A stretch of 64,000 bases of DNA from an uncultured Wenzhouxiangella sp. (GTDB taxonomy: Bacteria; Pseudomonadota; Gammaproteobacteria; Xanthomonadales; Wenzhouxiangellaceae), in NCBI GenBank assembly GCA_913057195.1, contig CAJXNL010000001.1, positions 124,001 through 188,000 of the forward strand, in the 5' to 3' direction. Both the position numbers and the translations under genes were made by a program. The notes under the pieces are model-generated. The model had not been told where the DNA came from. It did no database searches and saw nothing but the letters and a program-made list of their open reading frames with translations. Shown here piece by piece: positions 1 to 64,000 of the stretch (positions are counted from its first letter, which is position 1; every line of letters starts with the position of its first letter).

Positions 1-966
1 GCGCGTTGGCGGAGAAATTTTGAAATTTCGAAGCATGACCGGCCCGGGGTTCGCTCGAAGCCAGTCAACGCATTGGCGAATAATGTGTGTGGATTGGCGC
101 ATCTCTTCGATTCGGACCAGATAGCGGTCATAGCAGTCGCCATTGCTCCCCACCGGAATATCAAAATTCATCTGATCGTACGCCGCGTAAGCGCGTTTTT
201 TGCGCAAATCCCAAGCCACGCCGCTGCCGCGCAGCATGGGACCAGTAAAGCCCAACTGCAGCGCCCGCTCTGGTGAAACCGCGCCAATGCCGACAGTTCG
301 TTGCTTCCAGATTCGGTTGTCTGTCAGCAAAGTCTCGTAATCATCGACTTTGGTATAAAAATCTTCGGTGAACTGATCCAAAAAGTCCAACAATGACCCC
401 TCGCGCCACTTGTTCATCCGCTCGAGGTCTTTGCCCTTGCGCCAGCGACTTTCAGCCACCTTGGGCATCTTGTCAGGCAGGTCCCGATAGACGCCACCGG
501 GCCGATAGTAGGTCGCGTGCATGCGCGCCCCTGACACGGCCTCATAACAATCCATCAGATTTTCGCGCTCTCTGAACGCATACAAAAACACCGACATCGC
601 ACCCAAGTCGAGCGCATTTGAGCCCAGCCACATCAAGTGGTTGAGGATGCGGGTGATCTCATCAAACATTGTGCGGATGTACTGAGCTCGCCGCGGTGCC
701 TCAATGCCCATCAATTGTTCAATCGCCAAAACATAGGCGTGTTCGTTGCACATCATCGAGACATAATCCAGCCGATCCATGTAACCAATGGATTGGTTAT
801 AAGGCTTTGATTCGGCCAGTTTTTCGGTTGCACGATGCAACAGACCCACGTGCGGGTCGGCACGCTCAACGGTTTCACCGTTAAGCTCAAGAATCAGTCG
901 CAGCACACCATGAGCGGCCGGATGCTGCGGGCCAAAGTTCATTGTGAAATTCCGTATCTCACTCAT
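1..966 (-). CDS. nuoD: NADH-quinone oxidoreductase subunit D (partial)
   Basis: Peripheral-arm 49 kDa subunit of respiratory complex I, which with NuoB forms the quinone pocket next to cluster N2 on the cytoplasmic side of the inner membrane. The first 322 codons are present. The gene runs off the left edge, so roughly the last 95 residues of a typical 415-residue protein are missing. The N-terminus reads [20 protein letters not shown], the family hallmark, and the last visible residues, [17 protein letters not shown], match the family's conserved GPV-x-KIxPPxR region. The ATG shares ATGA with the nuoC stop. NuoC and NuoD are separate proteins here, unlike the fused NuoCD of E. coli. Confidence 0.96.
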
Positions 967-1709
967 GACTCAGGATGTCCTTCTTTGACGGCTTTTGATT
1001 CAAGCTTCTCATCGACATAACGACTGTCTTCGCGAATTACCCGAGGGACGAGCACTCGCGGCTCAATCTCGACGGGCTCATACACCACGCGCTCTTTTTG
1101 TTCGTCGTAGCGAACGGTGACATTGCCAATCAGAGGAAAGTCTTTTCTGAATGGGTGACCAATGAACCCATAATCGGTCAAGATTCGGCGCAAATCAGGG
1201 TGCCCTTCAAACACCACGCCAAACAAATCAAACACCTCGCGCTCATACCAGTTCGCCGAGCTCCACACTTCAACCAAAGAGGGCACGACAGGCAAATCCT
1301 CCGCAGGCGCAAAACACTGAATTCGGAGTCGTTTGTTGTGCTTGATGCTCAAAAGATGCGCCACCACGGCGAAGCGATTGGGCACCGCGTCTGCCTCTGG
1401 CCTTTGAGACCAATCAAACCGGCCCGGTCCCAATGCATCCACACCACGCGAAAACCCTTCGCCGGTGGCTTCAGCGGTCTCCCACTCATCGTCGCCGTAG
1501 CCAAGATAATCCACACCACACAGGTCACTCAGCTGCTCAAACGCCAAGCCCGGCTCGTCTCGCAGCTGTAAAGCCACCTCAAACCAGTGATCGGGTGACA
1601 CCATCAAACTCAGCTGCCCACGATGCTCAGTCAACTGCTCTATCTTTTGGCCCAGCCAACGTTCGAGCTCGTCTGCAAGCCCTTGGAGATGTGGTGAAAA
1701 AGCACTCAT
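963..1709 (-). CDS. nuoC: NADH-quinone oxidoreductase subunit C
   Basis: 30 kDa peripheral-arm subunit of complex I, 248 residues. It is recognised by the signature around [14 protein letters not shown] followed by [24 protein letters not shown], the conserved block of the family. I chose the ATG at 1709 because it overlaps the nuoB stop by four bases and gives the usual N-terminus. The open frame continues upstream only as nuoB sequence read out of frame. The C-terminal tail after the conserved block is charged, and the stop overlaps the nuoD start. The gene lies in the middle of the nuoABCD transcription unit and has no promoter of its own that I can see. Confidence 0.95.
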
Positions 1710-2251
1710 GAGCGGGCGATCGTGTTCGTTCGTCGAATTTTCTTTTGCAGCTGCAAAATGCCGTAGACCAAAGCCTCCGCCGTTGGCGGGCAGCCGGGCA
1801 CATAGATGTCGACGGGCACCACCCGATCGCACCCACGAGTCACCGCATAGGAGTAGTGATAGTAGCCACCACCATTGGCACACGAGCCCATGGAAATGAC
1901 CCACTTCGGATCGGGCATCTGGTCATAGACCTTGCGAAGCGCCGGCGCCATCTTATTGACCAAGGTTCCGGCGACAATCATCACGTCTGATTGACGTGGG
2001 CTGGGACGAAACACCATCCCAAAGCGGTCAATGTCATAGCGCGAGGCCGCCGAGTGCATCATTTCCACTGCACAACACGCCAAACCGAACGTCATGGGCC
2101 ACATCGATCCGGTTCGAGCCCAGTTGATGAGGGCATCCGCGCTGGTGGTGACAAACCCCTTCTCCAACAGCGGGTTATCACCGGCGGGGCGCAGGATGTC
2201 ATCGACGTCACCATCCACCCCAGGGTTGTGCAGCAGATCGCTCACTCCCAT
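1706..2251 (-). CDS. nuoB: NADH-quinone oxidoreductase subunit B
   Basis: PSST subunit of complex I, which carries the terminal [4Fe-4S] cluster N2 that passes electrons to quinone. It has 181 residues, with the expected ligands visible: the tandem cysteines 59-60 in [12 protein letters not shown]124 in GSCANGGG and C154 in [10 protein letters not shown]. An ATG lies seven codons upstream (2272), but the ATG at 2251 has AAAGGAG seven bases before it and is preferred. The coding region overlaps the end of nuoA by 10 bases and the start of nuoC by 4, so translation of the three is probably coupled. Confidence 0.96.
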
Positions 2252-2598
2252 TCCAACGCTCCTTTCTTCCACTCATATACAAAGCCGATGACAAGAATCA
2301 GCAAGAACACCCCCATCGCTGCTAATCCGGTCATGCCGATGGAATCTAAGGCCACCGCCCAAGGGAATAAAAAGGCAATCTCAAGATCAAAAATGATGAA
2401 CAAGATCGCCACGAGGTAAAACCGCACGTCAAACTGCATGCGGGAGTCTTCAAAAGCCTCGAACCCACACTCATACGCCGAATTTTTTTCAGTCGATGGG
2501 TTGCGCGGCCCAAGAATACTCCCAACCGCAAGCAAGACTGCCCCCATGCCAATACCCACGCCCAGGAAAACCAAAATCGGAAAATAGTCTGTCAACAT
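2242..2598 (-). CDS. nuoA: NADH-quinone oxidoreductase subunit A
   Basis: Small membrane-arm subunit of complex I (118 residues) near the junction with the peripheral arm. Three hydrophobic segments are visible at about residues 7-29, 61-82 and 90-110. The loop holds the conserved [21 protein letters not shown] stretch (Y-E-C-G and the F-D-V-R-F-Y core). It is the first gene of the nuo set. About 145 bases separate it from the upstream tRNA-Leu; I see no strong sigma-70 promoter in that gap, so transcription may start there from a weak promoter or continue from tpiA-secG-tRNA. Confidence 0.95.
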
Positions 2599-2744
2599 GG
2601 TGGCTGTCTATACTCTTTCGGCTTTGGCCAATACCCGTTCAGTTTAGTCAGAATCCGTGAACTCTCAGTTACCAACGAACACGATTCAAGTCAGTGATCC
2701 AGCGACTGTCGAATCGACTTCGTTGACTCACTTTGTTTCCAAGC

Positions 2745-2829
2745 TGGTGCCGAAGGCCGGACTCGAACCGGCACGGCTTTCGCCACTGCCCCCTCAAGAC
2801 AGCGTGTCTACCAATTCCACCACTTCGGC
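2745..2829 (-). tRNA. tRNA-Leu (anticodon GAG)
   Basis: An 85-base class II tRNA including an encoded CCA end. The acceptor stem GCCGAAG pairs with CTTCGGC and is followed by ACCA. The D arm contains TGGTAGAC. The anticodon loop is TTGAGGG with anticodon GAG, closed by CTGTC/GGCAG. A long variable arm is followed by a T arm with GGTTCGAGTCC. It reads CUC and CUU leucine codons. It lies 46 bases downstream of secG in the same orientation with no terminator between them; a tRNA-Leu(GAG) next to secG is also found in E. coli (leuU). Confidence 0.97.
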
Positions 2830-2875
2830 TAATCTGTATCCTTACGTTGCACTTTACCGGCCCCAGTGAACCCCA

Positions 2876-3370
2876 CTAGGGATTGGGATTGGGCGTTTCG
2901 TCATCGTCAACCTGAGATGATGTCGACGCCTCACCACTGGCTTCGCCGGTCGTTGCGCTCTGGCTGGCCCCCGACTCGCCCTCGCTGACCTCGCCGTCCA
3001 CCGGCGGTTGAAGGAACGTCTCGGACGACTCGCCGTCCGCGAGGTCATCAACTGGGATGTCATTGGCCGCCGGTGCAGGCGCCTCAATGAGGCGTTCTGC
3101 AACGCCCAGGTCCTCGTCGCCCGCGCCTGAACCACTCGATCGCGCAAGCAACACCGCCATAGACAAGCTGATGAGGAAAAACGCCACGCCAATCCATCCG
3201 GTGAGCTTGCCCAGAAAGCTGGCAGATCCTTTTGATCCAAAAACCGTGCCCGACGCGCCGGCACCGAACGCCGCCCCCATGGTGGCGCCCGGGCCACGTT
3301 GGACCAGCACCACAGCAATCAAGCCAATGGCCAGCAAAATGTGGATCACAATCAATGCGGTGTAGAGCAT
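2876..3370 (-). CDS. secG: Protein translocase subunit SecG
   Basis: Small accessory subunit of the SecYEG translocon. Two membrane segments are visible at about residues 2-23 and 54-76, with the conserved VLVQRGPGATMGAAFG loop between them and GSASFLGKLTGW before the second helix. At 164 residues it is much longer than the usual 75-115. The extra length is an 85-90 residue C-terminal tail rich in Asp, Glu, Ser and Pro with almost no lysine or arginine. The gene follows tpiA and precedes tRNA-Leu, a common order. Confidence 0.92.
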   Translation of the reverse strand: MLYTALIVIHILLAIGLIAVVLVQRGPGATMGAAFGAGASGTVFGSKGSASFLGKLTGWIGVAFFLISLSMAVLLARSSGSGAGDEDLGVAERLIEAPAPAANDIPVDDLADGESSETFLQPPVDGEVSEGESGASQSATTGEASGEASTSSQVDDDETPNPNP

Positions 3371-3481
3371 GTCTTTTCAGTCACCCGTCTCGATTTAGTT
3401 CATCTCGATCACATCGATCGCGATGTTGATGTTCAACCGTGTTGTTGTGTGTTCAGCGCGACGACCCGTCGGAGTCGTCTG

Positions 3482-4249
3482 TTAACCCACCGCCTGGCAT
3501 ATCTCGACAAAAGACTCTGCACTGAGCGAGGCGCCGCCAATCAAGCCACCGTCGATGTCGTCACAGCTCAGGATTTCTAGGGCGTTGTCTGGCTTGACGC
3601 TGCCACCATAGATCACTCTGACCTGACCGGCTATTGTATCACTGTTGGCACCAATCCGCGCCCGAATTGATGCGTGCACCGCCTGCGCTTGGGCCGGCGT
3701 GGCCGTCTTCCCAGTGCCAATCGCCCAAACCGGCTCGTAGGCGACAACGGCATGCTCAAATGCCTCCACTCCAGCGACCTCCAGGACCGCCTCTAACTGC
3801 GACAAAACCACCTTGTCAGTTTGACCGGCGTCTCGCTCGGCCAATGTCTCACCGACGCAGACAATGGGGATCAGCCCCGCCTGCTGAGCCGCCAGAAACT
3901 TTTGTGCCACCTGGGCGCTGGTTTCTCCATGGTCCTGTCGACGCTCGGAGTGCCCCACCAGCACAAAACGACAGCCGCAATCGCTCAGCATCGCGCCACT
4001 CACCTCACCCGTGTGAGCGCCTTCAGCATGCGCTGAGACATCTTGTGCGCCCAGATCAATCGGTGCCTGATGCGCCCGAATGGCCGCAGCCACGGCCGTG
4101 AGATAGGGGAACGGCGGGATTAAAGCGATCTCTGCACGGGGCTTTTTCAAGCTTTGCGCGATTGCCCCACTTAAGGATTCAGCGAAGGCTTGGCTGCCGT
4201 GCATTTTCCAATTGCCGGCGATGAGAGGGTGTCGAGTCACGGGTTCCAT
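3482..4249 (-). CDS. tpiA: Triosephosphate isomerase
   Basis: Interconverts dihydroxyacetone phosphate and glyceraldehyde 3-phosphate in glycolysis and gluconeogenesis. The protein has 255 residues, normal for the family. The active-site residues are in place: N13 and K15 in AGNWKMHG, H100 in VGHSERR and E172 in AYEPVWAIGTG, followed by the phosphate-binding YGGSVKPDN segment. It is the first gene of the minus-strand run tpiA-secG-tRNA-Leu-nuo. The short-chain dehydrogenase at 4321 is transcribed divergently, leaving 71 bases for both promoters. Confidence 0.96.
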   Translation of the reverse strand: MEPVTRHPLIAGNWKMHGSQAFAESLSGAIAQSLKKPRAEIALIPPFPYLTAVAAAIRAHQAPIDLGAQDVSAHAEGAHTGEVSGAMLSDCGCRFVLVGHSERRQDHGETSAQVAQKFLAAQQAGLIPIVCVGETLAERDAGQTDKVVLSQLEAVLEVAGVEAFEHAVVAYEPVWAIGTGKTATPAQAQAVHASIRARIGANSDTIAGQVRVIYGGSVKPDNALEILSCDDIDGGLIGGASLSAESFVEICQAVG

Positions 4250-4320
4250 CGATGGATTTCACTTTATGGGTTTGGCACGGTAGGATAAGAACTTCCATTC
4301 ACAGATACAAGGTGGGCGCC

Positions 4321-5154
4321 ATGACCGCACAGGCCATTGCTCTCGTGACCGGTGCCTCGGCAGGCATTGGTGAGGCGTTTGCACGTCAATTGGCGGCTCA
4401 AGGCCACCACTTGGCTTTAACCGCCCGGCGTCGGGACCGACTCCAGGCCCTCGCCGATGAACTGGAGGCCAAACACGGGGTCACCTGCCTTGTCGTTGAA
4501 GCCGACTTGGCCCAGGCTGAGGCCGCTCAACATCTGATCGAGGCCATCCACCGCGCCGGTTTCTATGTCGATGTGTTGGTCAACAATGCCGGCTTTGCCG
4601 TCGGCGGCTATTACACGGCAGCCTCATGGCCCGAGCAGGCTCGATTCATGCAGGTGATGGTCCACGCCGTGGCCGAATTAACCCACCGCGCCTTGCCCGA
4701 CATGCTCGAGCACGGCCGTGGGCGCATCATCAATGTGGCCTCGGTGGCGGGCATTGTCGCCGGCTCATCCGGCCACACTTTATACGCCGCCTCCAAGGCT
4801 TTTTTAATCAAATTCTCTGAATCATTGGCAATGGAAAATGACGCCACCGGCATCCGCGTCCAAGCGCTGTGCCCTGGGTTCACTTGGTCGGAGTTTCACG
4901 ATGTCATCGGCAATCGGCATTTGGTCTCCCAGATGCCCAACTACATGTGGATGCGCGCTGAAGAGGTGGTGCAAGCGAGCTTGGCAGCCATAGACCAGCC
5001 CAAAGCGCCGGTGATGTTTGTGCCTGGGCGTGTCAACCGTTTCCTCGCGTTCTTGTCGCGAAAATTGCCCTATCGGTGGGGCTACGCGTTGGTGAAGAAA
5101 AGAAGCGGGGATTTTCGCTTGCAAGCGCCCGCCCACGGTGATGATCAGCACTGA
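4321..5154 (+). CDS. Short-chain dehydrogenase/reductase (classical SDR)
   Basis: NAD(P)-dependent oxidoreductase of 277 residues; the substrate cannot be read from the sequence. The Rossmann fold is clear: TGASAGIG at 10-17, NNAG at 88-91, catalytic S141, Y155 and K159 (YAASK). RR after beta-2 (TARRRDR) favours NADPH over NADH. The C-terminal part contains CPGFTWSEF, similar to SDRs annotated as DltE/YqjQ-like or acyl-reducing enzymes. An open frame extends 23 codons upstream, but I prefer the ATG at 4321 because homologues start a few residues before the first beta strand and AAGGTG lies just before it. Confidence 0.85.
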   Translation: MTAQAIALVTGASAGIGEAFARQLAAQGHHLALTARRRDRLQALADELEAKHGVTCLVVEADLAQAEAAQHLIEAIHRAGFYVDVLVNNAGFAVGGYYTAASWPEQARFMQVMVHAVAELTHRALPDMLEHGRGRIINVASVAGIVAGSSGHTLYAASKAFLIKFSESLAMENDATGIRVQALCPGFTWSEFHDVIGNRHLVSQMPNYMWMRAEEVVQASLAAIDQPKAPVMFVPGRVNRFLAFLSRKLPYRWGYALVKKRSGDFRLQAPAHGDDQH

Positions 5155-5252
5155 TGGCGATGGCTTGCGCGCATTTTGGACGCCTTTAGCCGGCCACATC
5201 CAACCGATTTAACCTTCATCCTAAACCGAGGCAACAAATAAGGAGAACATGC

Positions 5253-5879
5253 ATGACTTATCACTTAAAAGCGCTCATGGCACTGGCGTTGCTGGCTGTG
5301 GCCCCCGTCACACTGGGCGATAATCACGGTGAGCATTCCGCATCGGATGACGGTCTCGAACACTATGTGATCGACACCTCCGGCGCGCACGCCTTTATTC
5401 AGTTCAAAATCAGTCATCTGGGATTTTCTTGGTTGTATGGCCGCTTCAATGAATTTGAGGGGGCGTTCAGCTTTGATCCCGACAATCCGTCCAATTCAAG
5501 CGTTGAAGTCACGATCGACACCACCAGCATCGACTCCAACCATGAACGGCGCGATGCGCACTTGAAAAACGAGGACTTCCTCACCGTTGCAGAGTATCCC
5601 AGCGCCCGGTTTGTCAGCACCGATTTTGAGCATGTCGAAGGCGATCGCTACACCATGGTCGGTGATCTGACCTTCATGGGCATAACGCGAAGCTTGACAT
5701 TTGACGTCGAGCAAGTCGGGGCCGGCACCGACCCTTGGGGCAATTATCGTCGGGGCTTCCATGGCACCACGCGCTTTGCGTTGGCTGATTTTGGAATCGA
5801 CTATGACTTGGGGCCTGACTCACGCGAAGTTGAAATCATTCTCGACGTCGAGGGCATCCGCCAAACCCCCGAAGCCTGA
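5253..5879 (+). CDS. YceI-family periplasmic protein
   Basis: Secreted lipocalin-like beta-barrel protein of 208 residues. A Sec signal peptide covers about residues 1-22 (hydrophobic core MALALLAVAPVTLG). The family pattern follows: HAFIQFKISHLGFSWLYGRFNEFEG, then VEVTIDTTSIDSNHERRDAHLKNEDFL with the conserved RD-HL-FL, then GDLTFMGIT. Members bind polyisoprenoid or amphiphilic ligands; the role here is unknown. The ATG at 5253 has AGGAG eight to twelve bases upstream. The gene ends 20 bases from the stop of the convergent yhdP with no terminator visible between them. Confidence 0.9.
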   Translation: MTYHLKALMALALLAVAPVTLGDNHGEHSASDDGLEHYVIDTSGAHAFIQFKISHLGFSWLYGRFNEFEGAFSFDPDNPSNSSVEVTIDTTSIDSNHERRDAHLKNEDFLTVAEYPSARFVSTDFEHVEGDRYTMVGDLTFMGITRSLTFDVEQVGAGTDPWGNYRRGFHGTTRFALADFGIDYDLGPDSREVEIILDVEGIRQTPEA

Positions 5880-5899
5880 TTGCGGTTTCGGCCCAGGGC

Positions 5900-8800
5900 T
5901 CATTGGGTGCGCCCATTGCCACCACCCACATCAGACGATGGGGGCGGTGGCGGCCCTTGTGGGCGCACCTCCATGTCGTCGTCGCTTGCGTCGCTGACAT
6001 CAGCCACCTCAGCGTCCACCAGCTCAATCACGGGGTCAGCCCACGGGCCTTGAATGGAATAGCGCGCCATCGATACGCCCTTCAACGGCTGGTTGAGAAT
6101 GGTGCGCAGCAACAGACCCGCCGCGGCGCCCACCGGCCCACCTGCCAAACCGCCAATCACCGGCAAAGTCGACCCCAACCCAGGCTCAATCACCAACGAC
6201 TGGTCATAGGTTCGCGCCAACATGTCGGTTGTGCCTGTTAAGGTCATGACCGCCGCAGGCGAGGCGATTCTGACGCCTCCAGTGCGGGCCATCCCCGACT
6301 GCATATCAAAGCGTCCCTCAATGTCATCGAAAGAAAAACCCGATGAGAAGACGTCGCGAAAATCCAGCACCAGACGCCTGGGAAGCGCATTAAAACTGAT
6401 CAATCCCAACAGCCGACCCGCCCCGGCCGAGGCCTGCGGGATGTTGCCTCCCCTCAACTCAAAATCCAAGCCCCCTGCCACTCGGAACAAGTTGAAATCC
6501 AGGGGCGTGCCAGGCCAGTCCAGCTCAAAATCAACACTTGCCTGCCGCGCGCGAAGGCCTGCTTGATAGCCCGTCGCCTGAATCAGCTGGTTGAAGTTAC
6601 GGGAGCTGAGTCGACCCACCATCTCAGAGCGCGGCTCCTCCCCAGATGCCTGAACCCATCGCCCTTGGGCCTGAAATCTCAAATCGGGCCCATCCACATC
6701 AATCAACTCAAGCTCCAGGCCGTCTGCGGTCTTATGCGTTTCTAAGCGCAGCTGGCCCAGCGCCAAATCACCCCAGGTCAATGACTCAATCAAAACGGTC
6801 AGCGGCCGAAACCGTCGCGGGTCTTGCAGGTTCGGCGCATCAATGGGGGCATCATTTGAGGCCGGTGACGTCGTTTGCAGTTGCGCACGCGCCAAATCAA
6901 CCACAATCGATCGGTCCATTTCAGCGCCGCTTGGCCACACCACCTCACCGGAAAGGCTGGGTCCATCAACGTCAATGAGCCACTGTTGGTCATCCAATGT
7001 GACTTGAAGATCAGCCCAATCGGGCACCAGCCCAGGTAAAACCAATGCCTCAGTGGACACATCAATGTTGACTTGATCAGCCAAGGCCGCGCTCACCCAT
7101 GCCGACATAGACGCGGCGGTCACAGCCTCGCGTGCCGTTTGCCGTTGCCAATAGGCGCGCCAGGCGTCCATGTCTAAACGGCGCAGCGCCCCTTGCACCA
7201 CCAGACCCGGCCCTTCCGGACGCCGCATGGCGGGGAAAGGTGTCTCAGGCCCCGTCTGAACGGCCACCGACCAGCCCCCACTCACCTGTTCGATGGCCGC
7301 GCGCCAAAGACCATCGCCTTGGAGACTCACCCTCCACGGCTGCTCGGGCGTGCCGGTCAAACGCGTGATCTCCAAAGGCCAAACCGCGTTGGCGGGTTTG
7401 TTGAACGGGCGTGGCCAACGGCTCTCCAAACCCGCCAAATCACTGGAGAGTTTAAGGGCCAACCCATCGCCCTCAGGGGCGTCGGCCAACACAATTGACC
7501 AATCGGAGACCCCATCGACCGCTCCGGCCAATGACTGACCCCAAGGCTGTTCAGCCAACCAATCACTCATGTTAAGCGCGGTTTGAATGTCAACACGCGC
7601 CTTTGGAGAAAATTGGATGGTTGTGTCGAGCGCCAACGACTGACCATCAAAGACCGCACTCAGCGCTTGGGAGCGAATGACTTGTCGATCAAACTCGATC
7701 GACCCCTGCAGGTCATCCAATGCGATGCCCGCTTCGTTGAACGCCACACGATTGTCGACAAAGTCGACCTCGCCATTGATCGCCCACTGATCTCGGGCGT
7801 TAACAGGCAAGCGGATTGAGACATCAGAATTCACCGAACCCGCCCACGCCATGGGCTCGAACACATCGGCCCAGCCCGGAAATGGCAACCCACCCAGGGC
7901 CGATGCCAATGCATTGGCATCCACCGCCTCGCCACGCAGGTCAAGCTCCACGACGGCCTCACTCAATTGATCGATGTGGATGCGTGGCGCCGCAAGCGCC
8001 ATGCCCCCGACCGTGCCTTGCCGCACCCGGCCGGTGAGCGACTGACCTGAAAATGTCACCTGTCCGTTGAGATCGCGGGCCACCGGCCAATTGTTGGCAT
8101 AGGCCATGTCCACATCAGAAAACGTCACCTCAGCGTCCAAATGCCCGGGCGTGAATTGACGGGTGCGAAGCCCCACTGGGAAATGAAGCAAGGCATGCCC
8201 CGTGGCGTCACCGACATTCAGCAGCGCGTTGTTCAACCAGGCCAGCGCCGGCGGCGGGATCACCCGATGGGGCAACAACGGTCGCGGATCCAACGATTCA
8301 ATGCGCGGCGAGGTCACCAAAAGGTCGATGAATGGACGCGTGGCCTGGCGATAAACTGCGCCATCGAGGCGGACATCATAGTGCTCACTGGCCAGATCGA
8401 CCGCTTGAAAATCCCACCGATCAGGACTGATCAAAATCCGACCGGTGATGCTGGACAGATCAACAACGCCTGGAAACGCCTCAGGCCACGCCACTTGCAA
8501 TGACCCACCCAAATCCAAAGCCACTCGATCGCCGGCCAGGGCCAACTGTCCGGTGAATCCTTCAATGGCGCTTGAGGACGCGTCATCGACCAGACTCAAG
8601 CCCTCGATTCGCCCCTGGGCGTGATGCGCGCGGTCGGCCCGATCCAGTCCCAATGTGAGCCCTTCGATCTGACCCGACAGGCGATCAGGCCAAGCCGACC
8701 ATGCGCCCAGCCAGGGATCCAGGGCTTGATGAAGGGTCTCAAGATCGGCACGATCCACGGCCAGCGCGCGCGCGATCGGGGTGACCCCCACCGCAAGCGA

Positions 8801-9793
8801 CGCCAACGCCGGTTGCTCGTTGAACTCAAGCTCACGAAGCTCCAGCGCCCAGGCGCGCTGGCCATGGCTCGGCCAACGTTTGGCGCTCCACCGTGAGCGC
8901 ACCACACCATGCTCGCCCACCCAATCCATCTCGGCATCCAAGCGCGCGCCTCGAACCCGATCCCAACTGAGCCATGCCTCAGCACTCATGGTCGCTGGGC
9001 TGGCCAAGGCGGTGTCGTAACCCAGCTCGGAGAGCCAGTACGACAAAGAAATCTCCTGCGCCTCAAGCCAAGCCACCGCGGTTGACCAACGCGCGTTCGA
9101 TCGGCCCACCGCGACACGGAACTGAACCTGCTCAGGTGCCGCCTCGCGCGCGGCCAGCCAGCCCGTGAGACGATAGCGTTGCCCCGCCTTTGAAAAGTCG
9201 GCCTCGGCCACGTGCAGCGTGATCGGCTGCTGATCTCTGGGCTGAAGCATCAATTCAGCAGAGCGCATCGAAAAACCCAACCACTCTGGCCAGCGTTCAA
9301 CAAGCGCGGCTGTGGGGGACGGAGGGGCAGCGCCTTGATCCGATGATTGCGGCGGTGGCGAACCACCACCCCACTGCAGTTGCCAGCCGCCATCGGCCTG
9401 TTCGAGCACCGACAGCTTGGGCGCAAGCACCGCCAAATGGGTGATGACCGTGTCGCGCCGAAACGCGTTCAGCCAGTGGAATTCAACCACCGCTTGATCC
9501 ACTTCCCAAGACGGCATGCCCGCTCGTGTGATGGCAACATCACTCAAGCGCATCGACGGCAGAAACCCAGGCCAGCGGATCTCAAGCCGATCAATGCGCA
9601 CTGAAGCATTGAGGGCCTGACTGAGCTGACGCTCCAGAGGGGACTTAAGAAGTTCGGCCTGGGGCGCGAGCAGGCGGCCTAAGCCCACCAGCACCGCCAG
9701 ACCAATAATCAGACCAGCGGCCAAGGAAAAAAACCAGGCACGCGCTTTGCGCCAAAAAAAACCGGGCTTTTGGAGTGGATGCGGCTCAGTCAC
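5900..9793 (-). CDS. yhdP: YhdP-family AsmA-like envelope protein
   Basis: Large inner-membrane-anchored protein of 1297 residues. A single membrane helix lies at about 19-40 and is followed by a very long periplasmic region rich in beta structure. In the AsmA/YhdP/TamB group such proteins form hydrophobic-groove bridges that move phospholipid to the outer membrane. Recognition rests on the N-terminal helix plus LLAPQAELLKSPLERQLSQAL, the position directly downstream of rng, the length, and the C-terminal GLISFNALPRRLVLDFRDVFSSGFSFDDIEG, characteristic of YhdP. It starts with GTG ten bases after the rng stop. The C-terminus has an unusual proline run followed by a glycine-rich end. Confidence 0.9.
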   Translation of the reverse strand: MTEPHPLQKPGFFWRKARAWFFSLAAGLIIGLAVLVGLGRLLAPQAELLKSPLERQLSQALNASVRIDRLEIRWPGFLPSMRLSDVAITRAGMPSWEVDQAVVEFHWLNAFRRDTVITHLAVLAPKLSVLEQADGGWQLQWGGGSPPPQSSDQGAAPPSPTAALVERWPEWLGFSMRSAELMLQPRDQQPITLHVAEADFSKAGQRYRLTGWLAAREAAPEQVQFRVAVGRSNARWSTAVAWLEAQEISLSYWLSELGYDTALASPATMSAEAWLSWDRVRGARLDAEMDWVGEHGVVRSRWSAKRWPSHGQRAWALELRELEFNEQPALASLAVGVTPIARALAVDRADLETLHQALDPWLGAWSAWPDRLSGQIEGLTLGLDRADRAHHAQGRIEGLSLVDDASSSAIEGFTGQLALAGDRVALDLGGSLQVAWPEAFPGVVDLSSITGRILISPDRWDFQAVDLASEHYDVRLDGAVYRQATRPFIDLLVTSPRIESLDPRPLLPHRVIPPPALAWLNNALLNVGDATGHALLHFPVGLRTRQFTPGHLDAEVTFSDVDMAYANNWPVARDLNGQVTFSGQSLTGRVRQGTVGGMALAAPRIHIDQLSEAVVELDLRGEAVDANALASALGGLPFPGWADVFEPMAWAGSVNSDVSIRLPVNARDQWAINGEVDFVDNRVAFNEAGIALDDLQGSIEFDRQVIRSQALSAVFDGQSLALDTTIQFSPKARVDIQTALNMSDWLAEQPWGQSLAGAVDGVSDWSIVLADAPEGDGLALKLSSDLAGLESRWPRPFNKPANAVWPLEITRLTGTPEQPWRVSLQGDGLWRAAIEQVSGGWSVAVQTGPETPFPAMRRPEGPGLVVQGALRRLDMDAWRAYWQRQTAREAVTAASMSAWVSAALADQVNIDVSTEALVLPGLVPDWADLQVTLDDQQWLIDVDGPSLSGEVVWPSGAEMDRSIVVDLARAQLQTTSPASNDAPIDAPNLQDPRRFRPLTVLIESLTWGDLALGQLRLETHKTADGLELELIDVDGPDLRFQAQGRWVQASGEEPRSEMVGRLSSRNFNQLIQATGYQAGLRARQASVDFELDWPGTPLDFNLFRVAGGLDFELRGGNIPQASAGAGRLLGLISFNALPRRLVLDFRDVFSSGFSFDDIEGRFDMQSGMARTGGVRIASPAAVMTLTGTTDMLARTYDQSLVIEPGLGSTLPVIGGLAGGPVGAAAGLLLRTILNQPLKGVSMARYSIQGPWADPVIELVDAEVADVSDASDDDMEVRPQGPPPPPSSDVGGGNGRTQ

Positions 9794-9802
9794 TTATGCT
9801 TC

Positions 9803-11311
9803 TCACAACAACACCACATCGAATTGGTCTTGAGCATAGCCTTGGTGGGTTTGAAAACGAATCGTGGCGCCCAGCTTCTCAGCCAAGTCAGCCACCGCGG
9901 CCTCGTGCTCGTCGAGGATTTGGTCAATCACGCGCTGATGGGCCATGACCTGAAGCTGGCCTGTCTCAAACTGGCGCGTGGCTCGGACGATCTCCCGAAA
10001 GATCTCTGAGCACATGGTCTCAACGGACTTCACCCGTCCGGTCCCCGCACACACCTCACACGGTTGGCAAAGGCGATGCTCGAGGCTTTCGGTGGTTCGT
10101 TTGCGAGTCATCTCGACCAACCCCAACGCCGAGATCTCTGAAACTGAGGTTTTCGCTGGGTCACGCTCTAGGGCATCGTTGAGCACCCGCAACACCTGAC
10201 GCTTGTGGGCTTCGTCAATCATGTCAATGAAATCGACAATCACAATGCCGCCTAGGTTTCGGAGGCGAAGCTGGCGAGCCAGTGCCTGCGCCGCTTCAAG
10301 GTTGGTCTTGAAGATGGTCTCTTCTGGGTTTTTGAGCCCGACATAACCGCCGGTGTTCACATCCACAGTGGTCATGGCTTCGGTTTGATCAATCACCAAA
10401 TGGCCGCCCGATTTCAACGGCGTCACTCGACTGAGTGCACGCTCAATCTCGCTTTCAACGTCATATAAATCAAACAAGGGTCGCGTGGCGGTGTAGTGCT
10501 CGATTCGGTTTGCGGCACTGGGAAAGAACTCACTGGCGAATGCGCATGCGGCGTGATGGGTGGCCTCATCATCAATCCGAACCTTATCGATGCGTGCGTG
10601 CATCAGATCGCGCAGCGCTCGAAGAGGCAGCGAGGGCTCTCGATAAATGCATGCACCCGGCTCCGCTTGGGCCTGGTCACGCTCTATCCGCGCCCAACGT
10701 TTGGTGAGGTAGGCCAAATCACGTGCCAAAGACGCCTCACCGATGCCCTCAGCATTGGTTCGCACAATAAACCCCACGCCGGGCTCTACTCCGGCCAATT
10801 CTGCCACCAGCGTTTTTAATCGCTCGCGCTCAGCTTCGTCTTCGATCCGCACCGAAACACCAATGTGCGTGGTATTGGGCAACAGCACCAGATACCGCGA
10901 TGGGATCGACAGTTGCGTGCTCAACCGGGCCCCTTTGCTGCCCAAGGGGTCTTTAATGACCTGCACCGGCAGCACCTGACCGACGGTTAACAGCTCACTG
11001 ATCGGTGGCCAAGTCTCGCGATGCGGTGGCGCGGTCTCGACGGGGCGGGGTGTGTTATCCAGGGTCTGTTCAGCCGCCGGTTCGCGGCCCACCAAATCGG
11101 CCACATGCAAAAAGGCCGTCCGGGCCAGCCCAATGTCTACAAACGCGGCTTGCATGCCAGGCAACACGCGCTCCACCCGACCCATATATATCTGGCCCAC
11201 GTCGCTGGCCAAATCACGCCGCTCAATAAAGAGCTCCTGGGCCAGTCCATTTTCCACAACCGCCACACGACACTCGGTCGGGGTGACATTGATCAAGACC
11301 TCATCACTCAC
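9803..11311 (-). CDS. rng: Ribonuclease G
   Basis: Single-strand endoribonuclease that matures the 5' end of 16S rRNA and takes part in mRNA decay. The 502 residues align end to end with E. coli RNase G: LINVTPTECRVAVVENG at the start, an S1 domain at about 36-125, the catalytic metal-binding aspartates in MTTVDVNTGGYVG and VIVDFIDM, the zinc-link cysteines in LCQPCEVCAGTG, and QFDVVLL at the end. It lacks the long RNase E C-terminal scaffold. The start is GTG (VSDEVLINV). It is followed at once by yhdP, as in many gammaproteobacteria. Confidence 0.96.
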   Translation of the reverse strand: MSDEVLINVTPTECRVAVVENGLAQELFIERRDLASDVGQIYMGRVERVLPGMQAAFVDIGLARTAFLHVADLVGREPAAEQTLDNTPRPVETAPPHRETWPPISELLTVGQVLPVQVIKDPLGSKGARLSTQLSIPSRYLVLLPNTTHIGVSVRIEDEAERERLKTLVAELAGVEPGVGFIVRTNAEGIGEASLARDLAYLTKRWARIERDQAQAEPGACIYREPSLPLRALRDLMHARIDKVRIDDEATHHAACAFASEFFPSAANRIEHYTATRPLFDLYDVESEIERALSRVTPLKSGGHLVIDQTEAMTTVDVNTGGYVGLKNPEETIFKTNLEAAQALARQLRLRNLGGIVIVDFIDMIDEAHKRQVLRVLNDALERDPAKTSVSEISALGLVEMTRKRTTESLEHRLCQPCEVCAGTGRVKSVETMCSEIFREIVRATRQFETGQLQVMAHQRVIDQILDEHEAAVADLAEKLGATIRFQTHQGYAQDQFDVVLL

Positions 11312-11412
11312 ACTGCCATGTCCTTGGTTGGAATTGTCTCAGTCGGCGTTCTCTCAGGCTGGGATGGCCTCGGCGGTGGTGTTTGAAAGCGCCGTATCGA
11401 GGCGATCGCCTT

Positions 11413-11988
11413 TCAAGGATGCCACAAGCCAGCGCGACGCAACAACTGACCCGTCTCGTACAAAGGCAAGCCGACAACGTTTGTGTAGCTGCCCTCAATT
11501 CTCGACACGAACAGACCCGCCTCGTTTTGAATGGCATAGGCGCCTGCTTTGTCCATGGGGTCTTGGCTTTCAACATAGCGCTCAACCCAAGCCGGGGGCA
11601 ATGAGGCGAACCACACCGTGGTGATGCACACGCTCTCCAGCGTCTCGCCATTGGCATCGATCAGCGCCACCGCCGACGCCACTTCGTGACTTCGACCGGA
11701 CAGCAAACTCAGCATATGACGGGCCTCATCCGCCGATTGGGGTTTGCCCAACAGCGCCGCGTCAAGCAAGACGCCGGTGTCACACCCTAAGATCGCCCGA
11801 CGGTTTCCACGCCCCGCAACGGCCTGAGCCTTTTCCAGCGCCACTCGACGAATCACTGAAAGCCCAGACTCATCGGGTCTTGGGGTTTCATCAATGTCTG
11901 CCGGGTGAACTTCAAAGTTCAACCCAAAAGATTGCAGCAGTGCCGATCGGCGAGGCGAGGCCGAGGCCAAAACAAGATCCGTGCTCAT
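11413..11988 (-). CDS. maf: Maf-family nucleoside triphosphate pyrophosphatase
   Basis: House-cleaning pyrophosphatase of 191 residues that hydrolyses non-canonical nucleoside triphosphates, probably the YhdE (dTTP/UTP) type. The motifs are LASASPRRSALL at the start, a central ILGCDTGVLLDAALLGKP and GAYAIQNEAGLFVSRIEGSYTNVVGLPL near the end. The first ATG overlaps the rlmH stop by four bases. The gene sits between rlmH and rng, the usual location of yhdE. Confidence 0.92.
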   Translation of the reverse strand: MSTDLVLASASPRRSALLQSFGLNFEVHPADIDETPRPDESGLSVIRRVALEKAQAVAGRGNRRAILGCDTGVLLDAALLGKPQSADEARHMLSLLSGRSHEVASAVALIDANGETLESVCITTVWFASLPPAWVERYVESQDPMDKAGAYAIQNEAGLFVSRIEGSYTNVVGLPLYETGQLLRRAGLWHP

Positions 11989-12449
11989 GATGCCCCCCGA
12001 TGATACGGATGGCCTTGGTTAATCGTCCAAGCTCGGTATAGCTGTTCGGCCACCAGCACGCGCACCAGCATGTGCGGAAAGATCGCCGGGCCCAATGACC
12101 AAGTCTGGTCGGCCTGGCGCAACAACGCCTCATCCAGCCCATCGGCACCGCCAATCCAAAAACAGACCGGATCACCGGTCTGGCACCATTGGGCCAGCTG
12201 CAAGGCGAGATGCTCAGTCGCCCAGGGCCGTGTTGATGCGTGTAACGCCACGCAGTGGGCGCGCTCTGGGCACGCACGACGAATTCGCTCTGCCTCAATC
12301 TGGGCCGGCTGTGGTTTTTGGGGCGCGCTGGCTTCAATCTCGATCAGCGCCAGCGGCAGATGCGGCGGCATGCGCTTGGCGTAATCTGACCACCCCTGTC
12401 CAAGCCAGGCGGGCATGCGCGTGCCGACGCTGACCACGTTCAGTTTCAT
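11985..12449 (-). CDS. rlmH: 23S rRNA (pseudouridine-1915 N3) methyltransferase
   Basis: SPOUT-class methyltransferase that modifies pseudouridine 1915 in helix 69 of 23S rRNA on assembled 70S ribosomes. It has 154 residues, against 155 in E. coli. It carries the knot elements CFWIGGADGLDE and LSLGPAIFPHMLVRVLVAEQLYRAWTINQGHPYHR, with the invariant Y-R-A-W and H-P-Y-H-R C-terminus. It lies between rsfS and maf, sharing ATGA with maf, in the standard order rsfS-rlmH. Confidence 0.96.
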   Translation of the reverse strand: MKLNVVSVGTRMPAWLGQGWSDYAKRMPPHLPLALIEIEASAPQKPQPAQIEAERIRRACPERAHCVALHASTRPWATEHLALQLAQWCQTGDPVCFWIGGADGLDEALLRQADQTWSLGPAIFPHMLVRVLVAEQLYRAWTINQGHPYHRGAS

Positions 12450-12456
12450 CTTGGTC

Positions 12457-12825
12457 CTAACTCTGAGCGCCCGAGCGGGTCTCGGGCGGCATCGACCAGA
12501 GTTTTTCCAGATTATAAAAGGCGCGCGTTTGGGGGAGCATCACATGCACCACCACATCAGCCAAATCGACCAACACCCACTCGCCTTCGCGTTCACCCTC
12601 GATCCCCAAAGGCCGAATCCCTTCGGCCTTGACCCGCTCAACGAGCTTATCGGCCATGGCTTTGACCTGGCGAGTTGATGTCCCGCTGATGATCACCAGG
12701 TAATCGGCAAACGCATTGCGATCGGTCAGATCGATGGTTTCGATGTCTTGACCCTTCATGTCCTCAGCCACCTCAATGACGCAGTCGCGCAGGGCCGCGG
12801 GTGAATTCTGCACGGGGCTGTTCAA
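12457..12825 (-). CDS. rsfS: Ribosome silencing factor
   Basis: Binds ribosomal protein L14 and blocks subunit joining in starvation. The 122 residues contain the family core EDMKGQDIETIDL, DYLVIISGTSTRQVKAMAD and EGEWVLVDLADVVVHVM. The start is uncertain: there is no in-frame ATG upstream of the conserved part. The TTG at 12825 and a GTG at 12813 are the options, neither with a convincing Shine-Dalgarno sequence. A non-ATG start fits low expression. The gene follows nadD and precedes rlmH. Confidence 0.93.
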   Translation of the reverse strand: MNSPVQNSPAALRDCVIEVAEDMKGQDIETIDLTDRNAFADYLVIISGTSTRQVKAMADKLVERVKAEGIRPLGIEGEREGEWVLVDLADVVVHVMLPQTRAFYNLEKLWSMPPETRSGAQS

Positions 12826-12871
12826 GAGACCAAAGGGATCAACGTTCGTGGGTTGAACTGCATCATTGGGC

Positions 12872-13573
12872 CTATTCTAACCCGTCTGAGTGGTCCGCGG
12901 GCAGGCGATACAGGTTGTGCTTTTCGATATAGGCCAACACCGTGGCAGGCAGCAAAAAGCGCGGGCTGTGCCGTTGAGCCAACTGCTCACGGATGTTGGT
13001 TGATGAGATGGCCAGCTGAGTGACCTCAACGTGGCGAACGCCACCGGCCGGTGAGTCCATCAAGTCACGAGTTCGCGTCACCGATCTGTCATTGATCACA
13101 GTCGCCAGGTTTTCGGGATAGCTGGAGCGACTGTCGGGCCGTGTCATCACCACCAGATGCGCCAGATCAAAAATGCGCTCCCACTCGCGCCAGGTGTCGA
13201 GGTGATTGGCGGCATCTTGACCCAAACACAAAAACACCGGCGCATCGCCCACTTCTTGGCGAACGCTTTTTAAGGTATCAACCATAAAAGATCGCCCACC
13301 CCGCCGAACCTCTCGATCATCCACCGCCAGATCTGAGTAAGGCGCCAGCGCCAATTCGAGCATGGCCAAGCGATGAAACGCTGAGGCAAAGGTGCGGCTC
13401 CGGTGGGGTGGACTGCCCACCGGCACCAACCGAAAGTCAGTCACTTTCAGCCATTCACTGACCTCAGCCGCCGCACGCAGATGGCCGTGATGCACAGGGT
13501 CGAACGTGCCGCCAAAAATGGCCACCGCGCGATTTTGGATTTTGGCCGGCTGGGCCGGGGGCTTAAGCGACAT
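12872..13573 (-). CDS. nadD: Nicotinate-nucleotide adenylyltransferase
   Basis: Transfers AMP from ATP to nicotinate mononucleotide in NAD biosynthesis. It has 233 residues from the ATG at 13573; a TTG two codons earlier is less likely. The nucleotidyltransferase signatures are present: GGTFDPVHHGHL with the HxGH-type motif, SFMVDTLKSVRQE, and ISSTNIREQL near the C-terminus. The coding region begins 11 bases before the end of holA, so the two are translationally linked, as is usual in the holA-nadD-rsfS-rlmH order. Confidence 0.95.
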   Translation of the reverse strand: MSLKPPAQPAKIQNRAVAIFGGTFDPVHHGHLRAAAEVSEWLKVTDFRLVPVGSPPHRSRTFASAFHRLAMLELALAPYSDLAVDDREVRRGGRSFMVDTLKSVRQEVGDAPVFLCLGQDAANHLDTWREWERIFDLAHLVVMTRPDSRSSYPENLATVINDRSVTRTRDLMDSPAGGVRHVEVTQLAISSTNIREQLAQRHSPRFLLPATVLAYIEKHNLYRLPADHSDGLE

Positions 13574-14609
13574 CGCCAATCTCCAACTGACTCGACGTGC
13601 CCTCGGGGTCGTCGCTGGTCAATGCCACACACACCCGCTCAAGCCCAACCCAAAATCGGTGCGCGGCGTTGGATTTTGACATGCGGTCCAAGCGGGATAA
13701 ATCCGCCAGTGCCTGGCCAATGGCATGGCTGCTCAATCGCTTGGCCGCCGCTTCCAGTGGGGCTTGTCGCGCGGGCCACACGCGCAGCGCTCGAAAAGCG
13801 GCTTCTGCAGGCTGCTTGCGACGTAAGCCCATAAAGGCCGCTAAGGTCTGTAACTCCCGCGACAGCGCCCAGATGATCGCTGGGGGTGGCGTGTCGGCAT
13901 TTCGAAGAACGCGGATCGAACGCAGGGCCTGCCCTGTCTGCCCTCGCATCACCAATTCGGTGAAACGATAGGCATCGAAACGGGCGTTGTCCGCCACCGA
14001 TGCCTTAAGCTCATCCAGACGCAGATGATGTCCCGATGAAAACAACAGTGCCAGACGCTCGATTTCTTGGGCGGCGGCCAAGACGTTGCCTTCCAATCGT
14101 TCCGCCAAAAACTGAGCACAGGCCTGATCCAGACGGAGACCTTTGGCCGACAGCCGACGCTCAATCCACTGAGGCAGCTGGTGCGCCTTGATATTCCAGC
14201 ACGGCACGAACACCCCTTGAGCATCGATGGCTTTGAACCAAGCCGTTTTCTCACTGGCGATCTCCCAGGCTTGGGATTTAATCAGCAAAACATCGTCGTG
14301 CTGGGTTGCTGCCCAATCTCTCAAGGCTTGTCCGCCCTCCTTGCCCGGCTTGCCCGTTGGCAATCGAAGCTCCACCAGCCGACGGGTGGCGAACAGCGAC
14401 CCCGTTTCGGTGGCTTGAGTCAGCCGATCCCAATCAAAACGCCCATCGGCTTCAATCACCACGCGCTCATCAATGCCGTGCTGTTTGACGGCAGACCGAA
14501 TGCTGTCGCTGGCCTCTTCGACCAGCAGTGACTCCGGCCCAGCCACCAAATAGATCGGTGCCACACCCTGGCTGAGACCGGCTGCAAGCTTATCGGGGAA
14601 GACTTTCAT
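13563..14609 (-). CDS. holA: DNA polymerase III subunit delta
   Basis: Wrench subunit of the clamp loader, which opens the beta clamp. It has 348 residues, close to the E. coli 343. It begins [33 protein letters not shown], matching the family N-terminal domain that contacts the clamp. Further family features are WDRLTQATETGSLFATRRLVELRLP and LDELKASVADNARFDAYRFTELVMRG. The start ATG overlaps the lptE stop by four bases. Confidence 0.94.
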   Translation of the reverse strand: MKVFPDKLAAGLSQGVAPIYLVAGPESLLVEEASDSIRSAVKQHGIDERVVIEADGRFDWDRLTQATETGSLFATRRLVELRLPTGKPGKEGGQALRDWAATQHDDVLLIKSQAWEIASEKTAWFKAIDAQGVFVPCWNIKAHQLPQWIERRLSAKGLRLDQACAQFLAERLEGNVLAAAQEIERLALLFSSGHHLRLDELKASVADNARFDAYRFTELVMRGQTGQALRSIRVLRNADTPPPAIIWALSRELQTLAAFMGLRRKQPAEAAFRALRVWPARQAPLEAAAKRLSSHAIGQALADLSRLDRMSKSNAAHRFWVGLERVCVALTSDDPEGTSSQLEIGDVA

Positions 14610-15139
14610 GGACTTGACTCAGTCGCAGCGGCCAACTGCCGCATCACTTGCACCGCCATGGCCCGACTGAGGTCCTCACCCAAGAACTCCTCCTCCCGAC
14701 TGCCGCCCAAGATGGCTTGCTCATCGAATTGATACTCGCGGCTCAGGCGAACACGCTGATCAGCAATCAAGCGCTCACCATCGGGACCTTCGAGCCGGTA
14801 ACTGACATCCAAATGCAAGACGTACTCACGCACTCGAGCGTCTTGGGAAATTGTGAGCGCCTGTCGACGCAAACGTTGATTGTCGATTCGCAACACGGAC
14901 GCATCACCCCGGTTGGCGTCCACAAGCGAGACCCCGTTGGCCCGCAGCTGACCCACCAATGCTTGCACAAAAGGGGTGGTCCGATCGCTCGTTTCAATGC
15001 TGAGCGTTTGCAGCTGATCCGGCAACACCATTTGGCCGCGCAGCTTGAATCCACAGCCCACCAAGCAGGCCGAAATGACCACGAGCACAGCCACGCGAGC
15101 CCACGCCATGCGTTTTGAGTGAGTGCGATCCGGCCTCAT
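14606..15139 (-). CDS. lptE: LPS-assembly lipoprotein LptE
   Basis: Outer-membrane lipoprotein that plugs the LptD barrel and delivers lipopolysaccharide to the surface. It has 177 residues. The N-terminal signal ends in the lipobox LVGC, giving the modified cysteine at residue 29, followed by [17 protein letters not shown], the conserved opening of mature LptE (GF-LRG). The first ATG shares ATGA with the leuS stop; an internal ATG at codon 11 would also leave a complete signal peptide. The order leuS-lptE-holA is standard in gammaproteobacteria. Confidence 0.94.
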
Positions 15140-17730
15140 TGCGCGACGATGTTCACGAGTTTGTCGGGCACCACAATGATCTTGCGAATGGTTTTGTCGG
15201 ACAAGAAACGCTCGACGTTGTCGCTTTGTTTGGCCTTGTCTTCCAAAGTCGCTTGATCGAGTCCTGGGCTGACTTCAATCCGGTCTCGGACTTTGCCGTT
15301 GACCTGGACCACCACGGTGATGGCTTGCTTGACCAGCGCGTTTTCATCGCAAACAGGCCAGCCAGCGACAAACACCGAGCCGGTTTGACCCAGTTGAGAC
15401 CACAACGCTTCTGCGATGTGAGGGGTGACAGGCGCAATCATACGCACCAGCCCGAGCCAGCACTCTTGGACCAAACCCACCTCTGAAGGCGCTTGTGGTT
15501 CAAACCGTCCAATTTCATTCGACAGTGCCATCAGTGATGCGATCGCGGTGTTAAAAGCATACCGGCGGCCAAAGTCATCGCCCACTTTTTGGATGGTCTC
15601 ATGCAGCTGCCGACGCAGATCCAGCGCGGCTTGACGGGTCAGGTCCGACGGGTCAGCGGGCTGGGCATTCGGGTGGCTTTGGGTGTGTGAAGCCACACCC
15701 GCCCACAATCGGCGAAGAAAGCGCCACGCCCCCTCAACGCCCGCATCGGACCACTCCAACGATTGCTCCGGCGGAGCGGCGAACATGGAAAACAAGCGCA
15801 CAGTATCGGCGCCGTAGCGCTCAACCAAGGCAGCCGGATCCACGCCGTTGTTTTTCGACTTGGCCATTTTCTCCACACCCCCCGGCGTGACCGGCTGTCC
15901 ATCGCTTTTAAGAGTTGCACCCAACACACGCCCTTTTTGATCGGTCTGGACATCGACATCGTTGGGATTGAACCACTCCGTTCGACCGGACGCGTCATTT
16001 CGATAGTAGGTCTCTGCCAACACCATGCCCTGAGTCAGCAAATGGGCAAAGGGCTCGGCCACATCCACCAAGCCCTCATCTTTCATCAACCGCGTCCAAA
16101 AGCGCGCGTACAAAAGGTGCAAAATCGCATGCTCAATGCCCCCAATGTATTGATCAACGGGCATCCAAGCGTTGGTCCGCTCATCGACCATGGCCTCGTG
16201 ATTATCCGGGCAGGTGTAGCGCAGGAAGTACCAAGATGAGTCGACAAAGGTGTCCATGGTATCGGTCTCTCGCTTGGCCATCTGGCCACACCGAGGACAG
16301 GGTGTGTTTAAGAAATCCTCACAGCGCGCCAACGGGTTGCCTGAGCCATCTGGCACCAAATCTTCAGGGAGCACCACCGGCAAATCCTCGTCAGGAACGG
16401 GGACCGCGCCGCAGTCTTGGCAGTGGATGATGGGAATCGGGCAGCCCCAATACCGCTGGCGAGAGATGCCCCAATCGCGCAACCTAAACTGCGTCTTGGC
16501 CTGACCCACCCCCGCCTCGGTGAGCTCGGCCACGATCGCTTCAAATCCCTCGGCACAGCTGAGCCCGTCATAGCGCCCTGAATTGATCAATGTCCCCTCT
16601 TTGGTTGCATAATCGTCGTGCCATTGATTGGGGTCATACGCCTCGCCATTGGGCCGCTCGATCACAGGAACAATGGGCAAGTCATAACGCTGCGCGAACT
16701 CAAAGTCGCGCTCATCGTGCGCCGGGACGGCCATGACTGCGCCCGATCCATAGCTCATCAAAACATAGTTGGCCACGAAAATGGGCAGCTCATCGCCGGT
16801 CAGCGGATGGGTGGCTGTTTGACCGGTATCGATGCCGCGTTTTTCTTGACTGGCCAAATCAGCTTCGGAGACCCCACCTTGCTGACACTCATCGATGAAG
16901 GCCTGAATGTCGGGCCGATCGATCGCCGCCTTCGTGGCGATCGGATGTTCAGGGGCGATGGCCATGAATGTCGCGCCCATGAGCGTGTCGGGTCGAGTGG
17001 TGAACACATCGATGGCATGCTCACCCGAGTGGAACACCACCTCAGCACCCTCGCTTTTGCCAATCCAATTGGCCTGCATCACACGCACGCGCTCAGGCCA
17101 ACCGTCGAGCTCGTCGAGTGCGGCCAGCAGCGCCTCGGCATGATCGGTGATGCGCAAGTAATACATCGGAATCTCGCGCTTTTCGACCACCGCACCGGTG
17201 CGCCAGCCGCGCCCATCGACCACCTGTTCGTTGGCCAGCACCGTCTGATCGACCGGGTCCCAATTCACCGTTCCGGTTTTTTGGTAGGCCACACCGCGCT
17301 CAAGCAGACGCAAGAAAAACCATTGGTTCCAGCGATAATACGCCGGATCACAAGTGGCCAATTCACGATCCCAATCAATCGCAAAACCCAACGCCTTTAA
17401 CTGTTCGCGCATGTGCGCGATGTTGTCTCGGGTCCACTGAGCCGGTGGCACCCCGTTGGCCATGGCAGCGTTCTCTGCCGGCAAACCAAACGCGTCCCAC
17501 CCCATGGGTTGGAGCACTTTCTTGCCCAACATGCGTTGATAGCGCGAAATCACATCGCAAATCGTGTAGTTGCGCATGTGCCCCATATGCAACTTACCCG
17601 ATGGGTAGGGAAACATGCTCAAACAATAAAAGCGCTCACCCTCGCCATTTTCAGCGGCGTGATCGTGGCCAGCTTGCCACCGTGATTGGACTTCGGGCTC
17701 TAGTGTTTGGGGGTTGTAGGTCGACACCAA
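15136..17730 (-). CDS. leuS: Leucyl-tRNA synthetase
   Basis: Class I aminoacyl-tRNA synthetase of 864 residues, typical for the bacterial enzyme. The HIGH motif appears as HMGH within [20 protein letters not shown], the KMSKS motif as KMAKS (residues [14 protein letters not shown]), and the CP1 editing domain as [12 protein letters not shown]. There is no ATG at the expected start. The TTG at 17730 has AAAGG seven bases upstream, and the adjacent GTG at 17727 is the alternative. It heads the run leuS-lptE-holA-nadD-rsfS-rlmH-maf-rng-yhdP. Confidence 0.96.
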
Positions 17731-17786
17731 CGGATGGCCTTTATGGAATCAAACATGCCTTGGGTTAGTGTACAAGGATGATCCGC

Positions 17787-19235
17787 TCAATGGTGATCAA
17801 GATCCCACTCCAACACGGTGGCCAACGAGGGATGCTCATCCGCCAGGCGCTGACGCAGTGGTTTGGCCAAACGCTTGCCCTCCTCCACGCCCCACTGATC
17901 AAAGGCGTTCACGCCCCAGAGGATGGACAAACTGAACACAGCATGCTCCAGTGAGGACAACAAAAACCCCAGCCGTTCGGGCGTGATTGATTCGGTAAGC
18001 AATAACGCCACCGGTCGGTTGCCAGGCATCTTCTGATGCGGCGCACCCTCACCGCGACCGAAGGCCATGGCATGGCGCTGTGCCAACAAATGCGCCAATT
18101 GAATGTGATCGAACTGAGCCACACCGGCTGGATCGTTCATTGCCCCCACAAGCAGCAGAGGATGGGTGTCCATGCCTTGGTGCAACGCCTGGAAAATGGA
18201 GTGTTGAAAATCTGTGCCGCGCCCACCATAGATCAGTGGCACGGTGGGGGCGTCTAGGGGCGCGCCGTTGGCGGTCACCCGTTTGCCGAGGCTCTCCATG
18301 AAAAGCTGCTGGCAGTAGTCACCCAGCAACGCCAGCCTGGGCTCATAAGCGATGATGCCTAAGGTGTTGAGATCCAAACCCCGCCTTAAATGGTGGACCA
18401 GCAACGCCAACCAAACGGCCAACGTTTGATCGTTCGGCCGATGGTGGTGTCGATAGCCGAGATCGGCATGGTGCGCGCCCTCGCACAGCGCCTCAAACGC
18501 GGCCGAGCCAATGGTGGCAGCCGCGCTGACGCCCACCGACGACCACAGCGAAAACCGCCCGCCTGTCCAACTGGGGAAAGCCAGCACATGCGCCTGATCA
18601 ATCCCAAAAGCGAGTGCCCGGCTCGGATTGGCGGTCGCTGCCCAGGCCTGATCCCTAAACCGATCGCCCAACCAGCCCCGGACGTGTTCAGCCAGCGCCA
18701 AAGTCTCTTCGGTTCCAAACGATTTTGAGGCAATGACCACGCCCGTGGTCGCCGGGTTCAGGCTCGACAGCAACCGCTTCAGGCGACGTCCATCGACCGT
18801 CGACAGCCAGTGCACGTTGACTCGACTGTCGCCCTCATCCAAGGCATCCGCCACCAAGCGCGGCCCCAAATCCGACCCACCGATGCCAATGTGGATCCAA
18901 TCGCTGAACCCCGATTGGCCACTGTAGAGCCGATCCGCCAAGGTCAAAAACGCGCGCCGCGCCGCACCCACCTCGCCGGCGTCGGGTGATCGCAGGTGGG
19001 GGTGCAGTGCCGGCTGATCTTCAGAGGCGTTGACATGATGGCCCGTAAACAGGGCCTCGATGGCGTCGGCCGGGGCCTGATCCAAAAATTGTGCGGCCAG
19101 TCCATGACGAGCCTCATCAGACAGGGGCCAGTGGCTGTAATCCAGTACCCAGTCTCGATCGTGCACCCGACACCGGCGCCGTTCGTCGGGGTCTGCGCGG
19201 AGCAATTCGGCGATGGTGGGCGAAGACGTGGCCAT
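17787..19235 (-). CDS. pgi: Glucose-6-phosphate isomerase
   Basis: Interconverts glucose 6-phosphate and fructose 6-phosphate. At 482 residues it is shorter than the E. coli form (549). The sugar-isomerase cores are intact: HIGIGGSDLGPRLV, VIASKSFGTEETL, GGRFSLWSSVG, and the catalytic stretch MESLGKRVTANG with GGRGTDFQHSIFQALHQG. It starts with ATG at 19235 and no Shine-Dalgarno sequence. A TACAAT -10-like hexamer lies only 10-15 bases upstream, so the transcript could be leaderless or nearly so. A strong terminator 98 bases upstream separates it from any earlier transcript unless that terminator is read through. Confidence 0.93.
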   Translation of the reverse strand: MATSSPTIAELLRADPDERRRCRVHDRDWVLDYSHWPLSDEARHGLAAQFLDQAPADAIEALFTGHHVNASEDQPALHPHLRSPDAGEVGAARRAFLTLADRLYSGQSGFSDWIHIGIGGSDLGPRLVADALDEGDSRVNVHWLSTVDGRRLKRLLSSLNPATTGVVIASKSFGTEETLALAEHVRGWLGDRFRDQAWAATANPSRALAFGIDQAHVLAFPSWTGGRFSLWSSVGVSAAATIGSAAFEALCEGAHHADLGYRHHHRPNDQTLAVWLALLVHHLRRGLDLNTLGIIAYEPRLALLGDYCQQLFMESLGKRVTANGAPLDAPTVPLIYGGRGTDFQHSIFQALHQGMDTHPLLLVGAMNDPAGVAQFDHIQLAHLLAQRHAMAFGRGEGAPHQKMPGNRPVALLLTESITPERLGFLLSSLEHAVFSLSILWGVNAFDQWGVEEGKRLAKPLRQRLADEHPSLATVLEWDLDHH

Positions 19236-19332
19236 AAGGGCTGTATTGTAAGGCGCTTAAGGCGCCGGTGTCGGCGTGGGTGTTGTTTTTTTGCAACACT
19301 CGCCGCTCCCGGTGTTGGGGGCGTGCCCACAT

Positions 19333-19439
19333 AAAAAAACCCCTCCCAAGCACGCTGGGAGGGGCAATTTTTTCGGAGTGATGTATCTCGCTACGCGCCC
19401 TGCAACCTTGCCATTACTGTCAGCGTGATGCCAAGATTG
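19333..19439 (-). ncRNA. Candidate small RNA or pgi leader with attenuator (about 105 nt)
   Basis: Inferred transcript from a well-spaced promoter (predicted start near 19439) to a perfect intrinsic terminator ending in seven U residues at 19333. No reading frame of significance lies inside. A first hairpin can form between CAAUCUUG and CAAGGUUG, then about 40 unpaired bases including A6, then the 9-bp terminator stem CCCCTCCCA/TGGGAGGGG. The layout matches trans-acting sRNAs. Because pgi begins 98 bases further on in the same direction, a transcription attenuator for pgi is the alternative. I recognise no known RNA family. Confidence 0.5.
19340..19364. terminator. Strong bidirectional intrinsic terminator
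   Basis: A nine-base-pair GC-rich stem, CCCCTCCCA/TGGGAGGGG, with a seven-base loop. On the minus strand it is followed by seven T residues (plus-strand A tract 19333-19339). On the plus strand it is followed by CAATTTTTT (T tract 19368-19373). It therefore can stop transcription both ways, insulating pgi from the intergenic transcript and vice versa. Confidence 0.88.
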
Positions 19440-19474
19440 GTGGTAAGCATACCACAACATTTTCTCGAATCCAA
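19440..19474 (-). promoter_or_regulatory. Sigma-70-type promoter with palindrome over the -10 box
   Basis: Read on the minus strand: -35 TTGGAT (19474-19469), a 17-base spacer, and -10 TATGCT (19451-19446). The inverted repeat GTGGTA-N4-TACCAC (19440-19455) covers the -10 box and runs to the predicted start, which is where a repressor would act. The promoter would produce the RNA at 19333-19439. Spacing is optimal and the boxes match four of six consensus positions each. The regulator is unknown. Confidence 0.5.
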
Positions 19475-19476
19475 GG

Positions 19477-19498
19477 GTTTCACTTGAGTTTCACTCGA
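19477..19498. repeat. Tandem 11-bp direct repeat upstream of the -35 box
   Basis: Two adjacent copies, GTTTCACTTGA and GTTTCACTCGA, differ at one position. They lie at about -38 to -59 relative to the predicted minus-strand start, immediately upstream of the -35 hexamer. The 11-bp period puts both copies on the same face of the helix, the arrangement used by OmpR/PhoB-type response regulators, although the sequence is not the known PhoB or OmpR box. Confidence 0.5.
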
Positions 19499-19516
19499 TG
19501 CCCTCATACTGACCTC

Positions 19517-19563
19517 GTTCGGCCAGTGATTGGCTCCTCTGACTCCCTCCTGCTGAGCCGAAC
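19517..19563. other. Imperfect hairpin-forming segment
   Basis: The ends GTTCGGC (19517-19523) and GCCGAAC (19557-19563) form a perfect 7-bp stem enclosing a 33-base loop. The loop reads as pyrimidine-rich on the plus strand and as GGAGGGAG...GAGGAG on the minus strand. It stands 10 bases before the plus-strand terminator at 19574. It could be part of an untranslated RNA; I see no coding frame or family match. Confidence 0.35.
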
Positions 19564-19573
19564 GCATCCCTCG

Positions 19574-19608
19574 AAAGCCCCGGCTGATCGTCGATCGGTC
19601 GGGGCTTT
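19574..19608 (+). terminator. Intrinsic terminator (plus strand)
   Basis: The stem AAAGCCCCG/CGGGGCTTT (19574-19582 with 19600-19608) encloses a second small GATC/GATC hairpin and ends in five T residues (19606-19610). It faces the plus strand, yet no plus-strand gene precedes it: the nearest upstream gene, pgi, is on the other strand. It implies a plus-strand transcript arising within 19375-19570, or protects the 19680 operon from read-through. Confidence 0.65.
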
Positions 19609-19679
19609 TTATCGACTGAGGCGAGGTTAATATGGGAGGCGATGGTGACCGAAGTTGATCCTCAAGCGGAGTTCGCTCA

Positions 19680-20174
19680 ATGACCGACACCCCAGCGCCC
19701 CAGTCCACGCCCGATTTTGGTGTCAGAACCAAAAAAACAGCCCGCATGCTCGGCGGCATGGGATTGATTCCGATGCTGGGCCTGGCCGCACTGGCCGTCT
19801 GGGGCGGCCCGTCGTGGGCGCGGCTGGCATTGGTCAGCTACGCCATGTTGATTTTGGCGTTTATGGCCGGCACGCTGTGGGCGCGGCGCATTTATGCCCC
19901 ACCCCAGCCCGATTCGGGTCGGTTTGAGCTGCTGGCGTCCAACGCTTTGGTGCTGGCCGCGTGGCCGGCGATTGGCATGTCGACCGCGGTGGCCGCGGTG
20001 TGGCTGGGCAGTTTGTTTGCCCTCCATTTGGGTCTTGACCAGCCCTGGCGGCGCCGGTCGGGACCGGCGTGGTATCGCCACATGCGGCTGTGGATCAGCG
20101 TCGCGGTGATCGGCTCACTTTTAACCGGCGGCGCGATTGGGCTGGGCATGAACGTGTGGTCCACCACCCCTTGA
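19680..20174 (+). CDS. DUF3429-family membrane protein
   Basis: Predicted inner-membrane protein of 164 residues with about five hydrophobic segments (roughly 25-40, 46-67, 84-99, 101-116, 132-155). The spacing and the middle SYAMLILAFMAGTLWA resemble the DUF3429 family, whose function is not known. The ATG at 19680 follows GCGGAG by nine bases. Its stop overlaps the start of the next gene (TGATG), so it appears to be the first gene of the four-gene plus-strand cluster. Confidence 0.72.
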   Translation: MTDTPAPQSTPDFGVRTKKTARMLGGMGLIPMLGLAALAVWGGPSWARLALVSYAMLILAFMAGTLWARRIYAPPQPDSGRFELLASNALVLAAWPAIGMSTAVAAVWLGSLFALHLGLDQPWRRRSGPAWYRHMRLWISVAVIGSLLTGGAIGLGMNVWSTTP

Positions 20175-20845
20175 TGCGTGCGCCCGTGCTTCAATTGGAC
20201 AACGTCGGCCGACGCATCGAAGGCCGGCCGCTGTTTAGTGGCATCACCTTAACAATCCATGCGGGTGAGCGAGTGGCGATCATGGGCCAATCCGGTCTGG
20301 GCAAAACCACCCTATTGCACCTGGCCGCAGGGATGGATGTGCCCGATGAGGGCAGCGTTACGCTGTGCGCTCGACCGATCAGCAGCCTGCCTGAGCCGGA
20401 GCGCACGCAGTGGCGGGCTCGGCACATCGGACTGGTCTTTCAGGACTTCAACCTCATTGACAGCCTCACCGTGTCAGAAAACATTGAACTGCCGCTGTGG
20501 CTGAATCATCAGCGTCACCGCCAAAAACGTGTGGCCGCCATGGCCGATGCATTGGACATTGGCGCGCTCTTGGACCGGTTGCCCTCAGCGCTGTCCGGCG
20601 GTGAGAAACAGCGCGTTGCCATCGCCCGAGCGCTGGTCCATGAACCAGCGGTGGTGCTCGCTGATGAGCCCACCGGCAGCTTGGATGAAGACAATGCCCA
20701 AAAGGTCTTGGCGTTGTTTGATCAGGTCACACAATCGACACAAGCGGCCGTGCTGCTGGTCACGCATAACCCGCAAGCCGCGGCCACCTGTGAGCGCCTG
20801 ACCCATCTCCAGCACGGCACTTTGGTGGACGGGCCTTTGAGATGA
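20174..20845 (+). CDS. ABC transporter ATP-binding protein (MacB/LolD type)
   Basis: ATPase of 223 residues for the FtsX-type permease encoded next. Walker A is GQSGLGKTT at 38-46 (Leu and Thr replace the common Ser residues), the Q-loop is Q90, the signature is LSGGE at 140-144, Walker B is VVLADE at 160-165 and the H-loop is H198. LSGGEKQRVAIARAL and DEPTGSLDEDNA place it in the LolD/MacB/FtsE class, which works mechanically rather than as a channel. The open frame extends 35 codons upstream, but the ATG at 20174 coincides with the preceding stop and gives the normal length. It overlaps the permease start by four bases. Confidence 0.93.
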   Translation: MRAPVLQLDNVGRRIEGRPLFSGITLTIHAGERVAIMGQSGLGKTTLLHLAAGMDVPDEGSVTLCARPISSLPEPERTQWRARHIGLVFQDFNLIDSLTVSENIELPLWLNHQRHRQKRVAAMADALDIGALLDRLPSALSGGEKQRVAIARALVHEPAVVLADEPTGSLDEDNAQKVLALFDQVTQSTQAAVLLVTHNPQAAATCERLTHLQHGTLVDGPLR

Positions 20846-23286
20846 GGCTGTTGGCCAGCGCATCGCACCGGCTGATGATGCAGCGCCAAGGGCAGTGGCT
20901 GCTGGCGCTGTTGGGGATGGCCGCGGGGGTGGCGGTGATGGCGGGCGTGTGGTTGATGCAGCAAGCCTTGGTGGGCTCGATCGAGCGGGCCACTGATCTG
21001 CTCGCCGGCGAGCCCACGGTGAGCGTCGTGCCTGATCACGGCACCCTGCCCGAGGACATCTACCGCACCTGGGCTCGCCAGTCCGGCGCGCCCGAGCTGT
21101 ACCCCATCGTGGAACAACAGGTGCAGGTCGACGACCAGACCATGACGCTGATCGGCGTTGATCCTTTGATGGGGCTGGGCCCAAGCAGTGCATTGGCCGG
21201 GAACCCGGTGGCCGGTCAGCTTGTGGGCACGCGCCAAACGGTGATGTCCGCTCAGACCGCTCAAACGCTCGGCGTGGCTGAAGGGGATCAAGTGGTGGCG
21301 GCCACCGACAACCAGGCCGTCACACTTGATGTCGCAGCGGTGGTGGAGACGGGGCCTGGGCTGGATCAAACCCTGGTGGTGGACATCACCACCGCACAAG
21401 AACACTTCGCTCAATTGGGCGCGCTGTCTCGGATTGATGCACCCATCGCAGCTCGGGCCTGGCTTCAAGCCCAACCCAATGACGGCTGGTCGATCATCAC
21501 GGCCAGCGAGCAGCGGGCCTCGGCCGCACGCTTAAGCCGCGGCATGCGCACCAACCTGGCCGCGATGAGCTTGCTGGCCCTGGCGGTGGGGTTGCTCGTC
21601 GTGTATTCGGTGCTGTCTTTTTTGTTGGTTCAACGCCGGCCCACCATTGCGATGATGCGCGCGGTGGGGGTGCAACGCGGCCACATTGTGTCCCAGCTTT
21701 TGGGCGAGGTCTCATTGTTGGCCCTGATCGGTGGCGGCCTGGGGCTGGTGATCGGCACAGAGCTTGCCAATGCGCTATTGGCATTGGTCTCTGAGCCCTT
21801 TGATGCCCTTTACGGACACCCGGCGGCCCACCGCGTGGACCCCAGCTGGGGCGTGTATGGTGCGATTTGGGCGGGCTCAATCGTCATGGCGTGGCTGTCG
21901 GTGGGCGGGGTGCTCAAAGAGGCGTTCCAGATTCCACCCGGACAGTTGGTCAGAGACCATCAACAGGCCGCATCTCGATCGCGCTCGTGGCCGCGTTGGG
22001 CCCTTTTGCCCGCGGTCTTCGGGGTGGGATTGATTGTGGCCGCGGATCAGCTCATCCACGCTTTGGTCGGGCTTTTTTTGGTGTTGGCGGCGTGTGCGGT
22101 GTGGGTGCCCCAGCTGGGATTTTGGCTGCTTGATCGGTGCCGACATGGTTTGGGGCGTGGCCTGCTCTATCGCGCCTGGACAATGGTGTTGAGCGCACAA
22201 CACCGCTTGGCGCCTGCCCTGTCGGCGCTGAGTCTGGCGCTGGCGCTGAGCGCTGGGGTGGGCATGATGGTGTTGGGCTTTCGTGGCGCGGTTGATGACT
22301 GGGTGTCGCGATTGCTTCAGGCCGATGTCTATCTCACCACCCGCGAAGACACCATCACCCCAACCATCAAGGCCGCGCTTGCCGCTGAACCGGGGGTGGT
22401 TGCCATCAGCACCACGCGTCGAGTCGACACGCCCGACCCTTTCAACGTGGTGGCTTATGGTCTCCCCACGCCGGCATGGGCGGGGTTCGATTGGATCGCC
22501 CAGTCCACTGGCATGAGCGAGGCGGCGTCTCCCCGCGTGGCCTTTGATCGAGGTCAAGGGGTGTTGATCAGTCAACCTTTGGCCAATAAGACCGAGCGTC
22601 AAGTGGGTGAGCTCATTGACTTACAAACGCCTGCGGGCAGCCGCTCACTGCCGATCTTAGGAATCTATCGAGACTACGCCAGCGAACAAGGCACTTTGGC
22701 GATCAGCGCCTCGCTGCATGAACGCCTTTGGGGCAAGACCAATTTCGACAGTTTGGGACTCTACACACAAGGCCTGGACGTCTCAACAATTGATCGTGTG
22801 TTGGCTGATCGACTGGAGAACCATCAACTCACCACCCCCGATGAGATTCAAAGGCAAACCCTCCAAGTTTTTGATCAAACCTTCCGAGTCTCCTGGGCGC
22901 TGGCCTGGTTGGTGGGGATGATCGCATCGATCGCTTTGATCAGCGCACTGTTGGCCATGGGCATTGAGCAGGGCCGAGCGTATGCGACGCTTCGCGCGGT
23001 GGGGTTAACCCAACGTCAACTGGGGCGTCTGGTCATTCAGCAGACCCTTGGGATCGCGCTGCTGGCGGCCCTACTCGCTTTGCCTTTGAGCGTGATCATT
23101 CATACCGTGCTGTCTGTGACCATCCAACCGCTGGCTTTTGGCTGGGAAGTTCCGTGGTCTTTGCCATGGACACCTTGGGTCATGACGGCAGTGATCGCCG
23201 CTTGCGTGGGTGTGGCAGCGGGGGTCTACCCTGCGCACGTGATTGCTCAAAAACCATCCGCGCAATGGCTCAGGCAGCTGTCATGA
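20842..23286 (+). CDS. ABC transporter permease with two FtsX domains
   Basis: Inner-membrane permease of 814 residues. A membrane helix at about 16-38 is followed by a periplasmic domain to about 230 and then three helices (about 233-258, 283-308 and 334-356). Four more helices in the middle and another periplasmic domain come before the last three helices (about 685-812). This is the double-FtsX plan of lipoprotein or lipid-handling exporters, also seen in AttF/AttG-like proteins. The start shares ATGA with the ATPase gene and the stop shares ATGA with the AttH-like gene. Confidence 0.9.
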   Translation: MRLLASASHRLMMQRQGQWLLALLGMAAGVAVMAGVWLMQQALVGSIERATDLLAGEPTVSVVPDHGTLPEDIYRTWARQSGAPELYPIVEQQVQVDDQTMTLIGVDPLMGLGPSSALAGNPVAGQLVGTRQTVMSAQTAQTLGVAEGDQVVAATDNQAVTLDVAAVVETGPGLDQTLVVDITTAQEHFAQLGALSRIDAPIAARAWLQAQPNDGWSIITASEQRASAARLSRGMRTNLAAMSLLALAVGLLVVYSVLSFLLVQRRPTIAMMRAVGVQRGHIVSQLLGEVSLLALIGGGLGLVIGTELANALLALVSEPFDALYGHPAAHRVDPSWGVYGAIWAGSIVMAWLSVGGVLKEAFQIPPGQLVRDHQQAASRSRSWPRWALLPAVFGVGLIVAADQLIHALVGLFLVLAACAVWVPQLGFWLLDRCRHGLGRGLLYRAWTMVLSAQHRLAPALSALSLALALSAGVGMMVLGFRGAVDDWVSRLLQADVYLTTREDTITPTIKAALAAEPGVVAISTTRRVDTPDPFNVVAYGLPTPAWAGFDWIAQSTGMSEAASPRVAFDRGQGVLISQPLANKTERQVGELIDLQTPAGSRSLPILGIYRDYASEQGTLAISASLHERLWGKTNFDSLGLYTQGLDVSTIDRVLADRLENHQLTTPDEIQRQTLQVFDQTFRVSWALAWLVGMIASIALISALLAMGIEQGRAYATLRAVGLTQRQLGRLVIQQTLGIALLAALLALPLSVIIHTVLSVTIQPLAFGWEVPWSLPWTPWVMTAVIAACVGVAAGVYPAHVIAQKPSAQWLRQLS

Positions 23287-24494
23287 GACAGACCCTCATC
23301 GTGTTTGTGATCATGATGGTCACCGTGGTGGCCTGGCTCAACCACCGCGCCAGCGACCCCGAGCCTGCCGATGGCACACTGTCGCTCGGTGGCCTGCTGG
23401 GCGAGGCCCCGGCGAACTTCGAAACCGTGACTGGGCCCGTCGCGTTTGAGTTTCCCAAAGACCATGCCATGCACCCCGATTTTCGAAACGAGTGGTGGTA
23501 CTTCACGGGCCGGTTGGACGCGGGCGATCGCCCCTTGGGGTTTCAGTTCACCCTGTTTAGGTTTGGCTTAGATACAACGCCTGCACCCGATGATGTGGAA
23601 CCATCGGCGTGGCGCACCGACCACCTCTGGATGGGACATCTGGCATTAAGCGATGGCGGCCTGGCCGGCGTGTCTGAACCTCGGTTCTATCAACAAGAGC
23701 GGTTTGCGCGCGATGGATTGGCGCTGGCGGGGGCGACCGAAAGCCAATGGTGGCTCAAAGACTGGACGGTCACCGCGGTCGATGACGGCTGGGTGCTTGA
23801 TTTGATGGGCGACGGGTTTGGTTTGTCATTGACACTCACCCCAACTCGTCCCATGACCTTGCAAGGCGATGCGGGTTTCAGTCAAAAAGGTCCCGAGCCT
23901 GGCAATGCTTCGCACTATTACTCGCACACCCGACTGAGCGCCGAAGGTGAGGTGTTCTTGGATGAGGGGTTGAGTCAGCCGATTGCCGTTGAAGGTCAAG
24001 CGTGGTTGGACCGCGAGTGGGGCTCGGGACAACTGTCACCCACCCAAAGTGGGTGGGATTGGTTTGCCATCCACTTAGATGATGGCCGCGATGTGATGGT
24101 GTATCGGTTACGAAACCTCGATCACACGATGTCGCGCTTTTCGAAAGGGGTTGTCGTTTGGCCCGATGGTGAAAAGGTCTCTCTCGATGCCGAGGACTTT
24201 ACGCTCCAACCCCTGCGCTGGTGGGCGGACGATCGAGGCGTTGAGTGGCCCGTGGCGTGGCGTGTTGAGATCCCGTCACAAGACATTGATCTGTTGGTTG
24301 AGCCCCTGTTTGATGACCAGCGCTGGGATCAATCCGTGGCGTACTGGGAGGGCGCGATTGATGTGTCGCGCTGGCCCCGTCACGAAGGCGCCCCGACCCC
24401 GGTGGGTCGGGGCTACCTTGAACTCAGTGGTTATGCGGAGCGCGAAACACCTGGCCATCGCGCATCACAAACGACACCGACTCAAGCACCGTGA
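23283..24494 (+). CDS. AttH/CrtC-like lipocalin-fold secreted protein
   Basis: 403-residue protein with an N-terminal hydrophobic segment (about 4-18) acting as signal or anchor. Family hallmarks are NEWWYFTG at 69-76 and [13 protein letters not shown] around 239-251. The fold is the carotenoid 1,2-hydratase/AttH double lipocalin. In carotenoid pathways it hydrates lycopene ends, but no carotenoid gene is nearby and a link to the adjacent ABC genes is the better guide. Its last 71 bases overlap the end of the convergent amidohydrolase gene, so the final 23 or so residues are encoded on DNA shared by both genes. Confidence 0.88.
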
Positions 24495-25740
24495 CATCGG
24501 CCAACGGATTGCCCGGCACGGCGATCACATCGGCGATGAAGCCGGCCTTGAGCTGGCCCAATTCATCTTCAACGCCCAGCACTTCAGCGCCTGAGATCGT
24601 CGCTGAGCGAATGGCCTCAGCCGGCGGCATTCCCGCGTCGACCATCAGCGAAAACTCTTTTGCATTTTCGCCATGGGGCGACACGCCCGAGTCTGTGCCA
24701 AACGCGATCTTGACCCCTGCTCGATAGGCACGCGCAAAGGTATCCTGAATCAACGGTCCAATGGCCGCGGCTTTGGCGGCGACCAGCGGCGGAAAGAAAC
24801 CCTCAATGTCAGCGCGTCTGCCCACAAAGTCCCCCGCCAAAATGGTGGGCACGTACCACGTGCCCCGTTCAATCATCAAGGCCATGATCTCATCGTCCAT
24901 GTAGGTGCCGTGCTCAACGGTGTGAACACCCGCATCAACAGCGCGGTACATCCCCTCACCACCATGCGCATGGGCCGCCACGTGCATGCCATAGTCATTG
25001 GCCAGTTCAATAATGGCCGCCAACTCATCGGCTCGAAATTGGGGGTTTTGCCCACTGCGGGCCACACTCAGCACGCCGCCGGTCGCGGTGATCTTAATCA
25101 CATCTGCCCCGTCTTTGTAGCGCTGACGCACCGCTTCGCGCGCCTCATACGGGCCGTTAATCACCCCATCGCGCGGCCCAGGCTCACCCATGATGTCTCG
25201 ACGCCACGAGTTGGTCGGATCCGCATGCCCCCCGGTGGTGGCAATCGATTTGGCCGCGGTATAAATGCGTGGACCGGGGATCAGGCCTTGATTGATGGCA
25301 TCGCGCAGCGCCACTGTGACATTGAAAGAATCTCCCAAGTTGCGAACAGTGGTAAAGCCCGCCTCAATTGTGGTCTTGGCATGTTTGGCCGCGACCAAAG
25401 CGACATCGGCCTCGTTTTGGGTGAACCGATTGATTTGGGATTGCGGCGAGTACTCGGATGACAGGTGCGTGTGCATGTCCATCAAGCCCGGTAAGCACGT
25501 CAAATCACGAAGATCAATGTCTTCCACGGCGGCGGTGGCGTCTGGGAACCCCGCATTAAGTGCCGCGATGCGGCCGTCCTCGACCACGATCGTGTGTGCG
25601 CCCAAAAGCTCGCCCGAGTCGACATCTAAAACATCTCCGCAGCGAAGCCATTGGCCGCTGCCAAAGCTTGGGCCGGCCAGGACACTGGTGATGATCAACG
25701 TGGCCATCGAAAATAACTGACATGGTTTATTTCTTCTCAT
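24424..25740 (-). CDS. Secreted metal-dependent amidohydrolase (prolidase-like)
   Basis: Binuclear zinc hydrolase of 438 residues. A signal peptide covers about 1-28 ([18 protein letters not shown]). Metal ligands of the subtype are visible: H90 and H92 in MDMHTHLSS, the bridging K216 in [10 protein letters not shown]257 in VAAHAHGG, H277 in TVEHGTY and D350 in FGTDSG. The closest pattern is the Xaa-Pro and Xaa-Arg/Lys dipeptidase group, often annotated as imidazolonepropionase-like. It therefore probably cleaves dipeptides or similar amides in the periplasm. AAGGAG lies six bases before the ATG. Confidence 0.88.
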
Positions 25741-25788
25741 TTGGACTCTCCTTTATAGACGGCCTCAAAGACAACCGAACACAAGACC

Positions 25789-26607
25789 CTAAGCCAGGGC
25801 ACCAACAAGCAACAATACGCTCAGCACCACCAACCACAAAATCAATATACGCCATACAAAATGATGGGCCAGTTGAACGCCACCGCGCTGGTCCAGCCCC
25901 TCGGGCAACACCCCATCGGCCAGCTCCGCCAAGACGCCGCGATGGATCCACCACCCACTGGGTTCGCCGGGTTCATTTGAGCCGACCGCGTGGGGCTGGC
26001 GAAACTGGTGCCAAGCTTGGTAGACCCGATCAAAATCGTTCGTCAGCGCCGAGGCCACCATCATCAGCACCAACACCGGCCACTCCAAGAAAAAGCGAAG
26101 CCGAAATGTGCCGTCCAAAGGCCGGTCAGCGCTGGCGCGCTGAGCCATTTGCTCGGTGAGTCGGTACAGTAAAATACCGGGGATGCCGAGCAACACAAAC
26201 CAAAAAATCACCCCAAACCAGCGCGCAAGCGCTGCCGCATAGACCTGCATTCCAGCCTGATGGGCCGAGTCATCGGCCATGATCGACAGCCCTTCGCCAG
26301 AGTCAGTGGCGACCAAAGCATCGACATCACGGTCGAGATCGCGCGGCCCCAATCCCATCACCAATACCGCCAACGCCAACAGCGCCCAAACAGCATCGCC
26401 CCCCACCGCTTCGGCCAGGACCGACAGTCCACCGCCGCCAACCAAAGCCACAGCCAAGATCACCACCACATCAATCATGGGCACACGCGCACCCCGCTCG
26501 ATCAGCGTATCGATGACCCCCAGCAGCCAACTCAGCGGTCGGGTCCGGTCCACGCGCGGGCCATAGTGGGCCATCGCCAAGGCCAGTAAAAGAATCAGAA
26601 TCTTCAT
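25789..26607 (-). CDS. ampE: AmpE-like membrane protein
   Basis: 272-residue inner-membrane protein with about five hydrophobic segments (near 2-14, 44-65, 71-87, 130-148 and 250-271). MAHYGPRVDRTRPLSWLLGVID at the start and DRVYQAWHQFRQ in the middle fit AmpE/CobD-type proteins. AmpE acts with AmpD in sensing cell-wall turnover, although no ampD is in this window. It lies 31 bases downstream of erpA and upstream of the amidohydrolase on the same strand. Confidence 0.75.
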   Translation of the reverse strand: MKILILLLALAMAHYGPRVDRTRPLSWLLGVIDTLIERGARVPMIDVVVILAVALVGGGGLSVLAEAVGGDAVWALLALAVLVMGLGPRDLDRDVDALVATDSGEGLSIMADDSAHQAGMQVYAAALARWFGVIFWFVLLGIPGILLYRLTEQMAQRASADRPLDGTFRLRFFLEWPVLVLMMVASALTNDFDRVYQAWHQFRQPHAVGSNEPGEPSGWWIHRGVLAELADGVLPEGLDQRGGVQLAHHFVWRILILWLVVLSVLLLVGALA

Positions 26608-26638
26608 GTTGCCCGCCTACCGAACCCTGGCCCCACGC

Positions 26639-26980
26639 TCAGGCGATGCCGAATGACGAGCCGCAGCTGCAGGTGGTCGCGGCATTGGGATTTTTGATGA
26701 CAAATCGCGCCCCTTGCAGGTTTTCAGTGTAGTCCACCTCGGCGCCCTCGAGGTATTGAAAACTTAATGGATCCACCACCAAAGTCACGTCTTCACGGCT
26801 GACGGTGACATCGCCCTCATCGAGGGCTTCGTCGAATGTGAACCCGTACTGAAAGCCAGAGCATCCACCCCCGGTGATGTACACCCGAAGCTTTAAGTTT
26901 GGATTGGCCTCTTCTAAGATCAGCTCGCGGACTTTCGACGCCGCAGCGGAGGTCAGTATCAAAGGATCGGTATGACTCAT
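26639..26980 (-). CDS. erpA: Iron-sulfur insertion protein ErpA
   Basis: A-type Fe-S carrier of 113 residues that delivers [4Fe-4S] clusters to apoproteins, including isoprenoid and respiratory enzymes. The three ligand cysteines are present in [10 protein letters not shown] and the C-terminal CSCGSSF. I chose the ATG at 26980 ([10 protein letters not shown]) rather than the codon eight residues upstream because homologues begin here. A possible weak promoter (TGGACG, 17 bases, TAAGCT) ends very close to the start. Complex I in the same window is a likely client. Confidence 0.94.
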
Positions 26981-27084
26981 GGTGTCTAGCTTAACCAAGC
27001 CCACCGCTGGCGTCCACCGCTGTCAGCCAGACCCCGTCGGGCTCGTCAAACCTTCGCGGTGGGGCACGCTCGCCGCTCGGTGGT

Positions 27085-27651
27085 CTAGATCTGGCCGTGT
27101 CGGACCAAATCACGCGCCATGTACAGCGCGGCAATGGAGCGGCCTTCGGTGCAATCTGGGCGCTGAACCAAACTGACCAGATCATCCATCGGCCAGGTGA
27201 TGACTTCAAGCTCTTCAGGCTCATCGCCCGGTAACCGGGAGGGGTAAAGATCCCGGGCCAGAATCACGTGGGTGCTGTGGCTCATGTAGCCTGGCGCCAA
27301 ACTCAACTGTCCCAGTTCAGTCAGCTGATTGGCCGCAACACCGCACTCCTCTTGAAGCTCTCGGTTGGCGCCAGCCAAAAGACTTTCATCTTTCTCCACT
27401 CGCCCCTTGGGCAGCCCAAGCTCAAAGCGATGGAACCCACACGCATACTCCCGCACCAACAGCACGTGATCCTCATCGGGCATGGCCACCACAATGACCG
27501 CCCCCAGCCCACGGCTGAGCAAGCGCTCATACTGGCGCTTTTCTCCATTGGAAAACTCCAAGTCAAGTTGCTCGACTCGAAAAAGATTCGCGGGCTGGCG
27601 CTCACGCCGATCGTGAATGGTGGGCAGGGGTCTCGGGAAAGGTTTTGACAT
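27085..27651 (-). CDS. nudE: ADP compounds hydrolase NudE (Nudix)
   Basis: Nudix hydrolase of 188 residues. The Nudix box is complete: G-x5-E-x7-REL-x-EE-x-GV within GRVEKDESLLAG and NRELQEECGV. The length, the N-terminal LEFSNGEKRQYERL and the long GYMSHSTHVILARDL segment fit NudE, which cleaves ADP-ribose, Ap3A and NADH. It lies three bases downstream of the HisN-like phosphatase gene, at the distal end of the type II secretion run. Confidence 0.9.
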   Translation of the reverse strand: MSKPFPRPLPTIHDRRERQPANLFRVEQLDLEFSNGEKRQYERLLSRGLGAVIVVAMPDEDHVLLVREYACGFHRFELGLPKGRVEKDESLLAGANRELQEECGVAANQLTELGQLSLAPGYMSHSTHVILARDLYPSRLPGDEPEELEVITWPMDDLVSLVQRPDCTEGRSIAALYMARDLVRHGQI

Positions 27652-27654
27652 GAC

Positions 27655-28437
27655 TCAAAAGGATAACAGGTCTGTTAAAAGCTGAGCATGCAAACTCGGA
27701 CACGCCGCCAAAACCGACGTGGTTTGAGCGTCGATTGGGCGGCCTTGCAAATCGGTGATCCGGCCGCCAGCCTCTCGAACGATCACGGTCAACGCTGCGA
27801 TGTCCAACACGTTGACATCGCTTTCGATGACCACGTCTTGCTGTCCCATGGCCAGTCGATGGTAGGCGTAGAAGTCACCATACCCCCGCGTGCGGGCCGC
27901 CTTTTGGATCAGCCGGCCCACCCACGGCCACTGAGGTGATGTTGCCAACGATCGGATGTTGCCAAAGGAGACATCCGCGCTCGCCAGATCATCGACGTGG
28001 CGAATGCGCATCGGTTGACCGTTGAGTCTGGCGCCACTGCCCACCATCGCCTCAGCGCGCTCATTAAAAGCGGGCGCGCTGGACACGCCCACCACCAATT
28101 CATCATCGACCATCAAAGCGATTTGAATCGACCAAAACGGCAGCCCACGAATGAAACTCCGTGTGCCATCGATGGGATCGATCAACCACCGATGGCGATC
28201 GTGACCTTGCTCGCCATACTCTTCACCGACGATCGCATGGGTGGGGCAGTGCTTGCTTAAAACGGCCCGAATCGCCCGCTCGCAGGCGCGGTCGGCCTCG
28301 GTGACTGGACTGTCGTCGTCTTTGGTCTCAACCACCAATTCCGATTGAAAAAAAGACATCGCCACCTCTTCTGCGGCTTTGGCGGCCTCCACCGCCACCG
28401 TCAGCCAAGCTGAGTCGTGGCCTGCTCGATCCCCCAT
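27655..28437 (-). CDS. Inositol-monophosphatase-family phosphatase, HisN-like
   Basis: Mg2+-dependent phosphatase of 260 residues with the family metal sites: E72 in VGEEYG, DPIDGT at 87-92, and D212 in NVLDIAALTVIVREAGG. The DPIDGTRSFIRGLPFW variant and GDFYAYHRLA resemble histidinol-phosphatase HisN more than CysQ, which is present separately at 50715. The ATG at 28437 overlaps the gspN stop (TAATG); a GTG at 28452 is the alternative start. Its place between gspN and nudE suggests co-transcription with type II secretion genes. The true substrate is not certain. Confidence 0.82.
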   Translation of the reverse strand: MGDRAGHDSAWLTVAVEAAKAAEEVAMSFFQSELVVETKDDDSPVTEADRACERAIRAVLSKHCPTHAIVGEEYGEQGHDRHRWLIDPIDGTRSFIRGLPFWSIQIALMVDDELVVGVSSAPAFNERAEAMVGSGARLNGQPMRIRHVDDLASADVSFGNIRSLATSPQWPWVGRLIQKAARTRGYGDFYAYHRLAMGQQDVVIESDVNVLDIAALTVIVREAGGRITDLQGRPIDAQTTSVLAACPSLHAQLLTDLLSF

Positions 28438-29156
28438 TAAAATACCCCCCACTGCCCGGCGCGCTCAATCACGACCTGGCCATCGCGCTGAGACCCCAAC
28501 GATTGGAAAAAGCGAGCGATGTCAGGCCGACTGGGATCAGGCGCCAGCGTGATCGTGGCACGGTATTGATCACCATTGGTCAGCACATCGCCTTGAACCG
28601 CCACCGCCCCAGATGCGCTGGAGCGGATCTCAACTTGGGTGTGGCCGGCATGCTGCGTCGAGGGCGACAAGTCCGCCACCACATCCCCCAATGATTCATT
28701 CACCAACCCCGCCAAGCTGGCCTCTTCCCATTTCACTTGGCCGGTCGCCCAAAGCCCATCTGGCTGCGACCAGGCGACGCGCTCAACATCAATCTCCAAC
28801 GCCCCTTGTGGCCACGTCACCACCAACCACTGAGCCATATCCAACGCCTGCACATTCACTCGCCCCCGAATTCCCTGCAGCGCGGATCGATCCGTCAACC
28901 GCCAACGGCCCTCGATGTTGATGTCCTCTGAGCGCACCCACCACGCCCACTCGAGCCCACCCGACCAACGCCAACTGAGGGGCAACGGCGACTGTCCCGG
29001 CCAATCCACCACCGCTTCTCCGGCCCACACCCGACCGTCGACACGCTCGATGGACACCGCGCCGTAATTGGCGCGAAGAAACGGTGACGCGGGCAGCGTG
29101 ACCACCCCCATCACCGGCACCAGCGCAATCAGCCACCACACCCAACGCTTGGTCAT
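28437..29156 (-). CDS. gspN: Type II secretion system protein N
   Basis: 239-residue GspN, a bitopic inner-membrane component present in only some type II secretion systems. A membrane helix at about 6-22 precedes a periplasmic beta-rich domain (RVDGRVWAGEAVVDWPG and ATGQVKWEEASL). Recognition depends on its position after gspM, the length and these patterns. GspN resembles AsmA-like envelope proteins and is thought to help the secretin region. It is separated from gspM by three bases. Confidence 0.85.
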   Translation of the reverse strand: MTKRWVWWLIALVPVMGVVTLPASPFLRANYGAVSIERVDGRVWAGEAVVDWPGQSPLPLSWRWSGGLEWAWWVRSEDINIEGRWRLTDRSALQGIRGRVNVQALDMAQWLVVTWPQGALEIDVERVAWSQPDGLWATGQVKWEEASLAGLVNESLGDVVADLSPSTQHAGHTQVEIRSSASGAVAVQGDVLTNGDQYRATITLAPDPSRPDIARFFQSLGSQRDGQVVIERAGQWGVF

Positions 29157-29159
29157 GCG

Positions 29160-29681
29160 CTAGCCCCCTCGCATCAAAGACACGCGCACATCGACTCGGT
29201 CGGCCTGTTCGGATCGGTTGACCGACAAGCGTTCCACCTCAACCCCCTGGGTCACGGACAGATCAGACAGCCAATCCATGACCACCTCAAATTCAGCGCC
29301 GTCAAGCCAAACGTTCACCGTCCGTTCCCCGTTGGGCTCCATGCGCGACAGTGCCCCAGCCAAGCCCGCTGCGCGCGCGGTCTCATCGGTCACACTGAGA
29401 AGAGATTGGTTGGTCTTGATTGTCGAAGGCTCACTGCGGGCCTGCAAGCGCTCGATGATTGGACGGGCGCGCTCGATTTGATTGAGCGTGGTTTGGTGGT
29501 AGGCCAGCTCGGCACGGGCGTCAACCTTCGCCTCAAGCAGCGGTTCGACGAGCTGAGTGAAGATCAACACCGCCGCCAAGACAGCTGCAAGTGCCCCCAA
29601 AGCCATCTGCTGGCGCGGCTTGAGCGCGTGCCACTGAGCCACCAAGGGCGAGGACTGAATGGCCTTTGCGAGCGGCTTCAT
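29160..29681 (-). CDS. gspM: Type II secretion system protein M
   Basis: 173-residue inner-membrane protein of the secretion assembly platform that partners GspL. It has a short cytoplasmic N-terminus, a membrane helix at about 26-43, a coiled region (AKVDARAELAYHQTTLNQI) and a small periplasmic ferredoxin-like domain. LLSVTDETARAAGLAGAL and NVWLDGAEFEVVMDWLSDL match the GspM C-terminal pattern. The start overlaps the gspL stop by four bases. Confidence 0.9.
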   Translation of the reverse strand: MKPLAKAIQSSPLVAQWHALKPRQQMALGALAAVLAAVLIFTQLVEPLLEAKVDARAELAYHQTTLNQIERARPIIERLQARSEPSTIKTNQSLLSVTDETARAAGLAGALSRMEPNGERTVNVWLDGAEFEVVMDWLSDLSVTQGVEVERLSVNRSEQADRVDVRVSLMRGG

Positions 29682-30874
29682 GACTCCCCCATCGCCACGC
29701 GCACGCGGCCTTGAGCCCCGGCCGATGACAGCGTCGCTGACGACACACTGGCTTGCAAAGACAGATCATTGAGCTGTTGAACCACACGATCCAAGCTGGC
29801 CACATCATCGGCTGTGAGTGACAGCTCCAGCTGTCCTTCACTGTAATTCAATGCATCAACCACCAACGGCTGATTCGCCTGAATGATCGGCTGCACTCGG
29901 ACCATCAGTGTCAGCAGCCCTGCCGCCTGCCCAAACCGCAGCTGAGCCAGTTCACGTTCCAACAGCTCGCGCTCACGGCCGATGGCCGGCTGGTCAGGAA
30001 ACAAGGCTGCAAATTGCGCTTTCACATCGTCCCGGGCGGTGGCCGCCTGATGGCTCAGCACCTGCTGCTCCACCGCCAGCGAGACCAGCGCCAATGCACC
30101 AACGGCCGCGGCCCAACGGGCCACGCGATGCCATTGGCGTTGCCCCCCTCGGACCCGATGGGGGCGCCAAGGCCCCGTCAAAAGATTGATGGGCGGATTG
30201 AGCGCCCGGTCTTTGAGTTCAGCCAACATGCCGGCGTTTGGGGCTTGGGGCGCTTGCCTGTCGACTCGGTCGCGCCACTCATCCGGCGGCTCATCACCGC
30301 CCCACCACACCAACGAAGATGACGGCCACTGATCCACCATCAGCGATGCCACCTCAGCAGAAAAACTGGCAAAGGCCCATTCATCCCAACGCATCAATAT
30401 CGTCTCACCGCTTCGGGCGAGGCTCACGGTGCCTGGCTGCCATGGCAAACACAGCGCGTCGGGAATCAAAGCATCTACGTTTAAGACCTGGAAGAGCGAT
30501 TGCCACGCATCCATCCGCGCTCGCGCCACCGCCACCGCCATCAGCTCACCCGCCGCCGTGCGGCCCGCCGCCACCACGTGCTCGTCCTCAACGGGTCCTG
30601 CCACGTGCTCTTCAGCTGCCCAGACCAAGGCCTGCGCCAATCGGTGCTTGGACATCACCGGCAGGTCCAACCGCATCGGGGTCACTTGACCGGCATCGAC
30701 CAACACCCGAACCGAGTCGGCCGGCGGCAAGGACGCCAACTCATCAACCGCGCAATGCCCCACCGCCTCGATGTCGCCGTGACGGTCGCACGTACACCAC
30801 GCCATGGGCGTTGACGACGCCTGAATGATCAAATGCGCTGCCCGCTGCGCTTCGCGGCGGGATGGCTTAGCCAC
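29678..30874 (-). CDS. gspL: Type II secretion system protein L
   Basis: 398-residue assembly-platform protein. The cytoplasmic actin-like domain (about 1-240) normally recruits the GspE ATPase. It is followed by LNPPINLLTGPW, the conserved link, then a membrane helix at about 253-269 and a periplasmic ferredoxin-like domain. It starts with GTG shortly after the gspK stop. gspE itself is not in this window. Confidence 0.9.
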   Translation of the reverse strand: MAKPSRREAQRAAHLIIQASSTPMAWCTCDRHGDIEAVGHCAVDELASLPPADSVRVLVDAGQVTPMRLDLPVMSKHRLAQALVWAAEEHVAGPVEDEHVVAAGRTAAGELMAVAVARARMDAWQSLFQVLNVDALIPDALCLPWQPGTVSLARSGETILMRWDEWAFASFSAEVASLMVDQWPSSSLVWWGGDEPPDEWRDRVDRQAPQAPNAGMLAELKDRALNPPINLLTGPWRPHRVRGGQRQWHRVARWAAAVGALALVSLAVEQQVLSHQAATARDDVKAQFAALFPDQPAIGRERELLERELAQLRFGQAAGLLTLMVRVQPIIQANQPLVVDALNYSEGQLELSLTADDVASLDRVVQQLNDLSLQASVSSATLSSAGAQGRVRVAMGES

Positions 30875-30876
30875 CC

Positions 30877-31773
30877 TTATGGCACCTCTTGACTGACATA
30901 CCTGAAATCATACCCCGAGCCTGACCCCTGAATCAGGCGAAACCCATCGTGGGTTTGAACACCCCCCTGGCGAGCAAACCGCACCCGTGCTTGGGCAAGG
31001 AAAACATTGGCTTTCACCGCCAAGCGCGCTCGCTCATCCGGCGTCAACGCCGCCCCGGCCATGATGGGCTCGGCCCACAGGTCTTGATCGCGTCGAAACG
31101 GCCGCTTGGAGAGCACGCGCCGCGCCTGCTCACGATCCAGTGCCTCAACGAACGCCGCCAACACCGCCGGCCCTGTTGCATTGACATTCAGCGACAGCGC
31201 AGGGGAAGGCCACACGGCCACGTGAGGCAGCAAGGTCTCATAAGCCCGTGGGTCCAGCCCAGGAATCTCACGCAGTTCAGAGACATGGATCAGCGGCGCG
31301 CGGGGGGTGCGTTCATCGGGGGTGTTGAGCCACTGCACAATGTCACGGCTCAGTCGGGCATTGAGCTGAAGCTCAGCCAGCAGGCGGTTCAGCACCCGCC
31401 TGGCCTGCGCCCGAGTATCGGGGTCTGGATGCATCAACGCATTCAAATTCAATCGACCATCCAGCACCCAAGCTCGCCCCTGGACCGTTCCTCCTGGGAT
31501 CTGATAGGCGGGGGTCCATTGCAACAATGCCTCAGGCGTGACCACCCCCTCAGACGCGGCCAAGCGTTCCTCTAAAAGCCGCTCTGTGATCAGTGCCATG
31601 CCCGCACTCAACTGCATCACCTGGTGGCGATCACTGAGTGCCTGGGTTCGGGCCAAAGCCCGCTGGGTGCGCTCGACCAACGCCACCGCAATCACACTGC
31701 CTAAGGTCACGGCAACCAAGACAATCACAAGCGCCAACCCGCGTTGCTTCCGTTGTGACACGCCAGCCACCAT
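30877..31773 (-). CDS. gspK: Type II secretion minor pseudopilin K
   Basis: 298-residue minor pseudopilin that sits at the tip of the pseudopilus. The prepilin site is KQRG/LALVIVLVAV. As is normal for GspK, the usual Glu at +5 is absent, replaced here by Val. A large alpha-helical insertion domain follows, including LNLNALMHPD and VSELREIPGLDPRAYETLLPHV, typical of GspK. The ATG abuts the gspJ stop with no gap. Confidence 0.92.
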   Translation of the reverse strand: MVAGVSQRKQRGLALVIVLVAVTLGSVIAVALVERTQRALARTQALSDRHQVMQLSAGMALITERLLEERLAASEGVVTPEALLQWTPAYQIPGGTVQGRAWVLDGRLNLNALMHPDPDTRAQARRVLNRLLAELQLNARLSRDIVQWLNTPDERTPRAPLIHVSELREIPGLDPRAYETLLPHVAVWPSPALSLNVNATGPAVLAAFVEALDREQARRVLSKRPFRRDQDLWAEPIMAGAALTPDERARLAVKANVFLAQARVRFARQGGVQTHDGFRLIQGSGSGYDFRYVSQEVP

Positions 31774-32376
31774 CTAATCGATCACCAGCCGACGTCGAAT
31801 GGCGCCAAACCGCGGGTGAACAAACGCATACTCAACGGCCTCCGGCAGGCGCTGATTGGACCGAGGTGTCCAGACCGATCGCCAGCCGTTTTGGGCGTCG
31901 TAATAGCGCAATGACCAATCGCTCACCGACGCCAAGACCGTCTCCGTGCGCACCTGATCACCGCTTTGTTCATGCAGTCGAGGCCAGAACAAACGCTCCA
32001 ACCGACCCGCTTGCCACTGCCACTGGAAACGCTGCAGCTGAGCCCTGGGTTGGGCCGTGGGATTGGCCCACCCCGAGCGCACCCCACCCAAGCTGGTCGC
32101 CCGACCCAAGAAGTCGCCCGCCGCGCCGGATTCACCCCAGCGGGGCCGAGAAATCAACGCCTGAATATCGGCATCGAGCCGGGCCGTGGCCCACTGCAGT
32201 TGACTGAGATCGGCCTCAAAAGTCTCCGATGACGCCGCCGCCTGTGACAGCCCATCAAGCGCCAGATACACGCTGCTGCCCATGGCCGAAAAAATCGCAA
32301 CCGCGATCAAAAGCTCGATCAATGTAAACCCTGAGGCGGGCCCACGCGGATGGTGATGATCGCTGCCCACCCTCAC
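31774..32376 (-). CDS. gspJ: Type II secretion minor pseudopilin J
   Basis: 200-residue minor pseudopilin of the tip complex. The prepilin peptidase site is ASG/FTLIELLIAVAIF with Glu at +5, after an unusually long 17-residue histidine-containing leader (MRVGSDHHHPRGPASG). The body contains RLDADIQALISRP and DWSLRYYDAQNGWRSVW, a pattern typical of GspJ. It starts with GTG sharing GTGA with the gspI stop. Confidence 0.92.
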   Translation of the reverse strand: MRVGSDHHHPRGPASGFTLIELLIAVAIFSAMGSSVYLALDGLSQAAASSETFEADLSQLQWATARLDADIQALISRPRWGESGAAGDFLGRATSLGGVRSGWANPTAQPRAQLQRFQWQWQAGRLERLFWPRLHEQSGDQVRTETVLASVSDWSLRYYDAQNGWRSVWTPRSNQRLPEAVEYAFVHPRFGAIRRRLVID

Positions 32377-32732
32377 GGCGCCACAAACCCGGTGTGCATC
32401 ACCAAAGCATCATCCTCATCGCCGGGGGCATACACCCCCACATCCACCCGCCACATGGCCGGATCGGGACTGGGCCCGATGACGGCTTGCCACACCCACG
32501 ACTGATCCGCCATGCGCATTTCGCCCTGCCGCCGACCGGGTGCGGCCACCCCTTCGAGTCGGATGTCTGTCAACACATTGTCCGCCACCATCAACGCCCA
32601 GGTGCGCTGCGCCACTTGGTGATGCGCATCCAGTGACAGCGCGCCTGAGCGCGCCAAGCCAAACAACGCCACCGAAACGATCAGCAAGCTGATCAACACT
32701 TCCAACAGCGTCATGCCGCGGCTTTTTTTCAC
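32373..32732 (-). CDS. gspI: Type II secretion minor pseudopilin I
   Basis: 119-residue minor pseudopilin that nucleates the pseudopilus tip with GspJ and GspK. The site KSRG/MTLLEVLISLLIV has Glu at +5. ALMVADNVLTDIRLEG and the C-terminal WRVDVGVY pattern match GspI. It starts with GTG sharing GTGA with the gspH stop. Confidence 0.92.
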   Translation of the reverse strand: MKKSRGMTLLEVLISLLIVSVALFGLARSGALSLDAHHQVAQRTWALMVADNVLTDIRLEGVAAPGRRQGEMRMADQSWVWQAVIGPSPDPAMWRVDVGVYAPGDEDDALVMHTGFVAP

Positions 32733-33280
32733 GTGGGTCCCCCCAGCCGCTCAACCGACCATGGCCCCACCGAGGGCATGGTCAGCCGCGCGGCGACACC
32801 GTCGTGCAGCAGCGTCAACTCAAAGGGCGTGCGCTCGCCCAAGCGAGCGCAATGAATCTGCACCAGGGGGCGGTCTTCGGTGCTGGCGGCGGCAGGCACA
32901 CCCACCCGGGTGCCCTCAACGCGCAGCGATAGGGTGATGGCTTCGGGCCATCGGTGGATGCGCTCAAGCTCAGATTCGCGCGAACGATCTCTTGCAACAC
33001 CTGTCTCGTTGGGCTGATCTGCCAGCCAAAACGACGGTGACCAAGTGGTCCAAAAGACCCCCGCTTGATCGATCCCGATCGCACGGGGTTGGTTGAACAC
33101 CATGCCTTGTTGGCACAGGTGGTTGATCTTCTCAGCCACCTCCATCAAGGCAGCGGTTGGCGAAGGCGGATCATTTGTGGGCCCGAAACGCAAAACGGCC
33201 ATGCCCGCCATGATGGAGACAATCGCCACCACCACCAACGTCTCGATCAGGGTCATGCCTTTGTCGCCCGATTGTGGCAT
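32729..33280 (-). CDS. gspH: Type II secretion minor pseudopilin H
   Basis: 183-residue minor pseudopilin linking the GspG shaft to the tip. The prepilin site is GDKG/MTLIETLVVVAIV with Glu at +5. I chose the ATG at 33280, 16 bases past the gspG stop, which gives an eight-residue leader; the open frame extends further only through gspG sequence. The globular part is divergent, as usual for GspH. Confidence 0.88.
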   Translation of the reverse strand: MPQSGDKGMTLIETLVVVAIVSIMAGMAVLRFGPTNDPPSPTAALMEVAEKINHLCQQGMVFNQPRAIGIDQAGVFWTTWSPSFWLADQPNETGVARDRSRESELERIHRWPEAITLSLRVEGTRVGVPAAASTEDRPLVQIHCARLGERTPFELTLLHDGVAARLTMPSVGPWSVERLGGPT

Positions 33281-33296
33281 CAACCCAGCACCCACC

Positions 33297-33734
33297 CTAC
33301 GCGTCGTTGGATGAGGTCCAATTGCCGATTTCTGCATTGATGCCCTCACCCCCCGGCAGCCCGTTCGCCCCCAACGACCAGACGTCAACATCGCCATGGA
33401 GGCCCGGGTTCAGGTATTGGTAAGGTCGGCCCCAAGGATCGATGGGCAACTCATTGAGATAGCCGCCTGTTTTGTAATTCCGAGGCTGAGGCTCTCCGCT
33501 GGGGCGCTCAACCAAAGCCTCAAGCCCTTGCTCCGTCGACGGGTAGGTGGCGTTGTCAAGCCGGTAGAGGTTGAGCGCTGTCACCAACGCCTGGATGTCC
33601 TGCTCGGCCCGCACCACCCGCGCCCGATCAGGCTCATCCATGATCCGCGGCACGACCACCGCCGCCAAAATGCTGATGATGACGACCACCACCAGGACTT
33701 CAATTAACGAAAAACCTCGCATTGCCTTTGCCAT
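33297..33734 (-). CDS. gspG: Type II secretion major pseudopilin G
   Basis: Major pseudopilin, the polymerising piston of the secretion system, with 145 residues. The site MRG/FSLIEVLVVVVIIS has Glu at +5. TYPSTEQGLEAL and the C-terminal calcium-binding segment DVWSLGANGLPGGEGINAEIGNW (key residues D, L, G, N, E, I, N) are diagnostic. ATG codons at 33734 and 33740 are both possible; GAGGG lies nine bases before the first, which I prefer. It is the first gene of the gspG-N run, divergent from rsmE. Confidence 0.94.
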   Translation of the reverse strand: MAKAMRGFSLIEVLVVVVIISILAAVVVPRIMDEPDRARVVRAEQDIQALVTALNLYRLDNATYPSTEQGLEALVERPSGEPQPRNYKTGGYLNELPIDPWGRPYQYLNPGLHGDVDVWSLGANGLPGGEGINAEIGNWTSSNDA

Positions 33735-33842
33735 GGTCATTGACCCTCTTAAAAACGCAAGCCCCATCGCTTGGTTGATGTCTTTCGGGATATCACTCAT
33801 CATACGCCGATGAACGCACTCGGCCATCTTACCGCCAAAGCC

Positions 33843-34565
33843 ATGCGCGTCTACACCCCTCAGCCGCTGACCGTGGGTGAGACCGCGGTGCTCGAGCCCA
33901 CCGCCGCCCACCACTTGGTGGTGGTGTGTCGATGCCGAGCAGGTGATCGAGTGGTCTTATTTAATGGCGATGGCGCAGTATACGCCGGAACACTTGCCCC
34001 ACCGGTCAATGCCAAGCAATGCACCGTTTCGATTGACGATGTTGCGCACCCTGACGTGGAGTCACCGCTGGCGGTGTCACTGATCCAAGCCATCGGCAAA
34101 GGCGATCGCATGGACTGGGCGATTCAAAAGGCGGTTGAGTTGGGCGTGGCTTCAATCACACCCTTGATCAGTGAACGCGTGACGATCAAACTCGACCCCA
34201 AACGCGCCGAAAAACGCCAGCAGCGCTGGCAATCGATCGTTGTCAACGCGTGCGAACAATCCGGTCGGGTCTCGGTTCCACCGGTTCACCCGCCGATGAC
34301 GCTGGCGGCGTTTTCGCCGCCGCCTGCTCAGGTCACGTATCACCTGGACCCCCAAGCCGAGGCTGGCCTAAGCACCCGCCGGCCCAATGCACCGATTACG
34401 CTGCTGGTGGGCCCTGAGGGCGGATTCAGTGCCGATGAAGTGTCACACTTACAGGCCTCGGGCAGCCAAGGCGTTCGATTGGGACCCCGCATCCTGCGGA
34501 CCGAGACCGCAGGGGTGGCTTGCCTGGCCGCCATGCAGGCGCTTTGGGGCGACTTTTTAAAGTGA
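33843..34565 (+). CDS. rsmE: 16S rRNA (uracil-1498 N3) methyltransferase
   Basis: SPOUT methyltransferase that makes m3U1498 in 16S rRNA. It has 240 residues from the ATG at 33843, where MRVYTPQPL aligns with the E. coli start; an in-frame ATG at 33810 would add 11 residues. The knot motifs are LLVGPEGGFSADEV and LGPRILRTETAGVACLAAMQ. The IGKGDRMDWAIQKAVELGV region is also conserved. No good Shine-Dalgarno sequence precedes either start. The stop shares GTGA with prmA. Confidence 0.92.
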   Translation: MRVYTPQPLTVGETAVLEPTAAHHLVVVCRCRAGDRVVLFNGDGAVYAGTLAPPVNAKQCTVSIDDVAHPDVESPLAVSLIQAIGKGDRMDWAIQKAVELGVASITPLISERVTIKLDPKRAEKRQQRWQSIVVNACEQSGRVSVPPVHPPMTLAAFSPPPAQVTYHLDPQAEAGLSTRRPNAPITLLVGPEGGFSADEVSHLQASGSQGVRLGPRILRTETAGVACLAAMQALWGDFLK

Positions 34566-35548
34566 CTGATACACCCCCACACACCACGCCGTGGCAAACC
34601 CTTCGCCTGACCCGGAAGCTGGCCGCCGAGGCCCGCGAAAGTGACGCTTCTCAAGCGGCGATGCTCGAATGGATGGAAGCTGAGTTGTTTGACGCCGGCG
34701 CGTTGGCGGTGACCGTCTTGGATGCCGAGGACCACCCTTTAAACGAACCCCTGCCGGGCGAGCAACCGCTGTGGCCGCACGTGATTGTCGAGGCGCTGTT
34801 TGCCGCCGATCAGTCCATGGATCAAGCCCTCATTGCCCTGCACCATGCCGGCGTGATCCGTGCCGATGAGCACATCGAGCTCGACACGCTTGCAGATCAG
34901 GTGTGGACCCGCGCTTGGATGGATGACTTTAAGCCGATGGTGTTTGGGGAGCGACTTTGGGTCTGTCCAACGCACACCCCTCCAGACCCCGATTGGCCGG
35001 TCGTGGTTCAGCTCGACCCGGGGCTTGCGTTCGGCACGGGGACCCATCCAACGACCGCGCTGTGTCTTCGTTGGTTAGATCAGTGGGCTTTGCACGCCAG
35101 CCCCGCATCCGATCGACCAACCGTGATTGACTTTGGGTGTGGCTCGGGGATTTTGGCGGTGGCGGCGGCGAAACTGGGCGCACAGCGCGTTTGGGCCACC
35201 GATCACGACGATCAGGCCTTGAGGGCCACCCAAGACAACGCCGAGGCCAACGGCGTGGCGGCGTCCATCGAAACGTTGAGGCCCGACGCGCTCATTGGGC
35301 ACACGCCGATCCCCAAAGTGGATGTGGTCCTTGCCAACATCTTGGCCCAGCCACTGATTGAGTTGGCGCCACGGTTGATTGATCTTGTCAAGCCAGGCGG
35401 GCAGTTGGTCTTGTCGGGCATCTTGACCACCCAAACAGCGGCCGTCAAAGCCGCCTATGCGTCTTTGGATGGTCATCCCCAAGAAACCGCCGATGGCGAC
35501 TGGGTTTGTTTGGCATTTGCTCACCAGACCGGTTGTCACTACAATTAG
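34562..35548 (+). CDS. prmA: Ribosomal protein L11 methyltransferase
   Basis: Trimethylates lysines and the N-terminus of ribosomal protein L11. It has 328 residues from a GTG that overlaps the rsmE stop. The AdoMet site [19 protein letters not shown], preceded by [19 protein letters not shown], is diagnostic. [20 protein letters not shown] carries the NxxAxPL-type motif IV. Pairing with rsmE links two ribosome-modifying enzymes in one transcript. Confidence 0.94.
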
Positions 35549-35601
35549 CTCGTCCTAGACAGCAACAACAACCATTCATCATCGTATCTTCGGGAGAGAC
35601 A

Positions 35602-37623
35602 ATGAATCAGTTAATGATCCCCCCGGTGCTCGGGGTCGTGGGCCTGATCGTGGCCTTTGTTCTTTATCGAGTGGTCATGAGTTATCCGGCCATGGCAGGC
35701 AAACCCTCTGAGATTGCCAAGCTGATCCAAGAGGGCGCCCTGGCATTCATGCGCCGCGAACTGATCTTGATCGGGCTATCGGTTGCGGTCTTGTTTGTGG
35801 CCTTGGCCAGCTCCGGGCTGGGTTTGCAAACCGCGATCTCCTTTCTGGTCGGCGCCACTTGCTCCGCGTTGGCCGGCTTTTTGGGGATGACCGCCGCGAC
35901 CCGCGCGAATGTCAGAACCACTTCAGCCGCACACGAGTACGGCCAAAGCAAGGCCTTGATGGTTGCCTTTTACGGGGGCTCTGTCATGGGCATGGTGTTG
36001 GCGTCGCTGGGTCTGGTCGGACTGGGCACCTTGTATTTGATCTTCGGCACTGACCCTGAAACCGCTCACAATATCCATGGCTTTGGCATGGGCGCGGGCG
36101 TGGTCGCCCTGTTCTATCGGGTGGGGGGTGGAATCTTCACCAAGGCCGCCGATGTTGGCGCTGACTTGGTGGGCAAGGTCGAAGCGGGCATTCCCGAGGA
36201 CGATCCCAGAAACCCAGGCGTGATTGCCGACAACGTGGGCGACAACGTCGGTGATGTGGCCGGCATGGGTTCAGACATCTTCGAATCCTACTGTGGTGCG
36301 ATGATTGCCACCGTGGCGTTGGCCACGGTGATGGTGAACGAGTCAGCCACGAGCTTTGTGGCTGGGTTAGGTGAGGGCGCGGCGTTGATGAGCCTGCCGC
36401 TGCTGCTGTCGTCGCTGGGTTTGGTGTGCTCAATTTTGGCCATCATGGTGGTCAAAGCCAGCTCATCAAAAAGCCCTGAGGTGGCGCTTCGCCTGGGCAC
36501 GATGTCAGCTGCCATTGGGTTCATCGTGCTGGCGTACTTCTTAATTGGTTACCTGGGCATCAGCAATGGGGTTTGGGTCGCAGCCTTGGTGGGCGCGGTT
36601 GGCGGCGTGATTATTGGCCTGTCGACCGAGTACTACACCGCGGGCAAACCGATTCGCGAGATTGCTCGCTCAGGTGAGACTGGGCCAGCCACCGTCATCA
36701 TCTCAGGATTGTCGACGGGCATGCAGTCGGTGGTGATTCCCATCCTCACCATCTGCACCATGATCTTCATTGCCAATGCCAACGCCGAGCTCTATGGCGT
36801 GGGCGTGGCGGCCGTGGCGATGCTGGCGACCGTGGGCATGACCATGGCCATTGATGCCTATGGGCCGGTGGCCGACAACGCCGGTGGCATTGCCGAAATG
36901 GCGGGGCTGGGTGAGGACACCCGAAAAATCACCGACTCACTGGATGAGCTGGGCAACACCACCGCAGCGATTGGGAAAGGCTTTGCCATTGGTGCTGCGG
37001 CACTGGCGGCATTGACCATCATCTCGGCTTACATCGCCGAGGTCTCGTATCGCCTGCCGGATTTCAGATTGGACATTTCTGATCCCAATGTGCTGATTGG
37101 CATGTTCATCGGTGGTGTGTTCCCGTTTTTGGTGGCCTCGATCACGATGACCGCTGTCGGCGATGCCGCCTTTGAAATGATCACCGAAATTCGGCGCCAG
37201 TTCAAAGAAATCCCTGGCTTGCTTGAAGGCACAGGCACGCCTGATGCCGCCCGCTGTGTGGACATTGCGACCACGTCAGCCATCAAACGCATGCTGTTGC
37301 CTGCAGCACTGGCCGTGCTGGGCCCCGTGGCTGTCGGCTTTGGCCTGGGCGCAGAATCGCTTGGTGGCATGCTGGGCGGGGCATTGTTGGGCTGTGTGCT
37401 CCTCGCGCTGACCATGGCCAACGCCGGGGGCGCTTGGGACAACGCCAAAAAGCACGTTGAGAAGGGCCATTTCGGCGGCAAGGGTGCCGATACCCACAAG
37501 GCCAATGTGGTGGGTGACACCGTGGGTGATCCGCTCAAAGACACCTCCGGGCCTTCGATGAACATTCTCATCAACGTCATGGCGATTGTCAGTCTGGTCA
37601 TTGCACCATTGCTTGGTCAATAA
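35602..37623 (+). CDS. hppA: Membrane-bound ion-translocating pyrophosphatase, K+-dependent type
   Basis: Hydrolyses cytoplasmic pyrophosphate and pumps H+ or Na+ across the inner membrane. It has 673 residues and about 16 hydrophobic segments. The substrate-binding acidic motifs are [14 protein letters not shown] at 181-194 with DNVGDNVGD following, and [28 protein letters not shown] at 425-451 (shown by D, N, E and K positions). GNTTAA at 451-456 has Ala455 and Gly458, the combination known for K+-dependent enzymes. The ATG at 35602 has GGGAGA upstream; a strong terminator follows the stop. Confidence 0.94.
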
Positions 37624-37648
37624 CGACAAAGCACCATCGGTCCCTCAG

Positions 37649-37672
37649 GCGGCGCTCTTCCATGAGCGCCGC
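37649..37672 (+). terminator. Intrinsic terminator of hppA
   Basis: The perfect 9-bp stem GCGGCGCTC/GAGCGCCGC with a six-base loop is followed by seven T residues (37673-37679). It lies 26 bases past the hppA stop. No matching T run is present on the minus strand, so it serves the plus-strand transcript only. Confidence 0.92.
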
Positions 37673-37725
37673 TTTTTTTGTGGGGGTTATGCGGTCTGTG
37701 GTCCCAAGTGGGTTTAGATTGTCGG

Positions 37726-38871
37726 TTATGGTTTCTGGGAGGCGTTGACCCACAGCGCAATGGCGCCGTCCCCGGTGACATTACAAGCCGTCCCGAAACT
37801 GTCTTGAGCCATGTAAAGGGCAATCATCAAAGCCACCGCTGTCTCACCAAAACCCAGCATTGAACCCAACAGTCCCACCGCCGACATCACCGCGCCACCC
37901 GGCACGCCGGGCGCTGCGAGCATCACCACGCCCAGGGTGAGAATAAAGGGCAGCATCTGCGCCAAGCTGGGCAACACCAAACCCTCTTGAAGCACCATCA
38001 CCGCCACCGCGCAAGCCACAATGGTGATGGTGGAGCCCGCCAAGTGGGTGGTTGCACATAGCGGCACAGTGAATCCGGCCACTTTCGGATCGACACCGTT
38101 GGCTTGGGCGGACTTTAGCGTCACTGGAATGGTGGCGGCACTCGACATCGTGCCCAAAGCCGTGAAGTAAGCCGGCAGCATGTGTCGAATCAAGCCCAAA
38201 GGTGAGCGCTGCGTGCGAATGGCGACGGCGGCATACAGCGCCCCAATCCAAAGCCAGTGCAAACTGACCGACAGCACCAAGATCACGCCGAATGTTTGCA
38301 AAGTCTTAACCACTGTGCCCGCCGCCGCCAACTCAGCAAACACGCCCGCAATATAAATCGGCAGCAGCGGGATGATGACCCGAACCAAAAGCTGCTCGAT
38401 CACATCCCGGCCTTGGTCAAAAATGCTTTTTAAAGTGTTGGCTTGGGTTGCGGCAATGCCCAACCCAAAGATGAACGCGCTGGCCAAAGCCGTCATGATT
38501 GACATCACCGGTGGAATGTCCATCTCAATCAATGGCGATATGACCGCAGCCTCCACATCAGTCAGCTCACCACCAGGGCTGGCCAACATCGGCACCAGCA
38601 CCACCGCCGCACCAAACGCCACCAGCCCCGCGACAATGGTGGACGCGTAGGCGCCCGCCAAAGTCTGTCCCAGCAAACGCCCCGATTGTTGAGGCAAGCC
38701 GGCGATGCCAGAGGCGATAAAAAACAAGATCAGCAGTGGAATGGTGAAAAACAGCAGCTCACCAAACAAGCCCTTGAACGTCACCAACAGCGCCACCGCC
38801 CAGGTCGGCGCCAACAGCCCCAAACCGATGCCGAATGCAATGCCAACGATGAGTTTGATAATCAGGTTCAT
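37726..38871 (-). CDS. Dicarboxylate/amino acid:cation symporter (DAACS family)
   Basis: Inner-membrane secondary transporter of 381 residues, slightly short for the family. Eight or so hydrophobic segments are visible plus the re-entrant loops. The serine-rich HP1 loop appears as GTMSSAATIPVTLKSA, and TM7/HP2 as TTHLAGSTI and LAAPGVPGGAVMSAVGLL. Substrate is probably glutamate, aspartate, serine/threonine or a C4-dicarboxylate with Na+ or H+; the sequence alone does not decide. It is convergent with hppA. Confidence 0.88.
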   Translation of the reverse strand: MNLIIKLIVGIAFGIGLGLLAPTWAVALLVTFKGLFGELLFFTIPLLILFFIASGIAGLPQQSGRLLGQTLAGAYASTIVAGLVAFGAAVVLVPMLASPGGELTDVEAAVISPLIEMDIPPVMSIMTALASAFIFGLGIAATQANTLKSIFDQGRDVIEQLLVRVIIPLLPIYIAGVFAELAAAGTVVKTLQTFGVILVLSVSLHWLWIGALYAAVAIRTQRSPLGLIRHMLPAYFTALGTMSSAATIPVTLKSAQANGVDPKVAGFTVPLCATTHLAGSTITIVACAVAVMVLQEGLVLPSLAQMLPFILTLGVVMLAAPGVPGGAVMSAVGLLGSMLGFGETAVALMIALYMAQDSFGTACNVTGDGAIALWVNASQKP

Positions 38872-38973
38872 GGCGCCAGTGTTCCTTGTGGTGAGTGGGT
38901 GGGTGGATCATGTCGTCTGTTCGATCAACCTGCATCATCGCACCATCGACCCCCTCAAGCAATCATGGACTCT

Positions 38974-38979
38974 TATAAT
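38974..38979 (+). promoter_or_regulatory. Possible -10 box upstream of yheS
   Basis: A perfect TATAAT on the plus strand, placing a start near 38986, about 94 bases before the preferred yheS GTG. No good -35 hexamer lies 16-18 bases upstream, so the promoter is only suggested. Confidence 0.35.
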
Positions 38980-39053
38980 GCCCGAGCGGCAAGTCAATGC
39001 CTGGCGGTGAATGGCCGGTGGTGATCGTCCGATAGGCTTGAGCGAGAGACCCC

Positions 39054-39083
39054 ATGATGACAACATCAAACCCAGCGTCGTGA
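39054..39083 (+). CDS. Possible nine-codon leader ORF of yheS
   Basis: A tiny frame encoding MMTTSNPAS, preceded by GAGAGA four bases before the ATG. Its TGA stop overlaps the GTG start of yheS (GTGA), an arrangement that allows translational coupling. The yheS GTG itself has no Shine-Dalgarno sequence, which favours a coupling role. It may equally be chance; there is no family support for such a short peptide. Confidence 0.3.
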   Translation: MMTTSNPAS

Positions 39084-40999
39084 TCACACTCAGCGACGTC
39101 AGCGTGAATTTTGGTGAGCACGCCTTGCTCGAGCATGCCAATGCCGTTGTCCACCCTGGCCATCGAATTGGTTTGGTGGGCGCCAACGGGTCAGGTAAGA
39201 GCACACTTTTTTCATTGCTGCTGGGGCGCATCACCGCAGACACCGGTCAGATCCATGTCCCCCACCACTGGTCTGTGGCGCATATGGCTCAACACATTGA
39301 TGCCCTCGAGCGCTCCGCATTGGATTTTGTGCTGGATGGTGACCAAACCTTTCGCGAGGCCGAGCGGGCCGTGGCCGAGGCCCATCAACAAAGCCATGGT
39401 GATGACACCCAAGTCGCGGCGGCCATTGCTCAGAGTCATGAGGCGCTCGAGGCGGCCGGCGGGTATCAAGCGCAGGCGCGCGCGGCCAGACTTCTGGCGG
39501 GGCTGGGGTTTCAAGCGGACGCTTTCGATGCACAGGTCGGTTCATTCTCTGGAGGCTGGCGCATCCGATTGAGCTTGGCTCAGGCGCTGATGTCGCCATC
39601 GGATCTTTTGTTGCTCGATGAGCCCACCAACCACCTTGACTTAGAAACGGTCACCTGGCTTGAGGGGTGGCTGAGGCACTACCCTGGCACGCTGATCGTG
39701 ATCTCACATGACCGAGACTTTCTGGATTCGGTGGTCGATACCATCATCCACATCGAACACCGACAGCTCACCACCTACCGAGGCGATTACACGCAGTTTG
39801 AACGCCAGCGCGGCGAGCGGCTCGCTCAACAGCAGGCGCGCTTTGAAAAACAACAAAAAACGCGGGCCCACATGCAGCGGTTTGTCGACCGTTTTCGAGC
39901 GAAGGCCAGCAAAGCCAAGGCCGCGCAAAGCCGGCTCAAGGCACTGGCCAAACTGGAAACGATCGCGCCAGCTCATGTTGACTCACCGTTTCAGTTTCAA
40001 TTTTTCGATGCTCCAAGCATGACAGATCCATTGATTCGCCTCGATGGGGTGCGATTGGGTTATGGCGATCATGTGGTGATTGATGACATTCGCCAAAACA
40101 TTGCCCCTGGAGATCGCATCGGCTTATTGGGCCTCAATGGCGCGGGCAAATCCACGCTGATCAAAGCCATCGCAGGTCAGCTTAAGCCGCAACGGGGCAC
40201 GCTCCACCACGCCAAGGACTTCAAAGTCGGCTACTTTGCCCAACACCAAATAGAACAGCTCGAGACCGACCAAAGTGCGCTTTGTCATATTCAGCAATTG
40301 GATGAGGCCATGAAAGTGCCAAGCTCAGAGCAATCCATTCGAGACTTCCTGGGCGGATTTGATTTTAGTGGTGAAATGGCCAAGGCCAAGGTGGGTCAGT
40401 ACTCAGGCGGGGAACGCGCGCGTCTGGTGCTCGCCTTGCTGGTTCGCCAGCAGCCCAACGTGTTGCTTTTGGACGAGCCCACCAACCACCTGGATCTGGC
40501 GATGCGCCACGCCTTGACGGTTGCCCTTCAAAGTTTTGATGGGGCGGTGATTGTGGTCTCGCACGATCGACATTTATTGACCAACACCGTCGATCAGTTT
40601 TGGCTGGTTGACCAGGCAACACTGGCTCCGTTCGATGGTGATCTCGATGACTACCGTCACTGGCTTCGCGCCCGACACACCACCAACGAGCGTCAAACCC
40701 CCCTGGGCGCATCGAAAAAACAGCGCCGCCAGCACAGCGCTGCACTCCGCCAGCAGCTCAAGCCTTTGGAAAACAAATTGAAAAACCTCTCACAGTCGCT
40801 GGATCGGTTGGGCAGTGAGTTGAAGGCCTTGGATGAGACACTGGCCGATCCTCAGCTTTATCATGACCCCGACCAAGCCGATGCCGTCAGCGAACTGATC
40901 GAGAAACGATCAAACACCCAACAGGCCCTTGAGAGGGCAGAAACAGACTGGATGGAAACGGCTGAGGCGATTGAGGCGATGAAACATCAAAGCGGGTGA
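39080..40999 (+). CDS. yheS: ABC-F ATPase YheS
   Basis: Soluble twin-ATPase of the ABC-F group, which acts on ribosomes. It has 639 residues from the GTG at 39080, which aligns with the E. coli YheS N-terminus; an in-frame ATG at 39011 would add 23 residues. Two Walker A motifs (GANGSGKST and GLNGAGKST), two signatures (FSGGWRIRLSLAQAL and YSGGERARLVLALL) and two LLLLDEPTNHLDL-type Walker B motifs are visible. The inter-domain linker carries RFRAKASKAKAAQSRLKAL as in YheS. The C-terminal extension is charged and predicted coiled-coil. Confidence 0.93.
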   Translation: MITLSDVSVNFGEHALLEHANAVVHPGHRIGLVGANGSGKSTLFSLLLGRITADTGQIHVPHHWSVAHMAQHIDALERSALDFVLDGDQTFREAERAVAEAHQQSHGDDTQVAAAIAQSHEALEAAGGYQAQARAARLLAGLGFQADAFDAQVGSFSGGWRIRLSLAQALMSPSDLLLLDEPTNHLDLETVTWLEGWLRHYPGTLIVISHDRDFLDSVVDTIIHIEHRQLTTYRGDYTQFERQRGERLAQQQARFEKQQKTRAHMQRFVDRFRAKASKAKAAQSRLKALAKLETIAPAHVDSPFQFQFFDAPSMTDPLIRLDGVRLGYGDHVVIDDIRQNIAPGDRIGLLGLNGAGKSTLIKAIAGQLKPQRGTLHHAKDFKVGYFAQHQIEQLETDQSALCHIQQLDEAMKVPSSEQSIRDFLGGFDFSGEMAKAKVGQYSGGERARLVLALLVRQQPNVLLLDEPTNHLDLAMRHALTVALQSFDGAVIVVSHDRHLLTNTVDQFWLVDQATLAPFDGDLDDYRHWLRARHTTNERQTPLGASKKQRRQHSAALRQQLKPLENKLKNLSQSLDRLGSELKALDETLADPQLYHDPDQADAVSELIEKRSNTQQALERAETDWMETAEAIEAMKHQSG

Positions 41000-41055
41000 T
41001 TCGCCCCATGGCCTCGCGCTGCGGGGGCATGGGCCCATCATTGTTCAGCCGATGG

Positions 41056-41847
41056 CTACAGGTTGCGCCCGTAATACATCTCACGCATTTCTTTTTTTAA
41101 GCGCTTTTCAATCCGCTGGCGCTCCTTGCGATCGAGCTCATCGGCGGATCGGGCAAACAGATAGTCGTCCAAGTCAAAGTCTTTCAGCACCATCTTGGTA
41201 TGGAAGATATTTTCTTGATACACATTGACATCGATCATGTCGTAGCTGTTTTTGGTGTCTCGACTAAAATAGTCTTGGATTGAGGTGATCTTATGGTCAA
41301 TGTAGTGCTTTCGGCCCCGGATGTCTCGTGTGAAACCACGCACCCGATAATCGACAGTCACAATGTCCGACTCAAAACTATGCAACAGATAGTTCAGCGC
41401 TTTCAGCGGTGAAATCACCCCGCAGGTGGCCACGTCAATGTCTGCCCGAAAAGTACAAATCCCGTCGTGGGGGTGCGATTCTGGGTAGGTGTGGACGGTG
41501 ATGTGGCTTTTATCCAAATGCCCCACCACACTCTCGGGCAACGGGCCGGGTGCGGCACTGGTGGTGTGGTCGTCGATGACCACCGGCTCCTCGGCAATCA
41601 GCATGGTGACACTCGCGCCTTGAGGCTCATAATCTTGGCGGGCGACGTTGAGCACATTGGCGCCGATGATGTTGGCCACATCAGACAAGATCTGGGTCAG
41701 CCGCTCGGCGTTGTAGGCTTCGTCGATATAGGCGATGTAATCCTGACGCTCAGCGGAGGTCGTGGCATAGCATAGATCGTAAATGTTGAAGCTTAAGGCC
41801 TTGGTGAGGTTGTTGAATCCGTGGAGTTTGATTTTTCGAGATGCCAT
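41056..41847 (-). CDS. speD: S-adenosylmethionine decarboxylase proenzyme
   Basis: Makes decarboxylated AdoMet, the aminopropyl donor for spermidine. The 263-residue form is the E. coli class (264). Self-cleavage is expected between K113 and S114 in [14 protein letters not shown], turning S114 into the pyruvoyl cofactor. [36 protein letters not shown] (C, S, H, E, D and RGFTRD) is the conserved core. No speE is present in the window. It is convergent with yheS and divergent from the lysC-lysA gene. Confidence 0.95.
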
Positions 41848-42049
41848 CGTGTCAATCCAAGGTCCGAAGCCAAACCGTTATTATCGGACAAATGCGGGGT
41901 CTATTTCAGACCAACCGCCCCACTGAACCCTTGAGCTTGGCATGAAATCTTCCAATTTGCTCATTGATCAATCCACGCAGGTCAGCTGACACAGATCACG
42001 TAAAATCACATCTGAACTTTCAACGTCGAAGACAGGAAGAATCCACCTC

Positions 42050-44656
42050 ATGCCACCAGACCCATCCATGACTGAAAACGCCTCGCCGCGTTGGCGGATT
42101 TTGAAGTTTGGAGGCAGCTCGGTGTCCAGTCTTGAGACGTGGCAGGCGATTGGTGCACGTGTTCAACACACGCTTGATGAGGGAGCGCAGCCGTTCGTGG
42201 TGGTCTCTGCGCTCAGTGGCGTCACCGACTTGCTTGAAGCGCAGTTGTCAGAAGCGACCGCGCAACGCCCTGAGGCACTGGTTGCAGCGCTGCAGGCGCG
42301 GCATGCCGGATTGCTGGCCGATCTCGATCTGCCTGAGAACCTGCTCGATATGCACTGGGATGACTTACTGACCCTCCTCCAAGACCCGCAGCTGGGCCAC
42401 AGCCCCGCGGTGGCCGCACGCTTGATGGCCCAAGGCGAGATCTGGACCTCGATCATGGGCGCGGCATTTTTGACCGAGCCTGCGCGAGACATTCAGTGGA
42501 TTGACAGCCAATCGCTGTTGGTGGCCACCACGCCATCGACACACTCGGCCAATCAGCAGTACTTGGCCGCCAGTTGTGATGTCCACCCCCATCCTGGGCG
42601 ATCCGCCCAATTATCAGCGCAGGCCACCGGCTACATCATGCCCGGATTCAGCGCCAAAGATGCTCAAGGGCAAACCGTGCTGCTGGGACGGGGCGGGTCA
42701 GACACCTCGGCGGCATTGGTGGCGGCCTTATTGGATGCCGAACGCGTCGAAATCTACTCGGACGTGCCAGGATTATTCAGCGCCGACCCCCTTCGGATCC
42801 CCACGGCCCGCCTTTTGAAAATGGTCAGCTACCGCGAAGCACAAGAGCTGGCTGCGATGGGCGCCCAAGCAATCCACCCCCATGCGTTGAGCCCATTGCG
42901 CACGCACGACATCCCCCTATGGCTTGGCCAAACCACTCGCCCTGATATCGAAGGCACTGAAATCTCCTCAAAAGCCCGCGATCACGGGGCCCAAGTCAAA
43001 GCGATCGTCCAACGTCGCCACATTGCCTTGATCTCCCTTGAGGACATTGGCATGTGGCAGCAAGTGGGTTTTTTAGCAGACGTGTTCGCGGAGTTTAAAA
43101 AGCTTGGGCTGTCTGTGGATCAAATCTCGACTTCGGAATCCAATGTCACGCTGACTTTGGATTTGAAAGCCAACGTGGCGGACGAGTCAGACATCGAAAC
43201 TTTGATCGATCGGCTGAAAAAACACTGCACCGTCGAGTGGGTGCCTGAATGCGCATGCGTCTCCTTGGTGGGGTTAGGCATTCGAACCATCCTGCACCGA
43301 CTGGGTCCGGCGTTGGAGGTGTTTGAACAACGCCGCATCTTTCAAGTGGCCCAAGCCGCCAATGACCTCAACCTGACCTTTGTGGTTGAGGCGCGCCATG
43401 CCGATCGTCTGGTGCAGCAGCTCCATCAACAGGTCATTCCCGGCGGGGTGGGCGGCGATTCGGTCTTTGGACCGACCTGGGAGAAGCTCTTTAAGCCTGC
43501 ACAGAGTGACGTCAGCCAGCCCACTTGGTGGCATCGCCACCGCCAGCCACTGCTTGATCTGATGACCGATCAAGACAGCGCCTATGTCTATCACTTGCCC
43601 ACCATCGAACACGCGGCCGATCGGCTGCTGGCATTGGGCTCAATCGATCGCGTGCTGTATTCAATGAAGGCCAACCCCCACCCAGCGATACTGAAAACGC
43701 TGTTCAATCGTGGCGTTGGGATTGAAACAGTGTCCATTGAAGAGGTCAACAGAGCGCTGACCACCCTGCCCGATCTTCAAGCGGGGGATGTTTTGTATAC
43801 CCCGAATTTCGCTGCACGTGAGGAATATCAACGCGCGCTGGATCTGGGCGTGAATGTCACCGTGGACAACACAACGGTTCTCGAACAGTGGGGCCAGGAT
43901 TTTGCAGGACAATCCATTTTTATTCGCCTCGACCCAGGCTCGGGGCTCGGACACCACAAAATGGTGAGAACCGCGGGCAGCCATGCCAAGTTTGGCATCC
44001 CCCTGGCCGAACTCGACAAAGTGGCGCGACTCGTTCGAGCACATGACATTGAGGTGGTTGGCCTGCACGCCCACACCGGCTCGGGCATTTTGCACCCCGA
44101 TAATTGGCATCGCACGCTGGAAATACTCGGCGAGGCGGCTGAGTGCTTTGGCACCGTTCGCACCATTGACTTGGGCGGTGGCTTAGGCATCCCCGATCAT
44201 GACGACGCGGTTGGGCTTGACTTGGCAGCGCTCGATGCAGGGCTTGGCAAGCTTCGAGCCCAGCTGCTGGGTCAGCCTGAAATCTGGCTTGAGCCCGGTC
44301 GCTATCTTGTCGCCCACGCCGGCGCTTTGCTCGCCAAAGTCACACAGACCAAAGGCAAAGGCGATGTCCGCTATGTGGGGGTGGCCACGGGAATGAACTC
44401 ATTGATCCGGCCGGCGCTGTATGGCGCCTGGCACCCCATCGCCCACTTAAACCGACTCGATGAGCAGGGCCATCATGTCTACAACGTTGTGGGGCCCATC
44501 TGTGAGACCGGTGATGTGTTGGGTTTGGATCGGTTGCTGCCTGAGTGTCATCCGGGTGATGTGTTGCTCATCGCCAACACCGGCGCCTATGGCCACGTCA
44601 TGGCCTCAGAATATAATTTGCGCATGCCCGCACAAGAGCATGTACTCACCCAATAG
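42050..44656 (+). CDS. Bifunctional aspartate kinase / diaminopimelate decarboxylase
   Basis: Single 868-residue protein joining the first and last enzymes of lysine biosynthesis. The N-terminal aspartokinase (about 15-465) shows KFGGSS at 19-24, LGRGGSDTSA at 212-221 and a C-terminal ACT region with VDQISTSESNVTLTLD. The decarboxylase (about 495-868) shows the PLP lysine K540 in YSMKANPHP, HAHTGSG at 673-679, DLGGGLG at 707-713, LEPGRYLVAHAG and the catalytic C818 in GPICETGD. The two are joined in one uninterrupted frame with no stop. Such fusions are described in Xanthomonas relatives. I see no lysine riboswitch upstream. Confidence 0.95.
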   Translation: MPPDPSMTENASPRWRILKFGGSSVSSLETWQAIGARVQHTLDEGAQPFVVVSALSGVTDLLEAQLSEATAQRPEALVAALQARHAGLLADLDLPENLLDMHWDDLLTLLQDPQLGHSPAVAARLMAQGEIWTSIMGAAFLTEPARDIQWIDSQSLLVATTPSTHSANQQYLAASCDVHPHPGRSAQLSAQATGYIMPGFSAKDAQGQTVLLGRGGSDTSAALVAALLDAERVEIYSDVPGLFSADPLRIPTARLLKMVSYREAQELAAMGAQAIHPHALSPLRTHDIPLWLGQTTRPDIEGTEISSKARDHGAQVKAIVQRRHIALISLEDIGMWQQVGFLADVFAEFKKLGLSVDQISTSESNVTLTLDLKANVADESDIETLIDRLKKHCTVEWVPECACVSLVGLGIRTILHRLGPALEVFEQRRIFQVAQAANDLNLTFVVEARHADRLVQQLHQQVIPGGVGGDSVFGPTWEKLFKPAQSDVSQPTWWHRHRQPLLDLMTDQDSAYVYHLPTIEHAADRLLALGSIDRVLYSMKANPHPAILKTLFNRGVGIETVSIEEVNRALTTLPDLQAGDVLYTPNFAAREEYQRALDLGVNVTVDNTTVLEQWGQDFAGQSIFIRLDPGSGLGHHKMVRTAGSHAKFGIPLAELDKVARLVRAHDIEVVGLHAHTGSGILHPDNWHRTLEILGEAAECFGTVRTIDLGGGLGIPDHDDAVGLDLAALDAGLGKLRAQLLGQPEIWLEPGRYLVAHAGALLAKVTQTKGKGDVRYVGVATGMNSLIRPALYGAWHPIAHLNRLDEQGHHVYNVVGPICETGDVLGLDRLLPECHPGDVLLIANTGAYGHVMASEYNLRMPAQEHVLTQ

Positions 44657-44665
44657 GACAATGCC

Positions 44666-46555
44666 ATGAGCGAGAAGTATCAAGCCTCTGACATCGAGGT
44701 TCTCCAAGGCCTCGATCCCGTCAAACGCCGTCCGGGGATGTACACAGACACCACCCGGCCGAACCACTTGGTCGCTGAGGTGGTGGATAATGCTGTCGAT
44801 GAGGCCTTGGCGGGCCATGCCAAGACAATCCAGGTCAAACTGTATCGAGATGGCGCCGTGGCGGTCACCGATGATGGCCGAGGCATGCCCATTGACCCCC
44901 ATCCTGAACATCAGCTGCCGGGTGTGGAATTGATTCTGACCCGACTCCATGCAGGGGGCAAGTTCTCCGGCAAAAACTACAAATTCTCCGGCGGGCTTCA
45001 CGGCGTCGGCGTCTCGGTGGTCAACGCCCTGTCGAAGAAACTGATCTGTGAAATCAAACGCGATGGACACGTCCATGAGATCGCATTTAAAAATGGCCTC
45101 ACCCACCAAAACCTCAAAGTCACAGGCGACGTCGGCAAGCGAAACACCGGCACGATGGTCCATTTCTGGCCGGATGCAAGTTACTTCGATTCGGGCAATG
45201 TCTCCAGACCCCAACTTCGCCACCTGCTCAAAGCCAAAGCCATCCTGTGCCCCGGCTTGGCGATTACGCTGGATGACGAGGTCGACAACAGCCAAGAGAC
45301 CTGGCAATTCGATGACGGGCTGGTGGCTTACCTGCAGGCGGAGCTTGACGCATACACCACGGTGCCTGAGACACCGTTCGTCGGTGAACTCGCCGGCGGC
45401 GACCAAGAGGCTCACTGGGCCCTGACCTGGGTGCCGGAAGGCGACCTGACCCAGGAGTCCTACGTCAATTTGATTCCCACACCGGGCGGTGGCACCCACA
45501 CCAACGGCTTGCGAAGTGGGTTGATTGATGCCTTAAGAGAGTTTTGTGATATCCACAACTTACTGCCTCGCGGCCTCAAACTCTCGCCTGAGGATGTCTG
45601 GGACCGATTGAGCTTTGTGCTGTCAATCAAACTCGAGGACCCACAGTTTTCAGGTCAAACCAAAGAGCGACTGAGCTCGCGCTCCGCGGCCAGCTTCGTT
45701 TCTGGTGTCGTCAAAGATGCCTTTGCGTTGTGGTTAAATAAACACGTGGCTGAGGGCGAAGCCATCGCCAAGCTTGCCATTGAGCACGCCCTAAAGCGGC
45801 AAAAAGCGCGCAAACAAGTCGCTCGAAGAAAGGTCACTCAGGGCCCTGCGCTCCCTGGGAAATTGGCCGACTGTGCATCCAATGACTTAGAAGAGACCGA
45901 ACTTTTCTTGGTCGAAGGCGACTCGGCAGGCGGCAGCGCCAAACAAGCCCGAAACCGCGAGTTTCAGGCGATCATGCCGCTTCGCGGAAAAATTCTCAAC
46001 ACCTGGGAGACCGAGCCAGACCAAGTGCTGCGCTCTCAAGAAGTCCACGACTTGGCCACTGCCATTGGGGTTGATCCAGGTTCTGATGATCTCAGCCAAC
46101 TGCGCTATGGCAAGATCATCATCTTGGCTGATGCAGACTCCGATGGCTTGCATATTGCCACGCTGCTGTCGGCGTTGTTTATTCAGCATTTCAGACCCCT
46201 GGTCGACAGCGGTCGCATCTTTGTGGCCATGCCACCTTTGTATCGAATTGATGTGGGCAAGCAGACGTTTTACGCGCTCGATGGTGAAGAGCGTCGCGGT
46301 GTCTTAGCCAGAATTGAAGCGGAGAAGATGACAGGCAAAGTCTCCGAGACGCGCTTTAAAGGCCTGGGGGAAATGAACCCCATGCAGCTTCGAGAGTCCA
46401 CAATTGATCCCGACACTCGTCGGTTGGCGCAGTTTAAGATCACGGATGATCAAAAAACGCATGAACTTATGGACATGCTGCTGGCCAAAAAACGCGCCGG
46501 CGACCGTCGGCATTGGTTAGAAGACAAAGGCGATTTAGCAGATATTGCGGTCTGA
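44666..46555 (+). CDS. parE: DNA topoisomerase IV subunit B
   Basis: ATPase and metal-binding subunit of topoisomerase IV, which unlinks daughter chromosomes. It has 629 residues. The GHKL motifs are VVDNAVDEAL, TDDGRGMPID and GGLHGVGVSVVNAL, followed by QTKERL with the ATP-contacting lysine. The TOPRIM domain shows LVEGDSAGGSA, PLRGKILN and ADADSDG, and RFKGLGEMNPMQL is near the end. The length (about 630 rather than 800) and PLRGKILNTWE support ParE over GyrB. It starts nine bases after the lysC-lysA stop; parC is not here. Confidence 0.95.
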   Translation: MSEKYQASDIEVLQGLDPVKRRPGMYTDTTRPNHLVAEVVDNAVDEALAGHAKTIQVKLYRDGAVAVTDDGRGMPIDPHPEHQLPGVELILTRLHAGGKFSGKNYKFSGGLHGVGVSVVNALSKKLICEIKRDGHVHEIAFKNGLTHQNLKVTGDVGKRNTGTMVHFWPDASYFDSGNVSRPQLRHLLKAKAILCPGLAITLDDEVDNSQETWQFDDGLVAYLQAELDAYTTVPETPFVGELAGGDQEAHWALTWVPEGDLTQESYVNLIPTPGGGTHTNGLRSGLIDALREFCDIHNLLPRGLKLSPEDVWDRLSFVLSIKLEDPQFSGQTKERLSSRSAASFVSGVVKDAFALWLNKHVAEGEAIAKLAIEHALKRQKARKQVARRKVTQGPALPGKLADCASNDLEETELFLVEGDSAGGSAKQARNREFQAIMPLRGKILNTWETEPDQVLRSQEVHDLATAIGVDPGSDDLSQLRYGKIIILADADSDGLHIATLLSALFIQHFRPLVDSGRIFVAMPPLYRIDVGKQTFYALDGEERRGVLARIEAEKMTGKVSETRFKGLGEMNPMQLRESTIDPDTRRLAQFKITDDQKTHELMDMLLAKKRAGDRRHWLEDKGDLADIAV

Positions 46556-46614
46556 TCCCACCCTGGGCTTCAGGGTTCACACCGTCTTCCGAGCAATTTG
46601 CTGTAATCAGGGCC

Positions 46615-47220
46615 ATGAATGAAGAAATGACACCATTGGACAAAGCCCACATCGCTCTGCGGCCGGCTTCAGCGCTCGACGAACCTCGTCGACGTCAGTT
46701 CCTGGGGCAATCGATCTCAGCGTTGGCGCTGTGGGGCCTGGGTGGACTCGGCTTCGGTGTCCGCCCGCGGGCATGGGCCAATGCCTTTGAGCCATTGGTC
46801 GTCGATAACGCCACATGGCGGGCGTGGCTGAGTGATGCGGCGTATGAGGTGCTCAGAGACGAAGGCACAGAGCCGCCTCGATCCAGCCCACTTGACCGCC
46901 TTGATGACCCAGGGACCTACGTGTGCGCGGGATGCTTTTTGCCGCTGTTTAGCGCCGAACACAAATACGACTCAGGCACGGGCTGGCCCAGTTTCTGGCG
47001 ACCGCTTAACGAGGCGCACATCGACACCAAAAAAGACTTCAAGCTGATCTGGCCTAGGACGGAGTACCACTGCGCCCGATGCAAAGGCCACCAAGGCCAC
47101 GTGTTTGGAGACGGCCCCGAGCCCACTGGACAGCGCTGGTGCAACAATGGCGTCGCGCTTCGTTTTATTCCAGCAGGTGAGGCATTGCCCGCGCTCAGAC
47201 AGGCGCCCCAAAGCTCATGA
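46615..47220 (+). CDS. msrB: Peptide-methionine (R)-S-oxide reductase with Tat leader
   Basis: Reduces methionine-R-sulfoxide in proteins. It has 201 residues. The leader has a twin-arginine motif, RRRQFLGQS at 25-33, then a hydrophobic stretch to about 48 and ANA near 55-57, so export by Tat is likely. Structural zinc cysteines are C104/C107 (YVCAGC) and C153/C156 (YHCARC). The catalytic C176 is in RWCNNGVALRF, where the usual RYCINSVSLRF is changed. GWPSFWRP is conserved. The frame opens further upstream in parE's end, but ATG 46615 gives a complete leader. The stop overlaps msrA. Confidence 0.92.
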   Translation: MNEEMTPLDKAHIALRPASALDEPRRRQFLGQSISALALWGLGGLGFGVRPRAWANAFEPLVVDNATWRAWLSDAAYEVLRDEGTEPPRSSPLDRLDDPGTYVCAGCFLPLFSAEHKYDSGTGWPSFWRPLNEAHIDTKKDFKLIWPRTEYHCARCKGHQGHVFGDGPEPTGQRWCNNGVALRFIPAGEALPALRQAPQSS

Positions 47221-47867
47221 GCTCTCAGCGAATATGGGCATCGATGGCGGTCTGGGGGAGCGCGCTCGTGGTTGCTTTGGGCATTGCGCTGAGTCCGATC
47301 GCCGAAGGGACTGATCGCGCGCCCAAAGACGCCGAAACGCTTGCCCAAGCGACGTTTGCAGGCGGTTGCTTTTGGTGCATGGAGCCACCGTATGACAAGC
47401 TCGATGGCGTCATCGACACCCGCTCAGGATTCAGCGGCGGCGATGTTCCGCACCCCAGTTATGAACAGGTGGTGCGCGGGGGCACTGGACATTTGGAGGT
47501 GGTTCAGATCACCTATGACCCTAAGCGGGTCAGTTTCGAGCAACTGCTGCGGGTGTTTTGGCGCAACATCGACCCCTTCCAGTCCAATGGCCAATTTTGT
47601 GATTTAGGCGACACCTATCGAAGCGCCATTTTTGTCCATGATGAGCGCCAAAAGACGCTTGCAGAACAATCGTTGGCTCAAGTGGAGCGCGACTTCCCCA
47701 ATCAGCGCATTGATACCCGCATCATTCCATTCGAGGCTTTTTACCCAGCAGAAGATTATCACCAAGACTATTATCAAAAGAACGCCGCGCGCTATAAGTT
47801 CTATCGCTGGCGGTGCGGACGTGACGCGCGTCTTGAAGAGATTTGGGGCGATCAGGCCGGCGGTTGA
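47217..47867 (+). CDS. msrA: Peptide-methionine (S)-S-oxide reductase, exported
   Basis: Reduces methionine-S-sulfoxide. It has 216 residues. A hydrophobic N-terminal segment at about 8-28 acts as a Sec signal or anchor. The catalytic site is GGCFWCMEPP with C51 and C54, followed by YDKLDGVIDTRSGFSGG, HLEVVQITYDP and DYHQDYYQKN. There is no separate MsrB domain. The start shares ATGA with msrB, so the two reductases, specific for opposite sulfoxide isomers, are made together and both appear to leave the cytoplasm. Confidence 0.93.
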   Translation: MSSQRIWASMAVWGSALVVALGIALSPIAEGTDRAPKDAETLAQATFAGGCFWCMEPPYDKLDGVIDTRSGFSGGDVPHPSYEQVVRGGTGHLEVVQITYDPKRVSFEQLLRVFWRNIDPFQSNGQFCDLGDTYRSAIFVHDERQKTLAEQSLAQVERDFPNQRIDTRIIPFEAFYPAEDYHQDYYQKNAARYKFYRWRCGRDARLEEIWGDQAGG

Positions 47868-47963
47868 GTCTCAGCATCAACGCGCTTGCTGATTCGCTGA
47901 TCGATCATTGTTCGGATGCGCCCAAGACAAACCCATCGTCCCCTTTATCGAATGAGGAAAACC

Positions 47964-50714
47964 ATGTCATCTCGTCTCATGATCCTGTTTATGCTTGCGC
48001 TCAGCGCATTGATCAACGCCCCTTTGCTTGCCAATGACTCAGGGGCCGTTGAACATGTCCGAACCGTTGAAGGGATCAGCGAGTACCGGCTCGACAATGG
48101 CCTCCAAATCCTATTGGTGCCGGACCGAAGCCGCCCCACAGCCACCATCAACATCACCTACAAAGTGGGCTCAAAGCATGAGAGCTACGGTGAGACCGGC
48201 ATGGCGCATTTGTTAGAGCACATGCTGTTTTATGGCACACCCACCCACCAAGACATCAAAGCCGAAATCTCCAAGCGTGGTGGGCAGGCCAATGGCACCA
48301 CGTGGTACGAGCGCACGAACTACTTTCAGGTGCTGCCCGCCGGAGAAGACAATCTTGAATGGGCACTTCGTATGGAAGCCGATCGAATGGTCAACGCCCT
48401 GATTGACCCCGACGATCTTGCCTCGGAGATGACCGTGGTTCGCAACGAGTTTGAGATCGGTGAGACCAATCCCTTTCGGGTGCTCTTGCAGCGAGTCATG
48501 AGCACCGCCTACCTTTGGCATGGGTACGGTCGGTCCACCATTGGTGCACGAGCCGACATCGAAAATGTGCCGATCGAGCGACTTCGGTCGTTTTATCGCC
48601 GCTACTATCAACCCGATAACGCCATTTTGATTCTCTCGGGCAACATTGACCCGAAGCGCGCACTCGAGCTGATCCAAACGCATTTTGGTGCCATCCCCAA
48701 GCCCGAGCGTGTTGGAGATATGCAGCTTTGGCCCACCTACACCCGAGACCCGGTCCAAGATGGCGAGCGCACGATCACCACCCGGCGTGCGGGCACCGTG
48801 AGATCATTAATGGCGGCCTACCACATTCCCGCGGCCGCTCATCCAGACTATGCCGCATTAGAGGTGTTGTCATTTATTTTGGGCGATGTGCCCTCGGGTC
48901 GACTCTACGAAAACCTGATTGTTCCGGAGTTGGCCAGCCGAGTGGGGAGTTTTTCTTTTGCGCTTCCCGAGCCGTCGTTGCTGTTGTTCTATGCCCAGAG
49001 TCCGGATGGCCAAGACATGCAGGTGGTTCGTGAAACGCTGCTCAAGACCATTGAATCGGCGAAAACCAACCCGCCGGATCAAGCCGCCGTGACCCGCGCC
49101 ATTAATGCGTTGAGTGCCGACATTGAGCAGGGCTTGAACGACTCAAACAGAGTGGGCATCGAACTTTCTGAATGGGCCGCAACGGGCGACTGGCGGCTCA
49201 TGCTGTTGAACCGTGACCGGATTGAGGCGGTGACGGTGGACGACGTTGAGCGGGTGCTCAACCGCTACCTCACCCGAGACAACCGCACCATTGGACTGTT
49301 TTTACCTGACAGTGACCCCAAACGTGCCGAGATCCCTGCCGCCCCTGACCTTGAAGCCCTCCTGGCCGACTACCAAGGCCGATCGGTCGAAGCGGTGGCT
49401 GAGGTGTTCGAACCCAGCGCAGACAACATTGAAGCCAAGCGAGTCAGCTTTAGCCTGTCGAATGGTGCACAGGTCACCGTTTTGCCCAAACCCACACGCG
49501 GCAATCGTGTTTGGGGACAAATCAGCATGCGGGTGGGCAATTTAGAGAGCCTCATGGGGCTTGATGGCATTCCTCAGGGCACCATCCAAATGCTGAACCG
49601 AGGGTCCGAGCAATACTCCAGGCAGGCCATTCGCGATGAGCTTGATCAACTTCGCTCGTCGATGCGAATTGGGGGCAGCCGCAACGTCACTGTCTCGATC
49701 GAATCGCAACGTGAGACCGTGGATGCGGTGTTAAAGCTCACTGAGGACGTCTTAAAAAATCCTACTTTCCCTCAAGATGAACTCAATGAGCTGAAGCGCC
49801 AAACCTTGACCGCCATCGACCAACAGCGCGATGAGCCGACCGCTGTGGCCAGTTATCTGATGCGTCGTCACCTCAACGACTATCCCGCCGATCATCCCTT
49901 GTATGACCCCAGCTGGTCGGAGCAACGCGAATGGACGAACGCCGTCACTCGTGAGGCGTTGGCCGAGTATCACCGCACCCACTTTGGGATGGGGCCTGAA
50001 ACCACGATCAGTTTTGTGGGTGATGTCGATGTTGCGGCACTTAAAACCACCCTGGAAGCGGCTTTTGGCGACTGGACACCCCAAGTGCCGCACCAACGCA
50101 TCGTGCCAAAGTTTCATGCAACCAACGGCGATGCCTTAACTGAGCAGATGCCCGACAAAGCCAACGCCATGTTGATTGGCCGACAGAATTTAGCGATCGG
50201 CAGCGACCACCCCGATTATCCGGCGCTCATGTTGGCCGGTGAAATGCTGGGTGGCGGTTTCTTAAGCTCGCGGCTGGCCGATCGCATTCGGGATGAAGAA
50301 GGCCTCAGTTACAGCGTGGGCGGTCGGTATCAAGCCAGCGACTTGGATCAACGTTCAAGTTTTGTGGCGTATGCCATGTTCGCCCCCGAAAATCGGGATC
50401 GCTTGGTTGAGGTGATGTTCGAGGAACTGAATCGAGTGCTGGACGAGGGCTTCAGTGAGGCTGAATTGGATGCCGTCCGCGCGGGCTATTTGGAATCACT
50501 CGAGCTGCAGCGAAGTTCGGATGCGGCCTTGAATCGCCTTTTGAATACGAATCTCTACCTCGATCGGGACATGTTTTACTGGTCGGCGTTTGAGAACGCG
50601 CTTGGCCAGCTTGATGCCAAGGCCGTGACCAACGCCGTCAAGCGGCATCTCGAGCCGGCCTCGTGGCTCACCGTCACAGTTGGCGATTTCGAGTCTGCCC
50701 GTGATGAGAACTAG
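47964..50714 (+). CDS. M16-family zinc metalloprotease, periplasmic
   Basis: 916-residue peptidase of the pitrilysin/insulinase family with a signal peptide at about 1-23 (MILFMLALSALINAPLLA). The inverted zinc motif HLLEH lies at 82-86 and the third ligand, E162, is in VVRNEFEIGE. A second, inactive M16 half follows from about residue 460. Start choice: ATG 47964 has GAGGA about nine bases upstream; ATG 47952, four codons earlier, is also possible. The stop directly abuts the stop of convergent cysQ. The substrate is unknown. Confidence 0.9.
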   Translation: MSSRLMILFMLALSALINAPLLANDSGAVEHVRTVEGISEYRLDNGLQILLVPDRSRPTATINITYKVGSKHESYGETGMAHLLEHMLFYGTPTHQDIKAEISKRGGQANGTTWYERTNYFQVLPAGEDNLEWALRMEADRMVNALIDPDDLASEMTVVRNEFEIGETNPFRVLLQRVMSTAYLWHGYGRSTIGARADIENVPIERLRSFYRRYYQPDNAILILSGNIDPKRALELIQTHFGAIPKPERVGDMQLWPTYTRDPVQDGERTITTRRAGTVRSLMAAYHIPAAAHPDYAALEVLSFILGDVPSGRLYENLIVPELASRVGSFSFALPEPSLLLFYAQSPDGQDMQVVRETLLKTIESAKTNPPDQAAVTRAINALSADIEQGLNDSNRVGIELSEWAATGDWRLMLLNRDRIEAVTVDDVERVLNRYLTRDNRTIGLFLPDSDPKRAEIPAAPDLEALLADYQGRSVEAVAEVFEPSADNIEAKRVSFSLSNGAQVTVLPKPTRGNRVWGQISMRVGNLESLMGLDGIPQGTIQMLNRGSEQYSRQAIRDELDQLRSSMRIGGSRNVTVSIESQRETVDAVLKLTEDVLKNPTFPQDELNELKRQTLTAIDQQRDEPTAVASYLMRRHLNDYPADHPLYDPSWSEQREWTNAVTREALAEYHRTHFGMGPETTISFVGDVDVAALKTTLEAAFGDWTPQVPHQRIVPKFHATNGDALTEQMPDKANAMLIGRQNLAIGSDHPDYPALMLAGEMLGGGFLSSRLADRIRDEEGLSYSVGGRYQASDLDQRSSFVAYAMFAPENRDRLVEVMFEELNRVLDEGFSEAELDAVRAGYLESLELQRSSDAALNRLLNTNLYLDRDMFYWSAFENALGQLDAKAVTNAVKRHLEPASWLTVTVGDFESARDEN

Positions 50715-51533
50715 TCAAGCATGCGTGTCTTGAAACCAGCCTGGCTGGGGTTCAGCACAGACGAAAAAATGCGGATTTAAGAGGGTGTCCCGAGCGTTGT
50801 AGGTCAAAGGCTGGCCGGTGTTGGTGTCATAGACATCACCACCGGCGACCCTCACCACCGCATGCGCAGCAGCCGTGTCCCATTCACTGGTCGGGCCCAA
50901 TCGGGGATAGACGTCCGCCGCCCCTTCAGCCACCAAGCAAAGTTTTAAGGAGCTTCCCATCGACACCAGCTCTGCCTCGCCCAGCCCATCGACAAACGCC
51001 TGAAGCTCAGCGCTGGGGTGGGAGCGTGAGCCAACCACGCGCCAAGGCCGTTTGGGGTCTTTTTCGGTCACGGCAATGGCCGCGGGCGCCTGATCGCCGT
51101 CCTGTCGCCATGCGCCCAAGTGGTCGCCGGCAAAATACCAACGATCCAAGGCTGGGGCATACACCACCCCCAGCACCGGCTGATGCTGCTCAACCAACGC
51201 GACATTCACCGTAAACTCATCGTTTCTTTTCAAAAACTCTTTCGTGCCATCCAAAGGATCGACCACCCAGCACGCCGACCACTGCTGGCGCAGGGCCCAG
51301 GTGGCTTGGGTCGATTCTTCAGACAACACCGGGATGTCGGGTGTTAGATCGTTTAAGTGCTTGAGCAAAATGGCATTGGCGGCCAAGTCCGCTGCGGTCA
51401 GCGGGCTGTCATCGGCTTTGTGCTCGGTCTCAAACCGACTTGGATCGGCATAAATGTCCAAAATGGCCTGGCCCGCCTCGGCCACAGCGTGTTTAACGCC
51501 CTCCAAAAGGGCTTGGCGTTGGTCTCTATCCAT
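50715..51533 (-). CDS. cysQ: 3'(2'),5'-bisphosphate nucleotidase CysQ
   Basis: Removes the 3' phosphate from PAP or PAPS, recycling a by-product of sulfate assimilation. The 272 residues carry the metal sites E72/E73 in LSEES, DPLDGT at 92-97 and D in SEWDTAAAHAVVRVAGG. DPLDGTKEFLKRNDEFTVN and GSSLKLCLVAEGAADVYPR are characteristic of CysQ. It lies 12 bases after galU at the distal end of the ruv-tol-pal run. Confidence 0.93.
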   Translation of the reverse strand: MDRDQRQALLEGVKHAVAEAGQAILDIYADPSRFETEHKADDSPLTAADLAANAILLKHLNDLTPDIPVLSEESTQATWALRQQWSACWVVDPLDGTKEFLKRNDEFTVNVALVEQHQPVLGVVYAPALDRWYFAGDHLGAWRQDGDQAPAAIAVTEKDPKRPWRVVGSRSHPSAELQAFVDGLGEAELVSMGSSLKLCLVAEGAADVYPRLGPTSEWDTAAAHAVVRVAGGDVYDTNTGQPLTYNARDTLLNPHFFVCAEPQPGWFQDTHA

Positions 51534-51545
51534 GATGTCCCTCGG

Positions 51546-52415
51546 CTAGTTGGCGTCGAGCCAATTGGAAAAATCCTGACCCAACTCTGGGTGAGCTCGA
51601 CCCAACGCAACGGTGGCTTGCAAAAACCCAAGCTTGTTGCCGCAGTCGAACTGCGCACCTTCAAAGCGATAGGCATCCACGCGCTCAGTGTTGAGCAAAG
51701 TGGCAATCGCGTCGGTGATTTGAATTTCGCCGCGGTGATCGGGCGGGGTGTGCTCAAGAATGTCAAGGATCTGGCTGCTGAGCAGATACCGCCCCACCAC
51801 GGCCAGATTGGAGGGCGCTTGACTGGGTTCGGGCTTTTCGACAATCCCACGCATGGCGCCGAAGCGCCCTTCGAATTCAGGCGCGTCAACCACCCCATAG
51901 CGATTGACATGCGCCGGCGCCACCTCGTTCACACTCACCACCGAAGCTTGGGTGGCATGGTGGTGGCGTGCCAGTTGACACATCACCGGGTCTTGGGGGT
52001 GATGAATTAAATCATCCGGCAAAATCACCCCAAACTGTGCCCCCGAGACCAGCGGCTTGGCACACAAAATGGCATGACCCAAGCCCAGCGGCTGGCTTTG
52101 GCGAACATACAAACAGTCCACACCCTCGGGCACGACCGATTGCGCAATGGCCAAAAGATCGTCTTTGTTCTTGGCCGCCAGCTCGGTTTCAAGCTCATAG
52201 GCGGTGTCAAAAAAATCAGCAATGGCATTCTTTGTGCGGCCGGTGACGAACACCAAGCGCTGGGCACCCGCGGCCACCGCTTCCTCAACCGCGTACTGGA
52301 TCAGAGGCTTATCCACCACAGGGAGCATTTCTTTGGGCACCGACTTGGTGGCAGGCAAAAACCGCGTCCCCAATCCCGCGACGGGGAAAACCACCGTTTC
52401 AATGGTGTCGGTCAC
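51546..52415 (-). CDS. galU: UTP-glucose-1-phosphate uridylyltransferase
   Basis: Makes UDP-glucose for lipopolysaccharide, exopolysaccharide and other glycosides. It has 289 residues from the GTG at 52415; the open frame extends upstream through cpoB sequence only. The nucleotide-binding signature is FPVAGLGTRFLPATKSVPKEMLPV, with KPLIQY next. QPLGLGHAIL, LPDDLI and VEKP are also in place. It begins ten bases past the cpoB stop, an unusual partner for the tol-pal genes. Confidence 0.94.
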   Translation of the reverse strand: MTDTIETVVFPVAGLGTRFLPATKSVPKEMLPVVDKPLIQYAVEEAVAAGAQRLVFVTGRTKNAIADFFDTAYELETELAAKNKDDLLAIAQSVVPEGVDCLYVRQSQPLGLGHAILCAKPLVSGAQFGVILPDDLIHHPQDPVMCQLARHHHATQASVVSVNEVAPAHVNRYGVVDAPEFEGRFGAMRGIVEKPEPSQAPSNLAVVGRYLLSSQILDILEHTPPDHRGEIQITDAIATLLNTERVDAYRFEGAQFDCGNKLGFLQATVALGRAHPELGQDFSNWLDAN

Positions 52416-52425
52416 GGCAACAGGC

Positions 52426-53301
52426 CTAAAAGCGTCCAGCCAACCGCATGTCACGCAAACGGCCTTCAGCCAGCCGCGCCAGGGTGGTGTCTGGGTGGTC
52501 GGCCTTGACTTGCTCAAGCGCAGACCGCGCCTGGGGCCACTGCTCCAACGCAAAATGACTGAAACCCAATTTCAAAAGCGCATCCCCAGCCTTTGAGCTG
52601 TTCGGGTAGCGCTCAAGCACGTTGGTGAACATGGCTGCGGCGGTCTCATAGTCTTGTGTGACATAGTACGTCTCAGCCAGCCAATAATAGGCATTGGGCG
52701 CATAGCTGGAGTTGGGGTAGGCGTCCACAAACGCACTAAATTGCTGCGCTGCATCTGCATAGCGTGCCGCGCGAAGCGCTTGGAACGCTTGATCATACTG
52801 GGCTTGTTCCTGCTCGCTGGCGGGCTCAAGCGAACGCCCCGCATCCGAGCTCGGGCGGGCCAGCGTCATCACCTCAGGTGTGGTGTTGATGGCTGGACGC
52901 ACCTCAGGGCCCTCATCAATGGATCTGCCTATGGCGCCGTCTGGCTGCGCACGGTCATCAGCCAGCCCTTGTGGCGGCGAAGCCTCAACGGATTCGTCAG
53001 TCGCTGACAAGGCTTGCCGGCCCAACGATTGCAACCGCCGATCCAAATCCAGATACTGATCGCGTTGACGCTTTCTTAAGTTTTCGATTTCGACCTGCTG
53101 AGCTTCAACCTGGCCGCGCAGCGCTCGAACCTCTTCTAAAAGCGTTTGCAGCTGATAAACCATTTCGGTCTGGGCATTGGAATCAGAGGTGGCCTGCTGC
53201 GCCCAGACAGGCACAAACAGGCCCGAAAACGTCAAAGCAGCGACGCAAGCCGCTGCTTTGATCGGGAGGGTCGGTGGTGTCTTCAGTAAAAAAGAGGGCA
53301 T
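52426..53301 (-). CDS. cpoB: Cell division coordinator CpoB (TPR protein)
   Basis: Periplasmic partner of TolA and PBP1B that coordinates outer-membrane constriction with peptidoglycan synthesis. It has 291 residues from the ATG at 53301; a GTG at 53313 is possible. The signal peptide ends near VWAQQ. A trimerising coiled coil follows (LQTLLEEVRALRGQVEAQQVEIENLRKR), then a low-complexity linker and TPRs with YDQAFQALRAARYADAAQQF, YPNSSYAPNAYYWLAETYY and YPNSSKAGDALLKLGFSHF. It is last of the tolQRAB-pal set. Confidence 0.93.
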   Translation of the reverse strand: MPSFLLKTPPTLPIKAAACVAALTFSGLFVPVWAQQATSDSNAQTEMVYQLQTLLEEVRALRGQVEAQQVEIENLRKRQRDQYLDLDRRLQSLGRQALSATDESVEASPPQGLADDRAQPDGAIGRSIDEGPEVRPAINTTPEVMTLARPSSDAGRSLEPASEQEQAQYDQAFQALRAARYADAAQQFSAFVDAYPNSSYAPNAYYWLAETYYVTQDYETAAAMFTNVLERYPNSSKAGDALLKLGFSHFALEQWPQARSALEQVKADHPDTTLARLAEGRLRDMRLAGRF

Positions 53302-53322
53302 CAGATCAACCACAGATGACAG

Positions 53323-53844
53323 TTATCGAGCGGTGTAGACGATCTCCACCCGACGGTTGCGCTGCCAACATTCATTGTTGCTCTCGCGACAGACAGGGCG
53401 CTCCTCGCCGTAGCTGACCACTTCCATCTGACCTGAGGAGGCGCCTCCTGCACTGAGCAGCTGGCGAACTGCGCTGCCACGACGCTCACCCAGACCCAAG
53501 TTGTACTCACGAGAGCCGCGCTCATCCGCGTGGCTTTCTAAACTCACACGTGCCGACGGGTTGGCATCCATGTAGGCGGCGTGGGCCTCAATGATGGGCC
53601 GAAACTGTGCGCGCACATCCGAGCGGTCAAACTCAAAATAAATCACCCGCTGACTCAAAATGCTGTCGGGGTTTTCTAAGTTGCGGGCATCCGAAAAATC
53701 ACGCGCATCAATGCGGTCGGTTTGAGAAATGCCGCCGTCAGCAGGTGCCGAGGGTGCCACGGGCTCATCGCGAACATCCCGTGCACAAGCGGCCACAACA
53801 AGCGCCAAAGCGACTGTGGCAATAAAACGCAATCCAGTGTTCAT
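53323..53844 (-). CDS. pal: Peptidoglycan-associated lipoprotein Pal
   Basis: Outer-membrane lipoprotein that holds peptidoglycan and cycles with TolB. It has 173 residues. The signal ends in the lipobox VAAC, giving the lipid-modified cysteine at residue 20. The OmpA-like domain begins near 65 with VIYFEFDRSDV, and ESHADERGSREYNLGLGERR is the peptidoglycan-binding core. Two extra cysteines near the end (in VCRESNNECW) could form a disulfide. Confidence 0.95.
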   Translation of the reverse strand: MNTGLRFIATVALALVVAACARDVRDEPVAPSAPADGGISQTDRIDARDFSDARNLENPDSILSQRVIYFEFDRSDVRAQFRPIIEAHAAYMDANPSARVSLESHADERGSREYNLGLGERRGSAVRQLLSAGGASSGQMEVVSYGEERPVCRESNNECWQRNRRVEIVYTAR

Positions 53845-53935
53845 GTATCCTCCAACAAATGTCTTGATGTGATCTACCCCGGGTCTCTACAAATTCGCTG
53901 CTGTTCGTATTGCCCCACCCCTCGAATGGGTTAGT

Positions 53936-55285
53936 TTAGCGCAACAGAGGCGACCACGCAGGCTCTCTGACGTCGCCTTCGCTGTTCACCAACCGTTGGC
54001 GAACACGGCCATCGGCACTGACTGCGGCCAACTCACCTCGCCCGTTGTCCCGCCTGGCGTACAAAATCATGCTGCCATTGGGCGCGAAACTGGGGGATTC
54101 ATCCATCCGCCCGTCTGATAATACACGCAATCGCTCGGTTTCGCGATCATAAATCCCGATTCTGAAATCATTGTTACCGGGGCTGTGGACCAGTGCCAAA
54201 AACCGATCGTCAAGGCCCACTGAGGCTCGAGAGTTGTATTCGCCCTCAAAGGTCAGGCGCGCCAACCCCGCACCGTCGCGGCCGATGGAATAAATTTGCG
54301 GGCGCCCGGCTCGGTCTGAGGTGAAATAAATCACCTCGCCGTCTTTCGACCACACCGGCTCGGTGTTGATTGACCAATGGCGGGTCAATTGCCGACGGTC
54401 GTTGGTCTCGAGATCAATCAACCAAATATCAGGGCTGCCGCCACGAGACAAACTCACCGCCAAAAATCGGCCATCGGGCGAAAACGCGGGAGCGCCGTTG
54501 ATCCCTCGGCTGGAGCTCACCACGCGGTTTTGGCCCGTATAGAGGTCTTGGACAATAATGTTGGAGCGTCCGGTGGCAAAAGAGACATAGGCGATTTGAC
54601 GCCCATCGGGCGACCAGGCCGGCGACATGATCGGCTCGGAGTTTCTGACCACCGCTTGTGGGTTGAACCCGTCAGCATCGGCCACAATCAATTCAAAGAC
54701 CTCATCATCGGTGCCCGAGTCCTGGACCACCACATAGGCAATGCGCGTGGCAAATGCCCCAGGCACGCCCATCAATGCCTCATAAATCGCATCCGAGACC
54801 CGGTGCGCGCCAAACCGAAGCCCGCCTGGGCGGACCGGCAGCGCCTGTGACAACACCGCGGTTTCTGCATTGACATCCACCAGGTGATACTCAATCTCAA
54901 GGCCCGGGCCATCGGGCGCGTCCACCACCCGCCCCATGATCAAATAATCCGCCCCCACCAGCCGCCACGCCCCAAATCCCACGTCCTGAGGCTCGGTTGG
55001 GCGCTCAATCAATTGAGATCGGGGAATCGCCTCGAAAAGTCCAGTCCGGGCCAGGTTTGCCGCCACCACATCCGCTACGCCCGTGGCTGGCGCCTGCTGA
55101 CTGGCCGCCCAAACAAACGGCACCACTGCCACCGGTGTGGCACCCTCAACGCCATCGACGATCTCAATGCGAAGCTGTGCATGGGCAGGGGCTGTGCCGA
55201 GCCAGCCCATGACCAAGATCCAACCGATGGCTTTAACCGTCGTAACGAAATCCAAACTCAATTTCTCTTTCAAAGACACTCTCAT
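53936..55285 (-). CDS. tolB: Tol-Pal system protein TolB
   Basis: Periplasmic beta-propeller that links TolA to Pal. It has 449 residues from the ATG at 55285, placed inside the end of tolA (53-base overlap) and preceded by AGAGGA. The signal peptide runs to about 37 and cleaves after AHA. The N-terminal domain includes PVAVVPFVWA. The propeller repeats show the SPAWSPDGRQIAY, APAFSPDGRFLAV, EPVWSKDGEVIYF and SPSFAPNGSMILYA pattern. A later start at one of the TTG codons in KLSLDF would shorten the overlap. Confidence 0.92.
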   Translation of the reverse strand: MRVSLKEKLSLDFVTTVKAIGWILVMGWLGTAPAHAQLRIEIVDGVEGATPVAVVPFVWAASQQAPATGVADVVAANLARTGLFEAIPRSQLIERPTEPQDVGFGAWRLVGADYLIMGRVVDAPDGPGLEIEYHLVDVNAETAVLSQALPVRPGGLRFGAHRVSDAIYEALMGVPGAFATRIAYVVVQDSGTDDEVFELIVADADGFNPQAVVRNSEPIMSPAWSPDGRQIAYVSFATGRSNIIVQDLYTGQNRVVSSSRGINGAPAFSPDGRFLAVSLSRGGSPDIWLIDLETNDRRQLTRHWSINTEPVWSKDGEVIYFTSDRAGRPQIYSIGRDGAGLARLTFEGEYNSRASVGLDDRFLALVHSPGNNDFRIGIYDRETERLRVLSDGRMDESPSFAPNGSMILYARRDNGRGELAAVSADGRVRQRLVNSEGDVREPAWSPLLR

Positions 55286-56129
55286 ATCCTCTGTAGGGCA
55301 ACGTATCGACTCGATTGATGGCGGTCTCAATGGACCGGCGCGTAGCAGGATCTGCATTGCACGGCGAGACCAACTCCGAGCTGATGATCTCACCACCTGG
55401 GATCTGAACCACGCGCAGTGTGCACGTCATCCCTGGCGCTGTGGTCGGTGGCCGCGTCCAATTGCGCCGGATGAGCTCTTGAATGGTGAGTATATACTCT
55501 TCCCGTAACGTCGCTCGCCGCGCATCGGCTCGGGCTTGCTCATTGGCCAAACGGAGCCGCTCGGCGGCTTCGCGCTCGCGCCGCTCAGCCTCTTTGGCCA
55601 AACGCTCCTGAGCCAGGGCTTCCAGTGCCGCTTCTTCCGCCTCACGCGCTTTTTGAGCGGCCTCACGCTGGGCTCGAATCTCAGCCAGCTCACGCTCGCG
55701 CGCCTGTGCCTCTTGACGAGCCCGTTCTTCAGCCGCCTGGCGGGCCGCCTCACGCTCGAGCCGCGCTTGCTCGCGCTGCCTGGCCTGCTCCGCTTCGCGC
55801 TGAGCCTGCGCTTGAGCTTGACGCTCGGCCTCACGGCGGGCGCGCTCGGCCGCCTCGCGTTCAGCGGCTCTTCGAGCCGCCTCTTCCGCCTCACGCTCCG
55901 CCTCGAGCTGGGCCCGACGCTCGGCCTCGCGCTCGGCGCGTTCTCGCTCAGCGACGGTGGGCCCCATATCCACAAGACTGACTCGAACCGCCACCTCGGG
56001 GGCTTCAAAGGCCTGCCAGTTCCAGCTGCTGACCAGCAACAGCCCTGCAAACGCCAGATGAATGCCCAGCGCTTGCAATAAAGCCAGTAGGCCGCCTTTG
56101 AGGTCGGGGTTAGGGCGCCTCTGGATCAC
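55233..56129 (-). CDS. tolA: Tol-Pal system protein TolA
   Basis: Inner-membrane protein that spans the periplasm and transmits the proton-motive force from TolQR to Pal. It has 298 residues, shorter than the E. coli 421. A membrane helix lies at about 13-36. A charged helical domain from about 57 to 210 is built of Ala, Glu, Arg and Gln in E-A-E-R-x repeats. Domain III (about 211-298) has two cysteines, C236 and C257, that could form the conserved disulfide. It starts with GTG inside the end of tolR (20-base overlap). Confidence 0.93.
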   Translation of the reverse strand: MIQRRPNPDLKGGLLALLQALGIHLAFAGLLLVSSWNWQAFEAPEVAVRVSLVDMGPTVAERERAEREAERRAQLEAEREAEEAARRAAEREAAERARREAERQAQAQAQREAEQARQREQARLEREAARQAAEERARQEAQARERELAEIRAQREAAQKAREAEEAALEALAQERLAKEAERREREAAERLRLANEQARADARRATLREEYILTIQELIRRNWTRPPTTAPGMTCTLRVVQIPGGEIISSELVSPCNADPATRRSIETAINRVDTLPYRGYESVFEREIEFGFRYDG

Positions 56130-56538
56130 CCGTCAGACCCACTGATTCCACGCCAGCGCGCTGCAACAACACCATCGCGCCGTAAATATGTTGATAGGCG
56201 ACCTCGCGGTCACCACTGACCGTGACTTGCACATTGGGGTTGGCCTCGGCGATGATGCTGACTTTCTCGATCAGTGTTTGTTCATCGACAAGCTCGGGAG
56301 CGTCACCCAAATCCAGATATAAATCACCGCTGGCGGTGACCGTGACCATCAGCGGGTCGCCCTGATCACTCAGTGGCCCCGCTTGGCCTTGCGGCAAGTC
56401 CACCTCAACCCCCAAGTTCATTAAAGGCGCGGTCACCATAAAAATGATCAACAGCACCAACATGACATCGATGTAGGGGACCACATTCATCTCGGACATC
56501 CGCTTGCGACGACGCCGAACAGACATTTCGCTGGCCAT
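56110..56538 (-). CDS. tolR: Tol-Pal system protein TolR
   Basis: 142-residue ExbD/TolR protein, part of the TolQR stator motor. A cytoplasmic basic N-terminus (SVRRRRKRMSEMNVVPYIDVML) leads into a helix at about 22-42 in which the proton-carrying aspartate is D24 (VPYIDVMLVLLIIFM). The periplasmic domain includes DLPQGQAGPL and VSGDREVAYQHIYGAMVLLQRAG. The ATG overlaps the tolQ stop (TGATG). Confidence 0.95.
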   Translation of the reverse strand: MASEMSVRRRRKRMSEMNVVPYIDVMLVLLIIFMVTAPLMNLGVEVDLPQGQAGPLSDQGDPLMVTVTASGDLYLDLGDAPELVDEQTLIEKVSIIAEANPNVQVTVSGDREVAYQHIYGAMVLLQRAGVESVGLTGDPEAP

Positions 56539-57230
56539 CAGCCCTGCTCCTGATACTTTCTGGCCTGGCGGTGCAAAATCGCGGCGAACTCTTCTTTAAA
56601 GTTGTCGTAGTGCATCTCCAATTGCTCGACTTCGCTGGCGTACTTGTTGTAGGCAATCACCGCAGGGATCGCGGCAAACAGCCCCATCGCGGTGGCAATC
56701 AACGCCTCTGAGATGCCGGGTGCCACCATGGCAATGGTGGCTTGCTGGGCCCCCGCGAGCCCACGAAACGAGTTCATGATCCCCCATACGGTGCCGAACA
56801 ACCCCACATAGGGACTGACCGAACCGACCGTGGCTAAGAAGCTCAAGTGCTGCTCCAAACGCTCGATTTCTCGGGTTAAGGCCACACGCATGGCTCGCTG
56901 GGCGCCATTAAACAGCGTTTCTGGATTGAGGTGCTGCTCGTCGCGAAGACGCACAAACTCACGGTACCCAGACTGAAAGATGGCCTCAAGACCCTCGCGC
57001 TTGGCTTGCTCTCCAGCGACCTTGTCATACAGCTTGGCGAGGTCGGCCCCCGACCAAAACAGTTCTTCAAACTTGCGGGCGCGTTTTTTGGCGTTGGACA
57101 ACATCTGGCGTTTTCGAAAAATCACCATCCATGAGGCAATCGAGGCCAGCACCAACAGCGCCATCACGCCCTGGACCAGCAAACTGGCCTCAGCAATGAG
57201 ATCCCAAATTTGTAACTGTGTCGCTTCCAT
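56538..57230 (-). CDS. tolQ: Tol-Pal system protein TolQ
   Basis: 230-residue ExbB/TolQ/MotA-family channel protein with helices at about 15-37, 133-158 and 168-190. The conserved FLATVGSVSPYVGLFGTVWGIM (key residues G, S, P, Y, G, L, F, G, T, V) and GISEALIATAMGLFAAIPAVIAYN (E, A, A, G, P) are complete. It opens the tolQRAB-pal-cpoB set five bases after ybgC. Confidence 0.96.
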   Translation of the reverse strand: MEATQLQIWDLIAEASLLVQGVMALLVLASIASWMVIFRKRQMLSNAKKRARKFEELFWSGADLAKLYDKVAGEQAKREGLEAIFQSGYREFVRLRDEQHLNPETLFNGAQRAMRVALTREIERLEQHLSFLATVGSVSPYVGLFGTVWGIMNSFRGLAGAQQATIAMVAPGISEALIATAMGLFAAIPAVIAYNKYASEVEQLEMHYDNFKEEFAAILHRQARKYQEQG

Positions 57231-57235
57231 GTTTT

Positions 57236-57664
57236 TTATCCTATGTGCTGTTGGATTGTGGTCGCCAAGTCTGGAGGCAACCGAGCCGGTTTAAAAGACT
57301 GTGCGTCCAAACATGCCACCGTCACTTGGGCATGGGCCAGCGGGGTCGCGGCCGACCCTCGACGCTCGATGGCTTGCTTGAACACCATCGAGGCTTGTTT
57401 GAGTTGTTCGACGCGAACGCTCACTGCAAGTTCATCCTCAAGCCGCGCCGGCGCAATGTAATCAATGCTTGCATGGGTGACCACAAACAGCCGCCCGGCG
57501 CGCGCTTTGAGCGTCACTTGTGGATACCCCAAGGCCAGCAGATAATCGCTCCGGGCACGCTCTAAGAAATTCAGATAGCGCGCGTGGTACACCACGCCGC
57601 CCGCGTCCGTGTCTTCCCAGTAGACCCGATACTCAAACCAGTGACACGCTTTGGCTTCAGTCAC
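57236..57664 (-). CDS. ybgC: Tol-Pal-associated acyl-CoA thioesterase YbgC
   Basis: Hot-dog-fold thioesterase of 142 residues, usually the first gene of tol-pal operons. The signature [24 protein letters not shown] has the catalytic aspartate D18. In E. coli it acts on short acyl-CoA or acyl-ACP and associates with lipid-synthesis enzymes. It starts with GTG overlapping the ruvB stop by four bases, tying the ruv and tol genes into one transcription unit. Confidence 0.93.
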
Positions 57665-58698
57665 GACGCAAACAAATCGCCCGCTGACCGATCGGAAGGG
57701 GGCTGAAGGCCCATGTGCGTCCAGGTGGCTTGGGTGGCCATTCGGCCGCGGGCGGTCCTGACCAGATACCCCTCCTGGATCAAAAATGGCTCGATGACAT
57801 CTTCAATCGTGCCACGTTCCTCAGACAGCGACGCCGCGAGGCTCTCCACACCCACCGGGCCACCGTCGAACTGCTCCACCAAAACTTTGAGCAACCGTCG
57901 ATCCATGGTGTCCAGACCATGGCGGTCGACTTGCAGCATCTCCAGTGCTTCACTCGCCACCGCCTCGGTGATCCTGCCATCGGCACGGACTTGAGCAAAG
58001 TCGCGCACACGCCGAAGCAATCGATTGGCGATCCGAGGCGTGCCCCTCGCCCGTCTGGCAATCTCTCCCGCGCCTGGCGCATCGGCCTCGATGTCCAACA
58101 GCCCCGCTGAGCGAGCCACGATGCGGGCCAAGTCATCGACATGGTAGAACTCAAGGCGCTCAACCACGCCAAAACGATCTCGCAGTGGAGAGGTCAACAA
58201 CCCCGCTCGGGTGGTGGCGCCCACCAACGTAAAGCGCGGCAAGTCCAGTTGAATCGAGCGAGCAGCGGGGCCCTCCCCGATGATGATGTCGATTCGATAG
58301 TCTTCCATCGCCGGGTATAAGATTTCCTCAATCACGGGACTGAGGCGATGGATTTCATCGATAAACAGAACATCACCCGGTTCTAAGTTGGTCAGCATCG
58401 CGGCCAGATCGCCGGCCTTTTCCAAAACAGGCCCAGAGGTTTGACGTAGGTTCACACCCATCTCTTTGGCAATGACATTGGCCAAAGTGGTCTTGCCCAA
58501 CCCAGGCGGCCCAAAGATCAACACATGATCCAGCGCCTCATGACGTTTTCTGGCCGACTCCAAATAAATTGACAGGCGGTCTTTCATGGCCTGCTGACCG
58601 ACATAGTCGTCCAACGAGGTGGGGCGAAGGCTGACCTCCAGCGCCACATCATCGGGCTGTTCGGCGCCCCGGATCAACTGCTCGTCGCTGTGGTTCAT
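57661..58698 (-). CDS. ruvB: Holliday junction helicase RuvB
   Basis: AAA+ hexameric motor for branch migration. It has 345 residues. Walker A is [11 protein letters not shown], Walker B is [10 protein letters not shown], the sensor motif is [18 protein letters not shown], and the winged-helix domain contains [34 protein letters not shown] (conserved G, E, E, P, L). The start ATG overlaps the ruvA stop by four bases. Confidence 0.97.
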
Positions 58699-59291
58699 CG
58701 GCTCATCTTCTGTTTTAAAGCGTGTTTGATCAACACTTGTGCGTTGGCATCATCGGGCAGTTCGCCCTGGGCTTGCCGAACCATCTTCAAGCTCTCGGCT
58801 TGAGAATACCCCAAAGAGGTCAGCGCTTGACGTGCCTCCTGACTGGCATCATTGACCGACATGGTCGGTGTTGCACCGTCGCCATCGCCAGAGTGGACTC
58901 GGCCTTGCATCTCGACAATTAACCGCTCGGCGGTTTTCTTACCCACGCCGGGCAAGCGAGTCAGCGCTTGGCTGTCTTTGCTGTCAATCATCAAAGCAAA
59001 ATCCTCACCGCTCACGCCGGACAGCACCCCCAACGCCAACCGCGGGCCCACGCCCGAGACTTTCAGCAGATCTCGAAACAGCGCTCGATCCGCTGAGGTT
59101 TGAAATCCATACAGCGTGTGTGCATCGTCTCGAATGATTAACTCAGTCAACAAGGTGACCGTCCCGCCGAGTGCGGGCAATTGATCAAACACGCTCATCG
59201 GCACATCAACTTGATACCCCACCCCGGCCACATCGATGACCAGCGATGGGGGCGTCACTTCAATCAGCTGACCGTGCAAACGAGCAATCAT
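58695..59291 (-). CDS. ruvA: Holliday junction helicase subunit RuvA
   Basis: Tetrameric junction-binding protein of 198 residues. [28 protein letters not shown] is the typical OB-fold start. Two helix-hairpin-helix motifs appear as [17 protein letters not shown] and [19 protein letters not shown]. The C-terminal domain that contacts RuvB ends the protein. I chose the ATG at 59291, which shares ATGA with ruvC, over the earlier codon in the open frame because homologues begin with MIxRLxG. Confidence 0.96.
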
Positions 59292-59776
59292 CGGAACCGG
59301 ACCCCTTGGGGCAATTTTTGGTTGGTTTGTTGGGTGTGATGATGACACAAGGCCACCGCCAAAGCATCGGAGGCGTCTTCACCCACATCATCTTCAAGCC
59401 CCAGAAGCAGTCGAGTCATGTGCTGGACCTGAGTTTTGGCGGCGCCGCCCCGACCGACCAGCGCCTGTTTAACTGCCCTGGGCGCGTACTCGTGCACCTC
59501 CAAGCCCGCATGCACGGCTGCACAAATCGCCGCGCCTCGGGCTTGAGACAGCTTGATGGTCACTTGGGCATTTTTATTCAAAAACACGGTCTCCACCGCC
59601 ACGGCCGTGGGCCGATGCGCCTCGATCAGTGCCGAGACTTCAGAAAAAATCACGCCCAAGCGCTCGGGCATGGGGCCTGATCCCAGCTTAAGCATGTGCG
59701 CGCACACCAAAGTCTCGGCTTCAATGACCCCCAGACCGGTGATGCGTGAACCAGGGTCAATGCCGAGGATGCGCAT
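59288..59776 (-). CDS. ruvC: Holliday junction resolvase RuvC
   Basis: Junction endonuclease of 162 residues. The four catalytic acids are D7 (LGIDPGS), E62 (VETVF), D134 and D137 (EDASDALAVALCH). The start ATG overlaps the yebC stop (TGATG); an extension of 13 codons into yebC is not supported by homology. The order yebC-ruvC-ruvA-ruvB is standard. Confidence 0.96.
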   Translation of the reverse strand: MRILGIDPGSRITGLGVIEAETLVCAHMLKLGSGPMPERLGVIFSEVSALIEAHRPTAVAVETVFLNKNAQVTIKLSQARGAAICAAVHAGLEVHEYAPRAVKQALVGRGGAAKTQVQHMTRLLLGLEDDVGEDASDALAVALCHHHTQQTNQKLPQGVRFR

Positions 59777-60513
59777 CACTGATAGCTGTCGGCAGGGATG
59801 TCGGCATTCGACCACACATCTTGAGCGTCGTCGAGGTCTTCCAGCGCATCCAAAAATGTGAGCGCCTGACGGCCCGTGTCCACATCCAACGCCGCCGTTG
59901 TCGAAGGCCGCTGGGTGATCTGAGCCTCTTCAAAAGCCAACCCTGCGCTGCGGAGCGCATCGCGCACGCGCTCAAAGTCGTCCGGTTCAGTGATCACTTC
60001 AATGGATCCGTCTTCACCTGTGACGATGTCCTCAGCCCCTGATTCCAATGCCGCCTCCATGATGGCGTTCTCATCAGAGCCCGGCGCGAAATCGATCACC
60101 CCTTTTTTGTCGAACAGGTAAGCCACCGATCCGTCGGTCCCCAAGTTGCCGCCGGCTTTGGAAAAGGCGTGGCGCACCTCAGCGACCGTTCGATTTTTGT
60201 TGTCGGTCAAACAATCAACCATCACCGCCACGCCCCCTGGCCCATAGCCCTCATACCGCATGAACTCATAGTTGACCCCGGCAAGCTCGCCGGTGGCTTT
60301 TTTGATGGCCCGCTCGATGTTGTCTTTGGGCACGTTGGCACCGTTGGCTTTGTCAATGGCCAAGCGCAGTCGGGGATTGGCTTCAGGGTCACCGCCGCCC
60401 TCGCGTGCGGCCACTGAGATTTCTCGAACCAAGCGCGTGAAGATCTTGCCGCGTTTGGCATCCTGTGCCTTTTTCCGATGCTGAATGTTGGCCCACTTGC
60501 TATGACCTGCCAT
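59776..60513 (-). CDS. yebC: YebC/PmpR-family regulator
   Basis: 245-residue protein of the YebC/TACO1 family, reported as a transcription regulator in some bacteria and as a translation factor in others. [25 protein letters not shown] is the invariant opening (H-S-K-W-N-H-K). [18 protein letters not shown] and [12 protein letters not shown] are also conserved. A tandem 12-base repeat lies 45-70 bases upstream. It is immediately upstream of ruvC. Confidence 0.95.
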
Positions 60514-60557
60514 AACCACCGCCCGATTTAAGTTGCTGATATTGTCAAGGTTTCATT

Positions 60558-60582
60558 TTAACCGATTGACTTAACCGATTGA
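60558..60582. repeat. Tandem direct repeat upstream of yebC
   Basis: Two perfect copies of TTAACCGATTGA (60558-60569 and 60571-60582) separated by one base, in the 104-base gap between the hydrolase gene and yebC. The 13-base period is slightly more than one helix turn. A TTGACA hexamer (60548-60543, minus strand) lies just downstream, without a good -10 at standard spacing. It could be a regulator site or a chance duplication. Confidence 0.45.
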
Positions 60583-60617
60583 TCTCGACCCCCGCGCCGA
60601 CGGGCTGTCAACTTCCG

Positions 60618-61244
60618 TCAACCGCCGTCCGAAGCGGTTGAGGTCAAAGCCGCCACCACGTGTTTGGCGACGGTCGGCGAGAGCAATAACCCAGCGTGCG
60701 TGGTGGGCACATCCACACATTGGGCCCCCTCAAGCGCAGTCTCGGCCACCGCCACGGTGCCATCGTTCGGGGTCGGCAACGCCTCAAACCAACGCCCCAT
60801 CCCCAATGAGCGCGTCCCACGAATCGCGGTGGTGGGCCGATCGATCGGGGCCGTTTGAAAGGACTGACGAAGCGAGCCATGCGCCTGGCCCAGCAACCAA
60901 GCCCCCAGCGGGTGCTGGGCCAAACCCTCGGCGGCTGCCGCGCCCCGAACCGGCGAGCCAAGCAACACCACCCGGCCAGGCGGCAAATCCACGTTGTGCT
61001 CACGCGCGGCCTCAAGCATCGCCAGGATCACCAAGCCGCCCAAACTGTGGCCCACCCAGTGGAGCTCGTTGACCTGGAGCCTGCGCCCGTACGCGAGCAG
61101 CCGCTCAGCGGCGTCGCTCAGCGTCTCCTCGCGTGTGGAATAGGAAAATGTATGCGGTTGAAACCCTGATCGGCGAAGCTGGCGGGCCAACCAAACGCAG
61201 CTCAGTGGTCCGACCAAGAAACCATGAACCAGCACCACCGGCAT
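60618..61244 (-). CDS. Alpha/beta hydrolase (lipase-like)
   Basis: 208-residue hydrolase. PVVLVHGFLVGP forms the oxyanion-hole strand, GHSLGG supplies the nucleophile serine (about residue 67), NDGTV near 160 is a candidate acid region, and H in PTTHAGLL is the likely catalytic histidine. It resembles small triacylglycerol-lipase/PGAP1-like enzymes. No signal peptide is evident. It starts 22 bases after aspS on the same strand. The substrate is unknown. Confidence 0.82.
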   Translation of the reverse strand: MPVVLVHGFLVGPLSCVWLARQLRRSGFQPHTFSYSTREETLSDAAERLLAYGRRLQVNELHWVGHSLGGLVILAMLEAAREHNVDLPPGRVVLLGSPVRGAAAAEGLAQHPLGAWLLGQAHGSLRQSFQTAPIDRPTTAIRGTRSLGMGRWFEALPTPNDGTVAVAETALEGAQCVDVPTTHAGLLLSPTVAKHVVAALTSTASDGG

Positions 61245-61266
61245 CGGATTACGCCCGAGACACGAT

Positions 61267-63033
61267 CTAGGCAGGGGGCTTCACTGACACGGCCAACTCA
61301 TCGAGCTGTTCAGCGTCAATCGCTGACGGTGCCCCGGTCAATGGGCACCCGGCATTGGTGGTCTTGGGAAACGCAATCACCTCACGAATCGACGCCTCGC
61401 CGGCCATCAGGGCGGCGATGCGGTCCAGGCCAAAAGCGATGCCGCCGTGAGGTGGGCAACCATACCCAAGCGCATCCAATAAGAACCCAAACCGGCTCTT
61501 GGCTTCCTCCGCCCCGATGCCCAAGACATCAAACACCGCCTGCTGCATGGTTTCACTGTGGATTCGGATCGAGCCCCCGCCGATTTCAGCGCCGTTGAGC
61601 ACCAAGTCATAGGCCCTTGATAGCGCCGCCGCAGGCTGGGATTTCAAAGCGTCGGCATCGGCTGAAGTCGGTGCAGTGAACGGGTGATGGAGCGCGTAGT
61701 GGCGATCGGTCTCGGGGTCATATTCAAACATTGGGAAATCAACCACCCACAGCGGCGCCCAGCCCTCACCAATCAGCGCCAGATCATGGCCCACTTGGTT
61801 TCTCACCGCGCCCATAAAGTGCGCCACCTCCGCGGCGTGACCGCCGCCAAAGAAAATCAAATCCCCAGACTGAGCGCCGGTGTCGGCCAGAATGCCCGAC
61901 CATGTCGCCTCGTCTAAGAATTTTGCAATGGGCGACTGCACGCCCGCCAGCCCCTGGTCGGCGTCGTTCACTTTCAGCCACGCCAACCCCTTCGCGCCCA
62001 ATCGGCTGGCCTGTTCGGCATAGCCATCGATTTGGCGCCGGGTCAGCGTCGCCCCGCCGGGCACAACCATCGCCGCCACCCGTGAGGCAGGATCATTTGC
62101 CGGATCAGCAAACACTTTAAATTCCAGCGACTGAACATGCGCATCCACATCCACCAATTCGATGGGGTTTCGAAGATCGGGCTTGTCAGAGCCAAACCGG
62201 CGCATCGCCTCAGCCCAAGTCATGGTGGGGAACGGCTTGGGCAATGACACTTGAAGAACCGTCTCAAACACTGAGCGGATCAAGCCTTCGGCCATGGCCT
62301 GCACGTCGCCCTCTTCAACAAAAGCCATTTCGATGTCGAGTTGGGTGAACTCGGGTTGGCGATCGGCCCGCAAGTCCTCATCGCGGAAGCATCGGGCAAT
62401 CTGGTAATACCGGTCCATCCCACCCATCATCAACAGCTGCTTGAAAATCTGGGGCGACTGCGGGAGGGCGAAAAACTGGCCCTGTTGGACCCGACTGGGC
62501 ACCACATAATCCCGCGCGCCCTCGGGGGTGGCGCGGGTCAAAATCGGGGTTTCAATGTCTTGGAAGCCGGCCTGATCCAGGTGGTTTCGGATGGCACGGG
62601 TGAGCGCGGCCCGAAGCCTTAAGTTGCGCTGCAGCCGCTCGCGACGCAGGTCCAAATACCGGTACTTTAAGCGGACCTCTTCGCCGTCTTCGTCGCTCAT
62701 CAGCAGGGGCAATGGGGCCGCTTTGGCCAGCACCGCCACCGAATCTGCGACCACCTCCACTCGACCTGTGGCCATGTCGTCGTTCCACTGGCTTTCGGGC
62801 CGAGCGCGAACCTGCCCGTTCACTTGGATGCAAAACTCTTGGCGCAAAGTCTCGCCCACAGCAAAAGCGGGGGCGTTATCCGGCTCGATCACGACTTGGA
62901 CGAGGCCCGCATGGTCTCGTAAGCCGATAAAAATGAGCCCACCTAAGTCTCTTGATTTTGAGACCCAACCGCACAACGTCACCGACTCACCGGTCAACGT
63001 CTCGGTGATCTCACCGCACAAATGGGTTCTCAT
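61267..63033 (-). CDS. aspS: Aspartyl-tRNA synthetase
   Basis: Class II synthetase of 588 residues in the bacterial layout: OB-fold anticodon domain, catalytic core and GAD insertion. Seen are [59 protein letters not shown] and GIAFGLDRI. In the anticodon domain RDLGG has Leu where Pseudomonas-type non-discriminating enzymes have His, so specificity for tRNA-Asp alone is more likely. I chose ATG 63033 over a TTG three codons earlier. It lies five bases past the fmdB stop. Confidence 0.96.
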
Positions 63034-63038
63034 GGGGC

Positions 63039-63368
63039 TCAAGCCACCTTGTCGCTGTTGGCCGACTTCGACGAGGTGCTTTGGGTGCGCTCACCCGTTT
63101 TGGAGGCCTGATCACCGCCGCCGCTTGCATCTTGACTGCTTTTCGATGGGTTGCCTTTGGTGTCGCCAGCGAGGTTTTTTTGGCCCGACTTTTTAAAGTC
63201 GGTCTCATACCACCCGCCGCCTTTCAAGCGAAACCCCGCCGCCGAGATCAGCTTTTTCACAGCCGCCTCGTGACAGACCGGGCAGTCCTCAATCAAGGGA
63301 TCAGACAGCTTCTGAAGCTTCTCAAATTCATGGCCACAGGCCTCACAGCGGTATTCATAGATGGGCAT
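63039..63368 (-). CDS. FmdB-family zinc-ribbon protein
   Basis: 109-residue protein of unknown function. [24 protein letters not shown] with C8 and C11, and [30 protein letters not shown] with the second CxxC pair, form a putative zinc ribbon. The tail is low-complexity Ser, Gly, Lys and Asp. The gene is commonly found before aspS, as here. The ATG at 63368 is preferred over a TTG two codons earlier. Confidence 0.9.
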
Positions 63369-63497
63369 GATCAATCACTTTTTCATGTTCAAAATGGCCT
63401 CAGTTGTTCAGTATGGGGACAGCACACGTCCAATTCGAGGCTTGGAGGCCATATTTTGCCAGAAATCGCCCGGCCATCCTCCTCTATCATAGACCAC

Positions 63498-64000
63498 ATG
63501 ACCCCGCCTGACCGCCATTTGAACTTGAGCGCACTCGAGGATTACTTTCGCGCCGTTGATTTCGATCAGGGCCGGGCCATCAGCCACGCCCGCCACCACC
63601 AAGGCGAAGTCAGGCTATTTGCGCCCCAAGACCCCCACCTGCCCGATCGGCTGATTGTTAAGCGCCCCAAGGGCACCGGACTTCGCCAGCGCTTGGCCTT
63701 AAAAAGTCTGCGTCGAGAACACCGCGCCTATCAGCGCCTTAAAGGCCTCGATGGCGTCGCCCCTTGCCATGGGCTGGTGTTTGACCAATATTTGGTCTTG
63801 GCCTTTGTCGAGGGCGTGCCGCTGTCAAGTGCCTCACCCCCTCCGGAGCGTTTCTACACCGCTTTGCTGCAAACCATCCAGGCCATGCATCAACGGGGTG
63901 TGGCGCATGGCGATTTAAAGAAAAAAGACAACATCCTGATCACCCCCGATGGACACCCTGTCATTGTTGATCTCGGCACGGCCGTGCTCCAAAAGCCCGG
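63498..64000 (+). CDS. Kinase-fold protein, RIO/lipopolysaccharide-kinase-like (partial)
   Basis: The first 167 codons of a gene that runs off the right edge. It shows a reduced protein-kinase core: K55 in RLIVKRPKG, a candidate helix-C glutamate in LRREHRAY (E74), the catalytic loop HGDLKKKDN at 137-145 (D139, N145) and DLG at 158-160 replacing DFG. HGDLKKKDN is typical of small bacterial kinases such as the LPS-core kinases or RIO-like proteins rather than Hanks-type Ser/Thr kinases. The ATG at 63498 has no good Shine-Dalgarno sequence. It is divergent from fmdB with 129 bases between them. Confidence 0.75.
   Translation, partial: MTPPDRHLNLSALEDYFRAVDFDQGRAISHARHHQGEVRLFAPQDPHLPDRLIVKRPKGTGLRQRLALKSLRREHRAYQRLKGLDGVAPCHGLVFDQYLVLAFVEGVPLSSASPPPERFYTALLQTIQAMHQRGVAHGDLKKKDNILITPDGHPVIVDLGTAVLQKP

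Follow-up and report, generated by a model that had tools for sequence, protein, structure and literature searches.

The gap between pgi and a DUF3429 gene in the Wenzhouxiangella window (the whole 64,000-nucleotide stretch analyzed here) carries a small RNA gene, RNA-1, whose family, judged by sequence comparison, spans much of the order. We think it likely that RNA-1 is a free-standing, trans-acting small regulatory RNA of ~105-112 nt rather than an attenuator of pgi, a reading that starts from what is directly observed: its sequence, conservation, covariation, position, and persistence in the absence of either neighbor. The initial annotation had proposed a regulated small RNA or a pgi attenuator, and its interpretation is partly supported. 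The minus-strand elements it described are present, and conservation and covariation strongly support a small RNA, but its views on the palindrome, the repeats and the gap itself needed revision.

Architecture of the RNA-1 gene

The gap is bounded by pgi on the minus strand (phosphoglucose isomerase, 17787-19235, start at 19235; PF00342, E 8.1e-91), which lies downstream of RNA-1, and by the DUF3429 gene on the plus strand (19680-20174, start at 19680; PF11911, E 2.7e-19), which lies downstream of a second, divergent RNA, RNA-2. RNA-1 itself occupies 19332-19443 on the minus strand, as defined by its conservation in the order and by a match to covariance model R2 (19443-19332, 92.1 bits, E 1.1e-19, with the window copy among the sequences used to build the model). 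We infer a 5′ end at ~19443-19438 and a 3′ end at the U run. The gap is not the only long one, as had been suggested, since the listing of long open reading frames also leaves 2420-2875 (tRNA-Leu) and 32377-32728 empty, the latter being ~350 further bases without a long open reading frame.

The predicted promoter (19446-19474, minus strand) consists of a -35 box TTGGAT (19474-19469), a 17-base spacer and the hexamer TATGCT (19451-19446) within the extended -10 element TGGTATGCT. These boxes are where the initial annotation placed them; the hexamers are weak (3/6 and 4/6 matches to consensus) and are not among the promoters listed by a scan, but an extended -10 of the form TGGTAnnn(T/C) is found upstream of RNA-1 in 70 of 84 loci. 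Behind the promoter come a 5′ stem-loop, SL1 (19405-19437, with arms at 19437-19432 and 19410-19405), identified by covariation, and a core (19375-19402) recognized from the alignments and locus sequences, in which CAGGGCGC (19402-19395) and UCACUCC (19381-19375) lie between the helices. The gene ends in a Rho-independent terminator (19333-19365) with a stem at 19365-19340 and seven T residues at 19339-19333; this element, already noted in the initial annotation, was picked up by the terminator scan and has a covarying stem. The minus strand folds better than shuffled versions (z -3.2, 0/200). The earlier view that no protein is encoded here also held: Pfam returned nothing up to E 0.1 for four open reading frames of the gap, and one of at least 10 codons occurs in only 22 of 78 RNA-1 members. 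RNA-1 thus has, from its sequence, its own promoter, its own Rho-independent terminator and no conserved protein, and it is conserved independently of its neighbors, though pgi stays downstream in most loci.

Two possible control sites around the promoter had been taken to suggest dual regulation of RNA-1, a proposal that did not survive comparison among loci. The palindrome GTGGTA-N4-TACCAC over the -10 box is present in the window, and its GTGGTA half is found in 69 of 84 loci, but the full form occurs in only 21 of the 84 (14 of the 30 loci in the Wenzhouxiangella set), and we dismissed it as a conserved operator. The 11-bp repeats, GTGAA at 19494-19490 and 19483-19479, are real and conserved, but they head a conserved plus-strand RNA and hence belong to RNA-2 rather than to the RNA-1 promoter. 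A different element, GGAACTT-N(15-18)-TC, precedes the -10 box by 82-98 nt on the RNA-1 strand; among the 27 loci of the window genus whose upstream sequence is available, it is present in 22 (L004-L017, L019-L025 and L028). The window subclade (L001-L003), L018 and L027 lack it, and the count leaves out L030, which has no upstream sequence, and L026 and L029, which belong to other genera; the 54 other loci gave one chance-like match. The element fits the sigma-E consensus and is presumably a sigma-E-like promoter.

Just upstream of pgi on the minus strand, the window also has an inverted repeat, GTGTTG-CAAAAAAA-CAACAC (19280-19299). A 27-base near-copy of this region (96%) lies at G020:C55:13871-13897, on the contig that carries RNA-1 in that genome, and the repeat may on this basis be a pgi control site.

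Distribution and conservation of RNA-1

A blastn search of the gap against 61 relatives gave matches in 29 genomes, counting the window's own, and most of them span query positions ~218-224, at the -10 box, to ~347-358, at the U run. The conserved unit is therefore the promoter core plus the RNA and not the whole gap. A 30-locus alignment contains the nearly invariant stretch GGTYGCAGGGCGCGAAGCGAGRTACATCACTCCGA. Covariance model R1 was built from alignment A1, comprising 28 loci (contig ends truncate L023 and L025, which were left out); a terminator with a U run is present in 28 of 28 rows of A1, all of which had been cut at a T run. R1 matched 40 of 43 genomes of the family, with the 28 loci that built it matching by construction and two of the matches being the degenerate copies L103 and L104, and it matched all 25 near-complete genomes of the family. 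Across the order it matched 113 of 299 genomes at E ≤ 0.01, with false ones among the weakest. Inspection of 40 R1 loci revealed RNA-1 or a degenerate copy in 37 and neither in three; the R1 matches L132, L133 and L134 were rejected by eye because the core is absent.

Model R2 was built from a wider alignment, A4, of 49 sequences that omits the degenerate copies L101-L104 and also L131, which had a low R1 score. At E ≤ 0.001 it matched 116 of the 299 genomes sampled from the order, at least one of them falsely (G128, L133). In the class, seven of 369 genomes matched, and of the four that lie outside the order one is real and three lack the core. The real one, L156, is a panB-panC-RNA-panD-pgi locus in which GGTAATCGTCACTCC is kept and CAGGGCGC is altered. 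RNA-1 or a decayed copy was found in 17 of 20 additional loci inspected, and L157, L158 and L159 were discarded by eye as R2 matches with no core. Altogether, members with the core occur in 11 of the 12 sampled families of the order, family f9 having given none. Among the R2 misses, the 20 that were listed (there are 163 more) fall in f1, f2, f9 and f12, so that RNA-1 appears patchy in f2 and f12.

The degenerate copies L101-L104 sit at the same locus as RNA-1, and in two of them, both from genus g5 (L103 in G033 and L104 in G066), the core is rearranged and CACUCC lies inside the first stem-loop while the panC-panD locus is retained, possibly reflecting an evolutionary remodeling of RNA-1. 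UCACUCC has been lost from L150, and SL1 is reduced or absent in the shorter members L154 and L155. Searching named genomes for a 19-base piece of the core returned 33 stretches. Among the 11 inspected, RNA-1 was present in two labeled Wenzhouxiangella or Wenzhouxiangellaceae and in L047, which is labeled Alphaproteobacteria and is probably a mislabeled bin; the other eight (L041, L046, L048, L049, L054, L058, L061 and L062) were set aside as chance matches. The remaining 22 stretches carry the labels Wenzhouxiangella, Wenzhouxiangellaceae or plain Gammaproteobacteria.

The comparison with relatives proposed in the initial annotation thus found RNA-1 conserved, and it also found the helices to covary. 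In A4, SL1 and the terminator together comprise 16 pairs, of which 15 show changes on both sides, and 98.2% of cells are paired, a count that is favored to some extent by the fitting of A4 to the structure of R1. Both-side changes affect six of six pairs in SL1 (97.2% of cells paired, 49 sequences) and nine of ten in the terminator stem, and the covariation score of A4 is 0.523, against 0.230 when shuffled (0/500) and at most 0.163 when slid. The core is not part of any covarying helix, and it is kept in the alignments while the flanks drift. Its two motifs are invariant nearly throughout (UCACUCC and CAGGGCG are each found in 76 of 78 sequences), with a linker between them that varies in both length and sequence. 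Mean unpaired probabilities of 0.58 for UCACUCC and 0.49 for CAGGGCG, compared with 0.43 for the whole RNA, predict a moderately accessible core.

Genomic context and mode of action

The usual order of genes around RNA-1 is panB-panC-[RNA]-(panD)-pgi, the genes being named by Pfam (pgi, DUF3429, panD, panB, panC and HerA-like) and elsewhere by similarity to these. In the Wenzhouxiangella set, pgi lies downstream in all 28 loci with downstream sequence; panD intervenes in 20 of them, and pgi is directly next to RNA-1 in the window species and seven other loci. Pfam model PF02261 found no panD in the window's own genome (1.78 Mb, 98.9% complete). Upstream, 19 of the set's 29 loci have a DUF3429 gene, and no panC match was found in any of the window genus's 28 loci (within ~1.5 kb in 25 of them). 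Outside the set, 54 real loci have panC upstream in 41 cases, panD downstream in 21 and pgi downstream in 42. Seven of the 54 have neither panD nor pgi within 2.4-3.1 kb downstream. One of these, L119, has a group II intron match (RF02001, 2758-2915) ~87 nt past the terminator, and its pgi may lie beyond the intron, so we count six such loci (L107, L108, L141, L142, L150 and L154). A convergent HerA-like gene takes the place of panD and pgi downstream of RNA-1 in L107 and L108. RNA-1 therefore survives the loss of either neighbor, which argues that it has a function of its own.

We infer that RNA-1 is transcribed, base-pairs with mRNAs and represses them. According to this model, RNA-1 would be transcribed from a promoter of the housekeeping type that has an extended -10 and would stop at its own terminator, and the product would fold into a 5′ stem-loop, a linear conserved core and, at the 3′ end, the terminator stem followed by a U tail. 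UCACUCC is complementary to Shine-Dalgarno sequences of the GGAGUGA type, and the likeliest action would be for this core to pair with the ribosome-binding sites of mRNAs and thereby block translation. The pattern GGAGTGATG occurs at eight places in the window's own genome, one of which is RNA-1. A pattern search of 37 genomes with the 12-mer complementary to the core, CGGAGTGATGTA, found the RNA-1 gene and eight other places on scattered contigs, and no shared target was seen.

The main competitor to this trans-acting model is that RNA-1 is a cis-acting leader, either an attenuator or a riboswitch, of panD-pgi, in which a conditional terminator would allow read-through into the operon. The position of pgi downstream of RNA-1 throughout the Wenzhouxiangella set and in 42 of the 54 other loci is what such a leader would predict, and it leaves room for some cis effect by read-through. 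Moreover, panD has its first in-frame ATG 32-54 nt past the terminator in 17 of 20 loci (5, 8 and 79 nt in the others), which leaves little room for a separate promoter. When the 3′ arm is removed, the 5′ arm of the terminator can also pair with the GGGCGC core (CAGGGCGC) in 40 of 77 sequences. This pairing, however, comes to 5.2 bases in the Wenzhouxiangella set against 4.6 with letter-shuffled arms, and in three other groups it is lower than with shuffled arms; thus, over 76 sequences in four groups, a conserved antiterminator pairing was not clearly above the shuffled controls. The leader model also sits poorly with the six loci where neither panD nor pgi follows in the 2.5-3 kb examined, including the two in which a convergent gene does, and with a first panD or pgi match that starts anywhere from ~23 to as far as 745 nt past the terminator. 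Given these observations, together with the intervening panD, the attenuator of pgi raised as one option in the initial annotation was not supported, and we consider a leader function unlikely.

Two further explanations address the core and the origin of the transcript. The core may bind a protein, making RNA-1 a decoy or scaffold with no mRNA pairing. A protein site could well consist of two short invariant motifs with a linker between them that varies in length and sequence, and the lack of a consistent 12-nt target in the 37 genomes is in keeping with it; the resemblance of UCACUCC to an anti-Shine-Dalgarno sequence and the precedent of sX13, in which C-rich loops are reported to act on G-rich start regions (PMC3771888), point the other way and make this option quite improbable in our estimation. 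The proximity of panC, for which the match to a full-length query ends 15-340 nt before RNA-1 in 39 of the 41 loci that have it (623 nt in L154 and 703 nt in L150), could instead mean that RNA-1 derives from the 3′ untranslated region of the panC mRNA. We give this very little credence because none of the window genus's 28 loci has a panC match upstream, and the extended -10, the RNA and the terminator are still kept where a DUF3429 gene takes the upstream position. A trans-acting RNA that pairs through its core is thus the reading we prefer.

A divergent RNA and its repeats

RNA-2 lies head to head with RNA-1 on the plus strand (19511-19612) and was defined by model R3, which matches it at 70 bits (E 2.2e-12) with the window copy in its building set. 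Its stem-loop bears a C-rich loop (GACUCCCUCC), its terminator finishes in UUUUU (19606-19610), and ~70 nt separate it from the DUF3429 gene. The direct repeat TTCAC-N6-TTCAC (19479-19494, plus strand) lies upstream of its -10-like hexamer CATACT (19505-19510) and is found in 16 of 29 loci (0/5,800 shuffles). The first stem is of the UUCGG...CCGAA type and presents the C-rich loop GACUCCCU in 16 of 16 loci, 13 of which have an extra CCUCC; outside the window subclade, the terminator loop carries CUCCC. Changes on both sides affect nine of the 23 predicted pairs, and the window copy folds at z -5.1 (0/200 shuffles).

Across the order, R3 matched 28 of 299 genomes: the 16 used for building, seven new ones and five without the features of RNA-2. 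The seven new loci come from three other genera of the family, five of them from one genus, and all seven have TTCAC-N6-TTCAC in front and a DUF3429 match behind; RNA-2 and RNA-1 are on separate contigs in these genomes. A DUF3429 match is also present in 14 of the 16 building loci, the exceptions within the sequence examined being L009 and L014. Matches L194-L199 were rejected by eye because the RNA-2 core is absent. L199 and L200 (in G061 and G062) are second, weaker R3 matches, and L199 has CCUCC-rich hairpins without the RNA-2 core. RNA-2 may be a small RNA or a leader of the DUF3429 gene.

The 11-bp spacing of the repeats suggests that they probably drive RNA-2 through a response regulator of the OmpR/PhoB type. 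The cre/blr-tag of the CreB and BlrA regulons is TTCAC-N6-TTCAC (PMC3660660), identical to the repeats in letters and in spacing. The window's own genome differs from that regulon in having PhoB while CreD and a CreB above cut-off are missing: PF06123 found no CreD there, and the best match to the CreB model NF008296 scored 186 bits against a cut-off of 273. CreB was set aside as the regulator on these grounds. The three best-matching response regulators in this genome are PhoB and two unnamed proteins.

Relation to known RNAs

Rfam 15 (the initial annotation had suggested an Rfam search) gave no known family for either RNA: in the window and ten loci, no family reached its gathering score over RNA-1 or RNA-2, and there were weak matches only. 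The matches above that score are other features, namely the tRNA of the window and the group II intron of L119. The closest sub-threshold families over RNA-1 were NsiR1 (RF02399, 20.6 of 39 bits) and anti-hemB (RF02837, 15.9 of 49.5 bits), which align mainly with the terminator and leave the core unmatched. The pan motif is a leader RNA of pantothenate genes and resembles RNA-1 in lying beside such genes, but Rfam scans of the window and ten loci did not match it, and RNA-1 is retained where panD or panC is missing.

Another comparison, made by description, is with sX13 of Xanthomonas. sX13 is reported to be an RNA of ~115 nt downstream of polA with three stems that bear 4C/5C loops (PMC3771888). 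Its size, fixed chromosomal locus, variable flanks and C-rich motifs have parallels here, and RNA-2 in particular resembles it through C-rich loops, carried on two stems where sX13 has three. RNA-1 differs in having only two stems, with a long linear core. Nor does either RNA lie downstream of polA, as sX13 does by that account, RNA-1 being found at panC/panD-pgi and RNA-2 before the DUF3429 gene. Searches of the open-license literature found no small RNA of Wenzhouxiangella, nothing relevant on a small RNA at panC, panD or pgi, and no Xanthomonadales small RNA with a covariance model and an Rfam comparison. Bacterial small RNAs as a kind are well known; relative to the Rfam 15 scans and the open-license literature searched, the RNA-1 and RNA-2 families appear to be new.

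Implications

A more ambitious reading, which we offer as speculation and consider improbable, is that the gap is a two-RNA control point. RNA-1 would be an ancient small RNA maintained through the order at a locus of pantothenate and glycolysis genes and joined by RNA-2 in Wenzhouxiangella. The anti-Shine-Dalgarno core of RNA-1 would set the translation of a CoA and sugar regulon, read-through of its terminator would dose panD and pgi in cis, and the head-to-head RNA-2 would be driven by a response regulator, with a sigma-E-type promoter added in many species. If this were true, envelope stress, a two-component signal and growth would meet at two small RNAs. Irrespective of this larger scheme, the analysis adds two RNA families beyond those that the Rfam 15 scans recognized, and the covariance models, the fixed locus and the availability of named species such as Wenzhouxiangella limi and W. 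sediminis, which are cultured and harmless, make RNA-1 directly testable. The presence of RNA-1 in nearly all sampled families of the order, with two motifs held almost letter for letter, implies a basic role that these bacteria share.
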